Assembly (NCBI GenBank): GCA_022825895.1 | Contig: JAJDVX010000003.1 | Location: 62,001 to 126,000, forward strand | Length of the DNA: 64,000 nt | Direction: 5' to 3' | DNA from: Chloroflexota bacterium | GTDB lineage: Bacteria; Chloroflexota; UBA11872 | In this document: piece after piece, positions 1 to 64,000 of the stretch | How the letters are laid out: the number at the start of each line of letters is the position of its first letter | Position numbering within the stretch: the stretch's first letter is position 1 | The notes under the pieces: model-generated | Database searches by the model: none | Told to the model about the DNA's origin: nothing | Seen by the model: the letters and a program-made list of their open reading frames with translations, nothing else | Translations under genes and position numbers: made by a program

Positions 1-329
1 GCCGCCGGCGGTTCGTCGCCCGGATCGAAGCCGATCATGGTCATGCCATCGGGCATCACGCTGGGCAAGCCCAGGTCGATTTCAATCAGCCCGGTGGCGG
101 CGGCAAAGCGGGTAATCCGCCACGACCAGAAGTGCTGCCGAATCGCCACGATGAATGGCATGGCGGCCGTGTCATAGCGTTCAGGGTCCCACTCGATCGG
201 GACGCCGTTGTAGCTGGACGGGAACTCTTCGACGTTCCAGACCGGGCCAGATTCCGGGCCGCTCACATTGCTCCCCACGACGCTCATACTGAAGGCAAAG
301 CCTACTCCAGTCTGTCCGATTCCGCGCAC
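1..329 (-). CDS. Hypothetical protein, 3' end cut by window edge
   Basis: The minus strand is open from about position 411 to the left edge with no stop, so the carboxy end lies outside the window. GTG at 329 or ATG at 287 could start it; neither has a clear ribosome site, and the in-frame residues upstream of the GTG already look coding. The visible part alternates hydrophobic and polar residues near the start (VGFAFSMSVV), as in beta strands, then has Trp/Pro-rich stretches (FPSSYNG, HFWSWRI). I do not recognise the family. It diverges from the PHP gene across about 50 bases. Confidence 0.5.
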   Translation of the reverse strand, partial: MRGIGQTGVGFAFSMSVVGSNVSGPESGPVWNVEEFPSSYNGVPIEWDPERYDTAAMPFIVAIRQHFWSWRITRFAAATGLIEIDLGLPSVMPDGMTMIGFDPGDEPPA

Positions 330-382
330 CCGTACCGCGAAGCTTGCATCGGTAGTGTCGGGGCTATCGAATTGGCAAGAAT

Positions 383-1207
383 GTGGCGGCTGTCGCCGAC
401 GTGACCGCGATTACACACTCAGACAAGCGAATCGAACGCCCCTGCCTTCCGGCTGATCCGCCGCCCGCGCCGGCGGGCGGCTGGGGCGTGGCGGAACTGC
501 ACTGTCATACGACGGCCAGCGACGGTGTGGTCTCTCCCGAGGACGTGGTTGCGATCGCAGAGCGCCTGGGTATTGATGTATTGGCCGTGACCGACCACGA
601 CACGGTCGAAGGGGCCCTGCGTGCGCGGGATCACGCACGGGCTATTGACGCGCGGGTTGACGTGATCGTTGGGATGGAGATTACGACCCGACGGCAGGAC
701 CACATCGTGGGTCTGTACCTGGATCGCGCGCCAGGGATCTTCCGGTCGGTGCCAGACACGGTGGACGAGATTCACGCCCAGGGCGGACTGGCGATCGTGG
801 CGCATCCGTTCCTCGGTCTGCCGTCATCCATTTCGGCCAACCGATTGCGCACGGCGCTCAGGCGCTGTCGCTTCGATGGCATCGAGGCCGAGAATCCGTA
901 CCTGCGACAGGGTGCGCGCAACCGGTTGTCGGCGTTTCTCCGCGACCATGCTGACGAGGTGGGTGCGCGGATCGGCGCCAGCGATGCGCACTTTGGCGAC
1001 CTGGCCAAGGCCGTCACTCTGTTTGAAGGGCGGAGCGCCGCCGATCTGCGACGGGCCATTGGGACGAGGTCAGCCGTGCCTGCCGTGGGCCGGGTCAGAC
1101 ACCCCAGGCCGGGGTTGACCGCGCACCTGCACAATCAATATCGAAGCCTGCTGCGGCTCCCGGTACTTCGGGCCGGCACCTTGTGGCGACAGTGGCGATA
1201 TGGCTGA
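383..1207 (+). CDS. PHP domain metal-dependent phosphoesterase
   Basis: A 274-residue PHP-family hydrolase, a TIM-barrel-like fold binding up to three metals. Visible ligands are HCH at 40-42 opening the domain, DHD at 71-73, Glu99, His107, His141 in AHPF and the late SDAH motif near 200-203. The family includes nucleotide 3',5'-bisphosphate and 5'-3' exonuclease-type phosphatases (YciV/RNase AM type); the substrate cannot be told from sequence alone. The GTG start gives a 30-residue Pro-rich leader before the domain, so an internal start is possible. It converges on ftsH with 36 bases between them. Confidence 0.86.
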   Translation: MAAVADVTAITHSDKRIERPCLPADPPPAPAGGWGVAELHCHTTASDGVVSPEDVVAIAERLGIDVLAVTDHDTVEGALRARDHARAIDARVDVIVGMEITTRRQDHIVGLYLDRAPGIFRSVPDTVDEIHAQGGLAIVAHPFLGLPSSISANRLRTALRRCRFDGIEAENPYLRQGARNRLSAFLRDHADEVGARIGASDAHFGDLAKAVTLFEGRSAADLRRAIGTRSAVPAVGRVRHPRPGLTAHLHNQYRSLLRLPVLRAGTLWRQWRYG

Positions 1208-1243
1208 GAAGCTCGCCCGACGTCCAGGGCGGCGAAACGGGCG

Positions 1244-3202
1244 CTAGACGGCGCCTTCGGCAGGGCGGGGTTTGGGACTGGGCGGGAGCTTGATGTCCGG
1301 AGCTTCGGCGGCCTCCGCGTCGATTGGGTCGGACTCGGGCGCCGGCTCGGGCACGTCGGGTGGAGTCAGCGGCGCCCGGCCCTCGTGCTGGTCAATGAGC
1401 AGCGTGAACTCTTCGGCGTCCAGGGTTTCCACCTCGATCAGCCGCTCGGACAGCTTGTCCAGCAAATCGTGATGGCGGGAGAGGATGTCCATCGCGCGAC
1501 GGTGGGCATCGTCAATGAGGTGGGAAACCTCTTTGTCGATATCCTCCGCCACTCGCTCGCTGTAGTTGCGCTGCTCCGCGATATCCCGGCCGAGGAAGAC
1601 CAGTTCCTCGCGGCGGCCAAAGGCCCGCGGGCCGAGCTTGGGCGACATGCCGTACTGCGTGACCATGCGGCGGGCGGTTTCGGTGGCTTGCTGGATGTCG
1701 TTGCTGGGACCCGTTGACATCTCGCCAAAGACCAGCACTTCGGCGGCGTGGCCGCCCATGATCATGGCCAGCATGTCCTCGAAGAACGACTTGGTGTACA
1801 GGTGTCGGTCTTCCGGCGGCTGCAGGCGCGTGTAGCCGCCCATCTGACCGCGCGGCAGGATGGTGACCTTGTAGACCGGATCGGACCGCTTGAGCATGTG
1901 CGCGACCAGGGCGTGGCCGATCTCGTGGTAGGCGGTCACGCGCTTTTCCTGGGCGCTCATGACGCGACTCTTGCGCTGCGGCCCCGCGATCAGACGGTCG
2001 ATGGCTTCCTCGATTTCGAACATGCTCAATACCGACCGGTTACGCCGCGCGGCAAGGATGGCGGCCTCGTTGAGCAAGTTCTTCAGGTCGGCGCCCGAGA
2101 AGCCTGGCGTCTGCTTGCCTACGGTTTCCAGGTCCACGTCGGGATCGAGCGGTTTCTCGCGGGCGTGAACGCGGAGGATCGCTTCACGGCCGCGGATATC
2201 CGGCAGGTCCAACGTGACCCGGCGGTCAAACCGGCCCGGCCGCAACAGGGCGGGGTCGAGAACGTCCGGCCGGTTGGTGGCCGCAAGTACGATCACCGTC
2301 TGCTCGGTCTCGAAGCCGTCCATTTCAACCAGGATCTGGTTGAGGGTCTGCTCACGCTCGTCGTGACTGCCGCCCAGACCCGCGCCACGCTGGCGCCCGA
2401 CGGCATCGATCTCGTCCACGAAGACCAGCGAGGGTGCGCTCTGCTTGGCCTTCTCGAAGAGGTCGCGAACTCGCGACGCACCGACGCCGACGAACATTTC
2501 GACGAATTCCGAGCCGCTGATGCTGAAGAAGGGCACGCCCGCTTCGCCGGCCACGGCCTTGGACAGGTAGGTCTTTCCGGTACCCGGCGGACCAACGAGC
2601 AGGACGCCCTTAGGGATTTCGGCGCCGATCTTGGTGAACTTCTCGGGGTATTTCAGGAACTCGACGACTTCGGCCAGTTCCTGCTTGGCTTCATCCACGC
2701 CCTGGACGTGCTTGAAGGTGACCTTGGGGCGGTTGGCGGTGACCATGCGGGCGCGGCTGCGGCCAAAGCTGAGCGCCTGGGAGTTGGAGCCCTGCGCCTG
2801 CCGCATCAGGAAGATGAGCAGGCCAATGAAGACCAGCAGCGGCAGCACGGAGGTCAGGATGCTGATGATGGTGGGCGCGTTGCTGGGTTCGTCGAATTCG
2901 ACCGTGACCTGCTCGCCGCCGGTGTTGATGCCACGGCCGGCCAGTTCGCGGCCGATGTCGAAGTTGTCGTCCACCACCGAGGTGATCGTGCGTCCGTCCA
3001 CGCTGGCCGAGACGCGCGTGCCGCCAAGGCGAATCTGCGGCCGGCTACCGCGATCGGCGGCCGCCTGGACTTCGGCAAGCAGCGTGGAGATTGGCACGTT
3101 TTGCTGGCGCGGGCTTGGATTGAACATCACGAACAACACAACCAGAATCGCAACGGCCAGCACGATGTACATGAAGCCGTTGCGGACGAGTCGGTTGTTC
3201 AT
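1244..3202 (-). CDS. ftsH: ATP-dependent zinc metalloprotease FtsH
   Basis: Membrane-anchored AAA+ protease that degrades unassembled membrane proteins and short-lived regulators. The 652-residue protein has a transmembrane helix at about 11-28, an extracytoplasmic domain, a second helix at about 112-133, Walker A GPPGTGKT at 204-211, Walker B FVDEIDA near 261-267, the second region of homology ending in RPGRFDR, and the zinc site HEIGH at 426-430 (usually HEAGH). The carboxy tail is Pro/Glu-rich. It is the last gene of a minus-strand housekeeping run and probably also has its own promoter, with TATAAT just upstream. Length and motif order are standard. Confidence 0.98.
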
Positions 3203-3265
3203 GGAAGGGCAGCCTTTCGTCCCCGGACAGAACGAGACGGGCGCTGCGCCGCGTGGATGTCGGCG

Positions 3266-3271
3266 ATTATA
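3266..3271 (-). promoter_or_regulatory. Candidate -10 box for ftsH
   Basis: The minus strand reads TATAAT here, about 64 bases upstream of the ftsH ATG, in the only AT-rich patch of the 103-base gap after tilS. No good -35 hexamer lies 16-18 bases upstream, so the call rests on the -10 box alone. Confidence 0.35.
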
Positions 3272-3305
3272 TCAGCGGCCGTTACGCGCCTGACCCGCAC
3301 GTCTG

Positions 3306-4775
3306 TTACGTATCGAGTGTACGAATGTCCGCCGATGATTCCGTAGCGAAACCACCCGCCGGTTTCGCCGGCGGCAACGGCGTCCAGCTGATTGAAATGG
3401 CAAGAATCCGGTCGACGTCTGGCGGGAACTGGTGGTCGGCATCAACAACGACTCCAGGAACGCAGGCGGGCTTGTCGTTCACCGTAACCACGGGCGTGCC
3501 GCCGCGGAGAGCCTTGGGCACGCGACGGCGGCGCAACAGGCGTGCGAGGTCGTGGCGGCGCCCATCGATCGGCGACTTGAGCTGATCGCCCGGGCGCGGC
3601 GTACGAACGGCCAGCCGGGCGCCCGGTGCGGGGACCGCAAGCGCGTGGAATGCCGACAAATCGCCGGCGGCATCGGCCCGCGACAGGTGACGAAGCGTGA
3701 GCCGGCCAACCGCCAGCTCTACGACCGACGGAATGGACAGCTCGATGGCCTCGGACCATGACGGATCAGCCACCCGACCGCCGTACAGCGCGATCGCGCG
3801 ATCCCGTACATAGGCCCAGCGTCCGCCCGGCAGCTGGACCCATCGTCCAGCCGTGTTGTCGGCCAGCGCACGTTCGAGCGCTCGCCAATGCGACTCGCCG
3901 AGCTGGCGTCGCGGCCGTCCGTCTGACCGCAACACGGTATTCAACGCCTGACGCAGCCGTCCGGCGGGCACGGCGCACCGATCCGGGGCCAGCGGCATCC
4001 GAACGCCCCGAACCGGGCTGACCAAAGGCTCGGCTACCGGCGCCGCCAGCGCGCCGGCGCGTAGGACCGCCCTGCGAAATCCCGGATAGATCTCGTCAAA
4101 CAGCGGGATCAACTCGTGGCGGATCCGGTTTCGGCGAAATTCGGGTGAATGGTTGGCGGGATCGTGGTGAATCGACAGGCGGCGGGCCGCCGCGTAGGCC
4201 TCCACCTGGCTTCGCCACACGGTCAACAGTGGGCGCAGCGTTGCGCCGTCATCCAGACGCATGCCCTGAAGGGCGTCGGGCCCGCCGCCGCGTGCGAGGT
4301 TCATCAGGATGGTCTCCACCTGGTCGTCTGCCTGGTGACCCGTCGCCACGCGGGCGACGCCGAGTTGTGCACGCACGCGGCGCAGAAAGCCGTGCCGAAG
4401 GCGGCGAGCAGCCATTTCGCGGGACTCGCCGGGGGTGGCGGCGGGCTGAGCGGACCGCTCGCTCGTGCATGCGACCCCCATGGCATGGCAGGCCTGGTGT
4501 ACGCCTCGGGCAACTGCTGCGCTGTCGGCGTGCCAAGCATGGTCAAAGTGCAGGACGTGGAGTGCTGGTCCCCCGCGCTCGCGGGCGGCCAGCAGCGCGT
4601 CCAACAGGACCATGGAGTCCGGCCCGCCCGACACGGCCACCGCGAGCAGATCGCGAGCCGTCAGCCCGGCCGTTTGCAGGGTGGCGTGATAGACGGCGTC
4701 GCGAACCAGACGCACCGCGTGTCGCGGATGGTCGCGACTAGCCGGTGCTCCCGAATCCCCCGCGTGACGGGGCAT
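3306..4775 (-). CDS. tilS: tRNA(Ile)-lysidine synthetase TilS
   Basis: Converts C34 of the CAU-anticodon isoleucine tRNA to lysidine using ATP and lysine. The 489-residue protein has the PP-loop signature SGGPDS at 49-54, the family's HFDHAWH and GHQADDQVET segments, and a carboxy TilS substrate-binding domain (RTPRPGDQL, then VPGVVVDAD). The ATG at 4775 overlaps the end of dut by 38 bases; GTG at 4715 lies after the dut stop and keeps all conserved residues, so the true start may be there. It sits in the glmS-ftsB-dut-tilS-ftsH run. Confidence 0.94.
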   Translation of the reverse strand: MPRHAGDSGAPASRDHPRHAVRLVRDAVYHATLQTAGLTARDLLAVAVSGGPDSMVLLDALLAARERGGPALHVLHFDHAWHADSAAVARGVHQACHAMGVACTSERSAQPAATPGESREMAARRLRHGFLRRVRAQLGVARVATGHQADDQVETILMNLARGGGPDALQGMRLDDGATLRPLLTVWRSQVEAYAAARRLSIHHDPANHSPEFRRNRIRHELIPLFDEIYPGFRRAVLRAGALAAPVAEPLVSPVRGVRMPLAPDRCAVPAGRLRQALNTVLRSDGRPRRQLGESHWRALERALADNTAGRWVQLPGGRWAYVRDRAIALYGGRVADPSWSEAIELSIPSVVELAVGRLTLRHLSRADAAGDLSAFHALAVPAPGARLAVRTPRPGDQLKSPIDGRRHDLARLLRRRRVPKALRGGTPVVTVNDKPACVPGVVVDADHQFPPDVDRILAISISWTPLPPAKPAGGFATESSADIRTLDT

Positions 4776-5166
4776 CGGGCGTCTCCCGTTCGTCCCAGGC
4801 AGCCACCGCGACGGACACGAACACTCCCTGCGCGATCCGGTCGCCCCGATTCACGACGACGGTACGGTCCGTCGGATTCCAGACGTCAATGTGGATTTCA
4901 TCGTCCGGCCCGGCAAAGTCTTGATCGACAATGCCGATGGCGTTGGAAAGTCGCAGGCCCGTGCGGTGGGGCGTGCTGCTGCGCACCGCCACGAGCAACA
5001 TGTAACCGGGCGGGGTGGCCACGATGAGGTTGGATGGAATCCGGGCGGTCCCGCCAGGGGCGACCTCAGTGGTTGTCCGCGTTGTGAAATCAAACCCCAC
5101 GGACCCGTCGGTGGCATAGGCAGGTAAGGGGAGCGAGGGATCGACGCGGGAAATGGGCACGCGCAT
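4738..5166 (-). CDS. dut: dUTP diphosphatase (dUTPase)
   Basis: Hydrolyses dUTP to dUMP and pyrophosphate, keeping uracil out of DNA and feeding dTMP synthesis. At 142 residues it has the usual single-domain trimeric dUTPase length, with recognisable motifs in order: ATDGSVGFD near the start, RSSTPHRTGL, the GIVDQDFAGPDDEI turn with the catalytic Asp, GDRIAQ, and a carboxy RGGFGSTG flap. Several motifs deviate from consensus (ATDGS for AGAAG, RSSTPHRTG for RSGLA), so a related dNTP hydrolase is possible but less likely. It lies 32 bases after the ftsB-like gene. Confidence 0.9.
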   Translation of the reverse strand: MRVPISRVDPSLPLPAYATDGSVGFDFTTRTTTEVAPGGTARIPSNLIVATPPGYMLLVAVRSSTPHRTGLRLSNAIGIVDQDFAGPDDEIHIDVWNPTDRTVVVNRGDRIAQGVFVSVAVAAWDERETPDAPSRGGFGSTG

Positions 5167-5198
5167 AGCGAGGCGAGTCTACGCTGCCGGCCGAACCG

Positions 5199-5621
5199 TC
5201 AGCCGCCGGCGAAGACCTCGATCCAGGCACGTAGGTGGCCGAATCGCAAGGGCGGCGGCGCGTCCGGCAGCGGTGTCTCGGCCGGGGCCGGGGTAGGAAT
5301 CGGTACGCCGCTCAAGTCGTCCATGATGACGATGGCGCGGTCGCCAGGATCGATCAGGCCGAGATCACGCTTGGCGATCTCGCGCAAGGCGGGCAGCGAC
5401 TGCGCGTAGTCCAGCCGTTCGCGAAGTTCCTCGTTGGCGCGCTCGACATGTTCGATCTGCACATTCAGTTCCTCGATGCGCTCGTTGGCCGCCAGGTAGG
5501 CGGGCGAGTTCGTGGTTTCGCGCACGATCACCGCGATAAGCGCCAGCACGCCAACCAGGGCCAAAATCTGGCCCAGCAGGCGCGCGCGGTCGCTGCCGGG
5601 TGACGCGGTCTGCGCCTGCAT
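5199..5621 (-). CDS. FtsB/DivIC-type septum formation initiator
   Basis: A small bitopic divisome protein of 140 residues: short cytoplasmic tail, one transmembrane helix (LLGQILALVGVLALIAVIV, about residues 15-33), an extracytoplasmic coiled coil rich in Glu/Leu/Arg, and the family's conserved segment ending in KRDLGLIDPGD. A Pro-rich tail follows. The ATG at 5621 shares a base with the glmS TAA stop (TAATG), which argues for translational coupling and against the longer start at 5681. Members of this family bridge early and late divisome proteins; the partner FtsL is not in the window. Confidence 0.86.
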   Translation of the reverse strand: MQAQTASPGSDRARLLGQILALVGVLALIAVIVRETTNSPAYLAANERIEELNVQIEHVERANEELRERLDYAQSLPALREIAKRDLGLIDPGDRAIVIMDDLSGVPIPTPAPAETPLPDAPPPLRFGHLRAWIEVFAGG

Positions 5622-7459
5622 TACTCGACGGTGACCGATTTGGCGAGGTTGCGCGGTTGATCCACGTCCAGACCGAGCCACACGGCGATGTGATAGGCAA
5701 AGAGTTGGAGGGGAACGACGCCAACAACAGGAGCGATCAATGGCGGAGCAGGGGGAATGGTGATGATTTCCTCGGCAATACCCTCGTGCAGGTCAGCTCC
5801 TTCCGTGGCCACCAAGATGACCCGGCCATTGCGCGAGCGAATCTGCTCGACGGCATTGAGCGTCTTGGCGCGAAGTTCGTCGTCGAGCGCCAGGACGACG
5901 ACCGGAATGTCGGGATCCACGAGCGCGATAGGGCCGTGCTTGAGTTCGCCAGCAGCAAACCCTTCAGCGTGGATGTATGAAATCTCCTTGAGTTTGAGCG
6001 CACCTTCCAGGGCAATGGGATGAGCCAGGCCCCGGCCCATGTACAGAAAGTTGTGGGCATGGTGATATCGGCGAGCCAGATCTTCGACCTGCTTCTCAAG
6101 TTGCAGCACGCGGGCAATAGCAATTGGGGCGTGCGCGATATCGGCCAGTCGGCGGGCCAGCTGGTCTGGCGGCAACGTGCCGCTTCGCACGCCCAGGTGA
6201 CAGGCCAGCAGGTAGAGCGCTCCAAGTTGAGATACGAATGACTTGGTGGCGGCGACGCTGATCTCGGGACCCGCGTGCAAGTAAAACGCGGTGTCGGCCG
6301 TTCGCGTGAGTTCGCTGCCAACGGTGTTGACCAGCGCCACCACCGGCGCACCGCCGGCTCGTGCGCGCTCGACGGCCAGCAGCACGTCGGCCGTAGCGCC
6401 CGACTGTGAAATCGCAATCACCAGCGTTTCGCGAGAGAGCGGTCCCGGGGCGTAGGCGAACTCCGAGGCCACTTCGGTAGTGGTCGGCAGTTGCGCCAGT
6501 TCGCGCAGATAGCGCGAGCCAACCATGCCGGCAAAGTGCGAGCTGCCGCTGGCCACGATCACCACGCGCTCGATATCCCGCGCGGCAACGGGCAATTGAA
6601 AGTCATGAAGGCGTAACTCAGCCGGCTCCAACGTGACCCGAGGGCGGATTGTGTCGGCCAGCGTCTTGGGCTGCTCGTGAATCTCCTTGTGCATGAAGTG
6701 CCGATGGCCCGCCTTGGCCGCCGCCAGCGGGCCCCAGGGCACCGCGAACAGGCGGCGTTGGCGGGAGCGGTTGTGCAGGTCTTGAAACTCGGCGCCATCG
6801 CTTCGAAGCGCCACGACTTCACCAGCCTCCACAACCTGCACGTGCCGAGTATGACGAACAACCGCCGGCAGGTCGGACGCCAAGAGCGCTTCGGACGCGC
6901 CATGACCCACGACCAGCCCGCCGGCCGACCCTACGCGTCCGCCCACCAGCAGGCCTGGCTCGTCGGCCGCGAGGGCCACCACGGAGTGCGCACCGGCGAG
7001 GCGGCGCAGCGTGCGACCCACGGCGTCGGTCAGCGACGACCCAGCGTCGCGATGGGCGCCAATGAGATGCGCGATGACTTCCGTGTCGGTCTCGGAAGTG
7101 AAGACGTGTCCGTCCGCGAGGAGTTCGTCGCGAATATCCGCCACGTTGTCGGTCATGCCGTTATGGACGAGGACCAGACGACCTGACGCGTCGCAGTGGG
7201 GGTGAGCGTTGGCGTCGGTCACGGCCCCGTGGGTCGCCCAGCGGGTGTGCCCGATGCCGATGTCGCCGGACATCAGATCGTCGTCAATCAGCAGAGCCAG
7301 GTCGCGGATTCGCCCGGCCCTGCGACGGACGCGGAGTCCCTGGGGCGTGAGGACCGCGAGTCCAGCGGAGTCGTAGCCCCGGTATTCAAGGGCACGCAGC
7401 CCGTCCAGGATGGCTGGGGCGGCCGACCCATCGCCGATATACCCAACGATGCCGCACAT
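5621..7459 (-). CDS. glmS: Glutamine--fructose-6-phosphate aminotransferase GlmS
   Basis: Makes glucosamine-6-phosphate from fructose-6-phosphate and glutamine, the first step toward UDP-GlcNAc and peptidoglycan. I start it at ATG 7459 so that MCGIVGYIG begins the protein, because Cys2 must become the amino-terminal nucleophile; a longer in-frame start at 7561 would bury it. The 612-residue length matches the family. The glutaminase domain is followed by two SIS domains (SGSSHFAGM, ISQSGATAD, SVAATKSF) and the signature carboxy end PRNLAKSVTVE. A GGAGA ribosome site lies upstream. No glmS ribozyme core was recognised upstream. Confidence 0.97.
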   Translation of the reverse strand: MCGIVGYIGDGSAAPAILDGLRALEYRGYDSAGLAVLTPQGLRVRRRAGRIRDLALLIDDDLMSGDIGIGHTRWATHGAVTDANAHPHCDASGRLVLVHNGMTDNVADIRDELLADGHVFTSETDTEVIAHLIGAHRDAGSSLTDAVGRTLRRLAGAHSVVALAADEPGLLVGGRVGSAGGLVVGHGASEALLASDLPAVVRHTRHVQVVEAGEVVALRSDGAEFQDLHNRSRQRRLFAVPWGPLAAAKAGHRHFMHKEIHEQPKTLADTIRPRVTLEPAELRLHDFQLPVAARDIERVVIVASGSSHFAGMVGSRYLRELAQLPTTTEVASEFAYAPGPLSRETLVIAISQSGATADVLLAVERARAGGAPVVALVNTVGSELTRTADTAFYLHAGPEISVAATKSFVSQLGALYLLACHLGVRSGTLPPDQLARRLADIAHAPIAIARVLQLEKQVEDLARRYHHAHNFLYMGRGLAHPIALEGALKLKEISYIHAEGFAAGELKHGPIALVDPDIPVVVLALDDELRAKTLNAVEQIRSRNGRVILVATEGADLHEGIAEEIITIPPAPPLIAPVVGVVPLQLFAYHIAVWLGLDVDQPRNLAKSVTVE

Positions 7460-7608
7460 GGCGCCGTTCTCCGGCCAGCAAGGCCAACGAGGGCCGTGTG
7501 TGGCCCGCGGAACCTGCGCCTCCCCTGCCCTGACAATACCGTTCGTAGCGCGCGGCGGCAACGCGAAGGCTTGCGCACGCCAAGCGCGGCAGTCGACGAG
7601 AGCTGTCG

Positions 7609-9558
7609 TCAGGTGTCGCTTCGGCCGTCGCCGTTCGCTACGTGCCTGAAGAACCAGTCAAGTGTTCGGGAGATCAGGTCGACGCGATGTGCCGGCTCGC
7701 TGATTCGATGGTATTCGCGCGGATAGCGCACGAAGTCGGTGGCGACGCCGGCGGCCCGCAGGAGCGCGTGGAGCTCCAGCCCCTGGGCGATCGGTACGCG
7801 GCGGTCTTCCTCGCTGTGGACCACGAGCGTGGGCGTCGTGGCGCCGGCCAGGTGCTGGACGGGCGAACGGTCGCGGATGAGTTCACGCTGCTGAAGTGGT
7901 GAGCCCCCGAATTCCCAGTAGACCCAGCTTGGGATGTCGGTCTGACCGAAAAAGCTCTCGACGTTGGTCACCGCGTTGACGGCTACCGCCGCGACAAAGC
8001 GCCGCGTATGTCCGACGGCCCATGCGGTGAGATAGCCGCCGTAGCTGGTACCGGTGACGAACTCCGGAATGTCATCGCAGCCGGACATCGCCAGCCACGA
8101 ATCGAGCGCCGCCAGGCAGTCCGCGTAGTCGCCGCCACCCAGGTCCATCCGGTCGGCCAGAACGAAGTCGATGCCGTAGCCGTGGCTGCCGCGGAAGTTG
8201 GGTTGCACCACCGCGAATCCGTGGCGGACCGCCGCCTCACTCTCCGGACGGTACTCATGGGCGGTTCGACTGTGCGGACCACCATGCGGCCAGAGGATTA
8301 CGCCCCGTGGCGGGGTGTCGGCCGGCGCCAGGGCCAGACTCTCGATCGAGAAGCCGGCCTCGCGTTCGATTGTCCAGATTCGGGACCGCGATTCGCACTC
8401 GACGCCCTGGTGCGTCGAGCGCCAGCGCGTACGTCCATCCGGCGAGAGCAGTTCAACCTCGGGCGGAACGGTGGCCGCCTGGGTGACGCAGGCGATTTCG
8501 CCACTGTGGCCGTCAACGTCAGGCAGCGAGGCATGCGGCTGCTCGAGCGCCAGCGGCGTCGGCGACCGATCGTCGCCTGCCCGCATGAGCACACTGCGCA
8601 GGCCGTCCATCACCGGAACGATCCAGGTTCCGTCGGGCGCCGGCGCCGGCGGTGCGTCGGTGTCCACGCCGCGGTCCAGCCCGGAGGTGAGAGCTTGCCG
8701 GCCGCCTCCAGCAAGGTCGACCGCGGTCAGTTCCATGTTGACGGAGTGCGGGCCAGTCATCGGTGCGGCAAGAAACGCGATGCGACGCCCGTCGCGCGAG
8801 GGCGCCGGCGCAATGACGGCGTTGGAACCCACGACCAGCGGCCGCTCGGACGATCCGCCCGCGTCGGTCGTCCAGATCCCGAACGGCTGCGTCAGATTTG
8901 AGACGGCGCCCTCTTCTCGTCCGCTGCGGTTGGAAACGAACACCACGGTCTGGCCATCACGCAGCCAAGCTCCGGCGCCGCTGTGGAATTCGTCAGACGT
9001 GATCGGTCGCGGCGGCTCGCTTCCGCCCAGGTCGTGCACCCAGAGGCGGATTCGTTCGACTTCGCCCAGCCCGTCGCCATCGTTGCGCGGATTCACGGCC
9101 GGGTCCGGTGGTTCGTCAGGCGCGCGGTCGTAAGCGGTATACAGCAGCCGCTCAGCGCCGGGCGCCCAGGCGAACGTGCGGAAGAACGCATGGGTGGCCA
9201 GGCGGCCGTGCGGGGCGAGCGCTAGATCGATCTCGCTCCGCGTTCCGTCAAGCCCGATCAGGACAATGCGGTCGGTCTCGTCCTCGGATTCCACAACGGC
9301 GAGGCGGGCGCCATCCGGCGACCAGGCAATTGAAGGTCCGCTGCCGGGAATCCCGCCGGCCAGCTTCTCGGCGCTCAGCCGCTCGGCATCGAGGATCCAG
9401 ATTTCGCTCGACGTGCTATTCGCTTCGACGTCGGGAACGGTAACGGTATAGGCAAGGCGCCGACCGTGCGGCGCCCATAGAGGCCGGGTGGCCGTCGGCG
9501 CTTCGAACAGGGCGCGAATTGTGGGGTGGTCCAGTTCCACGACAGACTCCGCAGCCAT
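7609..9558 (-). CDS. S9 family peptidase (acylaminoacyl/prolyl oligopeptidase type)
   Basis: A cytoplasmic serine peptidase of 649 residues that cleaves short or blocked peptides. The first 380 or so residues look like a WD40/beta-propeller (repeated WSPDGARLAVV-like blades), which limits substrate size; the rest is an alpha/beta hydrolase with Ser505 in GTSYGGY, Asp585 in HSEEDRRVP and His617 in EYHRIS as the triad. No signal peptide is visible. It starts three bases after the zinc-knuckle gene and follows the D-aminoacyl deacylase, which suggests a peptide-scavenging operon. Confidence 0.93.
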   Translation of the reverse strand: MAAESVVELDHPTIRALFEAPTATRPLWAPHGRRLAYTVTVPDVEANSTSSEIWILDAERLSAEKLAGGIPGSGPSIAWSPDGARLAVVESEDETDRIVLIGLDGTRSEIDLALAPHGRLATHAFFRTFAWAPGAERLLYTAYDRAPDEPPDPAVNPRNDGDGLGEVERIRLWVHDLGGSEPPRPITSDEFHSGAGAWLRDGQTVVFVSNRSGREEGAVSNLTQPFGIWTTDAGGSSERPLVVGSNAVIAPAPSRDGRRIAFLAAPMTGPHSVNMELTAVDLAGGGRQALTSGLDRGVDTDAPPAPAPDGTWIVPVMDGLRSVLMRAGDDRSPTPLALEQPHASLPDVDGHSGEIACVTQAATVPPEVELLSPDGRTRWRSTHQGVECESRSRIWTIEREAGFSIESLALAPADTPPRGVILWPHGGPHSRTAHEYRPESEAAVRHGFAVVQPNFRGSHGYGIDFVLADRMDLGGGDYADCLAALDSWLAMSGCDDIPEFVTGTSYGGYLTAWAVGHTRRFVAAVAVNAVTNVESFFGQTDIPSWVYWEFGGSPLQQRELIRDRSPVQHLAGATTPTLVVHSEEDRRVPIAQGLELHALLRAAGVATDFVRYPREYHRISEPAHRVDLISRTLDWFFRHVANGDGRSDT

Positions 9559-9561
9559 TGG

Positions 9562-9783
9562 CTAGGGGAAGGCCACGCGGCCGAAGCCGTAGCAGCGCGG
9601 GCAGCGCGGCGGGCGGCCGCTGGGGCGGGCGGGCGGACCGTAGGGATCGATGCCCGAGCCCTCGCACACGGGGCAACGCCGTGAGAGGAGGCGCTTCAGC
9701 AGCCGCCAGAACAGCCCGGAGATTCGACCGCCGCCGGTATAGCCCGGCGGCCTTGCTTGTTGGCCGGGTCCCACGGCGCTCAT
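9562..9783 (-). CDS. Small zinc-knuckle protein with two CxxC motifs
   Basis: A 73-residue basic protein with CPVCEGSG and CPRCYGFG motifs, the DnaJ-type CxxCxGxG knuckle in two copies that probably bind one zinc. The middle is Pro/Arg/Gly-rich. Its ATG overlaps the stop of the upstream deacylase (ATGA) and it ends three bases before the S9 peptidase, so it looks translationally coupled to both. The function is unknown; a chaperone-like or adaptor role is conceivable but unsupported. Confidence 0.72.
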   Translation of the reverse strand: MSAVGPGQQARPPGYTGGGRISGLFWRLLKRLLSRRCPVCEGSGIDPYGPPARPSGRPPRCPRCYGFGRVAFP

Positions 9784-11348
9784 GCCGCCGCAACGCCCCG
9801 TCGCAGCCCGCGGCCCGGCGTGGCGCCCGTGTGACGCCCGTGGTCAACCACGACCTCACCATTCACGATCACCATGTCGATGCCGTCGGGGTAGTTCGTC
9901 GGATCGTCAAACGTCGCGTTTGACCGCACGCGCGGCATGTCAATCAGCACCAGGTCGGCGGCCATGCCCGGCTGGATGAATCCGCGATCGATCAGGCCGA
10001 AGCGTCGGGCGGGTGCCGAGGTCATGTGGCGGATCATCTCTTCCAGGGACAACGCACCTCGCTCGCGCACGAAACGTCCCAGAAAACGCGGGTAGGTGCC
10101 GTAGGTCCGCGGATGCGGCGCGCCGCCGGTCAACAGCGCGTCGGTGGAGCACATGTGCGCGGGATGCCGCATGGCCATCTCGAAGTCGGCGTCGGTGGCC
10201 GAGTTGTGAATCACCGCCGCCACCACGCCGCGTTCGGCGATGACCAGGTCAACCAGCAGGGATTCAGGCCCAATGCCTCGCTCCGCGGCAACATCGGTGA
10301 TGAAGCGGCCTTCCATGTGCCTGTTTGCCGCCGATGAGACACTGGCCAGGCGCAGGTTGGAAAACTCCGTGTGCCGCGCACTGTCAGGGCTAATCATTTC
10401 GGCCTCGATGCGCGCCCGGGCGTCAGGATTCTCAAGTCGCGCCAGCATCGCCGGTACCCCGCCGTCGAGTGCCCAGTCGGGGAACGAGAAGTGCAGCAAC
10501 GTGCTGCCGGCCGGCCAGGCGTAGGTGTCGAACGTCAGCGAGACGCCGAGGTCAATCGACCGGTCCGCTTCGGCCTGGTTAACCCACCAGCTGTTGTCGA
10601 GGCTGTTGAAGTGCGAAATATGGATCGGGCAGTTGGCGCGCTGGCCGATTTCCAGCGTCTCGCGGATGGCCATGCGTCTCCCAAGTTCGGAGCGCATGTG
10701 CGCGACGTAGGGAGCGTTGTAACGCCCTGCCACTTCGCTGATCGCGACTAGCTCATCGGTGTTGCTGAACGAACACGGGGCGTAGTCGAGACCCGTGGAG
10801 AGCGCCGCCGCGCCATCGCGCATGGCGTCGTCCGTGATCTGGCGCATCTGTACCAGTTCCTCGGGCGTGGCCGGACGGTCTTCCCAGCCCAGGACCGCCG
10901 CACGCACGCATCCATGGGGCAGGTGATGGGCGACGTTGACCGCCACCTTTCGGTCAAAGCTGTCCAGCCAGCCGTCAACGGTCTCCCAGTCGCCGTCCAC
11001 ATCCGGCTGGCCGTTGAGCGCGTCGAAGTAGTCGAGGAAGGCCTGGCGATCCGCGGCCGCCAGCGGCGCGTATCCGATGCCGTCCAGGCCGGTCAGTTCC
11101 GTGGTGATGCCCTGCCGCACCTTGGGCTGATGGTCCGGACGGTCCAGCAAGAGCAGATCGGAGTGGGTGTGGACGTCGATGAAACCGGGCGAGATGACCC
11201 TGCCAGCGGCGTCGATCTCGCGCGTGGCGCGGTCTTCGACTCTCCCCGTGGCCACAATCATCGAGCCATCCACGGCTACGTCGCCGCGTACGCCGGGGGC
11301 GCCGGACCCGTCCACAATCAGGGCGTCGCGAATGCAGAGGTCGTGCAT
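9780..11348 (-). CDS. N-acyl-D-amino-acid deacylase family amidohydrolase
   Basis: A metal-dependent amidohydrolase of 522 residues from the D-aminoacylase/dihydroorotase-like family, which removes acyl groups from D-amino acids. It starts with the typical small beta domain (LCIRDALIVDGSG), then the GFIDVHTHSD metal motif with His60 and His62, further His residues in HISHFNS, and the late HPAHMCSTDA motif with the catalytic Asp. It closes with the second half of the beta domain (GMAADLVLIDM). The start at 11348 gives a standard amino end; longer in-frame starts would run into the upstream gene. Substrate specificity cannot be assigned. Confidence 0.9.
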   Translation of the reverse strand: MHDLCIRDALIVDGSGAPGVRGDVAVDGSMIVATGRVEDRATREIDAAGRVISPGFIDVHTHSDLLLLDRPDHQPKVRQGITTELTGLDGIGYAPLAAADRQAFLDYFDALNGQPDVDGDWETVDGWLDSFDRKVAVNVAHHLPHGCVRAAVLGWEDRPATPEELVQMRQITDDAMRDGAAALSTGLDYAPCSFSNTDELVAISEVAGRYNAPYVAHMRSELGRRMAIRETLEIGQRANCPIHISHFNSLDNSWWVNQAEADRSIDLGVSLTFDTYAWPAGSTLLHFSFPDWALDGGVPAMLARLENPDARARIEAEMISPDSARHTEFSNLRLASVSSAANRHMEGRFITDVAAERGIGPESLLVDLVIAERGVVAAVIHNSATDADFEMAMRHPAHMCSTDALLTGGAPHPRTYGTYPRFLGRFVRERGALSLEEMIRHMTSAPARRFGLIDRGFIQPGMAADLVLIDMPRVRSNATFDDPTNYPDGIDMVIVNGEVVVDHGRHTGATPGRGLRRGVAAA

Positions 11349-11355
11349 CAGCTTG

Positions 11356-12099
11356 TCAGGCGGAGTCGCGCAGGTGCGCGGCATCGTAGTCGGCCGCGGT
11401 TCCGGCGGCGAACGCGCGCAGCCGGCGCACCGCCTCGGCCTCCGCCTCCGCCAGGAAGTCGACGGCGACGTCGGGGCCAAAGATGTCGCATCCAATCGCC
11501 GCTCGCGCTTCCACTTCGCGCGCGGACTCCGCGGGGCTCACCATCAGCCCATTGAGCGCAACAATGGCCCGGCGTAGTTCCCCGAGCGGCAGCCCAGGGT
11601 CGATCGTGCTCACGCCGGCCGCCTTGCGTTCGAGCAGGCTGGCCTCCGCAATGGTGTCAAGACCGGCGGCCCGGAAGTCGGCCAGGCACCGAAACGCCGT
11701 CGCGAGTCCGCGTGGAGGTTCGGGCGAGCCGGCCTCAATGGCCCAAGACAACCCGCCGATCGCCGCGCCATTGCCCTGGACCGCATGCTCGCCGAGCCGG
11801 ATCACGAACACCTCATCGGCGGCCAGGTGGGTCAGATAGCCGGCCACAAATGCGGCCTGGGGTTCCGCCAGCGACGCCGGGTCGCTGAGATGCGGGTAGG
11901 CATCAAACAGTCGACGGGTGGCCGTTCCCCAAGTATCCGGGTCTCGAAAGCCGTAGAAGTGGGTCGCCTCGCGGGCGGCTTCGTTGCGAGTGCGGGCGTC
12001 GGGCGCGATGGCTCCGGCGTAGTAAGCCGGCAGTGAGGCGCGCAGGATGTCGCCGAGCGCGCCGGGCGCTTGTGGCAACGCCGCGAAAGCCACCCGCAT
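11356..12099 (-). CDS. Putative zinc-dependent phospholipase C-like protein
   Basis: A 247-residue helical protein. The segments HFYGFRDPDTWG and AGYLTHLAADEVF resemble the His/Asp metal motifs of zinc-dependent phospholipase C/S1-P1-like proteins, especially the G-Y-L-x-H-x-x-A-D pattern. No signal peptide is visible. I prefer the start at 12099, because the longer ORF start at 12195 would overlap the divergent VOC gene. It ends seven bases before the deacylase, so the two are probably co-transcribed. The family assignment is tentative. Confidence 0.6.
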   Translation of the reverse strand: MRVAFAALPQAPGALGDILRASLPAYYAGAIAPDARTRNEAAREATHFYGFRDPDTWGTATRRLFDAYPHLSDPASLAEPQAAFVAGYLTHLAADEVFVIRLGEHAVQGNGAAIGGLSWAIEAGSPEPPRGLATAFRCLADFRAAGLDTIAEASLLERKAAGVSTIDPGLPLGELRRAIVALNGLMVSPAESAREVEARAAIGCDIFGPDVAVDFLAEAEAEAVRRLRAFAAGTAADYDAAHLRDSA

Positions 12100-12187
12100 G
12101 TGAGCTCGCTGTGTAGCCAGAGACGTCCCTCGCCCCGGTTCGCTGTCACAATGCCGCCAGACGTGACGATTGTAGGAGGCGCGCCAC

Positions 12188-12655
12188 GTGGCCATTCACT
12201 CCGGACACACCGGAATCGTCGTTCAGGACTTGGACCGGGTCGGACGGTTCTACAAGGAAGTAATCGGCTTGCGTGAGGCGCGCCGGATGAGCCGCGAGGG
12301 CGCGCCGCTGGATGCGCTGCTGGGCCTGAACAATGTGCGCTTAGAGGTCATGTTTCTTGGAACGCCCGACCGACCGGCCGCCATTGAACTGCTGCAATAT
12401 GTCCGGCACCCATCCGCACCCATCCAGCGGCAGCCCAACACGCACGGTCCAAACCACGTGCACTTCATCGTGCACGAGCTGGACCCGATCCTGGAGCGCC
12501 TTGAGGCTGCGGGTATCGAGTCGATTGGAGGCCCTGTCGCCTGGTTCGATACCTGGACCCGGGTGCTTTACACGCGCGACCCCGAAGACAACATCGTGGA
12601 ATTGACGGAGATTCCCGAGGGACAGCCGATTCCCTACGCAGCGACTAGCGACTGA
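12188..12655 (+). CDS. VOC (glyoxalase/dioxygenase-fold) family protein
   Basis: A 155-residue vicinal-oxygen-chelate protein with two beta-alpha-beta-beta-beta modules. Likely metal ligands are His7 (GHTGI), Glu67 (AIELL), His92 (HVHF) and Glu138 (NIVELTE), so it is probably an active metalloenzyme: a glyoxalase, an epimerase or a dioxygenase. The GTG start follows a strong AGGAGG site at 12174-12179. It is divergent from the phospholipase-like gene and has no metabolic partner close by. Confidence 0.88.
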   Translation: MAIHSGHTGIVVQDLDRVGRFYKEVIGLREARRMSREGAPLDALLGLNNVRLEVMFLGTPDRPAAIELLQYVRHPSAPIQRQPNTHGPNHVHFIVHELDPILERLEAAGIESIGGPVAWFDTWTRVLYTRDPEDNIVELTEIPEGQPIPYAATSD

Positions 12656-12724
12656 CGTGCTTTCCAAACGGACAGGGTCTTCCGACTCCCAGATGGGAAG
12701 GTGTGCAGTTCCGGGTCAGCGACT

Positions 12725-13528
12725 CTAAGCCGCGACGGCCTCAGCGTTACCAGACGCCATGGAGGCCAAGACGGCGTCCTGCACGGCGGCGGCCTGCGCG
12801 GCCAACGCGGCATCGAGCGACTCGCCGCGCGCGAAGGCCTCAACGGCCCGAACGTGGCCGGCATATGGCCCATCCAGATCAATCGATGTGGACCCCGAAT
12901 CGTCGAGCCGTTGAGCCGCCGAGGCTCGCCCGTCGGCGTGAATCGAGCCGTTGGCGCCGATCAACATGGCGCGGTCGAACGGTCGTCCCCCGGAGGACGC
13001 GGCGCCCACGTCGAGTACGGCCGTCAGGCCGCGTTCGAACGTCAGGATGGCCGTGAGGTAGTCGGGTCCGTCCCCAGCCACGGCCTGCCCGGCCGCGTAG
13101 GCAGTCTCTGCTGGTCGACCCATCAAGTCCAGCACGGCAACCAACTCGTCGATCAGCGTGCCTGCTAGTGCTTCAGGACCAGCCGGCGCCCAGCGCGTCC
13201 AGCGTAGAAACCGCGGCGAGCCGATTCGCCCGGTGTCCAGCGATGCCCGCAACAGGCTATGCGGTGCCCGATGGAGGGCGGGCGCTAACACGCTGACCCC
13301 TGATCCTCGCTCCGCCTGCAGCGTCGACAGCCCAGCCGTCCCCGCCACGGCCGACGTGAAGACCGCGCAAGGAATCCCGGCGTCCGCGCCGCGTGCATCG
13401 GCGGCAGCCAGCACAACCGCCTGTGCATCGGAGCGCTCATTGCGGACGATGTCCAACGACGTCGCATCAATCAGCGCCTCTTCCAGGTCCGCGTCACCGG
13501 AAGCGCTAGCGGCCAAGATTAAGCGCAT
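12725..13528 (-). CDS. Gfo/Idh/MocA-like oxidoreductase, short form
   Basis: A 267-residue protein resembling sugar or inositol dehydrogenases of the Gfo/Idh/MocA family. The carboxy half is recognisable (TGRIGSPRFLRW, then a beta-sheet substrate domain with an ANGSIHAD segment). The Rossmann half is compressed: there is no clear GxGxxG at the start, so NAD(P) binding is doubtful. The family usually has 330-390 residues. It lies downstream of the ABC permease genes on the same strand and may process an imported sugar. Confidence 0.75.
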   Translation of the reverse strand: MRLILAASASGDADLEEALIDATSLDIVRNERSDAQAVVLAAADARGADAGIPCAVFTSAVAGTAGLSTLQAERGSGVSVLAPALHRAPHSLLRASLDTGRIGSPRFLRWTRWAPAGPEALAGTLIDELVAVLDLMGRPAETAYAAGQAVAGDGPDYLTAILTFERGLTAVLDVGAASSGGRPFDRAMLIGANGSIHADGRASAAQRLDDSGSTSIDLDGPYAGHVRAVEAFARGESLDAALAAQAAAVQDAVLASMASGNAEAVAA

Positions 13529-13644
13529 GAGGGGTCCAACTAGGCTGGGCTCGCGTCGCTAGTGTGGCGGTCGGCGGCACTCCTCCGCAAGCCGCCCGCC
13601 GTTGGTTACCCCGTGACGATGCGTCCGTCGACGTCCCGCCGGGG

Positions 13645-14448
13645 CTATGGCTTGACGCCGGCCACCGCAACTCCGCGTACGAGATACTTCTGCGCAAAGA
13701 AGAACACGATGACGATTGGCGCCACCATGACCAGGGACGCTGTCATCAGCATCGGGAAATCGGTGCTGTATTGCGACCGGAACCACCGAATGCCTACGGC
13801 CAGCGTCAACTTATCGGGCGTCTGGATAAAAACGAACGGCCAGAAGAACTGGTTCCACTTGGCAATGACGTTGAACACGGCCACAGTGACGATGGCCGGT
13901 TTCGAGAGCGGGATCACGACTCGGAACAACACTTGCAAGAGATTCGCGCCGTCGATCTGGGCCGCTTCGTCTAGATCTACCGGTATCGTCAGGAAGAACT
14001 GCCGCAGGATGAAGATGTAGAAGGCGTTTCCCCACAGGTCCGGCAACACAATCCACCACAGGCCGTTAAGTAAGCCCGTCGGGCGGAACATGATGAACCA
14101 GGGCACGACCAGCATGTGGTACGGCAGCATCAGCGACGCCAGGACCAGCATGAAGAACAGATTCCGGCCCGGGAATAGCGTTCGCGCGAAGCCGAATGCC
14201 ACGAAGATGCTGACGAATGTCTGCCCGAACAGGCCGAACCCGACCAGGATGAGTGAGTTCGCGATCCAGTTCGCCAACGGCGCGGTTCCCCACATCTGGG
14301 AGTAGTTCTGCCAAGTCCAGGGATCGGGCCAGAGCTGTCGAGGCGCCTGGAGGTCCGCGTCGAAGTGCGCAAATGACGTGAGAAGCATCCAGATGAATGG
14401 AATGGCGTAGACGAAACTACCCAGCCAGAGAGCCAGGTACGCGATCAC
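13645..14448 (-). CDS. Sugar ABC transporter permease, MalG type (duplicate copy)
   Basis: An inner-membrane permease of a CUT1-type carbohydrate importer, 267 residues, about six transmembrane helices, with the EAA loop DEAAQIDGANLLQ that docks the ATPase. It is closely similar along its whole length to the permease at 14786-15697, so the pair is a tandem duplication. The only good start is GTG 14448, which removes the cytoplasmic tail its paralogue has; the matching tail sequence (RIQTPTRI against RIRTPARI) is still readable upstream but has no ATG, GTG or TTG. A terminator-like hairpin separates it from the first copy. Confidence 0.9.
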   Translation of the reverse strand: MIAYLALWLGSFVYAIPFIWMLLTSFAHFDADLQAPRQLWPDPWTWQNYSQMWGTAPLANWIANSLILVGFGLFGQTFVSIFVAFGFARTLFPGRNLFFMLVLASLMLPYHMLVVPWFIMFRPTGLLNGLWWIVLPDLWGNAFYIFILRQFFLTIPVDLDEAAQIDGANLLQVLFRVVIPLSKPAIVTVAVFNVIAKWNQFFWPFVFIQTPDKLTLAVGIRWFRSQYSTDFPMLMTASLVMVAPIVIVFFFAQKYLVRGVAVAGVKP

Positions 14449-14785
14449 ACGTCCGCCCGCCTGGCTGGCATTGATGCGGGTCGGCGTTTGAATGCGGCGA
14501 GACGACCGAAGCTCTGCCAGTCGTGGACGGCTTCCGATGTCGAGAGGTGCGGGGCCGACGATGTACCACGCGAGGTACCAGGAGAGTACGCCGTTCAGCG
14601 CGGGCGCCAGTTCCCCGTTTGCGGGACTGTTGACAGGCGTCGGGACGCGGATCTGGGCTCAGTCCTCGGGGTGCCGGTGTGAGGAGGCTAGCAGCACGGG
14701 CAAGAGGCTCACGATGTCGTGCCCCTTAAACGACCGGTGGGGGCCGTGCGGCCCCCACCAGGCGGATTACGGCGTCAAGCCGAAG
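14449..14785 (-). other. Gap between duplicated permeases with remnant 5' coding sequence
   Basis: A 337-base stretch with no complete gene. The reading frame of the downstream permease stays open far into it on the minus strand, and its first 45 or so bases encode a tail homologous to that of the upstream paralogue. A hairpin lies near its right end. I see no other gene in it. Confidence 0.5.
14736..14759 (-). terminator. Candidate hairpin terminator after the first MalG-type permease
   Basis: A perfect 10-base-pair inverted repeat (GGTGGGGGCC, four-base loop, GGCCCCCACC) lies 26 bases beyond the stop at 14786. On the minus strand it is followed by GGTCGTTTAA, a weak T tract. It may terminate or attenuate transcription between the two permease copies. 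Confidence 0.6.
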
Positions 14786-15697
14786 CTATGACTTGATGCC
14801 GGTTAGCGCAATTCCGCGCACGAACTGCTTCTGTGCGAAGAAGAACACAATGACGATTGGCGCCACCGAGACGATGGACGCCGCCATTAACATCTGGAAT
14901 TCCGTTCCGTATTGGGTCCGGAACCACCGGATGCCCACGGCGAGGGTCAACTTCTCAGGCGTCTGGATGAAGACGAACGGTTCAAAGAACTCGTTCCACT
15001 TGTTGATGAAGTTGAACACCGCCACGGTGGCGATTGCAGGTTTGGAGAGCGGAATTACGACGCGGAACAACACCTGCAGGAGGTTCGCGCCGTCAATCTC
15101 CGCTGCCTCATCCAACTCCACCGGCAGGGTTAAGAAGAACTGCCGAAGGATGAAGATGTAGAAGGCCTGTCCCCAGAGGTCCGGCAGCGCCACCGGCCAG
15201 AGGCTGTCGAGCAGCCCGACCGTGCGGAACATGATGAACTTCGGAACGATGGTCACGTGACCCGGCAGCATCAGGGTCGCCAGGATCAGCACGAATAGCT
15301 GGTTACGGCCCGGGAACTGGGTTCGCGCGAAGCCGTAGGCCACGAAGATGCTGATGAGGGTTTGCCCGAACATGCCGAGCGCGACCAGGATGAGGGAGTT
15401 CACGATCCAGTTCGCGAACGGCCCCGTTTCCCACATGTCGATGTAGTTCTGCCAGATCCAGGGATCGGGCCAGATCTGCGGCGGCTCTTCAAAGAGCTTG
15501 TCCAGCCGCATGAACGACGTGCGAACCATCCACAGGAACGGGATGGCGTACAGGAAACTTCCCAGCCAGAGAATCAGGTACGTCGTCACACGCCCGCCCA
15601 CACGCATCGCACGGATGCGGGCCGGCGTACGGATGCGTACCGAGGTCGGCATCCCGGAGGGATCCGACGGTTCTACGGTAACGGTTTGTTGCGCCAT
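14786..15697 (-). CDS. Sugar ABC transporter permease, MalG type
   Basis: A 303-residue permease with a 35-residue cytoplasmic tail, six predicted transmembrane helices and the EAA loop DEAAEIDGANLLQ. It pairs with the MalF-type permease just upstream, eight bases away; the ribosome site AGGAGGG overlaps that gene's stop codon, so the two are translationally linked. No solute-binding protein or MalK-type ATPase gene is near, so those must be encoded elsewhere. The neighbouring polysaccharide lyase suggests that oligosaccharides are the cargo. Confidence 0.94.
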   Translation of the reverse strand: MAQQTVTVEPSDPSGMPTSVRIRTPARIRAMRVGGRVTTYLILWLGSFLYAIPFLWMVRTSFMRLDKLFEEPPQIWPDPWIWQNYIDMWETGPFANWIVNSLILVALGMFGQTLISIFVAYGFARTQFPGRNQLFVLILATLMLPGHVTIVPKFIMFRTVGLLDSLWPVALPDLWGQAFYIFILRQFFLTLPVELDEAAEIDGANLLQVLFRVVIPLSKPAIATVAVFNFINKWNEFFEPFVFIQTPEKLTLAVGIRWFRTQYGTEFQMLMAASIVSVAPIVIVFFFAQKQFVRGIALTGIKS

Positions 15698-15705
15698 GCT
15701 CCCTC

Positions 15706-16662
15706 CTATGAAGACCTTTCACCCTCGTAATACACCCAGCGACGTGCGGTCAGGAACTGCACGATCGTCAGGAAGAGGATGACGAAGAACAGAATCCAGG
15801 CGATGGCCGAGGCGTAGCCCATCTTGAAGAAGCGGAAGCCGTTCCAGTAGAGGTACAGCAGGAGGAACAGCGTCGCGTCGGCCGGACCACCTTCAGTGAT
15901 GATCAGGGCGGCTGTGAAGACCTGGAAGGACCCGATAACCGCCAGCACCATCGTCAGAAAGATCTGCGGCGTCATCATCGGAATGGTGACGTGGCGGACC
16001 TTGCCCCACCAGCCTGCGCCATCGATTTCCGCAGCCTCATAGAGGTGCTGGGGAATGCCCTGCAAGCCTGCCAGATAGATGATCATCGTGGTCCCGACAG
16101 ACCAGAAGCTCATGATGATCAGTCCCGGCATTGCCCACCGAGTGGACCCAAGCCAGTTCGGCGCCTGGATGTCCAACGGCGTCAGGAAGATGTTCAGAAA
16201 GTTGTTCAGCAGGCCGTTGGGCTGCAACACCCAGTACCAGAGCACCGCGGTGGCGACACCGGTGGTGATCGATGGAAGGTAGAAGCACGTGCGGTAGATC
16301 GCGATGCCCTTGACCTTCCGGTTGAGCAGCCCGGCCACGATGAACGAGATGATCAGCACGCCCGGCACGTGGAAGACCACGTAGTACGCGGTGTTGTACA
16401 CGCTCTGGACGAAGCGGGTGTCCTCGCCGGATAGCAGTTGGGCGTAGTTCTCAAACCCCAGCCACTTGATGTCGCCGACCAGGCGCCATTGCGTGAAGCT
16501 GAGGAAGAACGAGAAGAAGAATGGCCCCGCAGTGAACACGATGAAGCCGAACAACCAAGGGAGAATAAACAGGAACCCTTGGGTCTCCTTCCATGTCCAG
16601 CCCAGAATGCCGCGCCTGCGTCTGACTGGTGTGGGCGCACTGGCCATGTCAGTTGCGGTCAT
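15706..16662 (-). CDS. Sugar ABC transporter permease, MalF type
   Basis: The partner permease of a CUT1-type importer, 318 residues, with the first helix at about 28-48 (FLFILPWLFGFIVF), large periplasm-facing loops, and the EAA loop EAAEIDGAGWWGK. I start it at ATG 16662, which has a strong AAGGAGGT ribosome site five bases upstream; the longer frame to 16782 has none. It is the first gene of the transporter group. Confidence 0.95.
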   Translation of the reverse strand: MTATDMASAPTPVRRRRGILGWTWKETQGFLFILPWLFGFIVFTAGPFFFSFFLSFTQWRLVGDIKWLGFENYAQLLSGEDTRFVQSVYNTAYYVVFHVPGVLIISFIVAGLLNRKVKGIAIYRTCFYLPSITTGVATAVLWYWVLQPNGLLNNFLNIFLTPLDIQAPNWLGSTRWAMPGLIIMSFWSVGTTMIIYLAGLQGIPQHLYEAAEIDGAGWWGKVRHVTIPMMTPQIFLTMVLAVIGSFQVFTAALIITEGGPADATLFLLLYLYWNGFRFFKMGYASAIAWILFFVILFLTIVQFLTARRWVYYEGERSS

Positions 16663-16743
16663 CGCACCTCCTTCAATTCCGAGCGTCAGGCCCCATTTTT
16701 CGTCAAAGGCCGCTCGGCCCCCAATAAACGGCGCCCGCCAAAG

Positions 16744-16767
16744 CGGTGGCGGACCGTACAGCCACCG
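16744..16767 (-). terminator. Candidate hairpin between lyase and permease genes
   Basis: A seven-base-pair inverted repeat, CGGTGGC and GCCACCG around a ten-base loop, lies about 80 bases after the lyase stop on the minus strand, followed by CTTTGG. It lacks a long T tract, so it may be only a weak terminator. The 181-base gap containing it probably also carries the promoter of the permease operon. Confidence 0.42.
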
Positions 16768-16843
16768 CGGCACGCGCGTCAACAGATGTGCGCGAATTCT
16801 ACGGGGACGGGCGCCCCGTGGACATTAGGGAATCGCCGAAGTC

Positions 16844-18877
16844 TTAGCCGACGAGCGGATAGTTGAAGGTGGCGCCGCCGCCGCCGGCGAAGGACCAGGA
16901 TTCTTCGTGACCGGCGCGACGCACAACCAGATCCGGCACCTCCGCCGAGGATGTCGAATCCCAGGCAGCTTCCGCATTGTCGCCGTAGATGAAAGCGGCG
17001 GCGCTCCAGAAGGTCTCGCCCGTGACTTCCGATATGAGCGTTGCGCGCAAGTCGCTGGCCGGATTACCCGGTGAGCGCGCGGTAAGGAGTCGCGCGCCCG
17101 GAAGCGGGGCAAATGCGGCCGTCAGCGTCGCCGGGGGGGCGCCGTTGACCGGCACATCCAAGCGCACCTGGGCACCTTGCTCGGCCGGCCAGGCCACAGC
17201 CTCGCTCAGATGAGCGTAGGAGACGTTATCCGGCAATTCCGGCGGCGCTTCCGGGCCAGCCGGCCAGGCGGTGCACGTGCCCTCGTGGTGAAAGACTAGA
17301 TGCGCACGGCGTGCGACTGGCGATTCCAGGCGCGTCAGAACGATGAAGTATCCATCGCGCGCCAGCACCACGCGGCGGGCGTACACCGCCGCGTACGGCC
17401 CCTGCTCCCAATGCACCTGGGCGTCGGCGATCCCGAAGTCATTACCGCCCGCGGGCCGGTATCGGCGAGCCTCGCCGGTCGCCGGCGGCTGCTCCTCGCC
17501 CTCGAGCAGGATTGTCGAGTGACTGAGGGTGTGCCGGTACCACGAGTCGTTGATGGCGATGCCGTAGCCCGGCGTGCCCAGGTCGGCGCCCCAACGCCGG
17601 CCGCCGCCGTAGATGCTGAGCGCCAGCTTGTCGGCGTGCCCATGCCCACCGCCGTGCGGCCCGTACTTGAGGAGCAGTTCGCCGGGCGAGCCGTGCGGGA
17701 GTTGGGGACGCAGCACCGCGAAGCCGCTGGCCGACTCGTTGGACTCGACCAGCGGCGGCGACGCGGCATTCGATACCTCGTCAGGCCCGTAAAGCAGCGA
17801 CTCCACATTTGCCCTGGGCATGTCTCGGTACGCGCGTGCCAGCACCGCCTCAAACTCCGGCGCGCCGTATCTCCCCGCGGCCATTTCGTAGAAGCCGGGG
17901 CCGTTGGGAATGCCGTGTCCCACCTCGTCGGTGACGCGGGAGTGGTACCAGCAGTCGTTGATGGCCGGCACAAAGTCGTCGGGATACGCGATCCGCAGCG
18001 GCGCTTCGAACATCCGGCGCATCGTTGGATTGCCGACCGGGTCGCCCGACAGGCCCTCGCGCGCCTGCGCGAGGTACAACACCGCCCCCAGCGTGTAGTA
18101 GTGATAGCTGGAGGCCCCCTCGTACCAGTGGCCGTCGTCCAACACGCCGCGGGCGAGCTGATCGGTCAAGCCGTAGGTGTCGTCGATGACGGTGTTCACC
18201 AACGCCTCGTCGCCCAGCGCGGTTCCCAACGTGGCGAGCGCGGCGTTGAGCCAGTTCTCGTAGTTGTGAATGCGCGGCGTGCGCTGCGAGTCGATGTGCG
18301 CGGCCGCCGGTTCCAGAAGGCGGTTGCGCAGCAGGTCTCGGTCGTCGACGACGCCCGGCCAGATCCAATGGCAGGCCCAGGCAATTGGAATCGCCCAGAC
18401 CGATTCGTCGAGCGCGGAATAGGTGATCTTGCCGACGCTGGGATCGTTGCGTGGACTGTGGACGTCCGGGTAAATGGCGGCGTATTCGGTGAGAATCCGG
18501 CGAGCAGCGTCCAGGTGCGCGCGGTTGCCTTCCAAGCGCCACAGCAGCGCCAGGCGATAGGCGCGTTGCGCCATCCGGCGGTTGGCCGTCCAGAGCCAGG
18601 AGTCGTCGAACGGTTGGCCGGACCAGACGCGGCCGTCGACCGGACAGGCGTGCTGAGTCGGCGTGTGCTCCTCGAAGATGAGTTCGGCTGCATGGTCGGG
18701 GCAAAAATAGGAGTGGTAGTAGCCGCCGTTGCGGGCCGCCGGTCGCAGCGGGCTGGCCAGGGCCGCCGCCGCCTCGTCGCGGAGTTCTTGCATGGCGGCG
18801 GCAAAGGCCGGCGATTCGTGACGCGACAGTGCGCGCTCCAGCGGACCCGCGGGCAGTCCCAGTTCCCATCCGGTCAC
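16844..18877 (-). CDS. Heparinase II/III or oligoalginate lyase-like enzyme
   Basis: A 677-residue polysaccharide lyase-like protein: an alpha/alpha-toroid half (residues to about 380; the segment with WTANRRMAQRAY is typical) followed by a heparinase II/III-type beta-sandwich with the hallmark GGGHGHADKL and DLGTPGYG motifs. Such enzymes cleave uronic-acid polysaccharides such as alginate, heparin or related exopolymers by beta-elimination. No signal peptide is visible, which fits an enzyme acting on imported oligosaccharides. GTG 18877 overlaps the stop of the glycosyltransferase gene (GTGA), so the two are coupled. The exact polymer is unknown. Confidence 0.88.
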   Translation of the reverse strand: MTGWELGLPAGPLERALSRHESPAFAAAMQELRDEAAAALASPLRPAARNGGYYHSYFCPDHAAELIFEEHTPTQHACPVDGRVWSGQPFDDSWLWTANRRMAQRAYRLALLWRLEGNRAHLDAARRILTEYAAIYPDVHSPRNDPSVGKITYSALDESVWAIPIAWACHWIWPGVVDDRDLLRNRLLEPAAAHIDSQRTPRIHNYENWLNAALATLGTALGDEALVNTVIDDTYGLTDQLARGVLDDGHWYEGASSYHYYTLGAVLYLAQAREGLSGDPVGNPTMRRMFEAPLRIAYPDDFVPAINDCWYHSRVTDEVGHGIPNGPGFYEMAAGRYGAPEFEAVLARAYRDMPRANVESLLYGPDEVSNAASPPLVESNESASGFAVLRPQLPHGSPGELLLKYGPHGGGHGHADKLALSIYGGGRRWGADLGTPGYGIAINDSWYRHTLSHSTILLEGEEQPPATGEARRYRPAGGNDFGIADAQVHWEQGPYAAVYARRVVLARDGYFIVLTRLESPVARRAHLVFHHEGTCTAWPAGPEAPPELPDNVSYAHLSEAVAWPAEQGAQVRLDVPVNGAPPATLTAAFAPLPGARLLTARSPGNPASDLRATLISEVTGETFWSAAAFIYGDNAEAAWDSTSSAEVPDLVVRRAGHEESWSFAGGGGATFNYPLVG

Positions 18878-19983
18878 ACTGAACCCCCATCCAGGCCGTA
18901 GGCGGCCACTGTCTTGCGGGCGATTCCCGCCCAGTTGAGCCCCGCGTCCAACTCGCCGGCGGACCTGACCGAGATCTCGGGATCGAGCGCTTGGGCGTCC
19001 AGCAGCGCCTGCCGCAGCGCCGCTGGATCGTCCGGGTCGTAAAGCACCGCGGCCTTGCTGTCGCCGACCAATTCGGGCAGACACCCGCGGCGCGGCATCA
19101 CCAGCGGCGTCCCGTGGCCCAGCGCCAGGATGGCCGAGCCCGAGGTCAACGTGTCCAGGAACGGCAGCACCAGCACGTCAACCGCGGCCATTACCAACTG
19201 CACTTCCTCGTCGGCGATGTGTCGCAGATGCGAAACCACTCGGTTGTCTTTGATCTCGGTCGTGTGCAGCGGTCCGTGATAGTTCGCGTGCAGCGCGCCG
19301 GCCACCAGCAGGCGCAGGTTGTCGCCGTCCAGCGACCCGAACTCCTCGATGAGCCGCTCAACGCCCTTGTACGCGCGGATGTTCCCAAAGAAACCATAGA
19401 CGAACGCGTCGTCGGGAATGTCGAACGCCCGCCGCGCCTCCGCGCGCGTGGCTTCCCGCGGATAGGCGTCCGCGAACGACCCGTGCGGAATCACATGCAC
19501 GCCCCAGCGTCGGCCGAACCGACGCCCCAGCACCGACTTCGCGTACTCGCAGTGGCAGATCACCGAATTGGCCAGCGTGGTGACCACCCGGCGCGCCACC
19601 TCCCCGTGCGACGCGCGCAACTGCTCGTGCGGAACGACGTTGTGCATGGTCCAGACAATGCGGAAGCCGCGCAGCCGCGCAACCACCAGCATGGCCGCGA
19701 AGGCCAGCAGGCGCAGCACCGCCACTACCGGGTTCGGGTGCTCGTAAAACGTCGGGTTCCAATTGAAGTGCACGATGTCGTACGGACGCGGGAACTTCCA
19801 TACGAACCCAAGGTTGCCCGAGCGCTTGACCTCAACTCGGACCCGGTGTTCGGCCAGCGCTTGCGCCAGCAGGCCGGCGTAAGGGTTCGAGCCGTCCAAT
19901 CGCCAGTTCAGCGTGGTGGCGCTCCAGAAGAACACCACGCGGGCCACGGGACTCGTCACCCCATTCGACTCGGCCAGAGTCAT
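18874..19983 (-). CDS. Family 4 type glycosyltransferase
   Basis: A 369-residue GT-B fold glycosyltransferase that probably moves a sugar from a nucleotide donor to a glycan or lipid. The amino half carries DIVHFNWNP and TMHNVVPHE; the carboxy half has the GT4 donor-site pattern (FGNIRAYKGVERLIEEF, then GSAILALGHGTPLVMP and a conserved Glu in CLPELVG). ATG 19983 is preferred over the upstream start because the extra 70 residues are Arg/Ser-rich and lack conserved sequence. It is coupled to the lyase gene downstream; a synthetic enzyme next to a lyase hints at turnover of an own polysaccharide. Confidence 0.87.
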   Translation of the reverse strand: MTLAESNGVTSPVARVVFFWSATTLNWRLDGSNPYAGLLAQALAEHRVRVEVKRSGNLGFVWKFPRPYDIVHFNWNPTFYEHPNPVVAVLRLLAFAAMLVVARLRGFRIVWTMHNVVPHEQLRASHGEVARRVVTTLANSVICHCEYAKSVLGRRFGRRWGVHVIPHGSFADAYPREATRAEARRAFDIPDDAFVYGFFGNIRAYKGVERLIEEFGSLDGDNLRLLVAGALHANYHGPLHTTEIKDNRVVSHLRHIADEEVQLVMAAVDVLVLPFLDTLTSGSAILALGHGTPLVMPRRGCLPELVGDSKAAVLYDPDDPAALRQALLDAQALDPEISVRSAGELDAGLNWAGIARKTVAAYGLDGGSV

Positions 19984-20062
19984 ATGTCTCCCCGCCAGCG
20001 GCGCGGCCCGATCTCGACGGTTGGCGCCTCGCTGACTGGCGCCGCGGATATCACGGCGGGTT

Positions 20063-20227
20063 CTAGAAGCCGATTCCGGCAGACGAGGCCTTGCTCGGGT
20101 TGAGCTTGAAGCTTCCGCTTCGTTCCTGACCGCAGCCCGAGGCGACTGCGATCGCGACAATAAGCACGATGGCGGCGAGCATTCCCGCAACACGACGAAT
20201 CGATCGAGTTCGAATAGCCCTCAGCAT
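20063..20227 (-). CDS. Small lipoprotein, 54 residues
   Basis: A short secreted lipoprotein: basic start (MLRAIRTRSIRR), hydrophobic core (MLAAIVLIVAIAVA) and lipobox ASGC, leaving a mature chain of only about 20 residues rich in Ser/Gly/Lys. A strong GGGGAGGA ribosome site supports the start at 20227. It lies 28 bases after the desulfhydrase gene. Mature parts this short occur in entericidin-like lipoproteins, but there is no sequence match that I can claim. Confidence 0.66.
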   Translation of the reverse strand: MLRAIRTRSIRRVAGMLAAIVLIVAIAVASGCGQERSGSFKLNPSKASSAGIGF

Positions 20228-20255
20228 GTGAGTCCTCCCCTCCAGCTTCCGCAGC

Positions 20256-21299
20256 CTACCCGTTCGGCCGTGAAGATTCTCCAAGCTCGCGCGCGTACGC
20301 AAAGATCAGCGGAGTGCCGCCGGTGTGTAGAAACACGACCGTGTCATCAGACGTTAAGCGGCCATGCCGGATGTCATCCAGAACGGCGGCGAACGCCTTG
20401 CCGGTGTACACCGGCTCCAGAAAAATGCCCTCCGTCTCGGCCAGCAGCCGGATGGCGTCTATTCCCGCAGGCGTGGCTTCGGCATAGGCGGGGCCGACGA
20501 AGGCTTGTGAATTCCAGATGTCCTCGGGTCGGACCGTTACATCGAGCCCCAGCAACTCCGCGGTGGCATTGGCCATGTCCGCCTGCTGCCGGGTTCGACC
20601 GCCGTCCACGATCAGCGGGCTGAATCCGCGAATGGCGTAGCCGGCGCCCAGCGCTCGGTTGCCGAGTTCCAGCCCGGCCTGCGTACCCCCGCCCGAGGCG
20701 ACGTAGAGGTGCGTCACATTTGCGCCCAGCGCGCGTGACTGCTCATGGATCTCAAGTACGCACTCAACGTACCCGACGGAGGTCAGCGGGCCGTAGTCGA
20801 TCACGTAGGGCTTGCGATCGGCGGCGCGCAATTCGGCCGCCGTCGCGGCCAGGTCCGCCTCGTGACCGAACATCCCGTCGCGTCCTGTGGGTCGCACGTC
20901 GGCGCCCAGGATTTCGAGCAACAGCCGGTTGCCCTGCGATTCACCGCCATGCGGCCCCTCGTTGAGCACCAGCACCACGTCCAATCCCGCGCGCCGGGCT
21001 GCCGCCGCGCACTGCCGGGCGTGATTGGACTGCATCACGCCGCCGCCCCACAGCAACACGTCGCAGCCCTGGGCCAGGGCCTCGCCAACCTCAAACTGGA
21101 ACTTGCGGTTCTTGTTGCCGCCCAACCCGTGCTGGGTCAGGTCGTCACGCTTCATCAGCAGCCGCGGTCCGCCCAGCCGACGAGTCAAATTCGGAAGTTC
21201 AAGCAGCGGCGTCGGCAGTTCGGTCAGGTGGAATCGCGGGAGCGCATCGAGGCGCTGCCGCAGGTCAGTCGCTGTGTACACGGCCGGCGCCTGCGCCAT
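20256..21299 (-). CDS. D-cysteine desulfhydrase/ACC deaminase family PLP enzyme
   Basis: A fold-type II PLP enzyme of 347 residues. Lys63 in GGNKNRK is the predicted Schiff-base lysine, followed by the QSNHARQ segment and a late GGGTQAGLELG phosphate loop. The family comprises D-cysteine desulfhydrase (releases pyruvate, ammonia and sulfide), ACC deaminase and relatives such as L-cysteate sulfo-lyase; sequence alone does not separate them. D-cysteine desulfhydrase is the conservative choice. Confidence 0.87.
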   Translation of the reverse strand: MAQAPAVYTATDLRQRLDALPRFHLTELPTPLLELPNLTRRLGGPRLLMKRDDLTQHGLGGNKNRKFQFEVGEALAQGCDVLLWGGGVMQSNHARQCAAAARRAGLDVVLVLNEGPHGGESQGNRLLLEILGADVRPTGRDGMFGHEADLAATAAELRAADRKPYVIDYGPLTSVGYVECVLEIHEQSRALGANVTHLYVASGGGTQAGLELGNRALGAGYAIRGFSPLIVDGGRTRQQADMANATAELLGLDVTVRPEDIWNSQAFVGPAYAEATPAGIDAIRLLAETEGIFLEPVYTGKAFAAVLDDIRHGRLTSDDTVVFLHTGGTPLIFAYARELGESSRPNG

Positions 21300-21425
21300 C
21301 GAATTTCTCTTTTCCGGGTCAGTCGAAAACGATTGATTCGGCGGTCAGCCGCAGCCTACCCCTCCATCGCCGAGATCGCAGGCGCCCGGGCCCGGCCCGA
21401 CCGGACCGATGCGAGCGGTCCAGGG

Positions 21426-21454
21426 TTGAATCCTGCCTCGGCACCGCCTACAGT
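21426..21454 (+). promoter_or_regulatory. Promoter of tRNA-Val
   Basis: TTGAAT at 21426-21431 and TACAGT at 21449-21454 are separated by exactly 17 bases and end 17 bases before the mature tRNA. This is a good fit to a housekeeping sigma factor promoter. Confidence 0.65.
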
Positions 21455-21471
21455 CTGAAGTCCGAATCTTT

Positions 21472-21548
21472 GGGCGCGTAGCTCAGCTGGTTAGAGCGCC
21501 ACGTTGACATCGTGGAGGTCAGAGGTTCGAGTCCCCTCGCGCCCACCA
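21472..21548 (+). tRNA. tRNA-Val (anticodon GAC)
   Basis: A 77-base gene with an encoded CCA end. The acceptor stem GGGCGCG pairs with CGCGCCC; the D arm is GCTC-loop-GAGC, the anticodon stem is CCACG/CGTGG with loop TTGACAT and anticodon GAC at 21506-21508, and the T arm contains GGTTCGAGTCC. All four stems are intact. It reads GUC and GUU valine codons. Confidence 0.97.
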
Positions 21549-21590
21549 TATGCGCCGTCGCGTCGCGCGTCCTGACGGACCACGTCGCGG

Positions 21591-22775
21591 TCAGTAGCGC
21601 AGAGGAGCCGGGGTCCAGCCGCGCTTCTCGCGCCAGTCAGGGCCGTAATCCGCAAAGCGATTCAGTCCCAGACCGCTGATGTCGATGTTCGTCTCCCCGA
21701 AGAGCACCAGGTCACTGACGACCTTGCCCGTGGCCGGAGAGATTCCGAAGCCATGCGCGGAAGCCGTGACCACGACGTAGTTGCTCGGGTAGTCCAGGAT
21801 GTCAATGATCGGCCGATAGTCGGGGGCCTGCTCGACCACCCCCGCCCAGCTTCGGACAACCGGCGCATCCGCCGCTCCCGGCAGCAACTCGGCGAGCCGC
21901 CTGGCGATGTTTCTAATGAGCGGAGTGTTGGGTTTACCGGGACTGGTGGTCAGGTCAACGTCGATCCATTCGTGGGCCCCGCCGCCGAAAATCAGGTTTC
22001 CCCGGACGGCCTGGTGTCCGTAGAGCCCGTTCCCCACCAGGGCGATGGGAAAACGCGGCTCCACGTGGGCGGTCGCCATGATCTCCACCCGTGCCGGCGC
22101 CACTGGAACGTGAACGCCCGCCAGTTGCGCCATCAGCCCGGTCTGTGGCCCGGCGGCGCCGACCACCACGTCGGCCGCGATGTCGCCGGCCGTCGTCTCG
22201 ACCGACGTGACCCTATCGTCGACGATCCGAAGACCGGTAACGGTCGTGTTCTGGTAGAGCCTGCCTCCCAGGTCTTGTAAGGCCCACGCGTACGCCTGGA
22301 CCGTGAGCTGGGTATTGGCGTGACCGCCATTGGGGAAGAACAACCCGCCCAGCGTCCGCTCGGTGATTCCGGGAATCAAGTCCCGAATCTCGGTGGGCTC
22401 AACTAGCTGTACGTCGATGCCGTGGCCCAATGCCACGTCCCGCTCCGCCAAGAGGTCGCCCATATCCTTCTCGGTTACCGCGACCTGGAGTCTCCCTTCC
22501 TGTACGAACTCGGTCGGATGGCCCAGCTCCTCGTCCAGCGTCGCCCACATCTCCGTGGCTTCCACGGCCATCGGGATCAGCAATGGCTCGTCAACCCGCT
22601 CGCTGACCATCCCCCCGTTTCTGCCGGAGGCCTCGCCCCCCACGATCCCCTTGTCGACGACCACCACATCCCGTCCCGCCCTGGCCAGGAAATAGGCTGA
22701 ACTCAGGCCGGATACCCCAGCCCCGATAACGACGATGTCCGCACGATCCATGGGCATGCGCTTGGTTCTTGCCAC
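21591..22775 (-). CDS. FAD-dependent amine oxidoreductase, sarcosine oxidase beta/HcnC-like
   Basis: A DAO-family flavoenzyme of 394 residues with dinucleotide-binding VIGAGVSGLSSAY near residues 16-28, the FAD-contacting EASGRNGGM segment and a carboxy GFGISPATGKVVSDL motif typical of glycine, sarcosine or D-amino-acid oxidases. It starts three bases after the stop of the larger [2Fe-2S] flavoprotein, the arrangement of two-subunit dehydrogenases such as HcnB/HcnC and opine oxidase A/B. It probably carries the substrate site for an N-methyl or secondary amine. The natural substrate is unknown. Confidence 0.87.
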   Translation of the reverse strand: MARTKRMPMDRADIVVIGAGVSGLSSAYFLARAGRDVVVVDKGIVGGEASGRNGGMVSERVDEPLLIPMAVEATEMWATLDEELGHPTEFVQEGRLQVAVTEKDMGDLLAERDVALGHGIDVQLVEPTEIRDLIPGITERTLGGLFFPNGGHANTQLTVQAYAWALQDLGGRLYQNTTVTGLRIVDDRVTSVETTAGDIAADVVVGAAGPQTGLMAQLAGVHVPVAPARVEIMATAHVEPRFPIALVGNGLYGHQAVRGNLIFGGGAHEWIDVDLTTSPGKPNTPLIRNIARRLAELLPGAADAPVVRSWAGVVEQAPDYRPIIDILDYPSNYVVVTASAHGFGISPATGKVVSDLVLFGETNIDISGLGLNRFADYGPDWREKRGWTPAPLRY

Positions 22776-22778
22776 CCC

Positions 22779-24311
22779 TTATTCCAGTACCGGGCTTGTT
22801 GGGCTGAACCACTTGGCCCATTCCCTGCGCACCTGCTCCGATTCATCGTGCGACCACAGCACCCGCAGTGGTAGCGGCCGCACGGGTGGCCGGTAGGACA
22901 TCAAGGGCATGTCGGCGATGTCGCTGCCCGACGCCTCGGCAAGCAGCAGCGCCACTTGCTCGCGGCAAAGCCGTCCCTGGCAGTGGCCCATGCCTGCCCG
23001 TGTCAGGCGCTTAACCTGGTCCGGGTTGACCCGAGCATCCGGCGCAAGCGTTCCGAGGCTGCGGCCGTCCCGTCGCTCCGATTCCCATTTCAGAAACCGC
23101 GGCGGCCGTAGGCCGATGAGGTCCTCACGGGTGACCTCCTCGCATGGGCACACGGGGACGTCTGATCCGCCTGCGTTGCGCAGGGCCCGGAGCCACCGCG
23201 TCCAGTTCGCGTAGGCGTCGGTCGGTTTCGAGTTGATCGCCGTCCCCGTAAGTTCACGTCTCCGGGCAGTCGCTTCCGCTGTGTCGAATGCGCCGAGCGA
23301 CTCGGCTGCGGCAACCCCGGCCAAGCGGCCCTGGCTTCGTGCAATCTCGGTGTTGAGAACCATTCCGTCATGGAACCCAGCGGCATCTCCGGCGACGTGC
23401 ACGTCTCTGACGCTGGTTCGCATGCAGTCGTCGTGGACTGGCACGTATCCCCCGAGCTCAGGCTTAAAGCCGACGTCGCACCCCAGGAGACTTAGCAGCT
23501 CAACGTTGGGCACCAGGCCGATCGCGAGGCAGACCGTGTCGGCGGAGATTTCCTTCTCCGTGCCGGCAACCGGCTCGCTGTTGTCGTCGATCTCAACCAG
23601 TCTGACGGACTCGATCTCGCCGTCTCGGCCGACCGCCTCCCGGACGGTGTGGGAGGTGTAGAGCCTGACGCCCATGTCCTGCAGCGCCGCGCTCAGGGCC
23701 CTGTCGCCGCGTACGGAATCGGATACGTCCACGATGGCGGCGACCTCGATTCCGCGGTCCAGCGCCATCCGGGCGGTGTTGAGACCCAGGTTGCCGGTGC
23801 CCAACACCACCATGCGTCGTGAGGCCAACGCCTGGTAGTGGCGCATCAGTGCATGCGCCCCGTTGGCCCCCATGGCCCCGGCCAGATTCCACCCGGCGAA
23901 GGCGAGCCCAAGGTCGCGGGCGCCGGCCGCCACAATCAGCCGGTCGTACATGATTAACCACGACCGATCCCGGTTGGCCAGGCCAAGCTGCGGTCCGTCC
24001 AGAACTCTGCTGGTGTCGCTATTGCGGAAGGCGCCCCAGACACACGTCCCAAGCTGAACGTCCACACCGGCCTCTTCGGCCTCGGCCAGGCCTTCGTTCG
24101 CATGGACCACCCGTTCCAGCATCAGGGCCCTGTCGTGCAGCACCGCATTGAATCGCTGGCCGAAGAACTGCGGAGCATTCAGCGCGGCCATGGACTCTGG
24201 AATGGGATTCTCGTCGAAAAGCGTGACCTGCACGCCGGCCCTGGCCGCCTCTATGGCGGCGGCCGTCCCCGCTATCCCGGCCCCCACTACAACCAGCGAT
24301 CTGGATTCCAT
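22779..24311 (-). CDS. FAD/NAD(P) oxidoreductase with [2Fe-2S] BFD domain, HcnB/opine oxidase A-like
   Basis: A 510-residue flavoprotein with VVVGAGIAGTAAA at 7-19, a second nucleotide-binding segment (VVLGTGNLGLNTA) and a late GDAAGFHDG FAD motif. The carboxy domain carries Cys388, Cys390, Cys444 and Cys449 in CPCEE and GHCQGRLC, a BFD-type [2Fe-2S] site. This is the electron-transfer subunit of amine dehydrogenases related to hydrogen cyanide synthase B and octopine/nopaline oxidase A. No separate ferredoxin-like HcnA gene is present. It follows the methyltransferase gene by 32 bases. Confidence 0.87.
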   Translation of the reverse strand: MESRSLVVVGAGIAGTAAAIEAARAGVQVTLFDENPIPESMAALNAPQFFGQRFNAVLHDRALMLERVVHANEGLAEAEEAGVDVQLGTCVWGAFRNSDTSRVLDGPQLGLANRDRSWLIMYDRLIVAAGARDLGLAFAGWNLAGAMGANGAHALMRHYQALASRRMVVLGTGNLGLNTARMALDRGIEVAAIVDVSDSVRGDRALSAALQDMGVRLYTSHTVREAVGRDGEIESVRLVEIDDNSEPVAGTEKEISADTVCLAIGLVPNVELLSLLGCDVGFKPELGGYVPVHDDCMRTSVRDVHVAGDAAGFHDGMVLNTEIARSQGRLAGVAAAESLGAFDTAEATARRRELTGTAINSKPTDAYANWTRWLRALRNAGGSDVPVCPCEEVTREDLIGLRPPRFLKWESERRDGRSLGTLAPDARVNPDQVKRLTRAGMGHCQGRLCREQVALLLAEASGSDIADMPLMSYRPPVRPLPLRVLWSHDESEQVRREWAKWFSPTSPVLE

Positions 24312-24343
24312 GCCGGGTCCACCCGCCTAGGCCGAAGCCACTT

Positions 24344-25435
24344 CTACGTCCGGTCTCCGTGACTGTGCGCGTGCCCGGCCGCCTTTGGCGGCGACGCGGT
24401 TCCGGCCGGCAAAGCATCCCGCAGGGACCTCGTGTAATCGACACCGAATCCGCAGCATGTGCCCACGACCTGGACGCCCATTTCGACCCAGGTCTCGGCC
24501 TCGCGCGTCAACTCCTCCGCGGACTCTTCGTTGCTCACGCTGCGGTCCTGCCAGGTCGCGAGATAGTCTTCCCTGCCGGCATCCGGATAGACGATGACCG
24601 GCCCGGACCATTCGTCAAGCACGACTTCGAGCGCCCGCGTCGACTCCGCGATCCGGCTGTGGAAAACGCCAAGGACGTCGGGCTCCAGCGACGCAATCTC
24701 ATTGACGCCGTCGGCCAGGCTCTTCGTGTCATCGACCGGCCGCCAACTCTCCGTCCACAGGGGCATGCCGATGCCGGTGCTGTAGTCACGGTCGCCGCCG
24801 AAACTCATTCGCACCGCCTGCCCGTCCTCCGCGACAGAAGCGGTAAAGGCCACCCAGACCGGCAGCCCCGTGGCCTTCGCTGATTCCGCGGCGATCGCCC
24901 GGGACTCGTTGTCGGCCCACAGGTTCTCGATCAGGAACAGATCCACCCCGGACTCGGCCAGGATATTGGCCTGCTCCTCGGCGTAGGCCCGCAGCTCTGC
25001 CGTCGAAAGGCTGGCGCCATAGCCGTAGCCCGTTCCGCCCAGCAGTGTCCCGGTCCTGCGGTCGCGGATGGGGATTCGACACGAGATGGAACCGGCGATA
25101 CAGATTGGCCGGTCGACAGCGGTCCGGGCAATGGCGTCGTGCGCGGCGTCCACGGCGCGCACGTTGACTTCTCGCACCAGTTCGCTGTACCCGGAAGCCT
25201 CCAGGGCGGGGCGCAGGGTGTTGAAGGTGTTGGTGGTAATGACGTCCGCTCCGGCTTTGATGTACCGCTCGTGCATCTGCCGCACCGTTGAAGGGTGCGT
25301 GTAGTTGCCGGGACCGCACCACGCGGCCGGGTCCATCGGCACGCCCATGGACTGAAGCTCGGTTCCGATGGCTCCATCGAGGATGATCACCTCGCCCTGA
25401 TCCAGGCGGCTCTTCAGCGCCCCATAGTTAGCCAT
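24344..25435 (-). CDS. Homocysteine S-methyltransferase family protein
   Basis: A 363-residue TIM barrel of the betaine/S-methylmethionine-homocysteine methyltransferase family, with the usual ILDGAIGTELQ start and a TNTFNT segment. Family members bind zinc with three Cys; here the carboxy pair is present (Cys327 and Cys328 in GTCCGFG) but the position of the first Cys appears to be His259 in GVFHSRI. The end carries a His-rich HAHSHGD. ATG 25435 has a GGAGAA ribosome site. It leads an operon with a two-subunit amine dehydrogenase, so the methyl donor may be a methylated amine such as a betaine. Confidence 0.85.
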   Translation of the reverse strand: MANYGALKSRLDQGEVIILDGAIGTELQSMGVPMDPAAWCGPGNYTHPSTVRQMHERYIKAGADVITTNTFNTLRPALEASGYSELVREVNVRAVDAAHDAIARTAVDRPICIAGSISCRIPIRDRRTGTLLGGTGYGYGASLSTAELRAYAEEQANILAESGVDLFLIENLWADNESRAIAAESAKATGLPVWVAFTASVAEDGQAVRMSFGGDRDYSTGIGMPLWTESWRPVDDTKSLADGVNEIASLEPDVLGVFHSRIAESTRALEVVLDEWSGPVIVYPDAGREDYLATWQDRSVSNEESAEELTREAETWVEMGVQVVGTCCGFGVDYTRSLRDALPAGTASPPKAAGHAHSHGDRT

Positions 25436-25851
25436 GCGTGATTCTCCGTAGCGGCTACTACTCCATGCAGCATATTCCTATTTCGAGCTATCAGGACAGA
25501 ACTGCCGCCCCGGAATCCGCCAGGACCACTACGATTCCTCCAAGACCTGCTCACTTCCAGCCAGATCGACAGACGTCCGAGGCGCTGTTGTCGAAAGATG
25601 GGCCACAAAGGTCTCGATGACACCGGTGCCGACGCCTGCGGACTCTCAGGCGAAAGCGGTCCATTCCAGGAACGCACCCTGGTTCGTCAACTCCATGCCG
25701 CCCCTGCCCGACCTTTGGCTCGACGTCGGCATGGTCAGGTTCAGCCCATGTCCCTCGGAGTCGGCAGTAAAGTGTTCCTTGATCTACCAGCACCACTTGA
25801 TGCGGCACGCGGAAGCTCGCGCCAATAGCCCGGGGACTGGCGGCTGGGGCG
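25436..25851. other. 416-base divergent intergenic region
   Basis: This lies between the methyltransferase gene (minus) and the nuclease gene (plus). Several short open frames cross it, but none has a ribosome site together with a plausible protein. It must hold both promoters; an AT-rich patch around 25465-25490 is the best place for the minus-strand one. I did not recognise a riboswitch fold. Confidence 0.5.
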
Positions 25852-26832
25852 GTGGCTACTGCTGTGCTGGCAGCTTGCGACGGCAGACCCGACGAAACCG
25901 TCGTTCTGCGCCTGACCGCGCGCGCGACGACCACCACCGGTAGTCAGTCCCCGTCCGCGGCGGTTACGCCCGGAACTGGCCAGGCACCCTCGTTGCGCGA
26001 ACCGGGAACGCCCTCGGCCGCCTCCGCACCGGCACCGCCGCCTGCACTCGCCCCTTCAGCCACCCCGGCCCCCACGCCTACACCGACCCCCTCGCCTACG
26101 CCGTCGGCCACGGTGGATGTGGACGGCGTCGGCGGTCGGCTGCTGGAGGTGATCGACGGTGACACCTTCACTGTCAGGATTCCGTCGGGCGAGGCCACGG
26201 TTCGCGTCCTTGGAATCGACGCCCCCGAGTTTGACGACGCCGGGCAGCGGCAGCTCGCCGAGGAGGCGCGCGACACCCTGCGTGCCCTCATCGGCGATGG
26301 CCCTTTGCGGCTTGTTGCCGACACGGAACCTACCGATGCCGGCGGCCGCCTGCTCCGGCATGTCTTCAGGGCGGACCGCCTGCTGGCGGCGGAACTGGCA
26401 CGCCAGGGCTGGGCGCGCGCCCTACCGGTTTCCCCGAACCTGGCGCATCGGGAAGCCATCGATCGCGCCGTCGCCGAAGCTCGCGCGGGCGATAAGGGCA
26501 TGTGGGCGCTTGGCGTCGCCGACATTTCGCTAACCGTCGACAAGATCGGAGAAGTCGTAACGCTCGCCAACCACGGGCCGTCTCCGCTGGACATCGGCGG
26601 CTGGTGGCTGGTCAGCCTGCGCGGCAAGCAGGGCTACCGCTTCCCACCCGGGACCACGATCGCCCTCCGAGCAAACCTGACGGTCGTCTCCGGCCAGGCC
26701 TCAGGCACGCACCGCTTCCAGCAGCGCAACGTCTGGAACAACTCCGACCCAGACCCCGCCGAACTGCGGCGTCCCGATGGACGCATCGTCGCCGTCTGGG
26801 ATGACTCCGAATCCCAGAAGACCGGGCGCTGA
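25852..26832 (+). CDS. Lipoprotein thermonuclease with lamin-tail domain
   Basis: A secreted staphylococcal-nuclease-type enzyme. A lipobox (VLAAC) near the start suggests lipid anchoring; then come a Pro/Thr/Ser linker (about 58-86), the nuclease domain (about 95-220) with Arg118, Asp123, Glu126 and Arg166 matching the catalytic and calcium positions, and a carboxy lamin-tail domain (about 224-320). The GTG start leaves a very short signal peptide; the frame stays open about 50 bases upstream with only a CTG as alternative, so the true start is unsure. It may scavenge extracellular DNA or RNA. Confidence 0.84.
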   Translation: MATAVLAACDGRPDETVVLRLTARATTTTGSQSPSAAVTPGTGQAPSLREPGTPSAASAPAPPPALAPSATPAPTPTPTPSPTPSATVDVDGVGGRLLEVIDGDTFTVRIPSGEATVRVLGIDAPEFDDAGQRQLAEEARDTLRALIGDGPLRLVADTEPTDAGGRLLRHVFRADRLLAAELARQGWARALPVSPNLAHREAIDRAVAEARAGDKGMWALGVADISLTVDKIGEVVTLANHGPSPLDIGGWWLVSLRGKQGYRFPPGTTIALRANLTVVSGQASGTHRFQQRNVWNNSDPDPAELRRPDGRIVAVWDDSESQKTGR

Positions 26833-26878
26833 TTCAGCGTCAACCGCGAGCTTGAATCGTCGTTTTCGTAGACCGTTT

Positions 26879-27484
26879 CTACGCAGGCGCAACCCACGAC
26901 TCTGCGAAGGCGAGGAAGGCGCTGGTGATTGGTTGAGAGCCCACTTGGCGTGGGAATACCTCTCCAGCGATCCGCTCGCCGCTGATGGATAGATGCGCGT
27001 CGGACGCCGACATGAGGACTGAAAAGACGTCCATACCGTCTTGTTCGCCGGGTTGCGCCAGCCGCTCCACGTGAAACGGCGTTGCCAGATCGTTCCAGAC
27101 CGCGCGGACGGTCACGTCACCGGCGCTGACGGTCTCGGTCCAGCGGCGCGGAAGTGCGTCGACGAAGGTAAAGCCGCCTGCCGTAACGATCGGCAGGTCC
27201 GTGAGTCCTACCAGGTCCTTATAGAGCGGGCTGCCGCCCAGGTACCAGTCAAGCAACCAGCGGGCCAGAGCGGGATTGTCCGTGTAACAGGCGTTACGCG
27301 GGTCGGCGGCGTTGGGGTCGGCCAGCACGAACACGGCATGGCCGGGGCCGTGCGGGCTGAGCCTGAGGCGAAAGTGATTGACGAGCGCGGCGTCGGGACC
27401 GCCCGGGTGGGTTTGCAGCCGCAGGATGTGGTTCTCGCCGGCAATGAGCACCCGTCCGGGGTTGTTGATGGGGCGCTCAGCCAC
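26879..27484 (-). CDS. Conserved-looking hypothetical protein, 201 residues
   Basis: A soluble protein without signal peptide or membrane helix. It has many aromatic and Gly/Pro turns (LVNHFRLRLSPHG, ARWLLDWYLGG, TVRAVWNDLATPFHVE), which suggests a compact beta-rich fold. I do not recognise the family. Its GTG start overlaps the end of the upstream small membrane protein by eight bases, and that gene in turn overlaps gltB, so all three probably form one transcript. Confidence 0.68.
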   Translation of the reverse strand: MAERPINNPGRVLIAGENHILRLQTHPGGPDAALVNHFRLRLSPHGPGHAVFVLADPNAADPRNACYTDNPALARWLLDWYLGGSPLYKDLVGLTDLPIVTAGGFTFVDALPRRWTETVSAGDVTVRAVWNDLATPFHVERLAQPGEQDGMDVFSVLMSASDAHLSISGERIAGEVFPRQVGSQPITSAFLAFAESWVAPA

Positions 27485-27743
27485 GGCGTCTGCCGGTCGG
27501 GAGGCGAGCCCAGCGGTGAACGGCCCCTGCGAAGAGCAGTGCGAGCGGCATGGCTACTACCGCGCCGGCGGCCATTCCTGCATACGCGCCGCGCATTCCG
27601 CCGTTGAGCGTGGGATCAAACGGCCCGCGCGGGTCGCCGCTTTGCAGACCGATCAGTCCTCCCAGCACGCCGCCCACAATGGCGACGACCGCGATGAGAC
27701 AGATCGAACCTCCGAGGGCGGCCAGGCGCAGGCTGCCCGTCAC
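27477..27743 (-). CDS. Small membrane protein, 88 residues
   Basis: Two predicted transmembrane helices (about 8-33 and 54-75), rich in Gly/Ala, with a short Asp/Pro loop and a basic tail. The GTG start overlaps the gltB stop (GTGA), indicating translational coupling. No family recognised; a role linked to glutamate synthase is only suggested by position. Confidence 0.66.
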   Translation of the reverse strand: MTGSLRLAALGGSICLIAVVAIVGGVLGGLIGLQSGDPRGPFDPTLNGGMRGAYAGMAAGAVVAMPLALLFAGAVHRWARLPTGRRRG

Positions 27744-30700
27744 CTGGACGGGTCTCGGGACCTCGCAGGCGTACGGCGGCGTCCGCCGTGACGGAGGGCT
27801 GCACGGCGGCGGGCTGCCACTGCTCGTCGGGCGCGAGCGGCATCGGCCTTCGGTGGTGCTTCGGTATCAACGACCGGTGGATTGGGAATGACCTGCCAGA
27901 AGTTGGCGACTTCGGACTGCCATGCGTCGAGAATCCGGCGTCCGAGCGCGCTGCTGGTGGCGTCAACGTGCTGCGCGATGAGGCTCCGCAACTCTTCGGC
28001 GGCCTCGGGGGTGGCGATGCGCGCAACGCTGACAAGTTCCGGATTGAAGCGCTTGAGGAACTTATCGCCGCGCTCGTAAATGTAGGCCGTGCCGGCCGAC
28101 ATGCCGGCGGCGAAGTTCTTGCCGGTGGGGCCGAGGACGACCACCGTTCCACCAGTCATGTATTCGCAGCAGTGGTCGCCAACGCCCTCGACTACCGTTT
28201 GCGCCCCGCTATTCCGGACGCCGAAGCGTTCGCCGGCCCGGCCGGCCACAAACAGGCGGCCCGAGGTGGCGCCGTAGAGGACGGTATTGCCCATGATCAC
28301 GTTGTCTTCAGGCGCGAAGGCGGCGCTGTCAGGCGGACGAACGGTGATGACGCCGCCACCGAGCCCTTTACCAACGTAATCGTTGGCCTCGCCAATCAGG
28401 TCCAGGCGCAGGCCACGCGTGACGAAGGCGCCGAAGCTTTGGCCGGCGGTGCCGTGGAAGGTCAGGCGAATGCTCTCGTCCGCAATCCCGTCCTCAAACC
28501 CGGCACGCACAATCGCGCCGCTGAGTTGCGCACCCACGGCGCGGTCAGTGTTGGCAATCGGCAGCTTAAGCGCCAGCGACACGTCTGGAAGCGCGGAAAA
28601 GTCGAGGTCGTCGATGATCTTCGTATCGAGATGAACATCGTGGGGCCGGTCGTTGCGTTCGCGGTGGCGGCGCAGCGGCGACACGCGGGTTTCGTCGGGC
28701 GGGACCAACAGGTCGTGCAGGTCAAGGGCGTCCGCGCGCCCGGCGTCCAGATCGGGATCTGGCTCCAGGTATTGGACCTGGCCGATCAAGTCATTGAAGT
28801 TCGCCACGCCCAGGCTGGCCATGATCTCGCGGACGCCCTGGGCCATGTGCGTGAAGAAACGGACGACGTGTTCCGGTTCGCCGGCGAAACGTTCGCGCAG
28901 GTCGGCGCGCTGGGTAGCCACACCCACGGGGCAGGTATTCAGGTGGCATTGGCGGGCCATGATGCACCCCACGGCCACCGCGGCCACGGTGCCGAAGCCA
29001 AACTCCTCGGCGCCCAGGATCCCCGCGATGACTACGTCCCGGGCCGTCTTCAGGCCCCCGTCGGTCTTGACCAGGATGCGGTCCCGCAGGCCGTTGCGTA
29101 CCAGGACATGCTGGGTCTCGACCAGGCCGATCTCCCACGGCACGCCGGCGTTCTTGATGGAACTGATGGGCGAGGCGCCCGTGCCGCCGTCGTGGCCGCT
29201 GATGAGCACGTAGTCCGCATAGGCCTTGGCGACACCGGCGGCGATGGTCCCGACGCCAGACTCGGCGACGAGCTTTACGCCGACCGCGGCGTTCGGGTTG
29301 GCGTGCTTGAGGTCGTAGATCAGCTGCGCCAGGTCCTCAATGCTGTAAATGTCGTGGTGCGGCGGCGGCGAAATAAGTGGAATGCCCGGAATCGTGTGCC
29401 GCAGGCTGGCGATGTACGGCGACACCTTGAGTGCCGGCAGTTGCCCGCCTTCGCCGGGCTTCGAGCCCTGGGCCATCTTGATTTCCAGTTGGTCGGCCTT
29501 GGAGAGGTATAGCGGCGTGACGCCAAAACGGCCCGAGGCAACCTGCTTGATGCGGCTGTCGGGTTCTTGGCCGTTTTCGTCGGGGGCGTACCAGGTCCGG
29601 TCCTCGCCGCCCTCGCCGGTATTGCTGCGTGCGCCGATGCTGTTCATGGCCTTGCTCAGGGTGCTATGAGCTTCGGGGCTCAGGGCGCCGACGGACATGG
29701 CGGTCGTGGTGAAGCGTCGCACGATGGTTTCAATCGGTTCGACGTCGTCGACTGGGATCGGATCGCCCCGGGGAACGAATCGGAGCAGGTCGCGGATGGC
29801 GTAGGGGTCGCGGTCGTTGACCACGCTGTCGTAGGCGTCGAAGTCCTCGCGATCACCGGTTCGGATTGCGCGGTGCATGGCCTTGACGAAGCCCGGGTTG
29901 GCGGCGTGGAACTCGCCGTTGCGCCGGTAGCGCGCCCAGCCGATGTCGGTCGGCTGCGGCGGGGCCTCGGGCTCGAACGCCTCGGTGTGCCGTGCCAGGA
30001 CATCGGCCGCCAATTCCTCGAACCCGATGCCGCCCACCCGTGACGGCGTTCCGGGAAAGCAACGGTCAATGACCTGATCGGCCAGGCCGACGGCCTCAAA
30101 GACCTGCGCGCCCTGGTAGCTGCTGAGGGTTGAGATGCCCATCTTGGAGAGCACCTTGCGCACGCCGTCCTCGGCAATGCGCAGATAGGTCTGGCCAAGG
30201 TTCTCAGACCCGTTGGTTGCGACTGGTTCCATGCTGTTGACGGTGGCCAGCGCCAGATACGGACTGACCGCGCCCGCGCCATAGCCGATCAGGGCGCACA
30301 AGTGATGCACATCCCAGGCCTGCGCGGTATGCACCACGATGCCGGCGTGCAGACGACGCCCGGACTCAATCAGGGCAAAGTGCAGCGCGCCCACCGCCAG
30401 CGCAATCGGAATCGCCGCCCTGGTCCGATCCATGCCGCGGTCGCTGACGATCAGGATGCGCGCTCCGTCGTCGATAGCGCTCAGCGCCTGCCTGACCAGT
30501 TCGTCCAGCGCCAGTTCCAGCCCGGCCGGTCCACCGGCCACCGGGAACAGGGCGTCGAGCCAGGCCGTGGCGAAGTCGCGATCGTCCAGCTTGTCGATTC
30601 GCCGCAGGTCGTCGTCGCTCAGCAGCGGCGAGTCCAGGTGCAGCAGGTGCGCGGCCTCGGGCGTCGGCACCAGGAAGGTACCGCGCTTGCCGAGGCGGGT

Positions 30701-32314
30701 CATGAGCGACATCACCAGCTTCTCGCGCAGCGGATCGATAGGCGGGTTGGTGACTTGCGCGAACCGTTGTCGCAAGTAGCTGAAGACGGACGGCTGGAAT
30801 CGCGACATAACGGCGAGGGGCGCATCGTTGCCCATGGAGAAGACCGGGTCCATGGCCTGGAGGGCCATGGGTTCGAGGATGTGCGTCAGATCCTCGCGGG
30901 TGAAACCCAACGCCCGTTGCCAGCGCTGCACCTCGGGCCCGGCCAGCCCCTTCTCGTTCCCGTCCAGATCAACGCTGAGCGATCGATCGATTGTGACGCG
31001 CTGATCGTGAAACCATTCGCCATACGGCTTGTTCTCGACAAACTCGCGCTTGGCGGCATAGTCGGTGAGCAGGCGGCCGGTTTCCAGATCGACCGCGATC
31101 ATCCGCCCTGGGCCGAGTCGGCCCTTGGAGATGATGTGCGCGTCGTCAATGTCGATCACACCGACTTCCGACGCCATGAGCACCATGTCGTCGTCAGTGA
31201 CGATATAGCGCGCAGGTCGCAGGCCGTTGCGATCCAACGCGCCGCACACCCAGCGCCCGTCGGTAAACGCCAGGGCTGCGGGGCCGTCCCACGGCTCCAT
31301 CAGGCAGGCGTGATAGGCGTAGAAATCCTGCAACTCCGCCGGCATCTCCCGCGCGTCGCGCCAGGCCTCCGGCACCAGCATCATGGCGCTGTGCACCAGG
31401 TTGCGTCCGGAGTGGGTAAGCAACTCGAGCACCTGGTCCAGGCTGCACGAGTCCGACATGGCGGATCCAACGCGGTCCGTCATGGGCCGAAGGACGGCCG
31501 TGTCCGCCCCGAAGAGGGGATGCTCCAGCCCGCCCTCGCGAGCGAACATCCAGTTGCGGTTGCCGTCCAGCGTGTTGATTTCGCCGTTGTGCGCCAGCAT
31601 CCGGAAGGGCTGCGCCAACTGCCAGGTCGGGCTGGTGTTGGTGCTGTAGCGCTGGTGGAATACCGCCACCGCCGTGCGGTAGCGGGGGTCGCTGAGGTCC
31701 GTGAAGAAGTGGCCCACTTCGGTTCCGACGATCAGGCCTTTGTAGACGATCGTGCGAGATGAGAGTGAGACCACGTAATGTGCATCCAGCGACTCAGCGC
31801 GCAGACGACTCTCCAACTCCTTGCGAGCCAGGTACAACCGCTGTTCGGCGGGCAGCAGCTCGCTCGCATCCTGGTTATCGACAAGCAATAGATGCTTGAT
31901 GTCCGGCATTGACAGACCGCCGGCCGTGCCCAGCACGTCGCGGTCCAGCGGCACATCGCGCCAGCCAGCCACGCTGAAGCCGCGACGCGCGCAGATGGCT
32001 TCGGCCAGTACCTGGACCCGATGCGTGCCGCGCGGGTCATGCCGATCCAGGAAGAAGACTCCCACGGCCATCCGCGCCGGCTCGACGCTGGGCCAGCCCA
32101 CGTCTGCGTAGACGCTCGCGAGCAGTTCGCGGGGAAGCTGGGTGAGAAGGCCGGCGCCGTCTCCGGTACGTGCGTCGGCCGCAATTGCGCCTCGGTGCGT
32201 CAGCGACGCGACGGCCTCGAGGGCCCGCTCCACGATCTTGTGCGAGCGGCGTCCCTGGATGTCGGCCACGAAGCCCACGCCGCACGAGTCGTGCTCATAG
32301 CGCGGGTCGTACAT
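27740..32314 (-). CDS. gltB: Glutamate synthase large subunit GltB
   Basis: Transfers the amide of glutamine to 2-oxoglutarate, giving two glutamates. I start it at ATG 32314 so that a ten-residue propeptide (MYDPRYEHDS) precedes Cys11, the nucleophile of the class-II glutaminase domain (CGVGF). The 1524 residues then cover the central domain, the FMN-binding synthase domain (GHDGGTGASP, VKTDGGL), the three-Cys iron-sulfur motif in CIMARQCHLNTCPVG, and the GXGXG beta-helix. The final 35 residues form an Arg/Ala-rich tail not typical of the family. No small subunit gltD is adjacent, so electrons come from a distant partner or a ferredoxin. Confidence 0.97.
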   Translation of the reverse strand: MYDPRYEHDSCGVGFVADIQGRRSHKIVERALEAVASLTHRGAIAADARTGDGAGLLTQLPRELLASVYADVGWPSVEPARMAVGVFFLDRHDPRGTHRVQVLAEAICARRGFSVAGWRDVPLDRDVLGTAGGLSMPDIKHLLLVDNQDASELLPAEQRLYLARKELESRLRAESLDAHYVVSLSSRTIVYKGLIVGTEVGHFFTDLSDPRYRTAVAVFHQRYSTNTSPTWQLAQPFRMLAHNGEINTLDGNRNWMFAREGGLEHPLFGADTAVLRPMTDRVGSAMSDSCSLDQVLELLTHSGRNLVHSAMMLVPEAWRDAREMPAELQDFYAYHACLMEPWDGPAALAFTDGRWVCGALDRNGLRPARYIVTDDDMVLMASEVGVIDIDDAHIISKGRLGPGRMIAVDLETGRLLTDYAAKREFVENKPYGEWFHDQRVTIDRSLSVDLDGNEKGLAGPEVQRWQRALGFTREDLTHILEPMALQAMDPVFSMGNDAPLAVMSRFQPSVFSYLRQRFAQVTNPPIDPLREKLVMSLMTRLGKRGTFLVPTPEAAHLLHLDSPLLSDDDLRRIDKLDDRDFATAWLDALFPVAGGPAGLELALDELVRQALSAIDDGARILIVSDRGMDRTRAAIPIALAVGALHFALIESGRRLHAGIVVHTAQAWDVHHLCALIGYGAGAVSPYLALATVNSMEPVATNGSENLGQTYLRIAEDGVRKVLSKMGISTLSSYQGAQVFEAVGLADQVIDRCFPGTPSRVGGIGFEELAADVLARHTEAFEPEAPPQPTDIGWARYRRNGEFHAANPGFVKAMHRAIRTGDREDFDAYDSVVNDRDPYAIRDLLRFVPRGDPIPVDDVEPIETIVRRFTTTAMSVGALSPEAHSTLSKAMNSIGARSNTGEGGEDRTWYAPDENGQEPDSRIKQVASGRFGVTPLYLSKADQLEIKMAQGSKPGEGGQLPALKVSPYIASLRHTIPGIPLISPPPHHDIYSIEDLAQLIYDLKHANPNAAVGVKLVAESGVGTIAAGVAKAYADYVLISGHDGGTGASPISSIKNAGVPWEIGLVETQHVLVRNGLRDRILVKTDGGLKTARDVVIAGILGAEEFGFGTVAAVAVGCIMARQCHLNTCPVGVATQRADLRERFAGEPEHVVRFFTHMAQGVREIMASLGVANFNDLIGQVQYLEPDPDLDAGRADALDLHDLLVPPDETRVSPLRRHRERNDRPHDVHLDTKIIDDLDFSALPDVSLALKLPIANTDRAVGAQLSGAIVRAGFEDGIADESIRLTFHGTAGQSFGAFVTRGLRLDLIGEANDYVGKGLGGGVITVRPPDSAAFAPEDNVIMGNTVLYGATSGRLFVAGRAGERFGVRNSGAQTVVEGVGDHCCEYMTGGTVVVLGPTGKNFAAGMSAGTAYIYERGDKFLKRFNPELVSVARIATPEAAEELRSLIAQHVDATSSALGRRILDAWQSEVANFWQVIPNPPVVDTEAPPKADAARARRAVAARRRAALRHGGRRRTPARSRDPSR

Positions 32315-32643
32315 GGGGGCCAAGGCAGGAATCCTCTCGATCGGGCAGTCGGTGAGGCGTCTAGCGCGTAGCCGCGAGGTTGGTGATGGATGAAGGTGCG
32401 GCGCGCCCAAGCCCGGCGTGGCGGGTCATCCGTCGATGGGTATTCATCGGCCTTCTGGGCGTTGCAACTCTCAAGCAGCGGCCGACCCGACGGAACTCAC
32501 CGTGCGAACGGTATGCGCCGCCGAGGCCAGCGTCATGCGGGTTCCGCATAGGGTAGCGCATGGAGGCATCCCGTGGGCCGACCAGCCGTCGATTCCAGCA
32601 GGCCCGATGCTACGATCAGGTGATGCGCGCCTGACCTTGTGCC
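32315..32643. other. 329-base divergent intergenic region upstream of gltB
   Basis: No gene with a believable start was seen. The region must carry the gltB promoter and that of the plus-strand membrane protein; TACGAT near 32620 is a weak -10 candidate for the latter. The sequence stays GC-rich, and no repeat or recognisable RNA structure was seen. Confidence 0.45.
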
Positions 32644-32982
32644 ATGTTCCGCGTGCTTCTGTTTGGGATGCTGGTCGCGACCATCCCGTTCCTGATCTAC
32701 AGCGGGATGCGGCGCCGGCTGGCGTATGCCATCTCGGTCACGGCCACGATATACCTGATCGTGATCGGACTGCGGGTGCTGACCGGGTTCTGGTGGTTCC
32801 GGGAGGAGTTGCAGAACACAATCGGCGCCATTGGAATCATCGTGTTAATCGCTTCGGCCATTTATATGGCGATGCGGCACTATGGCGAACGCGCAGTGCG
32901 ACGAAAGCTGGCCGAGCGCGCCGAGTCGCCAGACGCGCATCGGAGCCTGATCGATAATGTCCGGCGCTCGCTTCGCGAATAG
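32644..32982 (+). CDS. Small integral membrane protein, 112 residues
   Basis: Three predicted transmembrane helices (about 3-20, 28-48 and 60-78) followed by a basic cytoplasmic tail (ERAVRRKLAERAES). No family recognised. It is followed after 21 bases by a small soluble protein and then an SDR gene on the same strand, so the three probably form one operon. Confidence 0.7.
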   Translation: MFRVLLFGMLVATIPFLIYSGMRRRLAYAISVTATIYLIVIGLRVLTGFWWFREELQNTIGAIGIIVLIASAIYMAMRHYGERAVRRKLAERAESPDAHRSLIDNVRRSLRE

Positions 32983-33003
32983 CCGACGTCCAGGGAGCAG
33001 CTT

Positions 33004-33237
33004 GTGGCCTTCACCATCAACGAAACCCCCGTGCACTGGGACGGCGTGGCGCCGCCCGCCCGCATGCCCCCGTGGCAGGAAGTGGTCTGGATTGGGATTC
33101 CCGGCTATTCCCGTCGCCTCTGGTTCATCTCCAAAACCGGCATGAGTTGGCAGCAGCGCCAGCGCGAGGAGATTATTCGCAAGGGGCGCGAATTGCTCAT
33201 GCGCGAGCGTGCGGCAGGCGGCGACGCCGCGACCTGA
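33004..33237 (+). CDS. Hypothetical protein, 77 residues
   Basis: A small Trp- and Arg-rich soluble protein (VVWIGIPGYSRRLW, then a charged helix QRQREEIIRKGRELL). The GTG start has a GGGAGC site six bases upstream. It is tightly packed between the membrane protein and the SDR gene, which supports it being real. No known family. Confidence 0.62.
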   Translation: MAFTINETPVHWDGVAPPARMPPWQEVVWIGIPGYSRRLWFISKTGMSWQQRQREEIIRKGRELLMRERAAGGDAAT

Positions 33238-33249
33238 TCCGGTCCGGCC

Positions 33250-34029
33250 GTGAATCTCCAGCTTGAAGGACTGGCGGCGGCCGTCACGGGCGGCAGCGAA
33301 GGCGTAGGCCGCGCCATCGCGGAAGTTCTAGCCCGCGAGGGCTGCGATGTCGCCCTCGCCGCCAGACGGCGCGCCGTCCTGGAGGACGCGGCGCACGACA
33401 TTGCGCAGGAGAGCGGTCGGCGCGTTCTCCCGATCCAGGCTGACCTGAGCCGGGCGGACGACGCCCGGACCTTCGTGGCCACGGCCGCACGCAGCCTGGG
33501 GCGACTCGACATCCTGGTAAACAACGCGGGCGGGCCGGGCGCCCACCGATTTGACGGCGCCAGCGACGAGATCTGGCAGGCCGACCTGGACGTGAAGCTG
33601 TTCGGCGCGATTCGGTGCTCGCGGGCGGCGCTGCCCTATCTGCGGCGTGCCGGCGGGTCCATCGTCAACATCACGTCCACCGGCGGCCGTGAGCCGTCGC
33701 AAGCGTCGGTTCCCACGTCCGTCACTCGCGCCGCCGGCATTGCGCTGACCAAGGCCATGTCCAAGGAATACGCGGATGCCGGGGTTCGCGTAAACACCGT
33801 CATGCTCGGGTCGATCCGCAGCGCGCAGTGGGAACGTCGCTGGGAAGCTACCGGGCGTCACGGCACGCTTGAGGACTTTTACGACCGCGCCGGGGTGGCG
33901 ATCCCGCTCGGCCGAATTGGGCGGCCCGAGGAGGTGGGGGACCTGGTGGCCTTCCTGGTGTCGTCGCGGGCGGCGTATATCACCGGGGCGGCTATTGCGC
34001 TTGACGGCGGCCTGAGCAACACGATCTAG
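33250..34029 (+). CDS. SDR-family oxidoreductase with atypical active site
   Basis: A Rossmann-fold short-chain dehydrogenase of 259 residues with TGGSEGVG at 13-20 for NAD(P), NNAG at 91-94, the catalytic-type Ser143 in NITSTGG, and a normal carboxy end (YITGAAIALDGGL). The YxxxK catalytic pair is not found: the aligned segment PTSVTRAAGIALTKA places Thr156 and Arg160 at the Tyr and Lys positions. Divergent SDRs with a changed Tyr/Lys pair are known, so it may act on an unusual substrate or only bind ligand. It is the third gene of a small operon. Confidence 0.9.
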   Translation: MNLQLEGLAAAVTGGSEGVGRAIAEVLAREGCDVALAARRRAVLEDAAHDIAQESGRRVLPIQADLSRADDARTFVATAARSLGRLDILVNNAGGPGAHRFDGASDEIWQADLDVKLFGAIRCSRAALPYLRRAGGSIVNITSTGGREPSQASVPTSVTRAAGIALTKAMSKEYADAGVRVNTVMLGSIRSAQWERRWEATGRHGTLEDFYDRAGVAIPLGRIGRPEEVGDLVAFLVSSRAAYITGAAIALDGGLSNTI

Positions 34030-34085
34030 TCCGCGCGCCGGCGCCTCCCGGCGGCAACGTCGCGGACGGCAAGTGCGTGCCGCGC

Positions 34086-35042
34086 CTAGAACCCCTTGGC
34101 CAGGTCCACCACGTTGTTCAGCGGGTCGCCGCGTAGATACCGGCGCAGGTTGTCCGTCACGAATGGAACCACTCGCTCGCCGCGACGCGGCGACGCGCCG
34201 GCCATGTGGGGCGTCATGAGAACGTTTGGCAGGTCCCAGACTTCGCTGTCAGGCGGATGCGGCTCCTGTTCCACCACGTCAAGTCCAACGCCTCGCAAAC
34301 GGCCCGCACGCACGGTCCGGATGAGGGCCGCCGTGTCGACACACGGGCCGCGGGCCACGTTGATGAGATACGCGTCGTCAGGCAGTGCATCAAACACGGC
34401 TTGGTTAACGATGTGATGCGTCTGCGGGGTGTAAGGACAGCACAGCGTGAGGACATCGGTCTCCGGGAGCAGATCGAGCAAGTCCGACACCGGGTGAAGC
34501 GACTGGAGGGCGTCGTCCGGCTCGCCGACAACCAGGTCGGCTCCTCGGACCTGCATCTCAAGGGCGTGATAGCGACTGGCGACCGCCCGGCCAATGCCGC
34601 CCACGCCCACGATCAGCGCCCGCTTCCCGGCTACCTCGTCGTAGTCGTAGCTGTTGTCCCAGCGATGCTCGGCCTGCCGCAGGGCGGAGTAGTGAATGCC
34701 GCGGGTCAAAGCCGTCAACAACGCCACCGCCGATTCGGCCACGTGCGACGCCAGCAAGGCCCGCGCGTTGGTGACGAGGAGATGACCGTAACGGTCGGCG
34801 CCCAGCGCGGCGAGGGAGTCGATCCCGGCGCTGGCCACCTGCAGCCACTTCAGGGATGCACCGGCGTCCAGCACCTCGGGCTCCACCGCCGCGCCAAGCA
34901 CCACCAACACTTCGGCGTCCCGAATCTCGGCGACCGCGGTCGTGACGTCGGAGGCAAATGCGAAGTCGTGGTCCGGGAATATCGCCGGCATCTCGGCCCA
35001 CTCGTCCGCCCAGTGGCTGGGCATGTAAATGAGGATTTTCAT
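34086..35042 (-). CDS. D-2-hydroxyacid dehydrogenase, NAD-dependent
   Basis: Reduces 2-keto acids such as glyoxylate or hydroxypyruvate to D-2-hydroxyacids, or the reverse. The 318-residue protein has the NAD-binding GVGGIG at 146-151 and the catalytic Arg231 (INVARG), Glu260 (EQEPH) and His279 (TPHMAG). The short catalytic domain (MKILIYMPSHWADEW) resembles the GhrA/phosphoglycerate-dehydrogenase-like group. It stands alone, convergent with the SDR gene and divergent from the LonB gene. Confidence 0.93.
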   Translation of the reverse strand: MKILIYMPSHWADEWAEMPAIFPDHDFAFASDVTTAVAEIRDAEVLVVLGAAVEPEVLDAGASLKWLQVASAGIDSLAALGADRYGHLLVTNARALLASHVAESAVALLTALTRGIHYSALRQAEHRWDNSYDYDEVAGKRALIVGVGGIGRAVASRYHALEMQVRGADLVVGEPDDALQSLHPVSDLLDLLPETDVLTLCCPYTPQTHHIVNQAVFDALPDDAYLINVARGPCVDTAALIRTVRAGRLRGVGLDVVEQEPHPPDSEVWDLPNVLMTPHMAGASPRRGERVVPFVTDNLRRYLRGDPLNNVVDLAKGF

Positions 35043-35088
35043 TCGGTGAGACCCTGATTCGGGCGTCAGCAGTGTAGAGATTTCGCCG

Positions 35089-35117
35089 GATTTACGGGCC
35101 GGCGTCGCTGCTACACT
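35089..35117 (+). promoter_or_regulatory. Weak candidate promoter of the LonB-like gene
   Basis: GATTTA at 35089-35094 and TACACT at 35112-35117 are 17 bases apart, about 30 bases before the GTG start. The -35 box is a poor match, so confidence is low. Confidence 0.3.
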
Positions 35118-35147
35118 TCGCGCGCTTGCCGCCCGGAGGGCTGGAGC

Positions 35148-37571
35148 GTGGCCGGTTCGGGCGTGTCCAGTCGAAACAAATCAGGCGGTGGGGCTCGACG
35201 GCTTACGGCTGCCGAGGTCAGGTGGACCTGTGGTCCAGGCGACCTGCCCTTTCAGACCACGGCGGAATTGGCTCCGCCGGACGCGCTGATCGGCCAGGAG
35301 CGTGCCGAACGCTCGCTTGAGTTCGGCGTGGACATCCGCAGCCGCGGCTTCAACATCTATGCGGCCGGCACGCCCGGCACCGGCCGTACCTCGATGGTCA
35401 TGGCTCGGCTGCAGGCCGAGGCCGCGCGCCGACCGACGCCGGACGACTGGTGCTACGTCCACAACTTCGAGGACAGTCGCCGACCGCGCGCGCTGCGCTT
35501 GCCGGCCGGTCAGGCGCCAACGTTTCGCGCCCAGTTGCGCGAGGTTGTGGAAACGTTGGGTCACGACCTGCAACGCGCGTTTGACACCGAGCAGTACCAG
35601 GCCCAGCGGGATGCCTTGACGCAAGCCGTGCAGGCGGAGCGGCGCCAGGCTTTTGGCGCGTTCGAGGAGCGGGCGTCGGCCCGTGGCTTTGCCCTGAGTC
35701 AGTCGCCGGTGGGCCTCAGCGTCGCGCCGGTGGCGGACGGCCGTCCCATGTCGCCGGAGGTGCTGCGCGGTCTGCCTGAGTCTGAGCGAGAACGCATCCA
35801 GGCGACCCGCCAGGAACTGGAAGACGAGCTTGCGCGTCTGCTCCGTCGACTTCGACGGCGCGAGCGTGCGGCACGCACCTCGCTGAACGACCTGAATGCC
35901 GACGTGGCGCGCAGCGTGGCGAAACCGCTACTCGACGATTTGCGCGACGAATATGCCGACCTGCCGGACGTGAAGGCGCATCTGGAAGCCATTGAGGCGC
36001 ACGTAACCCGGCATCATCAGAACTTTCTGGAGTCCGGCGAGACCACGTTGCCCACACCGCGCCCGGGTCCTGCGCCTGATCCCTACTTGCCGTACCGGGT
36101 GAACGTACTGGTCACGCACCGGCCCGGCATCGGCGCGCCTCTCGTCCGCGATACGCACCCCACGCATCCGCACCTGTTCGGCCGGGTCGAGACGCGGACG
36201 GAGTTGGGTGTCAGCGTGACCGACTTCACGCTCATTCAGCCGGGCGCCCTGCATCGGGCCAACGGCGGGTACCTGGTGCTGGACGCCAGCGATCTGCTGC
36301 AGTCCGCCACCTCCTATGCGGTCCTCAAGCGAGCCCTGCGCAATGAGCGGATCCGAATTGAGAGCGCGGCCGAAGAGCTGGGCCTGCCGTTGGCGGCGCG
36401 TCTGGAGCCGCAGCCGATCCCGCTGGATCTCAAGGTGGCGCTGGTCGGTCCTCCCGACGTGTACGCGCTTCTCTACGAGCTCGACCCCGACTTTGGGCAG
36501 TTATTCAAGGTTCTGGCGGAGTTCGAGACAGAGATCGAACTGAACGCCGAAAACACGATGCGCTACGCCCGATTCGTCGCCGCTCGCTGCGTCGAAGAAG
36601 ACCTGCAGCACTTCGATCGCTCAGCGGTGGCGCGAATTGTGGAGGAGGGGGTGCGGCTCGCTGGCGATCGCACCAAGCTCTCCACCCGCTTCGGCGACAT
36701 CAGCGACATCGTGCGAGAGGCCGAATACTGGGCGCGGCGCCGCGGGGCCGATCTGGTTACCGAGGAGGACGTCTGGGCCTCGATCGACGAGCGCGTTCGC
36801 CGGTCGAACCGGCTCGAAACGCAGCTTCGCGACCGAATGGCCGACGGTACGGTAATGATCGACGCGGACGGTTCGGCCGTAGGGCAGGTGAACGGCCTCA
36901 CGATCGTCGGCGTGGGCAGCCATGAATTCGGACAGCCCAATCGAATCACGGCGCGGGTGTTCGCAGGACGCGACGGCGTGATCAGTATCGATCGCGAGGC
37001 CAAGCTGTCTGGGCCCATCCACGACAAGGGCGCCATGATCCTGGCCGGGTTTCTGAATGGCACGTTCGGCCTGGACGGCCCGCTGACCATGAGTGCCAGC
37101 ATTGCCTTCGAGCAGTCGTACTGGGGCGTCGAAGGTGACAGCGCCTCGCTGGCGGAACTGCTGGCGCTGCTTTCGGCGCTTTCCGACTATCCCCTGCACC
37201 AGGGAACGGCGGTTACCGGGTCAGTGAATCAGCACGGCGAGGTGCAGGCCGTGGGCGGCGTGACGCAGAAGATCGAGGGCTTTTTTGACCTTTGCCTGCG
37301 GCAGGGACTTACGGGTGAGCAAGGCGTGCTGATTCCAGCAAGCAATGTTCGCAACCTGACGCTGCGATGGGACGTCGCGCGAGCGGTCGACGACGGGACG
37401 TTTCACGTCTACGCCGCGGCGCACGTCGCCAGGGCCGTTGAAGTACTGACCGGCCGGTCTGCCGGCGCACGGGATTCACTGGGCCGCTTCTCTTCAGATA
37501 CGGTCTTCGGCGCCGTGCAGGCTCGGCTGGACCAGTTCGCCCGTCGCTGGCACGACGGGCCGCCGCACTAG
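35148..37571 (+). CDS. LonB-like ATP-dependent protease (AAA_32/Lon_2 type)
   Basis: An 807-residue protease related to LonB/YcbZ. The amino ATPase region has GTPGTGRTSM, where Arg replaces the usual Walker Lys; this is common in the family, as is the following DDWCYVHNFED. A coiled region (about 200-300) precedes the second half. The proteolytic domain carries the Ser665-Lys708 dyad (GDSAS and TQKIEG), separated by 43 residues as in Lon. The GTG start has a GGAGGG site seven bases upstream. Together with FtsH it provides protein quality control. Confidence 0.94.
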   Translation: MAGSGVSSRNKSGGGARRLTAAEVRWTCGPGDLPFQTTAELAPPDALIGQERAERSLEFGVDIRSRGFNIYAAGTPGTGRTSMVMARLQAEAARRPTPDDWCYVHNFEDSRRPRALRLPAGQAPTFRAQLREVVETLGHDLQRAFDTEQYQAQRDALTQAVQAERRQAFGAFEERASARGFALSQSPVGLSVAPVADGRPMSPEVLRGLPESERERIQATRQELEDELARLLRRLRRRERAARTSLNDLNADVARSVAKPLLDDLRDEYADLPDVKAHLEAIEAHVTRHHQNFLESGETTLPTPRPGPAPDPYLPYRVNVLVTHRPGIGAPLVRDTHPTHPHLFGRVETRTELGVSVTDFTLIQPGALHRANGGYLVLDASDLLQSATSYAVLKRALRNERIRIESAAEELGLPLAARLEPQPIPLDLKVALVGPPDVYALLYELDPDFGQLFKVLAEFETEIELNAENTMRYARFVAARCVEEDLQHFDRSAVARIVEEGVRLAGDRTKLSTRFGDISDIVREAEYWARRRGADLVTEEDVWASIDERVRRSNRLETQLRDRMADGTVMIDADGSAVGQVNGLTIVGVGSHEFGQPNRITARVFAGRDGVISIDREAKLSGPIHDKGAMILAGFLNGTFGLDGPLTMSASIAFEQSYWGVEGDSASLAELLALLSALSDYPLHQGTAVTGSVNQHGEVQAVGGVTQKIEGFFDLCLRQGLTGEQGVLIPASNVRNLTLRWDVARAVDDGTFHVYAAAHVARAVEVLTGRSAGARDSLGRFSSDTVFGAVQARLDQFARRWHDGPPH

Positions 37572-37614
37572 GCTCGCGCCCACCGACATTCCGATGACAC
37601 GGAAGCTTGAAATC

Positions 37615-37643
37615 TTGACTGAATCGTACGATTAACATATAAT
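37615..37643 (+). promoter_or_regulatory. Strong promoter of the marR-ABC exporter operon
   Basis: TTGACT at 37615-37620 and TATAAT at 37638-37643 are separated by exactly 17 bases, close to perfect consensus and unusually AT-rich for this window. The predicted transcription start lies about 18 bases before the marR start codon. Confidence 0.85.
37622..37633. promoter_or_regulatory. Predicted MarR operator within the promoter spacer
   Basis: AATCGTACGATT is a perfect 12-base palindrome lying wholly in the spacer between the -35 and -10 boxes. A bound dimer here would block RNA polymerase, and the first gene downstream is a MarR regulator, so autorepression is the simplest reading. This is inferred from position; binding has not been shown. 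Confidence 0.65.
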
Positions 37644-37667
37644 TCGAGGATCGGATGATACGCGAGG

Positions 37668-38162
37668 TTGACGATTACAACGAGTGCCAGTGCGGAAGCC
37701 GCCGCTGAACTTGCGGTGCTGGGTTCGCGGCTTACGCGCATTGCTCGTCGCTTTGCTAAGGCCCGCGAAGCCAGCCTGGGGCTCACCGAACCGGAATACC
37801 GGACGCTGCGCGCCCTTCGGCGCCGGAGCCCGCGGCGAATGAAGCAGTTGGCGGACTGGCAACTGCTCAGCAGTCAGACCATGTCGCAGACGGTTGATCG
37901 CCTGTTTGTCGCCAGTCTGGTCACCCGTAAGGAAGATCCTGACGATCGTCGACATCTCTTGATCGAAGCAACGACCGCCGGGCTTGCAAGCTTGGCGACC
38001 TATGAAGCCGCCTTCGTCGAATACCTCCAAGGCGCGCTTGACGAACTCGACGAGTCCGAACTCGCGGACGTCGCCCAGGCTCTCGTCCGCCTTAATGCCG
38101 CGATCAGCGCGAAGCGCGAAGCCGGCTACTTCGGCCGTCGCCGGAGGCACGCCCATGCATAG
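37668..38162 (+). CDS. MarR family transcriptional regulator
   Basis: A 164-residue winged-helix repressor: helix-turn-helix around LADWQLLSSQTMSQTVDRL, the wing sequence DPDDRRHLLIEAT with the conserved Asp-Arg, and flanking dimerisation helices. The TTG start sits about 25 bases after the -10 box, and no in-frame ATG or GTG competes without cutting the fold. It overlaps the next gene by eight bases. Regulators of this family commonly sense a toxic ligand and derepress an efflux pump, which fits the ABC pair that follows. Confidence 0.92.
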   Translation: MTITTSASAEAAAELAVLGSRLTRIARRFAKAREASLGLTEPEYRTLRALRRRSPRRMKQLADWQLLSSQTMSQTVDRLFVASLVTRKEDPDDRRHLLIEATTAGLASLATYEAAFVEYLQGALDELDESELADVAQALVRLNAAISAKREAGYFGRRRRHAHA

Positions 38163-39951
38163 CACCGCCATCCTGACTCGACTGATTCGATATGCCCTAC
38201 CCCACTGGCGGCTGAGTCTGGCCACGTTGGCCGTGACCTTGGTGGGCACGGTTGCCGACCTGGCGATCCCAATGTTCCTTCGGGAGGCCGTCGACCAGGG
38301 GCTCAAGGAAGGCGCGCAGACGGTTCTTTACGTCGCCGCAGGTCTGGTTGTCGCGTTTACGGCGTTCAAGGGGCTTTCGCAGTTCGGCCGCCAGTTCATG
38401 GCCGAGGTGTTGAGCCAGCGGGTGGTCTTCGCCATCCGCAATCAGCTTTACATGCACATCCAGGGGCTTTCGTTCCGCTTCCACGACCAGACCCGCACGG
38501 GCGAATTGATGTCGCGGACGACGAGCGACGTGGAACGCGTGCGTCGCTTCGCGTCGATGGGCATCTTCCAGATCGTGCAGATCTTTCTGGTCACCGGCGG
38601 CGTGGCGGTCATCCTGTTTGTGATCGACTGGCAGCTTGCCCTGCTGGCATTGCTGATCGTCCCGGTGCTGGTCGCAATCGCACTTGGTTTTGCCAAGCGC
38701 ATCCGGCCGCTGTTTCAGATGGTCCAGGAAGCCTGGGCGGACGTAAACGTGGTGGTGCAGGAGAACCTGGCCGGTGCGCGGGTGGTGCGCGCGTTTGCCC
38801 AGGAAGATGCCGAAGCTCGTCGCTTCGCACCGGTCAACGCCCTGCTCAACGACCGTACGGTCACGGTGATGCGCATGTTCGCCATGCGCGCGCCGCTGTT
38901 CAACGCCATCCTCGGCGCCGGGCAGGTGGCCGTGCTCTGGTTCGGAGGCTGGAAGGTGATCGATGACCAGATCAGCCTCGGCACGCTGGTGGCCTTCAAT
39001 ACCTACCTGCTGCTCCTGATGATGCCGGTGCGGATGCTGGGCATGACAATCAACAGCTTCGCCCGGGCCGTCGCGTCCGGAGAGCGCATCTTCGACATCC
39101 TGGACGAGCAGTCCGAGGTGATCGAGTCGCCTCATGCCGAAGCTCTGAGGAAGGCCGAGGGCCGCGTCACATTTGAGCGCGTTGGTTTTCAGCACGAGAG
39201 CCACTCGGTACTCAACGGGATCGACTTCGACATCGCGCCTGGTCAAGCCCTCGGCATCGTCGGCGGCACAGGCTCGGGCAAGAGCTCCATCATCAACCTC
39301 CTGCCCCGCTTTTACGACGCGAACGACGGGCGGGTGCTGGTGGATGGTATTGACGTTCGCGACCTGACCATTGATTCGCTGCGCGCGCAGATCGGCATCG
39401 TCCATCAGGAGCCCTTCGTTTTTGCCGACACGATTCGCGCCAACATTGCCTACGGTCGGCCCGATGCCACTCGTGAGCAGGTCGTCACGGCCGCTCGACT
39501 TGCCCAGATTCACGGCTTTATCGAGACCCTGCCGAACGGATACGAAACCGTGGTCGGCGAGCGCGGGGTCACCCTGTCCGGCGGACAGAAGCAGCGGGTC
39601 GCGATTGCCCGCGCCCTGGTGCTGGACCCGCGCATCCTTATCCTGGACGAGTCGACCTCGAGCGTGGACACGTGGACCGAACGCGCCATTCAGGATGCGC
39701 TGCGCGAGGCGCAGCAGGGCCGCACCACGTTGATTGTCAGCCAACGCATCCGCAGCGTGCGCCACGTTGCCGAGATCATCGTGCTCGACCACGGCTCGAT
39801 CGTGCAGCGTGGTCGTCACGAAGATCTGATTGAGACTGACGGCCTCTACGGCGAAATGTGGGAGGCCCAGGAAGCCGAGGCCGAGCGACTGCGCCGGGAG
39901 GCCGCCAGCGTCGGTCCCGAACTCACCCCCGTCGGGAGCCCGTCATCATGA
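38155..39951 (+). CDS. ABC exporter half-transporter, subunit 1 (altered H-loop)
   Basis: A 598-residue half-transporter with six transmembrane helices (to about 320) and a carboxy ATPase domain: Walker A GGTGSGKSS, Q-loop IVHQEP, signature LSGGQKQR, Walker B ILILDESTS. The H-loop His is replaced by Gln (VSQRIRSV), as in the less active partner of heterodimeric exporters such as TM287/288, although the catalytic Glu after Walker B is kept. ATG 38155 overlaps the marR end. With subunit 2 it probably exports drugs, lipids or peptides. Confidence 0.93.
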   Translation: MHSTAILTRLIRYALPHWRLSLATLAVTLVGTVADLAIPMFLREAVDQGLKEGAQTVLYVAAGLVVAFTAFKGLSQFGRQFMAEVLSQRVVFAIRNQLYMHIQGLSFRFHDQTRTGELMSRTTSDVERVRRFASMGIFQIVQIFLVTGGVAVILFVIDWQLALLALLIVPVLVAIALGFAKRIRPLFQMVQEAWADVNVVVQENLAGARVVRAFAQEDAEARRFAPVNALLNDRTVTVMRMFAMRAPLFNAILGAGQVAVLWFGGWKVIDDQISLGTLVAFNTYLLLLMMPVRMLGMTINSFARAVASGERIFDILDEQSEVIESPHAEALRKAEGRVTFERVGFQHESHSVLNGIDFDIAPGQALGIVGGTGSGKSSIINLLPRFYDANDGRVLVDGIDVRDLTIDSLRAQIGIVHQEPFVFADTIRANIAYGRPDATREQVVTAARLAQIHGFIETLPNGYETVVGERGVTLSGGQKQRVAIARALVLDPRILILDESTSSVDTWTERAIQDALREAQQGRTTLIVSQRIRSVRHVAEIIVLDHGSIVQRGRHEDLIETDGLYGEMWEAQEAEAERLRREAASVGPELTPVGSPSS

Positions 39952-41786
39952 TGTCCGGCCGTATGTCCCTGGGCCGCTTTGAAGGCGACGCCGCGGCCTA
40001 CAACCCCCAGGTCACCCGCCGCCTGCTGGCCTATCTGGCGCCGCACAAGCGCATGATCGCCGCGTCCATCGTGCTCGTGTCCATCGGCTCCGGCGCCAAT
40101 GTCGCCGGGCCCCTGCTGCTGAAGCTGGGGATTGACGAGGGCATCGCCAAGAACGACTTCGACACGCTGAGCACCATCGGCGCGATCTACCTGCTCACGT
40201 TGTTTGTGATGTGGGCCGGCACTTACTTCCAGGTTCGGATCTCGGCCACAATTGGGCAGGCGAGCCTTCTGCGGTTGCGCAACGACCTGTTCGCCAAGCT
40301 CAACCGGCTGTCCCTGTCCTACTTCACCCGGCACCCCCTGGGCGCCATCATGTCTCGGATCACCAACGACGTGGACGTGATCAGCGAGTTCGTGACGATG
40401 GGCGTGGTCTCGCTGGTCACCGATGTCTTCATCCTGATCATCATCGTGATCATGATGTTCGTGCTGGATGTCAAGCTGGCGCTGGTCACGCTGACCATGC
40501 TTCCGGTCATGTGGGTCGCGAGCCGCTTCTTCAGCGCCAAGGCGCGGACTGCGTTCCGAGAAGTTCGCAGCACCGTCGGCGATGTCTACGCCAACCTGCA
40601 GGAGAGCATCGACGGCGTTCGGGTCACCCAATCATTTGGCCGTGAACGAACGAATGCCTCGCGGTTTCGGGACACCAACCGGGCCACCATGCAGGCTAGC
40701 GTCCGTGCCGGCGCCATCGTGTCCGGGTTCATCCCGGTGATCGACACGATCTCCGCGGTCGCGACGGCCCTCGTCATCGTAGTTGGCGGTTCCCTGGTTG
40801 TGGGTGGCGACACGAGCACCGGAACGCTGGTGGCGTTCATTGCCCTGGTCGCGCGCTTCTTCCAGCCCATTCAGCAGCTCACGCGCTTCTACAACCAGTT
40901 GCAGTCCACCATGGCCGCCGGCGAGAAGATCTTCGAGCTGATGGACGAGCCGGAAGAGATCAGTGATTCACCGTCGGCCACCGAACTTCCGCCGATTACC
41001 GGCCGCGTGGAGTTTGACGATGTGACCTTCGCCTACGACGGGGCCGACGTGCTGCGCGATGTTTCCTTTACCGCCGAACCTGGCCAGCGTGTCGCCCTGG
41101 TGGGACCAACGGGCGCCGGCAAGACCACCACGATCAACCTGCTGGCTCGCTTTTATGACGCCGACGCTGGCGAGGTTCGCATCGACGGCCACCCAATTCG
41201 GTCGGTGACCCAAAAGTCGCTGCGTCGCCAGCTCGGCATCGTGCCGCAGGACAGCTATCTCTTCTCCGGCAGCATCTATCAGAACATCGTGTTTGGACGT
41301 CCGGATGCGTCCGAGCGGGAAGTGATCGATGCCGCAAAGGCCGTAGGCGCGCACGACTTCATTGAGGAACTGTCGAACGGCTATCAGACCGACGTGCGCG
41401 AACGCGGCGCCCGGCTCTCCGTTGGGCAACGGCAGCTCATCTGCTTTGCTCGAGCCTTGCTGGCCGACCCGCGAATCCTGATCCTGGACGAAGCCACATC
41501 CAGCGTGGACGCGCGAACCGAGCGAGCGATTCAAGCGGCGCTGGAACGTGTGATGGAGGGACGCACCTCGTTCGTAATCGCCCATCGGCTGGCGACCGTG
41601 CGCGGCGCGGACCTGATTCTTGTCTTCCAGGACGGCGAGATCGTGGAGCGTGGGGCGCACGCGGAACTGTTGGCCCGGCGTGAGCTCTATTACAAGCTCT
41701 ACACCACGGGCTTTCCCGGCAAAGACCAGGTCGAAACGGCTCCGGTCGAGCCAACCATGCTCGTGCGACCCAGGTGGGGCCGATAG
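39948..41786 (+). CDS. ABC exporter half-transporter, subunit 2
   Basis: A 612-residue partner of the preceding gene; its ATG overlaps that gene's stop (ATGA). It has six transmembrane helices, the conserved cytoplasmic coupling segments, and a complete ATPase site: Walker [11 protein letters not shown]-loop IVPQDS, signature LSVGQRQL (Val for the second Gly), Walker [10 protein letters not shown] and H-loop IAHRLATV. The two subunits probably form an asymmetric heterodimer with one strong and one weaker site. An adjacent ATG at 39951 could also serve as start. Confidence 0.94.
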
Positions 41787-41829
41787 CGGCGGCGATCGAT
41801 TGGGCCGAGGCCCGACCCGAACGGATGAA

Positions 41830-42516
41830 CTAGAAGAACATATACCGGAGCCAGCTGTACACGTACCGGGCTCCGTGTCGCCGCAACGAAATATGCGACC
41901 GCTCGCGCCGGCTGGCGTACTCGTGCGTGGGGACCTCGGCGACTCGGTAGCCCTTGCGCAGGAACTTGATGATCATTTCCTGCTCGGTCGTCGTGATGTC
42001 TTCCTGCAGGGTGATCGACCTGGCAGCCGCCAGGTCGAATGCCCGAAAGCCGCTCTGTGAGTCGGTCAGTCGCACGCCAAACCGGTAGTTAATGCCCAGG
42101 GTGATGATGTCCTGGCCCATCATCCGCAGGAACTTGTCGAAATCGCCGTGGAGTTCGTCGCTGCCCCCGCGCATCCGCGACCCGGTGGAGTAGTCGGCTT
42201 CTCCGTTGGCGACTGGCGCAACCAGCGCTGGAATGTCGTCGGGGTCGAACGACATGTCGGCGTCGATGGTCACCAGGATGTCACCCGTCGCGCGCGCAAT
42301 TGCCTCCCGAACGGCGCAGCCCTTCCCGTGTCCGGCATCGAGATACACAGGAACCTCGAGCGCTTCGACCAGGTCCCGCGTGGCGTCGCTGGAGTGCCCG
42401 TCCACCACAAACAGGTGGTCGGCGTGCGGCCGGCAGCCGGCAATGATCTCCTCGATCGTCTCGGCTTCGTCCTTGGCCGGGATACAGACCGACACCTGTC
42501 GGCCGTTCATCGGCAT
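41830..42516 (-). CDS. Family 2 glycosyltransferase, dolichol-phosphate-sugar synthase-like
   Basis: A 228-residue GT-A glycosyltransferase without membrane anchors. VSVCIPAKDEAETI opens the nucleotide-binding domain, VVDGHSSDAT follows, and TIDADMS carries the metal-binding DxD. The later DSQSGFRAFD segment is typical of polyprenyl-phosphate mannose/glucose synthases, which charge lipid carriers for glycan export. The start at 42516 is preferred for its position behind GGAGG and AGGA-like sites; an ATG two codons later is equally possible. It converges on the ABC genes. Confidence 0.9.
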   Translation of the reverse strand: MPMNGRQVSVCIPAKDEAETIEEIIAGCRPHADHLFVVDGHSSDATRDLVEALEVPVYLDAGHGKGCAVREAIARATGDILVTIDADMSFDPDDIPALVAPVANGEADYSTGSRMRGGSDELHGDFDKFLRMMGQDIITLGINYRFGVRLTDSQSGFRAFDLAAARSITLQEDITTTEQEMIIKFLRKGYRVAEVPTHEYASRRERSHISLRRHGARYVYSWLRYMFF

Positions 42517-42702
42517 TTCCTGCCACCTCCCAGCTGTACCGCGCGAAGCGCCGATCATAGTCGGCCTCGCGTCGAAACCCTTGACGCGGGCGAGTTTGCA
42601 GTCTCAGGTCGACTGATCCTGGGCCCTTAGTGTCCATGAATCCGGTTTGCGCCGGATAATGACCGCACGTACTTCGAAACGCCGTGCGATGAGGAGTTGG
42701 AG

Positions 42703-43593
42703 ATGACCGCGAACGCAGGCGATGGCAACCCGTTTCTGGTCACCGGCCGCTGGTACCGCGGCAATCTGCACATGCACTCCACCAACTCGGACGGAGCCAA
42801 GTCACCCGAGGACGCGGTGGCCTGGTACCGCGACGCCGGCTACGACTTCGTGGCGCTGTCGGATCACCATGTCGTCTCCGACACGACGGCCTACGCCCGT
42901 CCGGGCTTCGTGACAATCCCGGGAATCGAGATGCATGGTCTCGACCCTTACACCGGCGAGCGCTATCACATCCTGGCAACCGGTGTCAGCGGCTTCGAGC
43001 GCTCCAGCGAATCGTGGGGGCCGCAGGAGGCCATCGACCGGGTCAACGCCGGCGGTGGCTTTGCCGTCATGGCTCACCCCTACTGGCTGGGCCAGTCCGC
43101 CCACGACATGCTCGAGATCGAGGGCTTTGTCGGGATGGAAGTCTTCAACTCGGTCTGCGACGTCACCCGCGCCAAGGGCTTTTCCGGCCAGACCTGGGAC
43201 GAATACCTGCTCCAGGCCGGCTTGACGTGGGGATTCGCCACCGACGACTCGCATTGGAAGCACGGTGCCGAGGGTCGGGGCTGGGTGATGGTCCGCACCG
43301 AGGATTTCACGCCCGCGGGGCTGGTTAAGGCCATGCGTCGCGGGCACTTCTACTCGTCGATGGGACCGGAGATTCTTGACCTTCAGGTGGACGACGCTGA
43401 AGTTCGGGTGAAGACCTCGCCCGCTTCACGCATCAGCTTTATCGCTGCGCGTTCTCGCGGTTCAAGTCATCTGGCCGGCGCCGAGCCACTCACGGCCGCC
43501 GTCCACGAGCGGCGCGGCACAGAGATCTACGTTCGCGTGGAGGTCGAAGACGCCTCAGGCCGGATTGCTTGGTCCAACCCAATTCTCATCTGA
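42703..43593 (+). CDS. PHP domain-containing phosphoesterase, second copy
   Basis: A 296-residue PHP-family metal-dependent hydrolase. Metal motifs are HMHST near the start, SDHHVVS, GIEMHG, the central AHPYW, and DDSHW late in the domain. The last 60 or so residues form a beta-rich extension (DLQVDDAEVRVKTSP). It differs from the first PHP gene in both length and tail, so the two are distant relatives, not a recent duplicate. ATG 42703 has GAGGAG six bases upstream. Substrate unknown. Confidence 0.88.
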   Translation: MTANAGDGNPFLVTGRWYRGNLHMHSTNSDGAKSPEDAVAWYRDAGYDFVALSDHHVVSDTTAYARPGFVTIPGIEMHGLDPYTGERYHILATGVSGFERSSESWGPQEAIDRVNAGGGFAVMAHPYWLGQSAHDMLEIEGFVGMEVFNSVCDVTRAKGFSGQTWDEYLLQAGLTWGFATDDSHWKHGAEGRGWVMVRTEDFTPAGLVKAMRRGHFYSSMGPEILDLQVDDAEVRVKTSPASRISFIAARSRGSSHLAGAEPLTAAVHERRGTEIYVRVEVEDASGRIAWSNPILI

Positions 43594-43637
43594 CTGACGC
43601 GCTGCCCGCCGCAACGTCCGGCGAGAGGACGAGGGGA

Positions 43638-44408
43638 TCAGGGCGCCGCGGCTCGGACGATAGCTGCGAACTTGGCGGCGTCCAGACTGGCGCCGCCTAC
43701 CAGCGCGCCGTCGATTCCCTCGCGGCCCAGTAACTCCTCGCAGTTCTCCGGCGACACGCTGCCGCCGTATTGGATCCGCACCCGCTCGGCGGCCGCACGA
43801 CCCTGGATCTCGGCCACGGTGTCCCGAATCCAGCCAATAGCCTCCTGCGCCTGCGCGGGCGAGGCGTTGCGCCCCGTCCCGATGGCCCAGACAGGCTCAT
43901 AGGCAATCACACTGGCAGCCGACTGCTCCGGTGACAGCGCCTCGAGCACTGCAGTGATCTGTGTGCGCAACACCGTTAGCGTCGCGCCGGCATCCCGCTG
44001 ACCCAGTGACTCGCCCACCGCCACGATCGGCGTCAGGCCGCCGTCCAGGATGGCCAACGTCTTGCGCCGGACGTCCAGGTCCGTTTCCCCGAACAGTTGT
44101 CGCCGCTCGGAGTGGCCGGTGATGGCGTAGGAGGCCAGGCCCGTCAGCATCGGGACGGAAATCTCTCCCGTGAAGGCCCCACTCGATTCCCAATACACAT
44201 GCTGCGCGCCAACGCCAATCGGAGTTCCTTGAACGGCCTGCGCCACGGCGGTAAGCCCGGTCGCGGGCGGGCAAAGGACGACGTCGACTTGCGCGAACGG
44301 CAGATCCTCGGCCGCAACCGCGCCAGCCAGTTCGGCGCCGTCGCGAGGTCCCGTATTCATCTTCCAGTTCGCCGCCACGATTGGCCGGCGGGCTTCAGGT
44401 GAGGTCAT
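43638..44408 (-). CDS. tpiA: Triosephosphate isomerase
   Basis: Interconverts dihydroxyacetone phosphate and glyceraldehyde-3-phosphate in glycolysis and gluconeogenesis. The 256-residue barrel carries Asn14 and Lys16 in ANWKMN, His99 in GHSERR, and Glu171 in AYEPVWAIGTG, then the phosphate-binding YGGSVSP and VGGASLD loops. ATG 44408 gives the standard amino end; a GTG nine codons upstream is possible. It follows the MFS gene by 43 bases on the same strand. Confidence 0.97.
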   Translation of the reverse strand: MTSPEARRPIVAANWKMNTGPRDGAELAGAVAAEDLPFAQVDVVLCPPATGLTAVAQAVQGTPIGVGAQHVYWESSGAFTGEISVPMLTGLASYAITGHSERRQLFGETDLDVRRKTLAILDGGLTPIVAVGESLGQRDAGATLTVLRTQITAVLEALSPEQSAASVIAYEPVWAIGTGRNASPAQAQEAIGWIRDTVAEIQGRAAAERVRIQYGGSVSPENCEELLGREGIDGALVGGASLDAAKFAAIVRAAAP

Positions 44409-44451
44409 GCCGGGAGGCTCAACATTCGGAACCACGTCAGTGTAGTTGCGT

Positions 44452-45639
44452 TTAGCTCGCGTCCGGCGCCGGCAGGCGGCGTCCGTGAAACAAGACAGCC
44501 GCGATAGCCAACGAAACGAGGTTCGCCAGGGCCCCGATGGCCAGCGGCAGCCCCGGATCGATATCGATCAGTGTTCCCGCGACAATCGTGCCAGCCAGGA
44601 TTCCGAAGCTCCACAGGGCATGGACGAAACCGACAACGCGTCCGCGTTCCAGCGGCGCCGTGCGGTCGCGCACGACGCCCAGCACCAACACCGACATCGT
44701 CCAACCGGTCACCACGCCGGCGATCCCCGTCACCATGAGCACCGGTGTCGACTGCCAGGCCAGTGCCGCCACGAGGGCCAGCACCAGTTGAAGGCCCAGC
44801 ACCGCGTAGACCGGAACGGTCCGTCCAGCGCGGTCAGACCAGTGGCCGATCAGGAATTGGCTGACCGCCGCCAGGCTCATGCCTACCGTCCCGTATAACA
44901 GCGCCGGCGGCAGCACGCTGGCTGTCGCGCGGAACATCAGCAGCGGCAGGGCAAGACTCCAGATGCCCCAGAACGCGGTAGAGACGAAACGCAGCCCGCC
45001 CATCAGCCACACCTCGCGCCGCATAAGGACGTTCCAGGTGCCCTGGTCGGTGCCGCCAACTGGACGCGCCGGCCGCACGTCGCGCAGGTATCGAAGCGTG
45101 ATGACCGCCGGCACGAGATTCAGGCCCAGTCCGACCAGGGCGTACGCGGCAAAGCCGAACCGCTCGACGACCGGCCCGGCCACGGCTGAACTCGCCGACA
45201 TGCCGATCGTCCCGCCCAGGAAATAGGCGGCCGTGGCCACGCCGACTGACTGGCGGCTTGCGGCCGTCAACAGGTAGCTCTGCCCCGATGTCGAACGCAT
45301 GCCATGGGCCAGCCCCAGGACCACCGCCAGAGCCACCAGCAGCCATGGCACGCCGGTCAGGTATTGCAGCAGCCCAGCCGAGAACCCCAGGATTCCGATC
45401 ACCAGCACCAGCCGGTGTCCCAGCCGGTCGGCCAGCGCGCCCGCTGTTACCGATATCAGCCCGCCCATGACCGTCTCCAGCGATACCAGCAGGCTGGTAA
45501 ACGCGGGCGACATGCCCAGGTCGCGCTCGACGTAGATCGGCAGCAGCGCCCGCGCCGCGGCCACGGCGACGTTGTTTAGAAAGAGGATCGAGACGATCGT
45601 GGCCAGGGCGGGAGGGACCGACCCCAGCCGCGTGCGCAA
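44452..45639 (-). CDS. Major facilitator superfamily transporter
   Basis: A 395-residue MFS permease with twelve predicted helices and the motif-A-like loop GALADRLGHR between helices 2 and 3; a second related loop, GHWSDRAGR, occurs after the middle. The pattern resembles drug/metabolite:H+ antiporters, but the substrate is not predictable. The start is TTG 45639. It is followed by tpiA, which may share its transcript without a functional link. Confidence 0.88.
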   Translation of the reverse strand: MRTRLGSVPPALATIVSILFLNNVAVAAARALLPIYVERDLGMSPAFTSLLVSLETVMGGLISVTAGALADRLGHRLVLVIGILGFSAGLLQYLTGVPWLLVALAVVLGLAHGMRSTSGQSYLLTAASRQSVGVATAAYFLGGTIGMSASSAVAGPVVERFGFAAYALVGLGLNLVPAVITLRYLRDVRPARPVGGTDQGTWNVLMRREVWLMGGLRFVSTAFWGIWSLALPLLMFRATASVLPPALLYGTVGMSLAAVSQFLIGHWSDRAGRTVPVYAVLGLQLVLALVAALAWQSTPVLMVTGIAGVVTGWTMSVLVLGVVRDRTAPLERGRVVGFVHALWSFGILAGTIVAGTLIDIDPGLPLAIGALANLVSLAIAAVLFHGRRLPAPDAS

Positions 45640-45691
45640 CTGGGCGATTAGCGTTCTCCCTGATCGACGCTAGTGCCCCGCGGGGGCTTCG

Positions 45692-45886
45692 TCAGTCGTC
45701 GGACTGGGGCGCCGCGAGACTTTCGTTCTTACCGCAGCGCCCGCACGCCCAGTACTGCGTCTTCAGCAGTCCAAACCACCGGCGGTATTCGTAAAAGTTC
45801 CAGGTGGTTTCCTGGCGGCACAGGGCGCATTCACGCCGTTCGCTGGATCTGACACGGACACTGATTTCGTCGTCGTCGTCGGGCAT
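45692..45886 (-). CDS. Small zinc-ribbon protein, 64 residues
   Basis: An acidic start (MPDDDDE), then CALC and CGRC pairs about 26 residues apart, which together form a four-Cys zinc ribbon, with aromatic residues between (WNFYEYRRWFGLLKTQYW). No catalytic motif is visible. Such ribbons often sit in nucleic-acid or ribosome-associated proteins. It stands alone between the MFS gene and the nucleotidyltransferase gene. Confidence 0.68.
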   Translation of the reverse strand: MPDDDDEISVRVRSSERRECALCRQETTWNFYEYRRWFGLLKTQYWACGRCGKNESLAAPQSDD

Positions 45887-46028
45887 CGATCAGTCCTCAG
45901 CTACAGCCGCCCGAGCATTGTATCGGGATGGAATCGTCTCGGCGCGTCCGGCCGCCGTCCGGTCGCACTGGTCCGACGGGAACGAGGCCCGGATTGATGC
46001 GCGGCTCCGAACCGCGGGGTCCTGGCTG

Positions 46029-46763
46029 CTAGGCGGTCCGGTTCGCCCCGTGCTTCGCGACCAGGTTGCACGCCTGCAGGTAGTGGTCGATGGATTCCCC
46101 GCAGTCGGCCCAATACCCCTCCAGCACGTCGTGGGTCATCTCGCCGCGCTCCAGGTACGCATTGTTCAGGTCCGTCACCTCGAGTTCGCCGCGATCCGAC
46201 CGCTCCAATTGCTCGATCAGGCTGAAGGCCTGCGCGTCGTAGAAGTAAATCCCGGTGACCGCCAGGTTAGACGGCGGGTTCTCAGGCTTTTCCACGAACC
46301 GGATGACATGGTCGCCGTCGAGCTCCGCCACGCCATAGGCGCTGGGATTCTCGACCTCTTTGAGCAGGACTTTGGCGCCGCGCGGCTGTGCCTCAAATCG
46401 ACGGGCGGGTTCGTCGATGTTTCCGCCGATTACGTTATCCCCGAGGATGACGACCATTCGATCGTCCCCCACGAAGGGCCGCGCCAGCGAAATGGCCTCC
46501 GCGATACCGCCGGCGCCGTCCTGGTAGGTATAGCTCAGGTGCGTCACGCCCAGCGCCTCGCCGTTACCTAACAGGCGCAAGAAGTCGCCAGCGCTCGATC
46601 CGCTGGTGACGATCAGGATTTCGGTGACCCCGGCGTTCACCAGGGCTTCGATGGGATAGAAGATCATCGGCTTGTCATAGACGGGTAGCAGTTGCTTATT
46701 GGTCACGCGGGTAATCGGGTCAAGACGCGACCCCGTGCCTCCCGCCAGAATCACGCCTTTCAC
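46029..46763 (-). CDS. Glucose-1-phosphate thymidylyltransferase-like NDP-sugar synthase
   Basis: A 244-residue nucleotidyltransferase that activates sugar-1-phosphates, most likely glucose-1-phosphate to dTDP-glucose. It has GGTGSRLDPIT, the base-binding LPVYDKPMI, the metal-site LGDN, and FVEKP, all as in RmlA; it is shorter than tetrameric RmlA (about 290 residues) and resembles the short archaeal/Chloroflexota-type forms. No other rml genes are near. Its ATG overlaps the ftsY stop (ATGA). Confidence 0.89.
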   Translation of the reverse strand: MKGVILAGGTGSRLDPITRVTNKQLLPVYDKPMIFYPIEALVNAGVTEILIVTSGSSAGDFLRLLGNGEALGVTHLSYTYQDGAGGIAEAISLARPFVGDDRMVVILGDNVIGGNIDEPARRFEAQPRGAKVLLKEVENPSAYGVAELDGDHVIRFVEKPENPPSNLAVTGIYFYDAQAFSLIEQLERSDRGELEVTDLNNAYLERGEMTHDVLEGYWADCGESIDHYLQACNLVAKHGANRTA

Positions 46764-47746
46764 GTTTCCTCCTCGTCGTCGCCATCTTCCAACTGCGGCG
46801 CCAGCAACGCCTCAACGAACCGGTCGGGATCAAACGGCTCAAAGTCCGTCAACCGTTCGCCCACGCCGACAAACTTGATCGGCAGGCCCGTGGCCCGTGT
46901 GACGGCAAACGCGACCCCGCCCTTTGCGGAACTATCCAGCTTGGTCAGCACAATGCCGGTCACCCCCGACGTTTCCAGGAATCCCTGGGCCTGGTGCAGG
47001 CCATTCTGTCCCGTGAGCGCGTCCAGAACGAGCAGTACCTCGTGCGGCGCCCCCGGCGCCTTGCGTGACGCAACTCGACGCATCTTGGCCAGTTCGTTCA
47101 TGAGATTAACGTTTACGTGCTGCCGGCCGGCCGAATCGGCGATCACGTAGTCCACACCCCGGGCCAGCGCCGCGTCTAGCGCGTCGTAAATCACCGCGCC
47201 CGGATCCCCACCCGGCTGGTGCGCGATCACCGGCACCCCAACGCGGTCGCCCCAGATTTGCAACTGGTCAATGGCGCCGGCGCGAAAGGTGTCGCCAGCC
47301 GCCAGCAAGACATCGTGCCCGTTGGACTCAAGCAAGTGCGCCAGCTTGGCAATTGACGTCGTCTTGCCTGCCCCGTTGACGCCAACCACAAACACGACCT
47401 GCGGCGGCGGACCGCTGGCGAACTGTGCGTCCCGCCCGCCCAGGACCTCACGCAGACGCGCCGCCAGCAGTGCCCGAGCCGCCTCCGGATCGGAATCCCC
47501 GTCTGCACCCACCGTCTCGCGCAACTCGTCCAAGAGCTCCATGGCCAGCATGGGGCCCAGGTCGGCGGCAATCAGCACCTCTTCCAACTCGTCCCAATCC
47601 GCCTCCGTCAGCTTCGAGCGGCGTAGCCAGCGTCGTACAGTGGCAAACCGACGCCGGGTCGGCTGCGCCGCCGGCGCCCGGGCCTCGTCGGCTTCCGCTT
47701 CGGGGGGCTCCGTGCGCCGAGCCCGCCGCAGACGCTTCAACAACAC
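46760..47746 (-). CDS. ftsY: Signal recognition particle receptor FtsY
   Basis: The membrane receptor GTPase that accepts ribosome-SRP complexes for co-translational insertion. The 328-residue protein has a short basic acidic-mixed leader, the four-helix N domain (about 35-105), P-loop GVNGAGKTT at 122-130, the [11 protein letters not shown] motif, DSAGRQ (usually DTAGR) and the guanine-specificity TKLD. The GTG start gives a basic, membrane-attaching amino end. It is translationally coupled to the nucleotidyltransferase gene downstream. Confidence 0.96.
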
Positions 47747-47882
47747 GACAGTCTCCGATTCATCGGATCAGGCCAGGGGATTCCCATCGTGCCAAGCCAC
47801 ACGGCGCGGCCACCTTGTTGATTCACCACTTCGGCAACCTGCCAGCTTCAGGACCGTGCGGGGCCGGCCTGGAGCGTCGGGG

Positions 47883-48308
47883 TCAGCCCAGCCCGCCCCG
47901 AACGTGCTCGCTCGTGATCTCCCGGCCCGTCAGGCTGAACGACTGGCCGCACCCGCACACGGACTGGGCGCGAGGATTGAGTACCTTGAACCCGCCGTCC
48001 ATCAGCGAGTCGCTGTATTCCAGCGTCGAACCTCGCAGCAACTCGGCGCTCTCCGCGTCAACGACCACCGTCACGCCGTGGGCCGGGATGCTCTGATCGC
48101 CTTCGCGCGGTCCCGGCTCGATTCCCATGGCGTAGCGAAAGTCGCCGCAGCCGGAATCCACGATTACGCGGACGCGCAGCACCGCGTCTGGCCGGTTGCG
48201 CTTGGTTCGCATGCGGTCGAATTCGGCGGCGGCCGAAGGTTGCACCACGAGGATCGGCGCGTCGGCCATTGGCAGATCCATCAAATCCAGCACGTCGCTC
48301 GCGGCCAC
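47883..48308 (-). CDS. A-type iron-sulfur carrier (IscA/ErpA/HesB-like)
   Basis: Delivers assembled Fe-S clusters to target enzymes. The 141-residue protein carries Cys54 in SGCGDF and Cys118 and Cys120 in VCGCGQSF; the spacing (64 then 2) is exactly that of IscA (Cys35, Cys99, Cys101). About 17 extra residues precede the conserved domain. The GTG start has AAGGAA upstream; later starts at Met10 or Met14 would also work. It is in the same neighbourhood and orientation as the cysteine desulfurase and SufR-like genes. Confidence 0.88.
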
Positions 48309-48418
48309 GTTGGCGTTCCTTAGCTCAGAGACGCGCCGCAGGACATCCCGCGCCGCACCTTGAGCCTACGCAACCCGGCGGGGGCTCGCCACATTTTTAG
48401 CCGGTACGGCCCGCGGAA

Positions 48419-48652
48419 CTAGAGCTGTGTAGTTAGGCCGTCAACACGCGCGTTAAGGCCGTCGACGCGAGCGTTAAGAGCGTCAATCCGTGCGGCAAGT
48501 TCGCCGTGCTGGCGGCTGTTCTCCTCGCGAAACTGGCGCAAGTCGCCGCGAAGTTCGCCGTGGAGCCTAAAACTCACTCCAATGATCAGCCCGCCGAGCC
48601 CGATGAGCAGCGTCGCGCCCACGCTCAGGATCCCAATCAGTTCTGCCGACAC
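48419..48652 (-). CDS. Small membrane-anchored coiled-coil protein, 77 residues
   Basis: One transmembrane helix (about 6-27, Gly/Leu/Ile-rich) followed by a charged helix and a heptad-repeat coiled coil (NARVDGL units at the end). The carboxy heptads are encoded by a 21-base tandem repeat. It lies between the Fe-S carrier and the cysteine desulfurase on the same strand; a link to Fe-S assembly is only positional. Confidence 0.66.
   Translation of the reverse strand: MSAELIGILSVGATLLIGLGGLIIGVSFRLHGELRGDLRQFREENSRQHGELAARIDALNARVDGLNARVDGLTTQL
48432..48493. repeat. 21-base tandem repeat, three imperfect copies
   Basis: Units start at 48432, 48452 and 48473 (about 20-21 bases each), with the core GTTAAGGCCGTC and variants. 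Each unit encodes one heptad of the coiled coil, so its copy number could change without breaking the frame. Confidence 0.7.
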
Positions 48653-48736
48653 GACGACCCTTCTACCGCCCGCTGAGAGTTGTCCAATTCCACGACGATT
48701 CGGACCAGGCGCCGTGGACGGCGTGGTCGCAGCAGC

Positions 48737-49915
48737 CTAAGTCGCTGCCGTGCGGGCAGCCGCGCGACGCGCTCGCGGGACCAATTCGTCCAGCACCTCC
48801 AGCGTCCGGTCAATCTCCGCTTCCGTGTTCCCGTGTCCGGTCGTCAACCGCAGGCTGCCTGCGGCCAGATCCGGCTCGATTCCCATCGCCAGCAACACGT
48901 GCGAAGGCTCCAGAGAAGCCGACGTGCAGGCTGAGCCGCTGGACGCTGCGATCCCGGCGGCATCCAGCCCCAGCAGCAACGCTTCGCTTTCGATCCCCGC
49001 AAGACAGACGTTGACGTTGTTCGGCAGCCGCCGCCGGCGCGGCCCGTTCAGGCGGCTGCCGGGGATAGCCGCTATTCCTTCGATGAGTAGGTCACGAAGG
49101 CGCGCGTTGTGCGCCGCGGCGGTCGGGCGAGCGGCCTCGGATCGTTGCAGCGCGCTACTCAGGCCAACCGCAAAGGCCACGTTCTCGGTTCCCGCGCGCC
49201 GATTCCGCTCCTGCGATCCACCGACAATCTGCGGACTGAGCCGCACGCCGCGCCGCACGAACAGCGCACCCACGCCCTTTGGCCCATAGAACTTGTGCGC
49301 CGCGATGCTCAGCAGGTCCACGCCCAGCGTGGGAATGTCGATTGGAAGCTGCCCCGGCGCCTGCACGGCGTCCGTGTGGACCAACGCCGGATGGTCGCGC
49401 AACGCCGCCGCGACTCCCGCCACCGGCTGAATCGCGCCCATCTCGTTGTTGGCATACATCACGCTCACTAGGGCGGTGTCCGGGCGAACGGCGTTCGTCA
49501 CCGCTTCCGTATCAACGAGTCCCTCCGCGTCGACGGGAATCACCGTAGCCTCGAACCCATGACGCATCGCCAACAACTGCACCGTATGTAGTACCGCGTG
49601 ATGCTCCACCGCCGTGGTTACCAGGTGACGCCGTCCTTCGCGGGCCGCGGCAAACGCCGTGCCCCGGATAGCCAGGGCCGCGCCCTCGCTGCCCCCACTG
49701 GTGAAAACGATCTCGCCGGGGTCAGTGACCAGGATCTCGGATACCTGCGTGCGAGCAGCGTCCAGCGCGTCCCGCGCGGCTCGGCCCTCCGCGTAAAGCG
49801 AACTCGGATTACCCGGAAACTCCTGCATGGCGGCAACGATGGCGTCGCGCACCACCGGGTCCAGCGGTGTGGTTGCCGCGTGATCCAGATAGATGCGTTG
49901 GGCTGCCACTGGCAT
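48737..49915 (-). CDS. Cysteine desulfurase (IscS/NifS family)
   Basis: A PLP enzyme of 392 residues that moves sulfur from cysteine to the Fe-S assembly machinery and tRNA thiolation. YLDHAATTP opens the protein, Lys208 in AAHKFYGP is the PLP lysine, and Cys330 in SSGSACTSAS is the persulfide-forming residue. This short-loop, SSGSACTS form is the IscS/NifS type rather than SufS. It follows the SufR-like regulator by 25 bases and is probably controlled by it. Confidence 0.95.
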   Translation of the reverse strand: MPVAAQRIYLDHAATTPLDPVVRDAIVAAMQEFPGNPSSLYAEGRAARDALDAARTQVSEILVTDPGEIVFTSGGSEGAALAIRGTAFAAAREGRRHLVTTAVEHHAVLHTVQLLAMRHGFEATVIPVDAEGLVDTEAVTNAVRPDTALVSVMYANNEMGAIQPVAGVAAALRDHPALVHTDAVQAPGQLPIDIPTLGVDLLSIAAHKFYGPKGVGALFVRRGVRLSPQIVGGSQERNRRAGTENVAFAVGLSSALQRSEAARPTAAAHNARLRDLLIEGIAAIPGSRLNGPRRRRLPNNVNVCLAGIESEALLLGLDAAGIAASSGSACTSASLEPSHVLLAMGIEPDLAAGSLRLTTGHGNTEAEIDRTLEVLDELVPRARRAAARTAAT

Positions 49916-49940
49916 CGGGACGCGCCGGCGCGCGCCGCGC

Positions 49941-50597
49941 TCAGGTTGTGGCGGGCAAGGACTGCGGCAGCGCGGAACGCTCCTGGATCGCGTATGTGCA
50001 GGCGCAGCCCTCGCGGGGTCCTACCTCGAGCGGAACGACCTCTGCCTCAACGAGTCGCCGAATCAGCCGCAATTCGGAGTCACACCCCGCCCGGCAGGTT
50101 GAAGCCACGTCCCAAATCGGGCAGTGATGCGCCGATAGCACATACCCGGTCTCGGTTCTGTCGATCTTCGGCATGAAGCCGCACTCATCCATGATGCGCC
50201 GCAGTTCCTGCACGCGCGCGTGAAAGTCCAGACCCGAGAGGCGCGGCGCGAACCGCTGATACTGCTTGTCTTCGTGGTGCGTCAGGATTTTCTTCAGGAG
50301 GTCGTGCCCGCCGAGAGCCAGCACGGCCTCAACGAAGTCTTTCGCGAACTCCCCGTAGCCCTGCGGGAATCTCGCGTGACCGGCGCTGGTCAGTTCGAAT
50401 TGGTGGCGTGGGCGTCCGGGCCCGCCGCGCACCACCTGCACCCGGACGAGTCGCTCGGCCACCAGCCGGTCGAGATGCGGTCGGACGGCCGACAGGCTGC
50501 TGCCGATGGTTTCGGCAATCGCCCGACACTGAAGCGCCCCTTGCATCTTGAGGGCGTGCAGGATCTGCTCGCGGGGATTTACGGGTTGCTCGGACAT
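49941..50597 (-). CDS. SufR-like Fe-S cluster-sensing transcriptional regulator
   Basis: A 218-residue regulator: amino-terminal winged helix (QILHALKMQGALQC through LVAERLVRV, with the wing GPGRPRHQFELT) and a carboxy cluster domain with Cys159, Cys168, Cys172, Cys198 and Cys200 (HHCPIWDV, TCRAGCDSE, CACT). The family represses Fe-S biogenesis genes when it holds a cluster. It is divergent from the sigma factor gene and upstream of the cysteine desulfurase, the expected place for such a repressor. Confidence 0.9.
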   Translation of the reverse strand: MSEQPVNPREQILHALKMQGALQCRAIAETIGSSLSAVRPHLDRLVAERLVRVQVVRGGPGRPRHQFELTSAGHARFPQGYGEFAKDFVEAVLALGGHDLLKKILTHHEDKQYQRFAPRLSGLDFHARVQELRRIMDECGFMPKIDRTETGYVLSAHHCPIWDVASTCRAGCDSELRLIRRLVEAEVVPLEVGPREGCACTYAIQERSALPQSLPATT

Positions 50598-50686
50598 GCG
50601 CCGCCAGCGCCGGGTCGTTAATCGAACCTACCACCGCCGGATAGCCCCTACCAACTGGTTACAGGATGTGAGATGCCGATCGGGGA

Positions 50687-50731
50687 CGTTTAAACGATTT
50701 AGACGGATTTATCTGGAAAAACGTGTATACT
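50687..50731 (+). promoter_or_regulatory. Palindrome and -10 box upstream of the sigma factor gene
   Basis: CGTTTAAACG at 50687-50696 is a perfect 10-base palindrome; TATACT at 50726-50731 is a good -10 box for the plus strand, about 60 bases before the start codon. No convincing -35 was found. The region is also upstream of the divergent SufR-like gene, so the palindrome may be a shared operator. Confidence 0.45.
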
Positions 50732-50792
50732 CACCACGTCGAATGACAGGCGATCAACGTTGATCGTCGTCACGCTCTCCGACGAGGCATGA

Positions 50793-51782
50793 ATGCACGC
50801 GACAGATGTGGCCTACGAACCATCGCCTGCGCTGGGCCATTGGGCAAACGACCTGGCGTCAGTCGATCGCCGCCAGGAAGCCACGACACCGGAGACCGAG
50901 GCGCCGAATACCGCGCGCGCTACCCGCGACGAGTCAATTGAAGACACCATGCGGCTCTATCTCAACGAAATCAACCGCATCCCCCTGCTGACGGCTGCCC
51001 AGGAAATCGAATTGGCCAAGCGCGTGGAGGCTGGTGACGCCGCCGCCCGCCAGCATCTTGTGGATGCCAACCTGCGGCTGGTCGTCAACGTGGCCAAGCG
51101 CTACGCCGCCGGTGGCCTGCCGCTGCTGGACCTGATCCAGGAGGGCAGCCTCGGGTTGATGCAGGCCGTGGAACGCTTCGATTGGCGTCGCGGCTTCAAG
51201 TTCAGCACCTACGCCACCTGGTGGATCCGACAAGCCATCACCCGCTCGCTATCCAACGACTCGCGCACGGTCCGGCTCCCGGTCCACGTGGTCGAAGCGC
51301 TACGCAAGATTCGCAGGGTCACGCCTGAGCTGGCTGCGGAGATGGAACGCGAGCCGACCCCCGCCGAGTTGGGTGAAGTCCTGGGCATGGCCCCGGAACG
51401 CGTCGTCGAGATCGTTCGCGCCAGCCGCGCACCCATGTCCCTGGAACAGCCCGTTGGCGAGGACGGCGATGAGTCGCTGGCGGACTTCGTGGAAGATCCC
51501 GATCCCGACACCGCCGACCGCGCCCTGCTGGCGGGAACCCTGCGTGAAGACCTGCACCGCGCCCTGGCCATCCTTCCGGACCGCCAGCAGACCATCCTGG
51601 TGCGCCGCTTTGGTCTGGATGGTCGAGAACCCTGGACCCTGGACCAGATCGGCGCGCATTTCGGCGTGACCCGTGAGCGCATCCGGCAGCTTCAGGTCGA
51701 GGCTCTGCGTAAGCTCAAGCGCTCAAGCGTCTCCCGCGATCTGCGCGACTACCTGAGCGTGCCGGGAGTTGGCCTCAACTAG
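50793..51782 (+). CDS. RNA polymerase sigma-70 family factor, RpoD/SigA-like without region 1.1
   Basis: A 329-residue sigma factor with region 1.2 (DTMRLYLNEINRIPLLT), region 2 (LDLIQEGSLGLMQAVERFD, then FSTYATWWIRQAI with the -10 recognition helix), region 3, and region 4 (TLDQIGAHFGVTRERIRQLQVEALRKL). The start lacks the acidic region 1.1, so it may be a short housekeeping factor or a group 2 paralogue. It stands alone and is divergent from the SufR-like gene. Confidence 0.95.
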   Translation: MHATDVAYEPSPALGHWANDLASVDRRQEATTPETEAPNTARATRDESIEDTMRLYLNEINRIPLLTAAQEIELAKRVEAGDAAARQHLVDANLRLVVNVAKRYAAGGLPLLDLIQEGSLGLMQAVERFDWRRGFKFSTYATWWIRQAITRSLSNDSRTVRLPVHVVEALRKIRRVTPELAAEMEREPTPAELGEVLGMAPERVVEIVRASRAPMSLEQPVGEDGDESLADFVEDPDPDTADRALLAGTLREDLHRALAILPDRQQTILVRRFGLDGREPWTLDQIGAHFGVTRERIRQLQVEALRKLKRSSVSRDLRDYLSVPGVGLN

Positions 51783-51806
51783 CTAAACCGGACCGGAGCG
51801 TCCGCG

Positions 51807-52874
51807 CTAGCCGATCTCCAGCATTCGGTCGATCGACCGCCGAGCACGCACGCGGATTTCCTCGGGCACCTCGATCTGCTCGCGGTTCTCCCGCAACGAC
51901 GCCAGGACGTGTTCCAGCGTGATCTCGTTCATGTGCGGGCAGCGCACCGAGCAGAGCCGCACCATGTCCTTGTCCGGCGCCTCGGCGGCAATGTTGTCGC
52001 CCATGCTGCACTCGGTCAGCAGGAGATAACGCGGCGCTTCCACTTCGCGAACGTATCGGGTCATCGCGGCCGTAGAGCCTGAATAATCTGACGCGTCCAC
52101 AACCTCGGGGCTGCACTCCGGGTGCGCCAGCACTACGACGTCTGGGAACTGCGCGCGCACGGCCTGCACATCCTCCACCGTAAACTTCTCATGCACCTCG
52201 CAGCGGCCGGTCCAGCCCACGATGTCGTAGTGCACGCCGTTGCCGGCGGCCTCGGCGCGCGCGTCCGCCGATACCGGCGAGGTGCTTGGCAGCACGATGG
52301 TCTTGCCCGTCTCCCGCGCCACGTTCTTCGCCAGGTACTCGTCGGGCAGAAAAATCACTGTGTCGGAATCCAGCGACTCCACGACTTTGGCCGCGTTGCT
52401 CGACGTGCAGCACACGTCAACCTCGGCCTTCACGTCCGCGTACGTGTTGATGTACGCCACGATCGGAGCGCCGGGGTAGCGGGCGCGCAGTCCGCGTACG
52501 TCTTCGGCGGTAATGGACTCCGCCAGCGAGCAGCCGGCCCGCAGCGCCGGCAGCAGCACGGTGCGCTCCGGATTGAGAATCTTGGCTGTCTCGGCCATGA
52601 AGCGAACGCCGCAGAAGACAATCGGGTCCGCCTCGGTCGTGGCTGCCACGCGGCTGAGCTCCAGGGAGTCGCCCGTGTAGTCGCAGACCGAGTGAAAGAG
52701 CGCCGGCTCCATGTAGTTGTGACCCAGAATCACGGCCCCGCGCTCGGTCTTCAGCCGATTGATGCGGTAGGCCAGCTCCGCCTTCAGGTCTACTTCGAAG
52801 TCGGGCACGATACCGTGCAGCTTGGCCCGCAGCGCGGCCCGGGTGGATTCGAGGGTGGCCGTATCAAGGGTCAT
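51807..52874 (-). CDS. nadA: Quinolinate synthase NadA
   Basis: Condenses iminoaspartate with dihydroxyacetone phosphate to quinolinate in de novo NAD synthesis, using a [4Fe-4S] cluster. The 355-residue protein has the HNYM start of the first repeat, Cys115 in AGCSLA, Cys225 in GRCEVH and Cys312 in RCPHMN, spaced as in the Bacillus-type enzyme. ATG 52874 is preferred over the start 12 codons upstream. Neither nadB nor nadC is in the window. The neighbouring Fe-S cluster locus could supply its cofactor. Confidence 0.96.
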   Translation of the reverse strand: MTLDTATLESTRAALRAKLHGIVPDFEVDLKAELAYRINRLKTERGAVILGHNYMEPALFHSVCDYTGDSLELSRVAATTEADPIVFCGVRFMAETAKILNPERTVLLPALRAGCSLAESITAEDVRGLRARYPGAPIVAYINTYADVKAEVDVCCTSSNAAKVVESLDSDTVIFLPDEYLAKNVARETGKTIVLPSTSPVSADARAEAAGNGVHYDIVGWTGRCEVHEKFTVEDVQAVRAQFPDVVVLAHPECSPEVVDASDYSGSTAAMTRYVREVEAPRYLLLTECSMGDNIAAEAPDKDMVRLCSVRCPHMNEITLEHVLASLRENREQIEVPEEIRVRARRSIDRMLEIG

Positions 52875-53043
52875 GTCAACTATTGCCGGCGCGTCGGGAC
52901 GACCGTCCACGCAATCCTGCGGGGGTAAGCGAGCCTGCGGCCCGAGCCGTGCGAATGGTCAAGAGCGCCAGCCCGACCAGATTAAGGTGTCCAGGATTCT
53001 CGCACACCGCGTGCTCCCGTGGGCAAGTCCTTGGCGGGCAGAA

Positions 53044-54075
53044 CTAGGCGAAAAGGCTCAGCAGTTCCATGTAGGAGGCGTCCAGCGGACGCGTCTGCCC
53101 GGCGATGTCAACCAGTGGCACGGGCTTGATGTGCGGGCCCTGCTGCGCGGCCATCTGTCCGTGCTGACCGCTGGCCAGATAGCCCACCGCGGCCGCGCCG
53201 AACCGCGTCCCTAAAACCCGATCGTATGTGGTCGGCGTGCCGCCCCGCTGCAAGTGGCCCAGGACACTGGATCGCGTCTCGATGCTAGTCGACTCCTCGA
53301 TGGCTCGCGCAAGGCTCTCACCCACGCTGCGCGCGGCCAGCACGATGTGACCAAATTCGTCGGTGGCCTGTACGCCGGCTTCACCGACTTTGAGTCCATC
53401 GATCTCCGCCCCTTCCGCCACCACCACGATGCTGTAGGCCCGCCCCTGCTCGTACCGGCGTTGGACGTGCGCCACGAACTCATCGCGCCCGCTGCGCTGC
53501 TCCGGCACGGCAATGAAGTCGGCGCCGCCTGCCAATCCGCCCACCGCGGCCAGCCAGCCGGCTTGCCGGCCCATGGTCTCGACCACCGTGGCGCGGTGAT
53601 GCGACATGGTGGTTGTGCGTAGGCGGGCGATCGACGCGGCTATGGTTTCCACCGCGGTGTCGAACCCAATGCACATGTCGGTGCCGGGCACGTCGTTGTC
53701 AATCGTCTTCGGGATCCCAACGACCGGCAGGCCGTCTCCGGCGAGCGCTCCGGCCACGGACAGAGTGTCGTCGCCCCCAATCGCCACCAGGCCGTCCAGG
53801 CCCATGTCGTCAAAGACCGATATCGCCAGGGCGTAGTTCTCGGGCGTCCGCAACGGGTTCGTGCGCGAACTGCCCAACAGGGTTCCGCCGACGTCCAGGA
53901 AGCCGTCGGTGTTCTCGAGGGTCAGCGGCGACCCGTTCCGTCCCAACACGCCGGCCCACCCATCGTGGAGACCCGTAACCGACCAGCCGCGCTCAAGGCT
54001 TGCCCGGGTCACCGCCCGAATCGCGGCATTCAGCCCTGGACAATCGCCGCCGCCGGTCAGAACTCCAATGTGCAC
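53044..54075 (-). CDS. 6-phosphofructokinase, probably PPi-dependent
   Basis: Phosphorylates fructose-6-phosphate in glycolysis. The 343-residue protein opens with VLTGGGDCPGLNAAIRAV, and carries GGDDT at 100-104 and PKTIDND at 122-128, then METMGRQAGW. Asp103 and Lys123 replace the two glycines (104 and 124) that mark ATP-using enzymes, the known signature of PPi-dependent and group III forms. I therefore expect pyrophosphate as donor, and a reversible reaction. GTG 54075 has a GAGGA site upstream; the ORF start at 54198 is too long. Confidence 0.93.
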   Translation of the reverse strand: MHIGVLTGGGDCPGLNAAIRAVTRASLERGWSVTGLHDGWAGVLGRNGSPLTLENTDGFLDVGGTLLGSSRTNPLRTPENYALAISVFDDMGLDGLVAIGGDDTLSVAGALAGDGLPVVGIPKTIDNDVPGTDMCIGFDTAVETIAASIARLRTTTMSHHRATVVETMGRQAGWLAAVGGLAGGADFIAVPEQRSGRDEFVAHVQRRYEQGRAYSIVVVAEGAEIDGLKVGEAGVQATDEFGHIVLAARSVGESLARAIEESTSIETRSSVLGHLQRGGTPTTYDRVLGTRFGAAAVGYLASGQHGQMAAQQGPHIKPVPLVDIAGQTRPLDASYMELLSLFA

Positions 54076-54179
54076 AAAAGATCCTCGCTCGCCGAATGTC
54101 CGATTCAACCATAACTGTCCGCGCCGCCGCGGCGCGCCGGATACCATGATGGTCGTTCGCCATCGGTAAAACGAGCGGT

Positions 54180-54758
54180 ATGGACGTCTACACAGCAATC
54201 CGAGGCCGCCGCAGCATCACGGGGCTCACCGCCGATGTCCCCGACCAGGCGGTGCTCGACCGAATCATCCAGAGTTCCGTCTGGGCGCCGAATCACCACC
54301 TCACCGAACCCTGGCGCTTTCACGTCCTGTGTGGCGAGGCCCGCGACCAGATGGGCGCCATGGTTGCCGATCGGCTGGAATCAGAGCTGGACCCGGACGA
54401 TCCGGCGTCGGCGCCATCTATCCGCTCGGCGCGCGTCCGGCTCCGGCGGTCGCCCGTGGTGATCGTCGTCAGCCAAGTCTGGTCGGACGATCCCGTCACA
54501 AACCTCGAAGACTACGCCTCCGTCTGTTGCGCGACCCAGAATCTGATGCTGGCGGCGCACGCCGAAGGTCTCGCCACCAAGTGGCGAACCGGGGAGATGT
54601 GCGACTTCGCAGCCTGCAAGGACTTTCTGGGACTGGATCAGAAGGACCGGATCGTCGGATATATCTACCTCGGCCACCCATCACCCGCACTTGGGCCCGA
54701 TCGGCGCGAGCGCCAGCCGGCCCAGGTCACCTGGCTTGGATGGGACGACGAGGCCTGA
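54180..54758 (+). CDS. Nitroreductase family FMN oxidoreductase
   Basis: A 192-residue flavin reductase-type protein with the usual RGRRSI phosphate-contacting start, WAPNHHLTEPWRF, and the late AEGLATKWRTG segment. The fold is dimeric, using FMN and NAD(P)H on nitroaromatics, quinones or enones; the physiological substrate is unknown. It is divergent from the phosphofructokinase gene and 32 bases upstream of the amidase gene on the same strand. Confidence 0.9.
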   Translation: MDVYTAIRGRRSITGLTADVPDQAVLDRIIQSSVWAPNHHLTEPWRFHVLCGEARDQMGAMVADRLESELDPDDPASAPSIRSARVRLRRSPVVIVVSQVWSDDPVTNLEDYASVCCATQNLMLAAHAEGLATKWRTGEMCDFAACKDFLGLDQKDRIVGYIYLGHPSPALGPDRRERQPAQVTWLGWDDEA

Positions 54759-54790
54759 TCACACGCAGGCACTGCTAAGGAGGGCGGCTC

Positions 54791-56218
54791 ATGGTTCCCG
54801 GCAACGAACTCGCCCGCCTGTCGCTGACCGAAGTCGGCGCGCTGATCGCCGCCGGCGAAGTCAGCCCGGTTGAAGTCACGCGCAACTCGCTCGACCGGCT
54901 TGACCGCTACGCTGGCCCTCTGGGCGCGACAACCGCAATACTCCACGACTCGGCGCTGGCCGACGCCCGCCGCGCCGAGCGTGAAATCCTGGCCGGCGAC
55001 TACCGCGGCCCTATCCACGGCGTACCGCTGGGGATCAAGGACCTGGCCGACGTTGCCGGCGCGGTAACGACCGCCGGCTCCACAGTCTTCGGCAACGAGC
55101 CGGCCAGCGTGGACGCCGAACTCGTCAGAGGCTTGCGCAGGGCCGGCGCGGTCATTGCCTGCAAGCTCAACTGCGATGAGTTTGCCTACCACCCGACAGG
55201 CGCGACTTCGCAGATGGGACCCTCCCGCAACCCCTGGAACACCGACATCGTCTCGGGTGGATCCAGCGGCGGCACGGGTTCGGCCGTGGCCGCCGGCTTG
55301 ATCTATGGCGGGCTGGGCACCGACACGGGCGGCTCGATTCGCCTGCCGTCGGCCCTGTGCGGCCTGGTCGGCATCAAGCCCACCTACGGTCGCGTCAGTC
55401 TGGAAGGCCTTCGCCTGCTCAGTCCCAGCTTCGACACGCCGGGGCCAATGACGCGAACCACCCACGACGCTGCCGTGATGCTGCAAGCGATGTCTGACCC
55501 CGTAACTGACGAGACCATAACCACGGCCAACCGCGCCGCTCACCTCACCAGCGAGATGCCTGTTGGATTGGCGGGTCTGCGTGTGGGTGTGCCGACCAAC
55601 TACTTCTTTGATGACCTGGATCCCGAGATTGAGCGCATCGTCAGAGCCGCGGTTGACGCCCTGGTCATCCTCGGTGGCGACCTGGTACAGGTCGGGGTGC
55701 CGTCAGTGCCGGACCTTGCCCTGTCGCAGCGCGGCATTCTCACCATTGAGGCCTATCAGAACGTGCTCAGCGCCACCGGCGGCGATGTCACCCGCGTGAA
55801 CCCAACGCTTCGTGATCGGCTTACGCTCGGTCTGGACGAGGCGATGCGTCCCGGCGAGGACATCCAGATCACCCTGGGGCGCCTGCGCAGCCAGCGTGAC
55901 GACGCGTTGGCCGCGTTCCGGCGAGCCGTGGGTACCGTGGATGTGCTGGTGGCGCCGGTCCTCGGGAGGCCGCCGCCACGTATCGACGAAGCGCTGACCG
56001 ACTACCACTGGATGCCCAACTTCACCCGGCCGTTCAACGCCACCCATCAGCCGGTGGTGGCCGTGCCATGTGGCTGGACAGACAACGGACTTCCCGTCGG
56101 TCTGCAGGTGGTGGCCGCCAAGTACCGCGAGCGCACCGCGCTGCGCGTGGCCTACGCGTACGAGCGCTCGGACCACGCGCCCGAACGCCGCTGGCCGCGC
56201 CTGCGACCGGCGGCCTGA
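54791..56218 (+). CDS. Amidase signature family hydrolase
   Basis: A 475-residue amidase with the complete Lys83, Ser158 and Ser182 triad; the spacing (75 then 24) is that of GatA. GGSSGGTGSA and the GTDTGGSIRLPS segment are clear. It may cleave simple amides or be a GatA-like subunit, but no gatB or gatC is near, so a free amidase is more likely. AAGGAGG precedes the ATG. The nitroreductase gene just upstream may share its transcript. Confidence 0.92.
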   Translation: MVPGNELARLSLTEVGALIAAGEVSPVEVTRNSLDRLDRYAGPLGATTAILHDSALADARRAEREILAGDYRGPIHGVPLGIKDLADVAGAVTTAGSTVFGNEPASVDAELVRGLRRAGAVIACKLNCDEFAYHPTGATSQMGPSRNPWNTDIVSGGSSGGTGSAVAAGLIYGGLGTDTGGSIRLPSALCGLVGIKPTYGRVSLEGLRLLSPSFDTPGPMTRTTHDAAVMLQAMSDPVTDETITTANRAAHLTSEMPVGLAGLRVGVPTNYFFDDLDPEIERIVRAAVDALVILGGDLVQVGVPSVPDLALSQRGILTIEAYQNVLSATGGDVTRVNPTLRDRLTLGLDEAMRPGEDIQITLGRLRSQRDDALAAFRRAVGTVDVLVAPVLGRPPPRIDEALTDYHWMPNFTRPFNATHQPVVAVPCGWTDNGLPVGLQVVAAKYRERTALRVAYAYERSDHAPERRWPRLRPAA

Positions 56219-56434
56219 AGGCCATGAGCCAGACTCAGCGATGCGAGTCGCGTTCTTCTAGACCGGGAACGAGGGCCCGGCGGAGGTTCGCAGACGCGTC
56301 GTAACTCGCACGCGAACATTGGATGGGCGCGGCATCCGCGATGGCCCCATGCTGACGGGTCGTTTACCCATGCCGCTTGCCGGACAGGCGCCCCGAGCGT
56401 CGCGACGACCCGGCCCCTTGTAGAAGGTCCCTGA

Positions 56435-58291
56435 GTGGCCAGCAGCTCCGCGCCGTTTGGCGACGTTCTTCGTACACGCTTGCGTCGCCGATCCGTACTC
56501 AGGGTTGCCGCCGGCTTGCCCCTTGCGTACTCAGCCGCGGCCTTTGGCCAACTTGCCGCGGCCTGCGCCGAAGGCAACGACGCCCCGGCCTTCGATTTCA
56601 TTCAGCCCAACAGTCTGGACCAGGTAACCGTCGCCGCCGGCTACCGGACCCGGCCGCTTATTTCTTGGGGCGATCCCATTACCGGCGATGCGCCGCCGTT
56701 CGATGTCCACGCCCAATCTCCCGCGGCCCAGGCCAAGCAGTTCGGGTACAACTCCGACTTCATTGCCCTCCTTCCCCTGCCCGACTACCGATCGGCGGTC
56801 TCCGATCGAGCCTTGCTGTGGAACAACCACGAATTCCTCAACCCCGAGCTCATGTTCCCCAACTACGACCCCGAAGCGCCGACCCGCGAACAGGTAGACA
56901 TTGGTCTTCTGGCCCAGGGCGCCTCGATCGTCGAAGTCCGTCTCGCCAACGGACGCTGGGAGCCGGATCGGAACTCCCGGTTCAACCGACGAATCACCGG
57001 CCAGACCCTCATGAACATTCGCGGTCCGGCGGCCGGCGATCCCCGGCTGCGCACCGCCGCCGATCCGACCGGCACGGTCGCCCGAGGCATGTTCTACAAC
57101 TGCGGTGGCGGCGTTTCCCCCTGGGGCACCGTCCTGACCGATGAAGAAGACGTCCACACGTGCTTTGGCAATCGGCCGGCTGGCGGTCCGTATGACGCCG
57201 TGCATCGCAGGTACGGCATCCGGACCGGCGCCAGCGACTACCGTTGGGAGCAATATCACGACCGCTTCGATGTCACCAAGTCACCCAACGACGTCTTCAC
57301 CACCGGCTACGTGGTCGAGGTTGACCCTTATGATCCGGACTCCACCCCCACCAAGCACACGGCACTAGGACGCTTGCGCCATGAGGCCTCAACCGTTGTC
57401 CTCGCGGCCGATGGGCGCGTGGTGGTCTACTGCGGCGACGACGGACGGTTCGAGTACGTGTATCGCTTCGTCAGCACCAATCCATACGACTCGTCCAGCC
57501 GCCTGGCCAACCTGACCCTGCTAGACGACGGCGTGCTGTATGTCGCGCGCTATGAAGGTGACGGGACCGGCGAGTGGATTCCGCTGGTTGCCGGGCGCGG
57601 GCCGCTGGCCGACTGGTCGGGCGCTGACATAGCCGTCAACACTCGCGGGGCCGCTGACCTCGTCGGCGCCACGCCGATGGACCGGCCCGAAGACGTCGAC
57701 GTCAATCCGATCAATGGTCGAATCTACGCCGCCTTTACCAACAATATCGACCGTACCGAGGAGCAAGTGGACGCTGCGAATCCTCGCGCCCCGAACCACC
57801 ACGGCCACGTCATCGAGATGACGCCTGGAGAAGGTGACCACGCGTCGGCGACGTTTTCTTGGGAAATCTTGTTTCTGGGGGGCGATCCAGGCAATCCCTC
57901 GCACGCGGCGTTTTATGCGGGAATCGACTCGAACGACGTCACGCCGCTGGCCAACCCGGACAACCTGCTGTTTGATCAGCGAGGCACGCTCTACGTCTGC
58001 ACGGATGGACAGCCCGTGACCCTTGGGAGCAACGACGGACTCTTCGCCGTGCCCGTCAGCGGCCCGGACCGCGGGCGCGCCAGGCAACTCCTCAGCGTTC
58101 CAGTCGGCGCCGAACTGGCCTCTGGATGCTTTTCGCCCGACGGACGCTGGTTTTTCGGATCCGCCCAGCATCCCGGCGAGGGCAGCACCTTTGAAAGCCC
58201 GTCAAGCACGTACCCCGATGGGCCTGGAAACCCGCCGCGTCCTGGCGTGTTCACCGTCAGCAAGGTTGACGGGGGGCTCATTGGCGCCTGA
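56435..58291 (+). CDS. PhoX family secreted phosphatase (DUF839)
   Basis: A 618-residue exported protein. RRRSVLRVAAGLPLA near residues 17-31 is a twin-arginine signal, and LAAACAEG suggests cleavage or lipid anchoring. The beta-propeller body contains the PhoX-type WNNHEFLNPELMFP, DGRVVVYCGDDGRFEYVY and PEDVDVNPINGRIY motifs. PhoX enzymes are calcium/iron-dependent phosphomonoesterases used for phosphate scavenging. The GTG start is preceded by AAGGTC. A 216-base gap without a gene separates it from the amidase gene. Confidence 0.9.
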   Translation: MASSSAPFGDVLRTRLRRRSVLRVAAGLPLAYSAAAFGQLAAACAEGNDAPAFDFIQPNSLDQVTVAAGYRTRPLISWGDPITGDAPPFDVHAQSPAAQAKQFGYNSDFIALLPLPDYRSAVSDRALLWNNHEFLNPELMFPNYDPEAPTREQVDIGLLAQGASIVEVRLANGRWEPDRNSRFNRRITGQTLMNIRGPAAGDPRLRTAADPTGTVARGMFYNCGGGVSPWGTVLTDEEDVHTCFGNRPAGGPYDAVHRRYGIRTGASDYRWEQYHDRFDVTKSPNDVFTTGYVVEVDPYDPDSTPTKHTALGRLRHEASTVVLAADGRVVVYCGDDGRFEYVYRFVSTNPYDSSSRLANLTLLDDGVLYVARYEGDGTGEWIPLVAGRGPLADWSGADIAVNTRGAADLVGATPMDRPEDVDVNPINGRIYAAFTNNIDRTEEQVDAANPRAPNHHGHVIEMTPGEGDHASATFSWEILFLGGDPGNPSHAAFYAGIDSNDVTPLANPDNLLFDQRGTLYVCTDGQPVTLGSNDGLFAVPVSGPDRGRARQLLSVPVGAELASGCFSPDGRWFFGSAQHPGEGSTFESPSSTYPDGPGNPPRPGVFTVSKVDGGLIGA

Positions 58292-58296
58292 CGCGT

Positions 58297-58614
58297 CTAG
58301 CCTTTCAGACGCACGGCCGTTCCGTAAGCCAGCAATTCGGCGGTGCCCTGCATGACGTCGGCGGTGTTGTAGCGGACCTGCACCACGGCGTCGGCGCCGA
58401 GCTTCTCGGCCTCGGCCACCATCCGATTCAGCGCTTCCGCGCGCGCGGTGGTCAGCAGTTCGGCGTACTCGTGCACTTCGCCGCCCACGATCGTGCGCAG
58501 CCCCGCCACGATGTCGCGTCCGACGCCGCGCGTGCGCACCGTGCTGCCCTGCACGATGTCAATGACGTCGGCAATCTCACGCCCGGGTACGGATTCGGTC
58601 GTTACGACGATCAC
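58297..58614 (-). CDS. YbjQ/UPF0145 family protein
   Basis: A 105-residue heavy-metal-binding-domain-like protein of the widespread YbjQ family, with TTESVPGREIADVIDIVQG, GGEVHEYAELL and GADAVVQVRYNT segments in the usual order. The function of the family is unclear. Its start overlaps the stop of the PfkB gene (ATGA), so the two are coupled. Confidence 0.9.
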   Translation of the reverse strand: MIVVTTESVPGREIADVIDIVQGSTVRTRGVGRDIVAGLRTIVGGEVHEYAELLTTARAEALNRMVAEAEKLGADAVVQVRYNTADVMQGTAELLAYGTAVRLKG

Positions 58615-59624
58615 AGGTCTCCTCCTTGCGAAACCGTATCCGTCGCATCGACGGAGTCCAGCGCCGCGACAACATCATCCCACCCCAGGTCGCCAGCCCG
58701 TGCCTGAACCTCCGCGCGGTAGGGCAGGCTCACGAGCGGCCCGACGCGTTCGACTTTCAGCCCCGCCACGACCGTGGCCAGCCGCGCCGAGGTCGCCGGG
58801 TCCTGACCCAGAAGTGCCCCAACCGCAAGCCCGCCCGCGAAGGCGTCGCCTCCGCCTTGCGCGCCCTCGACAATTCGCGCCACGGTCGGCAGTCGGATCT
58901 CGCCATCGGCCCAGGCCACGTACGCGCCGTCCTCGGCCATCGAGACGGCCGCAATGCGCGGTCCGCAATCCAGCAGGCGTGCCGCCGTTGACTCGGGATC
59001 GGCGGTCCCAAACACGGCCTGTCCCTCGTCGAACCCGCACAAGGCCACGTCCACCAACGGCAACACCTCGTCGGCCGCTTCAGCTGCCGCCGGGCCGTCC
59101 CAGATCTGAGGTCTGAAATTCAGGTCAAACGCCACCACGGCGCCCGCGGCTCGTCCACGCTCCGCCAGACGGCGCGTCGCCTGCCGGGAAGAGGTCGAGA
59201 TCGCTTGCGCGATGCCGTTGAGATGCACCATCTCCACGCCGTCCAGGTCAATCTGCTCCATGTCCGCCGGGCTGACGGTGGATGCGGCGCTGTGGCGCCG
59301 GTAGTACCAGATGCTGTAGGCGCCCTGGCCGCCCTGCTCCACCACGTAGAGGCCGGTCGGCCCGCCGCCGCGCTTCACGTAGCGCAGGTCAACGCCGAGA
59401 CCCCGAAACTGGTCCTGCAGGTAGTCGCCGAACGGATCCTCGCCCAGCCTGGTGACGATCGCGCTTGGCACCCCCAGGCGATGAACCGCGACCGCCACGT
59501 TCAGCGCGTCGCCCGAATACGACCGTTCCAGAACTGCCGCCTCGGCCAGCGGCGCACGCCCCGAGAGTTCGATCATCACCTCGCCCAGGCTGACGAGGCG
59601 CGGGGTGACGTTGTTGGCTCCCAT
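58611..59624 (-). CDS. PfkB family carbohydrate kinase
   Basis: A 337-residue ribokinase-fold sugar kinase. The substrate-binding SGDALNVAVAVHRLG segment, DLNFRPQIW, and the catalytic GGGDAFAGGL are present. The overall pattern resembles 2-keto-3-deoxygluconate kinases, the enzyme that would follow uronic-acid polysaccharide breakdown, but ribokinase or fructokinase specificity is not excluded. It lies three bases after the sialidase-lipoprotein ORF. Confidence 0.9.
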   Translation of the reverse strand: MGANNVTPRLVSLGEVMIELSGRAPLAEAAVLERSYSGDALNVAVAVHRLGVPSAIVTRLGEDPFGDYLQDQFRGLGVDLRYVKRGGGPTGLYVVEQGGQGAYSIWYYRRHSAASTVSPADMEQIDLDGVEMVHLNGIAQAISTSSRQATRRLAERGRAAGAVVAFDLNFRPQIWDGPAAAEAADEVLPLVDVALCGFDEGQAVFGTADPESTAARLLDCGPRIAAVSMAEDGAYVAWADGEIRLPTVARIVEGAQGGGDAFAGGLAVGALLGQDPATSARLATVVAGLKVERVGPLVSLPYRAEVQARAGDLGWDDVVAALDSVDATDTVSQGGDL

Positions 59625-59627
59625 GGG

Positions 59628-60149
59628 TCAGACCCGAACGCGCGCGCTGCGGGCGATACGCCGAATCTGCAGCATGGCGCCCGTCTGCTTCGCCTGCGAT
59701 CGCGTGACGGAGCGCTGAAAGAGGCGATTGGCCTCGATCACGTTTCCCTCCTCGATCATCCTGATTACCTCATCTAGTGCTGTCACCAGGTCGCTAAGCC
59801 CCTCCACAAAGTCCTCGTGGTGACGTTCAAGCCCCTTCGGCGGCTGAATCTGTTCCAACTTGGCCAAGACTGCGGCGTTGGAAGTACGCAACTCACGATA
59901 GATCGCCAGGTAGGCTCCGGCGTCGCGCGAGCCGCTGGCGATCAAGGAGTTGAACCGCTCGCCCAGCAGCGCGTCGTCCCCGGCCGAGCTGTCTCGCAGC
60001 TCGTTCAACTCGTTCAGGTAGACGGCGACGGCTTGGCCGTCCACCGTGTCGCAGGCCGTGCCCAACGTCAGCGCGCCAAGCGCCGACACGCCGCCCACCA
60101 AAACGGCTCGCCGGTTTGAGCGCCAGGTACGTCTGAAAGCTCCCGTCAC
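59628..60149 (-). CDS. Lipoprotein, 173 residues, probable internal gene of the sialidase ORF
   Basis: A GTG at 60149 with GGAAG upstream would begin a protein with its own export signal (SNRRAVLVGGVSALGALTLGTAC), including twin Arg and a lipobox, followed by a helical domain rich in Leu/Glu (YLNELNELRD, HHEDFVEGLSDL). It is in the same frame as the sialidase, so it is either a separate translation product or a fused tail. An export signal in mid-protein makes the separate product more likely. No known family. Confidence 0.55.
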   Translation of the reverse strand: MTGAFRRTWRSNRRAVLVGGVSALGALTLGTACDTVDGQAVAVYLNELNELRDSSAGDDALLGERFNSLIASGSRDAGAYLAIYRELRTSNAAVLAKLEQIQPPKGLERHHEDFVEGLSDLVTALDEVIRMIEEGNVIEANRLFQRSVTRSQAKQTGAMLQIRRIARSARVRV

Positions 60150-61322
60150 GGGTTGCTTCCTGAATTCACGCGACCGCCCTTGCCATGAAGACTCACGGTA
60201 CCGAGATGACCTGCCTGTTCGAGAACATACAAGCAGTGTGGCGGAGCCTGCCCGCGAACGCGAGCGAGTCGGCTCGCCGGAGTGCAGCCAGTCGAGGCTG
60301 AACCTGGCCCACCGAAGGTGCTCGTACTCGCCGTCGCTCCCCGCTTCGTACAGACAGCCCAGCGTCCCGTCCGGCAGCTCGCAGAGGTCCGAGTAGGCCG
60401 CGCGCCCGTTGTGCAACACGCGGCCGCGCGTCCACGTCTGCCCGGCGTCGTTACTTCCTCGCACGGTTAGACGTTCACGCGCCCGGCTGGCCGCGTTGCT
60501 GAACACCAGCCGGTCGCCGCCCACGCCCAGCACCGCCGCCTGGCAGATGGGGTCGATAAGTTCGTCGTGCCAGCCAAAGGCGTCGAAGCTCTCGCCCTCG
60601 TCGTGGCTCATTGCGAAGGCCCGCCGGTATTCGCCCAGGTAGTTGCGCTCGTTCAGGTACACGCGACCGTCGGCTAGCTGAACGGCCATGCACTCGTTCG
60701 TTCCCGGTTGAGCCACACCTCCCAGGCGCCAGGTTTCCCCGTGGTCGTCGCTCAGGATCGCGTGCGAGATATACGGGTCCGTGGCCCGGTCGAAGTTCTG
60801 CCCTATGACGTGGTAGCTCGGAATCAACAGCCGCCCCGAGGCCAGCTGTAACCCATGCCCCGGCCCCGTGCCGTACCACGTCCACTCCGGCAGCTTGACA
60901 ACGCCGGTCATCTCCCAGGGTTCCGCCCAGGTCTCGCCGTCGTCCTCGCTGCTGGTCAGCCACACTGTGCGCGGCGCCTTGCCGGCGCAGATCAGGGTCT
61001 CCGGACCGTCGGCATTGTTGCGGCAGAACCACAGCCAGATCGACCCGGTCGCCGCGTCCACCACCGGCGCCGGATTGCCTGCCACGTGGCCCTCGCCCGG
61101 AACCGCCACCCGCATGTCGTCGAACGTCCGGCCGTTGTCCCGGCTGCGCCGCAGGACGAGGTCGATATCGCCGGTGTCGTGCTGCGAGTTCCGCCGCCCC
61201 TCGGCTATCGCCAGCAGCGTCCCCTGCGTCGATACCACCAGCGCGGGGATCCGAAACGTGTGATACCCCAGCGTCCCGCTGGTGAAGAGGTCCGTCTGGA
61301 CTGGGCCGCTCTCAGTTGTCAA
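59628..61322 (-). CDS. Sialidase-like (BNR) ORF running into a lipoprotein-like domain
   Basis: The first 375 or so residues form a six-bladed propeller with sialidase features: FRIPALV at the Arg-triad strand and repeated Asp-box turns (SRDNGRTF, SSEDDGETW, SDDHGETW, SNDAGQTW). The enzyme would release terminal sugars from glycans, or be a related exo-glycosidase. After about residue 390 the frame continues, without a stop, through an Arg/Ser-rich linker into a separate signal-peptide-bearing domain. TTG 61322 overlaps the GH127 gene by 11 bases; start uncertain. No signal peptide precedes the propeller. Confidence 0.8.
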   Translation of the reverse strand: MTTESGPVQTDLFTSGTLGYHTFRIPALVVSTQGTLLAIAEGRRNSQHDTGDIDLVLRRSRDNGRTFDDMRVAVPGEGHVAGNPAPVVDAATGSIWLWFCRNNADGPETLICAGKAPRTVWLTSSEDDGETWAEPWEMTGVVKLPEWTWYGTGPGHGLQLASGRLLIPSYHVIGQNFDRATDPYISHAILSDDHGETWRLGGVAQPGTNECMAVQLADGRVYLNERNYLGEYRRAFAMSHDEGESFDAFGWHDELIDPICQAAVLGVGGDRLVFSNAASRARERLTVRGSNDAGQTWTRGRVLHNGRAAYSDLCELPDGTLGCLYEAGSDGEYEHLRWARFSLDWLHSGEPTRSRSRAGSATLLVCSRTGRSSRYRESSWQGRSREFRKQPVTGAFRRTWRSNRRAVLVGGVSALGALTLGTACDTVDGQAVAVYLNELNELRDSSAGDDALLGERFNSLIASGSRDAGAYLAIYRELRTSNAAVLAKLEQIQPPKGLERHHEDFVEGLSDLVTALDEVIRMIEEGNVIEANRLFQRSVTRSQAKQTGAMLQIRRIARSARVRV

Positions 61323-63249
61323 CGTACGGAATCCACACGCGCATCGCCCCAGGCGTTCGGTTGGCCCAGGCAAAGTACGGAATCGCCGTGAGCGGCGTCG
61401 AACCGGCCAGTTCCGGCCCACTGCCGTCGAACCGCGCATACAACTCGTCCGACTGGTTCCGGACTGCAACGCCGGCGGAGCCGCGGATAGCAGTCAGACC
61501 ACCCAGCAGATCCGGCTCTTCGTCGGCGTGCAAGGCCGAATCCGGGCCTACGACCAGCGCGTCCACATTCGACGCTGGGTGATCCGCGGCCTCTATGCAA
61601 TAGATCAATGGCCCGCGCGCAATGGCCACGCGCCCCGTGTTGGCCTGCACCCTCGGGTGGCTGGCCACCAGCCGAATGTCCATCGGCAACCGCAGGCGCA
61701 CGGACGTTCCGGCCAGCCAGACCCGCCGGATGACGGCGTAGGCCCCGGCCTCGGCAGCCTTCCCTGTCCCGTCGACCTCAAGACTCGCGCCCTCGGCCCA
61801 TGAGGGAATTCGCAGCCGCAACTCCACCGGGCGGTCCGGTGCCTCCTCCACTACCAGGTCCACGTCGCCATCCCACGGATACCGCGTCGCGACCTGCAAG
61901 GTCACGGAACCGCCATCCGGCAGCGCCGCCTTAATTCGACCAGGCAAGAACTGATGCACCCACACCGCGCCCGCCGATACCCCGTAGGCGTACCCCGGCA
62001 GGCTCAGCAGCAGCCGCGCGATATTGGGCGGACAGCAGGCCGTGTCGTACCACGGCTGACGCTGGTGGCCGCCCACCGTCTGTTGCGCTCCGCTGCTGTG
62101 CAGCCCCTGCTGGTCGTCCGGCGTCGGCTGCGGATCGGTCGCCAGCGGATTCGCATAGAAATAGGCCGCCCCGTCCGGCGAGACTCCAACCAGCGCGCCG
62201 TTGTAGAGCGCCGTTTCCGACCAGTCCGCGTAGCGGGCGTCACCCGTGGCGGCCAGCAGCCGGGCATTCCAGAAGATCCCGCCCACTGCCGCACAGGTCT
62301 CCGCGTAGGCGCGGTCGTTGGGCAGTTCGTAGTCCGCCCCAAAGGCCTCGCCCTGGTACCGCGACCCCAGCCCTCCGGTCACGTAGGCCCGACGCTCATA
62401 CGCGCTTTCCCACAACCGGATCGAGGCCTCCAGCAACTCCGCCTCGCCCGTGTCCATGGCCGCGTCCGCCATCGCCGCCGCCAAATAAGTCAGGCGTACG
62501 GAGTGCCCGTCGGCATTGCGCTGCTCACGAACCGGCGCGTGGTCCTGGTGGTAGTGCAATCCGCTCAGATTCGGCGGATCCGCCCCTCGCTGGTCGAGAA
62601 AAAACACCGCCTGCCGCAGGTACGCGGAATCTCCGGTCTCCCGCGCCAGTTCCACCAGGGCCAGTTCGATTCCCGGATGCCCGTCCGGCTCCGGCCGCCC
62701 CTCCGGTCCGAATGTCGTGCAGATGTGATCCGCCGCCCGCACCACGACCTCGAACAACCGCTCCGAACCGGTCGACCGCCGGTGCGCCACCCCCGCCTGG
62801 ATCAGGTGCCCCATGCAATACAACTCGTGCTCGTCCGTCAGGTTTCGATACCGCCACGACGCCTGGGATCCACTGAAGTAGGTATTGACGTAACCGTCCG
62901 GCCGCTGCGCCGCTCGGATCAGATCAATCACCCGATCCACCCAACCCGCGAGTTCGGCCGAAGGCGCTCGTCCCAGCGCGTAGCTCGCCGCCTCCAGCCA
63001 CTTGTACACGTCCGAATCGTTGTAGTACCGGCCCTCGAACTCGCCTTCCAGGCGTCCCGCCGCCCGCTCGAAGTTGCGCAGCCGTCCCGTCACCTCGCAC
63101 TGTTCGAACTGCCGCGCCAGCCCATGCCCACGCATGGCCCGCGTCCGCTCCGCCCAGAACCCCTCCGCCACCTCCACCCGCCCCGGCGCCACCGGCTGCA
63201 CGACTGCATGCGGCGACTTCGACAGATCCATGACGGCGGCGGAGATCAT
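61312..63249 (-). CDS. GH127-type glycosidase (beta-L-arabinofuranosidase-like)
   Basis: A 645-residue alpha/alpha-barrel hydrolase. The zinc/catalytic set of HypBA1 is conserved: Glu317 and Cys319 (ETCA), Cys405 and Cys406 (TACCPP). GRYYNDSDVYKWLEA and RPDGYVNTYF are typical. The family removes beta-L-arabinofuranose from plant or algal glycans; other specificities exist in relatives. No signal peptide is visible, so it probably acts on imported oligosaccharides. ATG 63249 lacks a strong ribosome site; Met7 is an alternative. Confidence 0.92.
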   Translation of the reverse strand: MISAAVMDLSKSPHAVVQPVAPGRVEVAEGFWAERTRAMRGHGLARQFEQCEVTGRLRNFERAAGRLEGEFEGRYYNDSDVYKWLEAASYALGRAPSAELAGWVDRVIDLIRAAQRPDGYVNTYFSGSQASWRYRNLTDEHELYCMGHLIQAGVAHRRSTGSERLFEVVVRAADHICTTFGPEGRPEPDGHPGIELALVELARETGDSAYLRQAVFFLDQRGADPPNLSGLHYHQDHAPVREQRNADGHSVRLTYLAAAMADAAMDTGEAELLEASIRLWESAYERRAYVTGGLGSRYQGEAFGADYELPNDRAYAETCAAVGGIFWNARLLAATGDARYADWSETALYNGALVGVSPDGAAYFYANPLATDPQPTPDDQQGLHSSGAQQTVGGHQRQPWYDTACCPPNIARLLLSLPGYAYGVSAGAVWVHQFLPGRIKAALPDGGSVTLQVATRYPWDGDVDLVVEEAPDRPVELRLRIPSWAEGASLEVDGTGKAAEAGAYAVIRRVWLAGTSVRLRLPMDIRLVASHPRVQANTGRVAIARGPLIYCIEAADHPASNVDALVVGPDSALHADEEPDLLGGLTAIRGSAGVAVRNQSDELYARFDGSGPELAGSTPLTAIPYFAWANRTPGAMRVWIPYVDN

Positions 63250-63315
63250 GCTTCAGGCCCTGGACTCGGAACGGGATAACACCGCCCTAATGCAGAGGTA
63301 CTTTGGAGTTTCGTC

Positions 63316-63540
63316 TCAGAACCCATCGGCATCAGGCCCGTGCTTCCACGTGCCCGCGCCGCCCGAGCCGCCGGACGGACGAAAGAGCAGCCACCACAAC
63401 AGGAACACCGTCCACGCGATCACGGGAAACGACGACACCCAGTCCGGCAAGCCCAGCGCATCGAACGCGATGCCGATCGGAATTGCTCCAAGAAGCCACG
63501 CGAAGAGGAAAACAAACGGGTTGCACCCGTCACCTCTCAC
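63316..63540 (-). CDS. Small membrane protein, 74 residues
   Basis: Two predicted transmembrane helices (about 9-27 and 36-53) joined by a short loop, with a Gly/Ser-rich tail. GTG start at 63540. It lies between the FGE and GH127 genes on the same strand with small gaps. No family recognised. Confidence 0.5.
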   Translation of the reverse strand: MRGDGCNPFVFLFAWLLGAIPIGIAFDALGLPDWVSSFPVIAWTVFLLWWLLFRPSGGSGGAGTWKHGPDADGF

Positions 63541-63599
63541 GCCGGCCCGGTCTCGGAGCTTGAAGGGCGTCGCGTCACGCGAGAGGAAGCAGCGTTCAA

Positions 63600-64000
63600 C
63601 TAACCACTCGCGATCACCGACCGCACGCAGCGAAACCCCAGGTTCCCCGCGCTGCTATCCGGCGTATTGGAACTGCGGGCCGCCACCCGGTACCGGTTGC
63701 AGTACGACCGGTGACAGAGATACGACCCGCCCCGCAGCACCCGCCGCTGACCTTGCGCCGGTCCTTGCGGATTGCGCCGCTCGGCGCGCAGGTGATGGCT
63801 GGGACTGAACCAGTCGGCGCACCACTCCCACACGTTGCCCGACGTGTTGTACAGCCCGAACCCGTTCGGCTTGTAGGCGTCCACCGGCGCCGTGCCAATC
63901 CAGCCATCGGCTGACGAATTGATCTCGGGGAACGTCCCCTGCCAGATATTGCAGCGGTGCTCACCCTTCGGCGTTAGCTTGTCGCCCCAGGGGTAGCGGC
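63600..64000 (-). CDS. Formylglycine-generating enzyme-like protein, 5' end cut by window edge
   Basis: The visible 133 residues are the carboxy part of the FGE-sulfatase domain: [27 protein letters not shown], the Cys pair in CHRSYC and the closing GNLGFRCVR. The CxxxxC pair matches the two active-site cysteines of SUMF1/FGE, which oxidise a sulfatase Cys to formylglycine. No sulfatase gene lies in the window. The amino end is beyond position 64000. Confidence 0.9.

Follow-up and report, generated by a model that had tools for sequence, protein, structure and literature searches.

Three open reading frames, designated here MT, OOXA and SOXB, occupy positions 21591-25435 of the window, a 64,000-nucleotide stretch of DNA that is part of a 3.54-Mb metagenome-type Chloroflexota assembly (Table 1). 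All three lie on the minus strand, with MT as the first gene and gaps of 32 bases (MT–OOXA) and 3 bases (OOXA–SOXB) between them; the open reading frames thus bear out the gene order and spacing given in the original prediction, which did not mention the strand. Profile matches likewise agree with the families proposed there. MT matches the PF02574 S-methyltransferase profile (2.3e-45; 156.1 bits vs a cut-off of 22), OOXA matches Pyr_redox_2 and a C-terminal SO_alpha_A3/BFD-like [2Fe-2S] region with a CxC...CxxxxC cluster, and SOXB matches the DAO profile (5.4e-70). FAD motifs are present in both SOXB and OOXA, whose N-terminus starts at the motif.

Table 1 Positions of the genes and key residues, in window coordinates
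Feature	Position	Strand	Remarks
MT: PF02574 S-methyltransferase, H-C-C metal-site clade	24344..25435	-	363 aa; profile match, predicted fold
MT His259 codon, position of the family's first zinc-ligand Cys	24659..24661	-	aligned with MmuM Cys229
MT Cys327-Cys328 codons (GTCCG), retained zinc ligands	24452..24457	-	alignment
OOXA: alpha subunit, FAD/pyridine-nucleotide fold and C-terminal [2Fe-2S] domain	22779..24311	-	510 aa
OOXA Cys388-x-Cys390 ... Cys444-x4-Cys449 cluster	22965..23150	-	invariant in 16 trio homologues
SOXB: catalytic DAO-type beta subunit	21591..22775	-	394 aa
SOXB Arg308-Ser-Trp310, Arg-X-Trp FMN motif	21846..21854	-	R308 and W310 invariant; motif from PMC4575208
tRNA-Val(gac), convergent, downstream of the operon end	21472..21548	+	

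Operon limits and conservation in Chloroflexota

The trio genes have dN/dS values of 0.07-0.30 against four relatives, indicating purifying selection, and the protein distance matrices of MT, OOXA and SOXB agree across 17 loci (r 0.68-0.78; 0 of 2000 permutations gave values as high). Because of these low ratios and concordant matrices, the coding signal of the trio is not due to chance. The operon ends at the convergent tRNA-Val, and therefore the PLP gene further on (20256-21299, CuyA/D-cysteine-desulfhydrase-like) is separate; it was considered as an operon member and rejected because the tRNA gene intervenes and because it adjoins the trio only within the genus. Riboswitch, promoter and terminator signals were looked for at the operon and none was found.

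Across 84,980 species genomes, a scan found 79 loci. MT, OOXA and SOXB occur in the same order in every close Chloroflexota locus with enough sequence (MT identity 71-97%), and the adjacency of methyltransferase and dehydrogenase, the loss of which in relatives would have counted against the original prediction, is conserved across several Chloroflexota genera and families. Among 301 Chloroflexota genomes, close MTs are restricted to a few related families. A close OOXA is present in 14 genomes of a 151-genome Chloroflexota sample, all 14 of which also carry a close MT, and one genome of the same genus (G023) lacks both. The three genes are co-inherited. Outside the close Chloroflexota group, MT identity is 44% or less and the trio was not found in the scan. 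SNase, PLP and glycosyltransferase genes are common neighbors only within the genus, and the flanks differ beyond it; no transporter or regulator is conserved beside the trio. Wider neighbors in other Chloroflexota (SAM methyltransferases, restriction genes, arabinofuranosidase, UbiA) were also considered, and they point to no pathway. The source group consists of marine, partly sponge- or coral-derived, uncultured bacteria, and the relatives are metagenome-assembled genomes of Chloroflexi/Dehalococcoidia; Chloroflexota symbionts of sponges are the subject of PMC6306507.

The methyltransferase and its H-C-C metal site

The predicted structure of MT (METHYLTRANSFERASE; mean pLDDT 80.6) matches MmuM, BHMT and, best of all, the homocysteine domains of MetH. 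Its metal site departs from the three-Cys zinc site of PF02574: His259, aligned with MmuM Cys229, replaces the first zinc-ligand Cys of methionine synthase, MmuM and BHMT, while the two later ligands, C327 and C328, are kept. D20, G21, E170, H259, C327 and C328 are invariant in 32 MT homologues; E170 aligns with a Glu of MmuM, and we take D20, G21 and E170 to be homocysteine-site positions. The original prediction contained no mention of the Cys-to-His change.

In a tree of 79 PF02574 family members, the H-C-C type forms one clade (support 100/99, 27 entries) that arose by a single change and includes members from Chloroflexota, Alpha- and Gammaproteobacteria, Desulfobulbus and Hydrogenedentota. 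The loss of a metal-binding Cys could mean that the thiol chemistry of MT is altered or absent. H-C-C zinc sites that activate thiols occur in other methyltransferases, such as MtaA/MtbA, and thiol chemistry by MT is thus still plausible. A search for an H-C-C enzyme of this family with assayed activity found none. The neighbors of distant H-C-C methyltransferases (Fe-ADH, amidase, enolase-like, class-III aminotransferase, FAA hydrolase and ABC genes) were surveyed for signs of a shared substrate; their roles are catabolic yet diverse and do not converge on one.

MT shares with the BHMT/Bmt enzymes of human, SAR11 and S. meliloti (PMC12478193) the fold, D20/G21, the CC zinc pair and Trp39, the counterpart of BHMT Trp44, and differs from them in having His259 for the first zinc Cys. 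The BHMT equivalog model gives MT a score of 89.5 vs a cut-off of 338. Trp44 and Tyr77 of BHMT are betaine-binding aromatics; the first is kept in MT and the second is Asn72, a substitution that counts to some degree against a betaine donor.

The structural resemblance to MetH raises the question of whether MT is instead an MtgE-like module that binds homocysteine for a cobalamin-dependent methionine synthase of the split type, its adjacency to the dehydrogenase reflecting no more than a shared one-carbon metabolism. PF02574 proteins that stand alone are able to serve in this way (PMC12478193), and the genome of the window encodes an MtgC-like corrinoid protein. However, a second PF02574 protein of the same genome (L001) has the standard C-C-C site, and two MetE-like proteins are also available for methionine synthesis; the genome's sole PF02607 match lies on another contig than the trio, so that no corrinoid gene is near, and no MTTB protein is encoded. 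Moreover, MT has His for Cys and is tightly co-inherited with the dehydrogenase. Because of the other C-C-C and MetE-like genes and the lack of a nearby corrinoid gene, a split methionine synthase module is improbable.

The dehydrogenase pair and its alphaproteobacterial relatives

Opine, D-hydroxyproline and L-proline dehydrogenases have a CxC...Cx4C cluster in the alpha subunit and an Arg-X-Trp FMN motif in the beta subunit (PMC4575208). OOXA and SOXB carry the full set of these features, namely FAD motifs in both subunits, the alpha Cys cluster and the beta Arg-X-Trp, and share them with Odh/Oox/Nox, Hcn and PH1363/PH1364 (PMC4575208). They differ from these enzymes in forming a separate clade, in a longer alpha Cys spacing (53 residues between the CxC and Cx4C halves) and in lacking a gamma subunit or N-terminal domain: no ORF in or beside the operon encodes a gamma [2Fe-2S] subunit (C-x4-C-x2-C-x11-12-C) or the equivalent N-terminal domain. 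The best solved match for SOXB is PH1364 (1y56_B); the predicted structure of SOXB (pLDDT 38.9) was left out of the analysis. Relative to SoxBDAG sarcosine oxidase, OOXA is homologous to part of SoxA and SOXB to SoxB, whereas the trio has neither delta or gamma genes nor the folate-binding domain (GCV_T, PF01571). Scores against the sarcosine oxidase models TIGR01372 and TIGR01373 are far below the cut-offs (127 vs 1164 and 151 vs 529, respectively). The characterized relatives of the pair (opine, D-hydroxyproline and L-proline dehydrogenases, HCN synthase) oxidize backbone or ring C-N bonds.

The nearest OOXA/SOXB pairs outside Chloroflexota are alphaproteobacterial (SOXB 40-50%, OOXA 30-51%). 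In the SOXB tree, the Chloroflexota clade (100/99) is sister (96/87) to an alphaproteobacterial clade (100/100), and the two stand apart from other DAO enzymes (100/97). A GbcA-like Rieske gene lies beside the pair in six of nine resolvable, non-redundant alphaproteobacterial clusters, with scores of 440-541 bits (E to 1e-162) that are all below the curated cut-off of 670. The pairs of Paracoccus denitrificans (with its relatives), P. yeei and Ancylobacter are accompanied by a GbcA-like Rieske protein (528-541 bits in the two clusters tested, cut-off 670), and also by a reductase resembling GbcB, a regulator resembling GbdR and a betaine ABC transporter that is OsmF-like; in P. denitrificans PD1222, the pair is WP_011751114/WP_011751113 and the GbcA-like protein is WP_011751116. 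Of the six Rieske-adjacent clusters, three have betaine-type ABC transporters together with GbdR-like regulators. In Novosphingobium and two further genomes, the pair is found with a GbcA-like Rieske gene and a cystathionine gamma-synthase-family gene. The link to betaine-like donors made in the original prediction thereby gains independent support, since sister alphaproteobacterial pairs often adjoin GbcA/GbcB-like demethylases and betaine transporters.

The remaining three clusters have gamma-glutamyltranspeptidase or family-5 binding-protein ABC genes and no Rieske neighbor. Rhizobium pairs, which fall outside the sister clades in the SOXB tree, are associated with ETF and GabT/SSADH, again with no Rieske neighbor. 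With these contexts, an exclusive link of the pair to betaines does not hold. A search of 369 Gammaproteobacteria, run without a positive control, did not find the dehydrogenase pair.

Two further alternatives concern the methyl donor and the order of the steps. MT might demethylate a sulfonium or S-methyl compound (S-methylmethionine or DMSP-like), with the dehydrogenase handling the derived amino or imino acid. MmuM, whose methyl donor is S-methylmethionine, is a close structural relative of MT; the genome encodes a DmdA-like protein, making use of methylated sulfur compounds possible; and three sister clusters contain the cystathionine gamma-synthase-family gene. Nevertheless, sister pairs are found with GbcA-, GbdR- and OsmF-like genes typical of N-betaines, and we regard a sulfonium donor as unlikely. 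Alternatively, the dehydrogenase could act first, in an opine-, proline- or hydroxyproline-like C-N oxidation, with MT acting on the product or on an unrelated by-product. The functions of the characterized relatives, the match to PH1364 and the absence of a folate domain to capture formaldehyde are in keeping with such an order; it is opposed by the leading position of MT throughout and by the demethylase gene that precedes the pair in most Rieske clusters, gene order being weak evidence. We consider this sequence of steps rather unlikely as well.

A proposed demethylation-oxidation route

In the GbcAB glycine betaine monooxygenase pathway, a Rieske demethylase acts first, and DMG and sarcosine are then oxidized. 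The trio resembles this system in that a demethylation gene is paired with a flavin amine dehydrogenase, one that is sister to the GbcA/GbcB-adjacent pairs; it differs in having a PF02574 methyltransferase in place of a Rieske gene and no conserved transporter or regulator nearby. No GbcA homologue was detectable in the genome of the window, and none scored over the cut-off in 21 relatives. The genome carries a separate SoxA over its cut-off and a DMGDH-like gene; with these and the two MetE-like genes at hand, the trio is not needed for sarcosine or DMG oxidation or for methionine synthesis.

We therefore propose, with a probability of about one half, that the trio forms a self-contained unit that demethylates and then oxidizes a small betaine-type molecule (N-methylated and probably quaternary), with a thiol-dependent MT replacing an O2-dependent Rieske demethylase. 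Confidence stays near this level because the non-Rieske contexts make the dehydrogenase family broader than betaines. The betaine type, the methyl acceptor, the order of the steps and the site of dehydrogenation are what we infer within this explanation. First, zinc in the H-C-C site of MT would activate a thiol, most likely homocysteine, which would accept a single methyl group from the betaine in an O2-independent step. The amine left after dealkylation would then be oxidized at the FAD of the beta subunit SOXB, and electrons could pass from there through an interface FMN to the [2Fe-2S]/FAD centers of OOXA, and from OOXA to a carrier such as a quinone. MT would thus occupy the place of the Rieske monooxygenase ahead of the same type of dehydrogenase. 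Taken as a whole, the original interpretation is partly supported.

More tentatively, the H-C-C PF02574 clade may represent separate O2-independent demethylases that transfer methyl groups from N-betaines, or other methylated catabolites, directly to a thiol; in these Chloroflexota, one of them would have replaced the Rieske betaine monooxygenase before a dedicated dehydrogenase, giving an undescribed route. This wider proposal is possible, though less likely than not. No description of the trio, of the H-C-C clade or of a Rieske-to-methyltransferase exchange was found in the open-access papers searched. The three proteins are all members of known superfamilies and close to known enzymes; the combination is new. 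In the sea, betaines are major currencies of nitrogen and carbon, and the trio offers a concrete candidate route for their use in uncultured marine Chloroflexota. It also links the H-C-C methyltransferase clade, so far unassigned, to demethylation, and suggests that an O2-dependent demethylase can be swapped for a thiol-dependent one ahead of the same dehydrogenase. The clade with His in the zinc site recurs in marine Alpha- and Gammaproteobacteria and in SAR202.

Genomic setting of the trio

Genes for tRNAs (Val, His, Arg) often adjoin or stand close to the methyltransferase–dehydrogenase trio. At one such locus, L004, ~4.4 kb is inserted between tRNA-Val and the trio, hinting that this tRNA-side location is an integration hot spot. 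The metagenome-assembled genome COS2_bin_4 carries two distinct trio copies (L009 and L026), each on its own contig, whose methyltransferases share 84% and 80% identity with that of the window; recent transfer, duplication or a mixed bin may account for this doubling.

Features and loci in the window and in other genomes
Feature	Locus	Positions
tRNA-Val(gac), + strand, beside trio	window	21472-21548
Trio beside or near tRNA gene	L003-L010, L020, L022-L025	
Methyltransferase homologues of G312, G403, G577	L156, L168, L173, L155, L169, L159, L170	
Stand-alone DAO enzyme and H-C-C methyltransferase genes, divergent	L185	595-2882
Tandem ABC sugar permease genes	window	13645-14448; 14786-15697

Methyltransferase homologues in other genomes

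Some Alphaproteobacteria (genomes G312, G403 and G577) each encode several PF02574 homologues of the window's methyltransferase, up to six in G312. Many bear the motif in which His replaces the first zinc-ligand Cys (H-C-C), and the surroundings of the homologues are catabolic, differing between loci. The gene pair at L185, from a different genome, is a possible second pairing of methyltransferase and DAO chemistries.

In Neomarinimicrobiota (L050, L053-L056, L059, L061), PF02574 genes form tandem pairs, and related pairs occur at L048, L049, L052 and L109. All three metal Cys are gone from the upstream Neomarinimicrobiota copies (A/S-S-S), which constitute a single clade (support 100/100), and are retained in the downstream copies; this sequence pattern suggests a heterodimer with one metal-free partner.

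Other clusters and genes

Betaine-type clusters on Paracoccus plasmids (L199, L218-L220) combine a GbcA-like Rieske enzyme, an alpha–beta dehydrogenase and a nitrilase-type hydrolase. Most of them also contain an acyl-CoA ligase and an acyl-CoA dehydrogenase; the substrate of these clusters is perhaps a betaine different from glycine betaine. Elsewhere in the window, the two ABC sugar permease genes are alike, apparently through local duplication, and adjoin a heparinase-like gene.
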